This document shows, piece by piece, positions 1 through 5,536 of a stretch of 5,536 nt of DNA (position 1 is the stretch's first letter; each line of letters begins with the position of its first letter). A program made the translations under genes and the position numbers. The DNA comes from Candidatus Bathyarchaeota archaeon BA1. Lineage in GTDB: Archaea > Thermoproteota > Bathyarchaeia > Bathyarchaeales > Bathyarchaeaceae. Below the pieces are notes generated by a model. The model ran no database searches and was not told where the DNA came from. It saw only the letters and a program-made list of their open reading frames with translations. The stretch is taken from positions 1 through 5,536 of the forward strand of contig LIHJ01000024.1 in assembly GCA_001399805.1 (NCBI GenBank), read 5' to 3'.

Positions 1-753
1 CTAGCCCAGAAGATGCCTGGCAACAGCCTAGGGGTCTATGGGGGCTTCTCGAGCCACATCCCCGTCCCAGCCGAAGATCTATGTGTGGTGGAAAGCCGTG
101 GCGACTTTCAGCTTGCTGAGCTGGCCGTCATAGCCGATGCCGTGACAACACCCTATCAGGCGTGTGTGAGGGCTGGGCTCAAGCCGGGGGATAATGTGGT
201 CGTCGTCGGCGTCACGGGCGGCGTCGGCAGTTATGTGGCCCAGATGGCCAAGGCCTTCGGCGCCAAGACCGTCATCGGCATTGCCCGCGACCCAGAGAAG
301 CTTAAAAGGGCCCTGAAATATGGCGCTGACTTCGTCATCAACTCCACAGGCAAGGATGCAGATGCTGTTCGTAACGAATTTCGGGAGCTGTGCAAGGCTA
401 ATGGCCTTCCTAGCCACTATGGTTGGGTGATCTTCGAGGTCACGGGAACAGCTCCAGGTCAGGCAATAGCGCTCAGCCTCTTATCCTTCATCGGTAAGTT
501 AATCTGGATCGGCTTCGGCACGCAGAAGAACGAGTACAGCCTCTCTAGGCTGATGGCCTTCGATGCTGAAATCATAGGCACATGGGGCTGTTTACCCAAG
601 TATTACCCCAAGGTGCTGGAGTGGGTCCTAAACAAGACCATCGAGATCAGGCCCTTCACCGAACTTCGGCCAATGAGCAAGATCAAAGAAGTCTTCGAAG
701 AGGCCCATTCTGGAAAATTGATGAAGAGGGTTGTTCTAACCCCTGACTTCTGA
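1..753 (+). CDS. had: 6-hydroxycyclohex-1-ene-1-carbonyl-CoA dehydrogenase-like alcohol dehydrogenase (5' truncated)
   Basis: The reading frame is already open at base 1, and 250 C-terminal residues are visible, so roughly the first 110 of a ~360-residue medium-chain dehydrogenase lie upstream. The visible part holds the end of the catalytic GroES-like domain (GGFSSHIPVP, visible residues 14-23), the hinge IADAVTTPYQA (44-54), the Rossmann glycine motif GVTGGVG (70-76), and the C-terminal blocks LMAFDAEIIGTWGC and MKRVVLTPDF. These blocks are what I remember as characteristic of Had, which oxidises 6-hydroxycyclohex-1-ene-1-carbonyl-CoA to the 6-oxo compound before ring opening in anaerobic benzoyl-CoA degradation. 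The position that normally carries the NAD-selecting Asp after the second Rossmann strand is Ala95, followed by Arg96, which hints at NADP use. The zinc-binding residues are outside the window. The gene is GC-rich compared with its neighbours. A general zinc alcohol dehydrogenase remains possible; the superfamily is certain, the substrate is inferred. Confidence 0.8.
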   Translation, partial: LAQKMPGNSLGVYGGFSSHIPVPAEDLCVVESRGDFQLAELAVIADAVTTPYQACVRAGLKPGDNVVVVGVTGGVGSYVAQMAKAFGAKTVIGIARDPEKLKRALKYGADFVINSTGKDADAVRNEFRELCKANGLPSHYGWVIFEVTGTAPGQAIALSLLSFIGKLIWIGFGTQKNEYSLSRLMAFDAEIIGTWGCLPKYYPKVLEWVLNKTIEIRPFTELRPMSKIKEVFEEAHSGKLMKRVVLTPDF

Positions 754-924
754 GCTACCAACCGCTGAAGCGTGTTGGCTTCCTGCTTCGACGACCACCT
801 GCGGGGTCTCCACAGGCTTGAATTCGGGCTACCCCATCCCTACCATGTCCGTCCAGCGATCCCCATTGGCTTTACGTAGTGCGGGGCTACTGGACGTGTT
901 ATGCACCACGACCTGATGCCTGCA
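736..924 (-). pseudogene. tnpB: C-terminal remnant of a TnpB (IS605 OrfB) protein
   Basis: On the minus strand the last 30 codons before the stop at 736-738 contain PEFKPVETPQ followed by VVVEAGSQHASAVGSS. The pattern 'E.KPVET...V.EAGS' near the C terminus is common in archaeal OrfB/TnpB proteins. An in-frame TAG at 829-831 interrupts it. Upstream in the same frame, a CRHQVVVHN..S..ALRKANGD stretch looks like a decayed zinc-finger/NAS region of TnpB. TnpB is an RNA-guided nuclease of about 400 residues, so only about 15% is left and the catalytic RuvC residues are absent. The terminal 18 bases overlap the 3' end of the Had gene on the other strand, which suggests that the original 3' end was lost and the frame now stops by chance. 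No function is expected. Confidence 0.5.
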
Positions 925-1010
925 GTAGACAAGAAATGATAGGAGAGGGAAAATATAAACGTTGACTCTCATCCACCCCTAAAGAATGTGGGATTTCCCG
1001 CTCACGATGC
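736..1010 (-). mobile_element. Degenerate, internally deleted IS200/IS605-type element
   Basis: The stretch between the Had gene and the nucleotidyltransferase contains no intact gene. On the minus strand it carries a TnpB-like C-terminal tail (736-924). Upstream of that tail, in the orientation of the element, lies a short imperfect hairpin, CCACCCCTAAAGAATGTGG (973-991), followed by GGGATTTCCCGCTC. A subterminal hairpin of this style, followed by a GGGATT..CGCTC-like stretch, is usual at the ends of IS200/IS605 elements. The order hairpin, then tnpB tail fits a left end followed by the last part of tnpB, with most of the transposon-encoded protein lost. The stem has decayed to four or five pairs, no TnpA gene is seen, and exact ends cannot be set. 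The call rests on pattern recognition. Confidence 0.45.
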
Positions 1011-1085
1011 TAAAAATGGCGATCAATAATATCAGCTTTGCTGGGTTAAGAAGAAAAGGATTAAACCAGAGAAATTATATCAAGG

Positions 1086-1991
1086 ATGCTTTGGAGCATG
1101 AAAGAGAGTATAGAAGCTTTAGTTAAGTCCCATTCGAGAAGATTCAAAAGCGATGGAGCTGTTTTTGCCTTTCAGATTGGCTCCTCCTTAAAAGAAGAAG
1201 ATTTCTTTGACAATTCAGATCTTGATTTTTTGGTTGTATATGATAAAAAGATAAGAAAAGGCTTTATTCTGAATCGTGGAAAGGGGATCGAAATAAATAT
1301 AATGAGGAGAAGTAGAGAACGATTTTTAAAGCTATTAGAAGACGGCAACCCTGTTGACCTTATAGCATTGAGGTTTGGAAAAGTTTTACTCGACGATGGT
1401 TTTGTTGAAGGGCTGAGGAAAAAGGAATATGAGCCAACGCAAAGGACTATGGAGCAATGGATGCATACTGCCAGTCTCAATCTCTCTTCCGTTACGAGCA
1501 ATTATTCATTGCCAGCATGCATGTGCTGCTATTTTAGGGAGTTGCATCATTCAGCTAGGGATTTCTCAAGAGCAATGATCGTAAAAGAGAAAAATGACTT
1601 GGTGGAGGGCGATGCCGCAGTTTTAGGGAGATTGGAATCCCTTTATCCGGAGTTGGTGGATGGTTATAGGCTCATACTTGATGGTAGGAGGAATTATCAA
1701 AAATTTGAATCCAAATATGTAAAGACTGTGAAAATTGAGGAAAATGAGCTGGGAAGGTATCTGCTTGCTGGGGAAGAATTTGCTAGAAAGGCGTATAAAG
1801 TTGTTTTGGGTTTAAGCTTACCTAGAGTTAATGATTTGATCTCCGATTTAGAGAGAAAATACATAATTGATCATTATCATGGTTTTTGGCTTTCGTCTGA
1901 AAGGAAAGAAATTATTGTAGGTCTTGTGTTAGAAGGGGATAGGCTGAAGTATTTTACTTATGACCTGGGAATTGGAGAATGGAAAGATTGA
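1086..1991 (+). CDS. Nucleotidyltransferase-fold (Pol beta/MNT-like) protein, 301 aa
   Basis: The N-terminal part matches the minimal nucleotidyltransferase fold. IGSS at residues 31-34 and SDLDFLVVYD at 44-53 supply the G-S and D-x-D metal-binding motifs (Asp45, Asp47). The usual third carboxylate on the next strand appears as Glu69 in GIEINIM rather than Asp. GNPVDLIALRFGKVLLDDGF (87-106) is the linker typical of MNT-like proteins. Residues ~115-235 look helical and include a Cys/His-rich patch (Cys145, 147, 148; His154, His155). The last ~60 residues look like a separate small alpha/beta tail. Such proteins transfer a nucleotide to a protein, RNA or small molecule; the substrate cannot be told. 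The first ATG at 1086 has AAGG directly before it, and a second ATG at 1098 (Met5) has GGAG close by, so four residues are uncertain. The gene is very AT-rich, stands alone, and ends before a T-rich stretch. Confidence 0.75.
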   Translation: MLWSMKESIEALVKSHSRRFKSDGAVFAFQIGSSLKEEDFFDNSDLDFLVVYDKKIRKGFILNRGKGIEINIMRRSRERFLKLLEDGNPVDLIALRFGKVLLDDGFVEGLRKKEYEPTQRTMEQWMHTASLNLSSVTSNYSLPACMCCYFRELHHSARDFSRAMIVKEKNDLVEGDAAVLGRLESLYPELVDGYRLILDGRRNYQKFESKYVKTVKIEENELGRYLLAGEEFARKAYKVVLGLSLPRVNDLISDLERKYIIDHYHGFWLSSERKEIIVGLVLEGDRLKYFTYDLGIGEWKD

Positions 1992-2056
1992 TCTTCTTTC
2001 CTTTACAATTTCTTGATTCCATGGATCTTTCCATATTTGATAAAACGTCCGCATAA

Positions 2057-2064
2057 AATATGTT
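2057..2064 (+). repeat. Left target-site duplication AATATGTT
   Basis: AATATGTT occurs here and again at 3368-3375 in the same orientation, each copy directly outside one arm of the 29-bp inverted repeat. If the next base is counted, the shared word is the 9-mer AATATGTTT. In that case one non-duplicated base (G3367) lies between repeat and arm on the right side. This arrangement is what transposition with a staggered cut leaves behind. Confidence 0.65.
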
Positions 2065-2065
2065 T

Positions 2066-2094
2066 AGTTGACCTTAAATGTCAGTTCTAATTAT
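2066..2094 (+). repeat. Left terminal inverted repeat (29 bp)
   Basis: This arm begins AGTTGACCTTAAATGTCA and ends TAATTAT. It matches the reverse complement of 3338-3366 at 26 of 29 positions, and all three differences are transitions. Its core TGAC-N7-GTCA is itself nearly palindromic, a layout often seen in binding sites for dimeric proteins. Confidence 0.7.
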
Positions 2095-2118
2095 GTACGT
2101 TTCTGATCTTCCTTAAGC

Positions 2119-2322
2119 CTACGGTTTAATAGAGTAAGACCAAACTGCAATGAAGACCACGAGTAATATGACAACAACTAAGCCAGCTACGACCTCTGGA
2201 GTTACCATGCCGACGTACATCGTGTAGATTCCGAAACCAGCCACTAAACACGTCCAGAAAGCCTCTTCAAGCGGGAAAGGCTCCTCTCTGATTTTTCCCT
2301 TCAATTCTTTAATGTGGTGCAT
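2119..2322 (-). CDS. Small membrane protein with two transmembrane segments, 67 aa
   Basis: I do not recognise the family. The 67-residue product has a charged N-terminal tail (residues 1-19, with Lys and Glu clusters) and two hydrophobic segments, about 21-40 (AFWTCLVAGFGIYTMYVGMV) and 43-63, joined by a tight TPE turn. This suggests a helical hairpin in the cytoplasmic membrane with both ends on the same side. I chose the ATG at 2322 over the upstream TTG at 2334 because GAGGT lies just before it and it starts one base after the stop of the preceding gene, which indicates translational coupling. It is the last gene of the three-gene operon in the inverted-repeat element, and a two-helix partner for the preceding two-helix protein is plausible. 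Nothing in it suggests an enzyme. Confidence 0.6.
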   Translation of the reverse strand: MHHIKELKGKIREEPFPLEEAFWTCLVAGFGIYTMYVGMVTPEVVAGLVVVILLVVFIAVWSYSIKP

Positions 2323-2323
2323 C

Positions 2324-2617
2324 TTACCTCGCAATCACAAACAATAAGAGTGCTATGAGGCATGCCGCGGAAAGAAAGCTACCTAAAGTTAATGAAAAGA
2401 ATCCAGTTACCGTAGAGAATACGCATATAAAACTTAAAAGAGAAAGGACCCCAATTAATCCCTCATAAAACTCTTTTGGAGACCTTTTCCTCTTAATTAA
2501 TTCCTCTAACTCGGATATCCTTTCATTTAGGTGTGGCAATTCATTTTCACGCAGAACTTTAAGTTCAACCTCTAATTTTCTGATTCTACTTCTGAGATTC
2601 TCCTCAATAACCCTCAT
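2324..2617 (-). CDS. Coiled-coil protein with two C-terminal membrane segments, ~97 aa
   Basis: I do not recognise the family. Residues ~1-45 are strongly charged, with heptad-like leucines and isoleucines (IRKLEVELKVLRENELPHLN, then a Leu/Ile-rich stretch to Arg45), so a coiled coil is likely. Residues ~53-71 and ~76-95 are hydrophobic and would form two membrane helices, ending in FVIAR. The protein is therefore probably a membrane-anchored oligomer with its coiled coil in the cytoplasm. The frame extends to an ATG at 2644 that overlaps the preceding gene by 17 bases. I prefer the ATG at 2617, ten bases after that gene's stop, because AAGGGA lies 6-11 bases upstream. It is the middle gene of the operon: its stop is separated by one base from the start of the next gene. 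Confidence 0.6.
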   Translation of the reverse strand: MRVIEENLRSRIRKLEVELKVLRENELPHLNERISELEELIKRKRSPKEFYEGLIGVLSLLSFICVFSTVTGFFSLTLGSFLSAACLIALLLFVIAR

Positions 2618-2627
2618 GAATCTTCCC

Positions 2628-3050
2628 TTAAAGGGTATACTCATTTACTCTTATAAGAAACTTTCTGAGCTTTTCTTGATTATTAAGCTTTGCAGAGGCA
2701 CCAAGCGCTGCAAGAGGTCCCCAGTAGAAGTATGCAATAACGTATTTTTCTCCTTTCTCTTCTTCAATCCCCTCACTTATCATAGTGACCTTGCTCAAGG
2801 GAACTGTATGATAAAGGGAGATACTGCCTGCCTTAACTTCATAGCCAAATAATGCCTTCTCCGTTAATATGCAAAGGTCCATCAATGTCCCCTCAAAATG
2901 CTCCGAAGGAACTTCTGTAGTCACGTAATAGTCTATTACCTTTAAATCGCCGATTAACTCTTGAATTTCCTTACTGGCCACTTCAAAATTAAAGTCTATC
3001 TTTTCGCAAGCCTCTTTTAACTCAGAGAGGAGCGATCTTACTTTTTCCAT
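2628..3050 (-). CDS. Hypothetical protein, possible PH-like domain, 140 aa
   Basis: This is the first gene of the three-gene operon. Residues ~1-50 look helical (SLLSELKEACEKIDFNFEVA onward). Residues ~60-138 follow the pattern LCILTEKALFGYEVKAG..LYHTVPLSKVTMISEGI, then strand-rich sequence and a closing helix NNQEKLRKFLIRVNEY. 'Becomes-active strand, then PLSKV' followed by a final helix resembles bacterial PH-like (bPH) domains, which are small membrane- or protein-binding modules. That is a resemblance in pattern only, not a confirmed family. There is no signal peptide and no membrane segment, so it is probably cytoplasmic and could dock on the two membrane proteins encoded next. I chose the ATG at 3050 because AGGA lies 7-10 bases upstream and a TATA-like box lies about 38 bases upstream. 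A TTG at 3095 would add 15 residues rich in Lys, Ser and Gln. Confidence 0.6.
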   Translation of the reverse strand: MEKVRSLLSELKEACEKIDFNFEVASKEIQELIGDLKVIDYYVTTEVPSEHFEGTLMDLCILTEKALFGYEVKAGSISLYHTVPLSKVTMISEGIEEEKGEKYVIAYFYWGPLAALGASAKLNNQEKLRKFLIRVNEYTL

Positions 3051-3085
3051 TTTGAAATCCTGCAATTTTGCGCCTTTACAAGAAG

Positions 3086-3091
3086 ATATAG
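3086..3091 (-). promoter_or_regulatory. TATA-like box of the three-gene operon
   Basis: CTATAT on the minus strand lies about 38 bases before the ATG at 3050. With the usual archaeal spacing, transcription would start around 3062, leaving a ~12-base leader that contains AGGA at 3058-3061. No clear purine-rich TFB element was identified. Confidence 0.4.
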
Positions 3092-3120
3092 TCAAGTTTT
3101 CTAATAAAAGGATGCGGTTA

Positions 3121-3138
3121 CCCCCTTACAAGAGGGGG
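3121..3138. other. GC hairpin CCCCCT-TACAAG-AGGGGG
   Basis: A perfect six-base-pair stem with a six-base loop sits in otherwise AT-rich sequence, inside the inverted-repeat element and just upstream of its operon. It is not followed by a T run on either strand, so it is not a simple terminator. It could be a protein-binding site, a DNA hairpin or the edge of an older insertion. The rest of 3096-3438 holds the peptide fragment at 3171-3272 and the right end of the element, and I see nothing else in it. Confidence 0.35.
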
Positions 3139-3170
3139 CAAGTGCTAATTAACTACATTCATCATTTTCC

Positions 3171-3272
3171 TCATAAGCCATCTGCCTTCCCCCATAAGTT
3201 GGAATCGTATCCTTTATTTGAGAACTCGATAATTTCTTCACTTGTCACTATCTTGCTTTCATAATATACAAC
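3171..3272 (-). pseudogene. Short coding-like fragment, 33 residues without a start codon
   Basis: Between an upstream TGA (3273-3275) and a TGA at 3171-3173, the minus strand reads VVYYESKIVTSEEI, then IEFSNKGYDSNLWGKADGL. The composition looks like real protein, and an ATG in a neighbouring frame (MKAR-stop) could be its original start after a frameshift. 'SEE...NKGY' recalls the N-terminal part of archaeal tRNA-splicing endonucleases, but the match is too short to rely on. It may be a relic of a gene disrupted during assembly of the element. Confidence 0.2.
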
Positions 3273-3337
3273 TCAAGCCAGAGCTAAAACCCTACAAACT
3301 TAAGTAATACTTCAAGGGAGCAAGAGGATCGCATTCA

Positions 3338-3366
3338 ATAATTAAAATTGACATTTAAGGTTAACT
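3338..3366 (-). repeat. Right terminal inverted repeat (29 bp)
   Basis: On the plus strand this arm reads ATAATTAAAATTGACATTTA and ends AAGGTTAACT. It is the reverse complement of 2066-2094 except at three positions, all transitions. Both arms point inward, toward the cargo genes. Confidence 0.7.
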
Positions 3367-3367
3367 G

Positions 3368-3375
3368 AATATGTT
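3368..3375 (+). repeat. Right target-site duplication AATATGTT
   Basis: This is the second copy of the 8-bp direct repeat found at 2057-2064, one base outside the right inverted repeat. An intact ancestral site would have read about ATAAAATATGTTTTTGC. Confidence 0.65.
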
Positions 3376-3438
3376 TTTGCAGTTAGGCAAGATTAGGATT
3401 GGCTATCAACGGCTTCCTTTTAAAAAGGAGTTAAAACG

Positions 3439-3887
3439 TTAGGTTCTGTTGAAATCAGGGGCGTTGATGCTTCGGTGATGAGTTTGTTTTGTCCGTTTGG
3501 ATAGCCTTTCAACAATTTCTGTGTATTCTTTGACTTTTTCAATTTCTAACTCTTCCATTTCCAACCATCCTTCGTAAAATCCTATGCTGTGGAGGTGGTA
3601 GGCTCTGGATCCAAATCTATCACTTAAACCAAGTTGTTTGGCTTCTGGCACCTTTTTTCAAGCTCAACCAGTCCCTTTCTTCTTCCATCACCACTTTTAG
3701 GCCTCTCAAATCCATAGGACATCAAAAGGTGGTCTGTGGCTAAAACGGTAGCCAACCAAGCCTTTTCACATGCATCCCTAAAGAGCACCCTCTCTTTAGT
3801 CTCTATATGCCTTTGAAATTCCCGTTCTGCCTCTTCAAGTGCTTTATGAGCCTCTTCAAGAAGAGACAAGCTTACCACTACCTCCAT
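3439..3887 (-). pseudogene. PaREP1/HEPN-like protein split by a frameshift at an A6 run
   Basis: Two overlapping minus-strand frames make one protein. The first (3887-3624) gives MEVVVSLSLLEEAHKALEEA through RDACEKAWLATVLATDHLL to GLVELEK. The second (GTG at 3651 to 3439) continues with PEAKQLGLSDRFGSRAYHLH, then SIGFYEGWLEMEELEIEKVK. Together, with one extra A in the run at 3653-3658, they give about 149 residues, mostly helices. The amphipathic start, the 'ACEKAWLA' helix and the late 'RAYHLH..GFYEGWL' block fit the PaREP1/HEPN-type fold, and R-A-Y-H-L-H satisfies the RX4H pattern of HEPN ribonucleases. The break may be a sequencing error, true decay, or -1 slippage on GAA AAA AGG. The last ~15 residues (ending NAPDFNRT) may come from an inserted IS end. 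The ATG at 3887 is followed immediately by GGAGGT, so a TTG at 3869 is an alternative start. Confidence 0.6.
3442..3454 (+). repeat. Possible IS6-family terminus relic
   Basis: GGTTCTGTTGAAA closely resembles the conserved outer tip of IS6-family inverted repeats (GGTTCTGTTGCAAA as I recall it). It lies over the 3' end of the HEPN-like frame, whose last residues NRT are simply the repeat read backwards. No partner repeat or IS6 transposase is in the window, so this would be a solitary relic, and chance cannot be excluded. Confidence 0.25.
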
Positions 3888-3895
3888 ATTTTATA
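3888..3895 (-). promoter_or_regulatory. TATA-like box before the HEPN-like gene
   Basis: TATAAAAT on the minus strand directly precedes the ATG at 3887. The usual archaeal spacing of about 26 bases would start transcription near 3867, at the in-frame TTG (codon 7), rather than upstream of the ATG. That favours a short or leaderless TTG start, or an unrelated AT stretch. Confidence 0.3.
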
Positions 3896-4055
3896 CCTTG
3901 TTGCTATTCAAGATTTTCATTGGGAAGTAAACACTTAATCATTCATTTCGGTCTAGGTTCAGGGTAATGCTGGAGTTTTCACTTCCAAACCCATTTTTGC
4001 TCAAATGAAGTTGCAATGAATGCATCATGAAACCTTTGAAGTGAAGCATCATAAT

Positions 4056-4066
4056 CCTTATATTTT
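4056..4066 (+). promoter_or_regulatory. TATA-like box of the MoaD/zinc-ribbon operon
   Basis: CTTATATTTTT lies 29-39 bases before the ATG at 4095, which would place the transcription start at about 4086-4090. GAGGGGTGAGGG follows at 4068-4079. It is an excellent Shine-Dalgarno match but sits upstream of the predicted transcription start and is better spaced for the out-of-frame ATG at 4085. The intergenic region 3888-4094 holds this and the divergent promoter only. Confidence 0.4.
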
Positions 4067-4094
4067 TGAGGGGTGAGGGTTTTCATGAAGTTTT

Positions 4095-4376
4095 ATGACA
4101 GCGTATGTGAAGGTTTTGTTGCACGCAGCCTTCAGGGAGATCGCTGGTGAGAGAGAAATTTTAGAGGAGGTTGGCTCGGGCTCTACCCTCAAAGACATTT
4201 TAGGTAGGTTGGGGAAACGATATGGGAAGGATTTTAACGAGATAATTGATTCGGAAACGGGGGAGATAAGCTCAGAAGTCCTCGTGATGGTGAATGGGAA
4301 AAGTGTTAGGAGGACGGACATCGAACTGAGGGATAAGGACACTCTGATGATCACTGTTCCTGTGGGCGGAGGCTGA
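4095..4376 (+). CDS. MoaD/ThiS-family sulfur-carrier protein, 93 aa
   Basis: A ubiquitin-like sulfur carrier. It begins with the beta strand YVKVLLHAAFREIAGERE (residues 4-21), typical of MoaD-like proteins. The middle helix SGSTLKDILGRLGKRYG carries the usual 'S-L-x-x-L' spacing, and then comes VLVMVNGKSV. The C terminus is LRDKDTLMITVPVGGG, ending in the di-glycine that is adenylated and thiocarboxylated by a MoeB/ThiF-type E1 enzyme. In molybdenum/tungsten cofactor synthesis the thiocarboxylate gives its sulfur to the dithiolene of molybdopterin; archaeal relatives also act as SAMPs in tRNA thiolation or protein tagging. At 93 residues it is a little longer than bacterial MoaD (~80), as is common in archaea. 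The stop touches the ATG of the zinc-ribbon gene, so the two form an operon. Which sulfur pathway it serves cannot be settled here. Confidence 0.85.
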   Translation: MTAYVKVLLHAAFREIAGEREILEEVGSGSTLKDILGRLGKRYGKDFNEIIDSETGEISSEVLVMVNGKSVRRTDIELRDKDTLMITVPVGGG

Positions 4377-4520
4377 ATGAGCGAGGTTCGATGCCTTAAC
4401 TGTTTGAAGAGGTTTCCTGTTGAGCTGAGAGCAGAGGAGGCCGCGTGCCCTTATTGTAAGATGAGGTACCGCATCTCCTGGCCCAGACCGGACCAGCCCA
4501 AAATTCGGGGACTGGCCTAG
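4377..4520 (+). CDS. Zinc-ribbon miniprotein, 47 aa
   Basis: The ATG follows the stop of the MoaD-like gene without a single spare base, so translation is probably coupled. The product has two CxxC knuckles, CLNC (residues 6-9) and CPYC (24-27), spaced 14 residues apart as in rubredoxin-like zinc ribbons. A basic, proline-rich tail follows, MRYRISWPRPDQPKIRGLA. This is almost certainly a tetra-cysteine zinc-binding fold. No catalytic domain fits in 47 residues. The tight pairing suggests that it works with the sulfur carrier, as an adaptor for its E1 or target enzyme or in sulfur handling, but that is inference. It is too short for many gene finders. After the stop the sequence becomes T-rich. 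Confidence 0.75.
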   Translation: MSEVRCLNCLKRFPVELRAEEAACPYCKMRYRISWPRPDQPKIRGLA

Positions 4521-4586
4521 AGGGGTTAGCGCGCATGACTTAAAATGTCTTTATTAACGTCGATTCAACGTACTCAAATCGGAAAC

Positions 4587-4606
4587 TTTTCTCTTGCGTT
4601 TTTGTG
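4587..4606 (+). terminator. T-rich stretch, possible archaeal terminator
   Basis: TTTTCTCTTGCGTTTTTGTG lies about 70 bases after the zinc-ribbon stop and before the next plus-strand promoter. Archaeal RNA polymerase terminates at T-rich tracts without a hairpin, so this is a reasonable end for the MoaD operon. The support is positional only. Confidence 0.3.
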
Positions 4607-4615
4607 TTCAGTACA

Positions 4616-4625
4616 TTTTTATACT
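4616..4625 (+). promoter_or_regulatory. TATA-like box before the amidohydrolase remnant
   Basis: TTTTTATACT is centred about 32 bases before the ATG at 4652, and AGGGATCA lies immediately before that ATG. The start region therefore looks like an intact promoter and translation start attached to a broken gene. Confidence 0.4.
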
Positions 4626-4651
4626 TTCAGCCACTTCAGTTTAGGGATCAA

Positions 4652-4929
4652 ATGTTCGACTTGATTTTAAAGGGCGGTATTTTGATCGATGGTTCCGGAA
4701 ATCCCTGGTTTAAAGCGATTTGGCTGTTGAAAATGACAAGATAACATACATAGGCGATCTAAACTCAGCACGATCCCACGTTGGACATAACGTTAACCTC
4801 CATCTTAAGGATGGCCCCGTTATCGTCAATGTGCTCATCGCTGATGTGCGGCGGAGGGACAAGACGAGGCCTGGTGGATCCATCATAACAAACCGTGGGT
4901 TCCGCAGCTCTTCAATGCAATACACCTGA
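4652..4929 (+). pseudogene. Broken amidohydrolase (D-aminoacylase type) N-terminus fused to foreign sequence
   Basis: From the ATG the frame reads MFDLILKGGILIDGSGNPWF and then KA, the standard opening of N-acyl-D-amino-acid deacylase/dihydroorotase-like amidohydrolases. After Ala22 a one-base deletion (GCGAT where GCGGAT is expected) puts the frame into a stop at 4742-4744. In the next frame the family sequence resumes, DLAVENDKITYIGDLNSA. After that the similarity ends: there is no HxH metal motif (normally in PGFIDxHxH, some 30 residues later), and the remaining ~50 residues to the stop at 4927-4929 (for example VNLHLKDGPVIVNVLIADV and RPGGSIITNRG) do not belong to the family. They faintly recall an Lsm-like strand pattern, but I cannot confirm that. 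Intact family members have 480-550 residues, so this is a non-functional relic with a deletion junction near base 4772. Confidence 0.7.
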
Positions 4930-4969
4930 AGGCCTTAAAACCTTTTTAGAACATCTATTTCCTCCTTGC

Positions 4970-5326
4970 CTATATATCGCATGCACCAGTTATCTCATCT
5001 TCTACTTCAATACGTAATCTTTGTCTCCCACCTTTATTCTCTGGATGCTTACAGTACAAACTCCAAGCAGGCGGGTTTAGTAATCCCGTAAAATGAAAAT
5101 CAGCCATCACAGCCTCTAAATACTCACAACTCCTCAAGAAATTCCAGAAATCGAGATGTTTAATTGCCTCCTCTATTTTACCTCTCACCCTTTCAAGATC
5201 CCTTGGAAGATATCTTAGGCATTCTCTAGCCTCATCCAGATCAAGTTTAATTGTTATTTCCTTTGCTTCAGGCAATGTTCGCTTTTCTTTGGCTACTATT
5301 TTACCCGCCTCCATACTTATTTTCAA
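4970..5326 (-). CDS. Hypothetical protein, 118 aa
   Basis: I do not recognise the family. The product is soluble, with no signal peptide or membrane segment. Residues ~1-25 are basic and probably a beta strand (AKEITIKLDL). Residues ~29-75 look like two or three helices (DEARECLRYLPRDLERVRGK, then EEAIKHLDFWNFLRSCEYLE). A Pro/aromatic stretch, GLLNPPAWSLYCKHPENKGG, leads to a final strand RLRIEVEDEI. The N-terminal strand followed by a helical bundle could be a small binding or antitoxin-like fold, but nothing fixes a function. The TTG at 5326 has AGGTTG nearby; the ATG at 5314 (Met5) is the main alternative and has no clear ribosome-binding site. It lies 31 bases downstream of the protease-like gene on the same strand, so the two are likely co-transcribed. 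Confidence 0.55.
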   Translation of the reverse strand: MKISMEAGKIVAKEKRTLPEAKEITIKLDLDEARECLRYLPRDLERVRGKIEEAIKHLDFWNFLRSCEYLEAVMADFHFTGLLNPPAWSLYCKHPENKGGRQRLRIEVEDEITGACDI

Positions 5327-5357
5327 GGCGCAACCTACGAATACTTTACTTAATTTC

Positions 5358-5536
5358 CTAGATTATCACAGATGTGGGTGGATAATACCTCAGCTTGATT
5401 TTATCATCTTCAATAAAAATCCCATAGCTTTCCATGATGTTTAACCCTATGATGGCATCGACCATTAAATTTTCAATAACTCCAATTGTCTCTCTCTCTG
5501 GTAGAATATATCCCTCCACTTCTACGTATACTGTCG
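5358..5536 (-). CDS. Retropepsin-like (clan AA) aspartic protease, C-terminal part
   Basis: The frame enters from beyond the window edge on the minus strand; 59 codons including the stop are visible. TVYVEVEGYILPERETIGVI is followed by ENLMVDAIIGLNIMESYGIF and then IEDDKIKLRYYPPTSVII. The hydrophobic strand ending in VDAIIGLNIME is the second conserved motif of retropepsin-like proteases ('D-A-I-L-G-x-D-x-L'), which packs against the active-site strand; the catalytic D-T/S-G motif would be upstream, outside the window. Archaeal members are small (about 110-140 residues), act as dimers in the cytoplasm, and mostly have unknown targets. Its stop is 31 bases before the start of the unknown 118-residue gene, which suggests an operon. 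Without the active site I cannot say whether it is catalytically intact. Confidence 0.7.
   Translation of the reverse strand, partial: TVYVEVEGYILPERETIGVIENLMVDAIIGLNIMESYGIFIEDDKIKLRYYPPTSVII

Follow-up and report, generated by a model that had tools for sequence, protein, structure and literature searches.

Three small genes in this stretch of DNA lie between two inverted repeats with no recognisable transposase beside them, which raises the question of how they came to be there. The window analysed here is the whole stretch of 5,536 nucleotides. We conclude that positions 2065-3367 (1303 bp), referred to below as the unit, are likely a non-autonomous transposable element, namely a mobile insertion cassette without a recognisable transposase, with the family of the enzyme left open. 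On the evidence of the sequence, the three genes probably jumped into the site, helped by an enzyme encoded elsewhere.

Terminal repeats and flanking duplication

The ends of the unit and the bases directly outside them comprise the following features.

2057-2064, + strand: left copy of the putative 8-bp target duplication, AATATGTT, read from the sequence
2065-2094, + strand: left terminal inverted repeat, 30 bp, identical to the right arm at 26/30 positions
3338-3367, - strand: right terminal inverted repeat, 30 bp, from repeat search and sequence comparison
3368-3375, + strand: right copy of the putative 8-bp target duplication, AATATGTT, read from the sequence

The original prediction placed the arms at 2066-2094 and 3338-3366, with 26/29 positions identical and only transitions between them. 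Our comparison agrees, and the outermost base added here to each arm contributes a T/C pair as an extra mismatch in 30 bp. All four mismatches are transitions (T/C, G/A, G/A, C/T). Read inwards, the outermost base is T in the left arm and C in the right, and the arms start TAGTT and CAGTT. With a minimum of 100 bp between the arms, 30-bp inverted matches in 150 simulated first-order Markov windows were never better than 24/30 (two of the 150 windows), compared with 26/30 in the real window. An earlier simulation that imposed no distance rule returned 26 in 1/40 windows and 25 in 2/40; we attribute these matches to self-palindromes, which that run let in. When the arm core AGTTRACCTTAAATGTCA was searched with three mismatches allowed, it matched at the two ends only (2 matches, 0.01 expected). 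Folding of each arm by itself is weak (0 to -3.7 kcal/mol), and on this ground a reading of the arms as terminators was set aside.

The same 8-mer had been predicted to stand directly outside both arms in direct orientation, and AATATGTT does so at 2057-2064 and 3368-3375, the only two places where it occurs on the + strand of the window. At the local composition, the chance of an 8/8 flanking match is ~5e-5. AATATGTT is nearly its own reverse complement, which weakens the evidence for a target duplication and permits a second reading, a single inverted repeat of about 40 bp (2055-2094 / 3338-3377) that takes in the arms. Such a repeat might, for example, provide the two sites at which a site-specific recombinase would flip the operon, with the direct copies of AATATGTT as a by-product of near-palindromic ends. 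We consider this very unlikely. It is true that the repeat search gives arms of 40 bp at 85% and that the next 10 outer bases match at 8/10 positions when inverted, both mismatches being transitions, before the inverted repeat ends 10 bp beyond the arms. However, the direct repeat is perfect at 8/8, and a comparison of the ten outer bases favours a target duplication over the longer inverted repeat 4.6-fold when the duplication is assumed to have decayed to the same degree as the arms and 13-fold when almost no decay is assumed. Recombinase families were likewise absent from the 18 ORFs and peptides of the window that were scanned, and invertible segments are expected to have more nearly identical arms, which we also counted against inversion. 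The flank comparison therefore supports a target duplication, judging by these few bases, while falling short of proof.

Another account that would leave the operon unmoved has two solo repeats of one family landing in opposite orientation round resident genes. Solo inverted repeats are recognised as IS-related objects in the relevant passages of PMC3129680, and no further arm copy was seen in the window or the genome contigs that would settle the matter. This account needs the 8-mer to match by chance (~5e-5), and it offers no reason why the arms should bracket the operon so closely, which makes it highly improbable in our estimation.

Insertion of the unit as a cassette would proceed as follows. 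A DDE-type transposase from another element in the same cell would bind the two arms, cleave the DNA at their outer ends, and join the cassette to the target with an 8-base staggered cut, the repair of which would yield both copies of AATATGTT. The insertion site is AT-rich, and the two genes beside it converge on it with their 3' ends, so the event could have left every gene intact. The transposition footprint proposed in the original prediction is thus borne out by the arms together with the 8-bp direct repeat.

Genes carried between the arms

Three genes and a hairpin were identified inside the unit.

2119-2322, - strand: cargo gene 3, 67 aa, with one strong hydrophobic segment (residues 44-62), from its ORF and hydrophobicity
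2324-2617, - strand: cargo gene 2, 97 aa, with a charged helical N-terminus and two hydrophobic segments (54-72, 78-96), from its ORF, hydrophobicity, a model, and homologues
2628-3050, - strand: cargo gene 1, 140 aa, with a predicted PH-like fold after two N-terminal helices, from a model (pLDDT 60) and homologues
3114-3145, + strand: stable hairpin upstream of the operon, ~-18 kcal/mol as RNA, from folding

The starts adopted for the cargo genes are 2322, 2617, and 3050, of which the last two are also the starts of database relatives. With these starts the genes are separated by gaps of 10 and 1 bp, and this tight packing of three minus-strand ORFs supports the reading of the cargo as a three-gene operon. 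Homologues of genes 1 and 2 are rare: besides the window's own, three were found for gene 1 and three for gene 2, at 57-68% identity. Those of genes 1 and 2 are probably neighbours elsewhere, as P0002 and P0032 both have a jgi contig of 5162 bp as their longest, and the cargo consequently looks like a working unit. No Rfam match was found up to E 1, the hairpin at 3114-3145 included.

The protein of gene 1 is predicted, at low confidence, to be PH-like. A PH-like domain is a beta-sandwich of seven strands with a C-terminal helix as its cap. The gene 1 model, built from 4 sequences, has seven strands and a final helix at a low-confidence pLDDT of 60, and its top fold matches are mostly PH domains. 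Eukaryotic PH domains score as high for this low-confidence model as the bacterial PH-like domains of PF08000 (3dcx, 3hsa). A search of Pfam returned no PH family for the gene 1 protein or its three homologues, and PDB returned no sequence match. In the viral fold library, the best match was a Geobacillus phage protein at E 0.0014, with none at E <=0.001, and two named bacterial PH domain proteins were in the first four. The passages of PMC2817789 that treat the role of bacterial PH domains speculate that they form ring-shaped end pieces of membrane-associated assemblies. By analogy this would suit a membrane-complex cargo, yet it is no evidence for the gene 1 protein itself.

For gene 2, the model reached a pTM of 0.29. 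Pfam gave DUF2721 at E 0.00071 and 19.9 bits, under the cut-off of 28.3, and this assignment was dropped when the homologues P0032-P0034 did not repeat the match. The best PHROGs match was phrog_21949 (unknown function), at E 0.00097 over a 15-residue stretch of P0032, and PADLOC returned nothing below E 0.02. Genes 1 and 2 had no match in plasmids, and gene 2 had none in phages. In viral contigs, the cargo alignments gave 142 and 16 pattern-matching stretches, none of which was confirmed.

Taken with the hydrophobicity profiles, the predicted fold of gene 1 suggests, at a lower level of support, that the cargo may be an operon for a small membrane-associated complex, in which the PH-like protein would be the soluble part beside two membrane proteins. 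The description of the cargo as a "small membrane system" accordingly stands for the two products with strong hydrophobic segments, while the complex itself is suggested by the predicted fold and hydrophobicity.

Genomic setting

On either side of the unit lies a gene that points at it.

1098-1991, + strand: nucleotidyltransferase-like gene, 297 aa, left neighbour
3439-3887, - strand: PaREP1/PaREP8-like gene in two overlapping frames (3439-3651, 3624-3887), right neighbour

With the genes on both sides running towards the unit, an operator role for the arms is unlikely, and that reading was rejected on gene orientation. The objection that an operator would make no sense at the left arm is thus supported.

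The 297-aa protein belongs to a small family, with 27 database matches at E <=0.001. Pfam matches the protein itself weakly, PF01909 is present in several homologues, and PDB gave two weak matches to nucleotidyltransferases. Of its homologues, the one with a source name, P0029, comes from a Bathyarchaeia genome and is 71% identical over 54% of the query, which makes Bathyarchaeia the probable host. To the right, the two PaREP1/PaREP8-like frames match different parts of PF05942 at E 0.005, below cut-off, and the probable cause is a disrupted gene or a frameshift introduced by sequencing.

Third-position codon GC was 0.57-0.67 for the dehydrogenase gene, the ThiS-like gene, and the zinc-ribbon gene, compared with 0.36 in the nucleotidyltransferase gene, 0.36-0.53 in the cargo, and 0.32 in a 118-aa gene. 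These values suggest an AT-rich accessory stretch in which the cargo resembles its immediate neighbours.

Further along the window, a ThiS/MoaD-like gene (PF02597, 46.7 bits) is followed with no gap by a 47-aa zinc-ribbon ORF (4095-4520, + strand). This ORF (4377-4517), which lies outside the unit, matches the IS91 transposase zinc-binding domain at E 0.049 and 14.1 bits (cut-off 26.3) and is matched better by other zinc ribbons. Peptides at 4652-4929 on the + strand, which look like the N-terminal part of an amidohydrolase split between two frames, had no Pfam match. The sequence GGTTCTGTTGAAA at 3441-3453 presumably resembles the ends of IS6-type elements, and no partner for it was found within the window.

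Search for a transposase and for further copies

Across the 5.5-kb window, a selection of 18 ORFs and peptides (10 + 8) was scanned for transposase families in Pfam, and none was over cut-off, in agreement with the original prediction of a unit with no transposase. One alternative is that the unit was once autonomous and has decayed, with the gene-poor segment 3051-3337 as the remnant of a lost or eroded transposase gene. The ~290 bp upstream of gene 1 do indeed hold no good ORF. The peptides scanned from this part of the unit (two on the minus strand at 3152-3272 and one on the plus strand at 2968-3261), however, match no Pfam transposase family, although short pieces may escape such a scan. 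We regard decay from an autonomous element as quite unlikely.

Returning to the unit as a cassette moved in trans, we looked for other copies of its ends. An arm 24-mer had 0 matches in the genome contigs, which says little because the flanking gene likewise has no confirmed relative there: the nucleotidyltransferase alignment gave 250 pattern-matching stretches in the genome contigs and 53 in the viral contigs, none of them confirmed. Among the viral contigs, an arm 18-mer matched once, unpaired, in contig L001, whose ORFs suggest to us that it comes from a bacterial phage. A search of L001 for the DUF2721 family found nothing, and as a second arm copy the match was discounted as chance, being single and unpaired. 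The DNA of the window had no match in plasmids and phages. No second copy, empty site, or partner transposase thus came to light in these searches, and the case for a cassette rests on one locus.

Within the cassette explanation, the enzyme could be an ISH6-like transposase of the Mutator superfamily, a proposal we find unlikely. In the relevant passages of PMC3942029, the ISH6 duplication consensus over 39 junctions is AANATNTT, which AATATGTT fits, and prokaryotic Mutator-like elements are reported to have inverted repeats 18-39 bp long and 8- or 9-bp duplications, ranges that include the arm length and the 8-bp duplication found here. Also in favour, the motif is expected ~4 times per shuffled window, so that a random site fits ~1 time in 1400. 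However, the fit of AATATGTT to AANATNTT was noticed only post hoc, when the consensus was already known.

We compared the unit directly with ISH6, taking as reference the transposase on pNRC200, which was confirmed by NCBIfam (387 bits, cut-off 240). The sample comprised 10 copies, all haloarchaeal, one each from 10 of the 33 matching plasmid records. Their left ends read GGTC in 10/10 copies and their right ends in 9/10 (one has GATC), and none resembles YAGTTRACC. Matching 8-bp duplications were present in 5/10 copies, and only one of these five, AAAATGTT, fits AANATNTT exactly, which makes the consensus a loose feature. Two of the remaining five copies are cut off at the record end, and three have differing flanks. 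Because the ends of these ten haloarchaeal copies are quite different from those of the unit, we did not file it under ISH6. The Pfam scan of 18 ORFs and peptides showed no ISH6-type transposase over cut-off; an enzyme acting in trans would lie elsewhere. The conserved terminal cytosine of the superfamily is present in at most one arm, the passage describing it being silent on the strand (PMC3942029).

Comparison with known elements

If the unit is real, it shows that a small operon in an archaeon can be moved by a transposase encoded in another element, and its arm and target can be searched for in uncultured Bathyarchaeia. It would also draw attention to a rare, functionally uncharacterised operon, and mobility would suggest that the benefit it confers is an accessory one. 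A broader and rather improbable extension is that some archaeal transposase, possibly of the Mutator superfamily, moves whole intact operons between its arms in Bathyarchaeia, which would be a prokaryotic equivalent of the non-autonomous Mutator elements that carry genes. The cargo, a small complex of membrane and PH-like proteins, might in that case serve as a portable system for defence or against envelope stress.

Among archaeal elements, ISM1 of Methanobrevibacter has a 29-bp repeat and an 8-bp duplication. The ISH6 family (p-MULT 2) shares archaeal hosts and an 8-bp duplication with the unit, whose ends differ completely from those of the ten copies compared and which has no recognisable transposase. 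As described in the relevant part of PMC3942029, the family comprises insertion sequences only, and a cargo-bearing member would therefore be new.

A mobile insertion cassette is defined in the corresponding passage of PMC3913671 as a segment enclosed by a pair of inverted repeats, with no transposase in its vicinity and, as a rule, with a target duplication. In the unit we found arms identical at 26/30 positions, the target duplication AATATGTT with its palindrome caveat, three passenger ORFs, two of them with homologues elsewhere, and no transposase inside or nearby, where nearby extends to the window ends. The cassette arrangement is already known from bacteria. "Undescribed", as the unit was first called, consequently applies to the repeat sequence, as far as searched, and not to the kind of element. 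The pertinent section of PMC3129680 groups mobile insertion cassettes and MITEs with solo repeats as IS-related objects, some of which can be activated by a cognate transposase. In the literature searched, as far as its available text extends, we found no description of an archaeal mobile insertion cassette, though one may still be in print.

The closest parallels have the same layout. MIC231 of Bacillus cereus and the qnrD mic elements, in the passages describing them, likewise consist of inverted repeats round passenger genes with a target duplication and no transposase gene. MIC231, unlike the unit, has a known cognate transposase (IS231A), according to the relevant passage of PMC3913671. 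The unit differs from both in residing probably in Bathyarchaeia, in carrying a three-gene operon, and in having ends that match no element compared. Short non-coding elements described in part of PMC10969869 from several archaea also have terminal inverted repeats, a target duplication, and no transposase, whereas the unit is 1.3 kb long and carries three genes.
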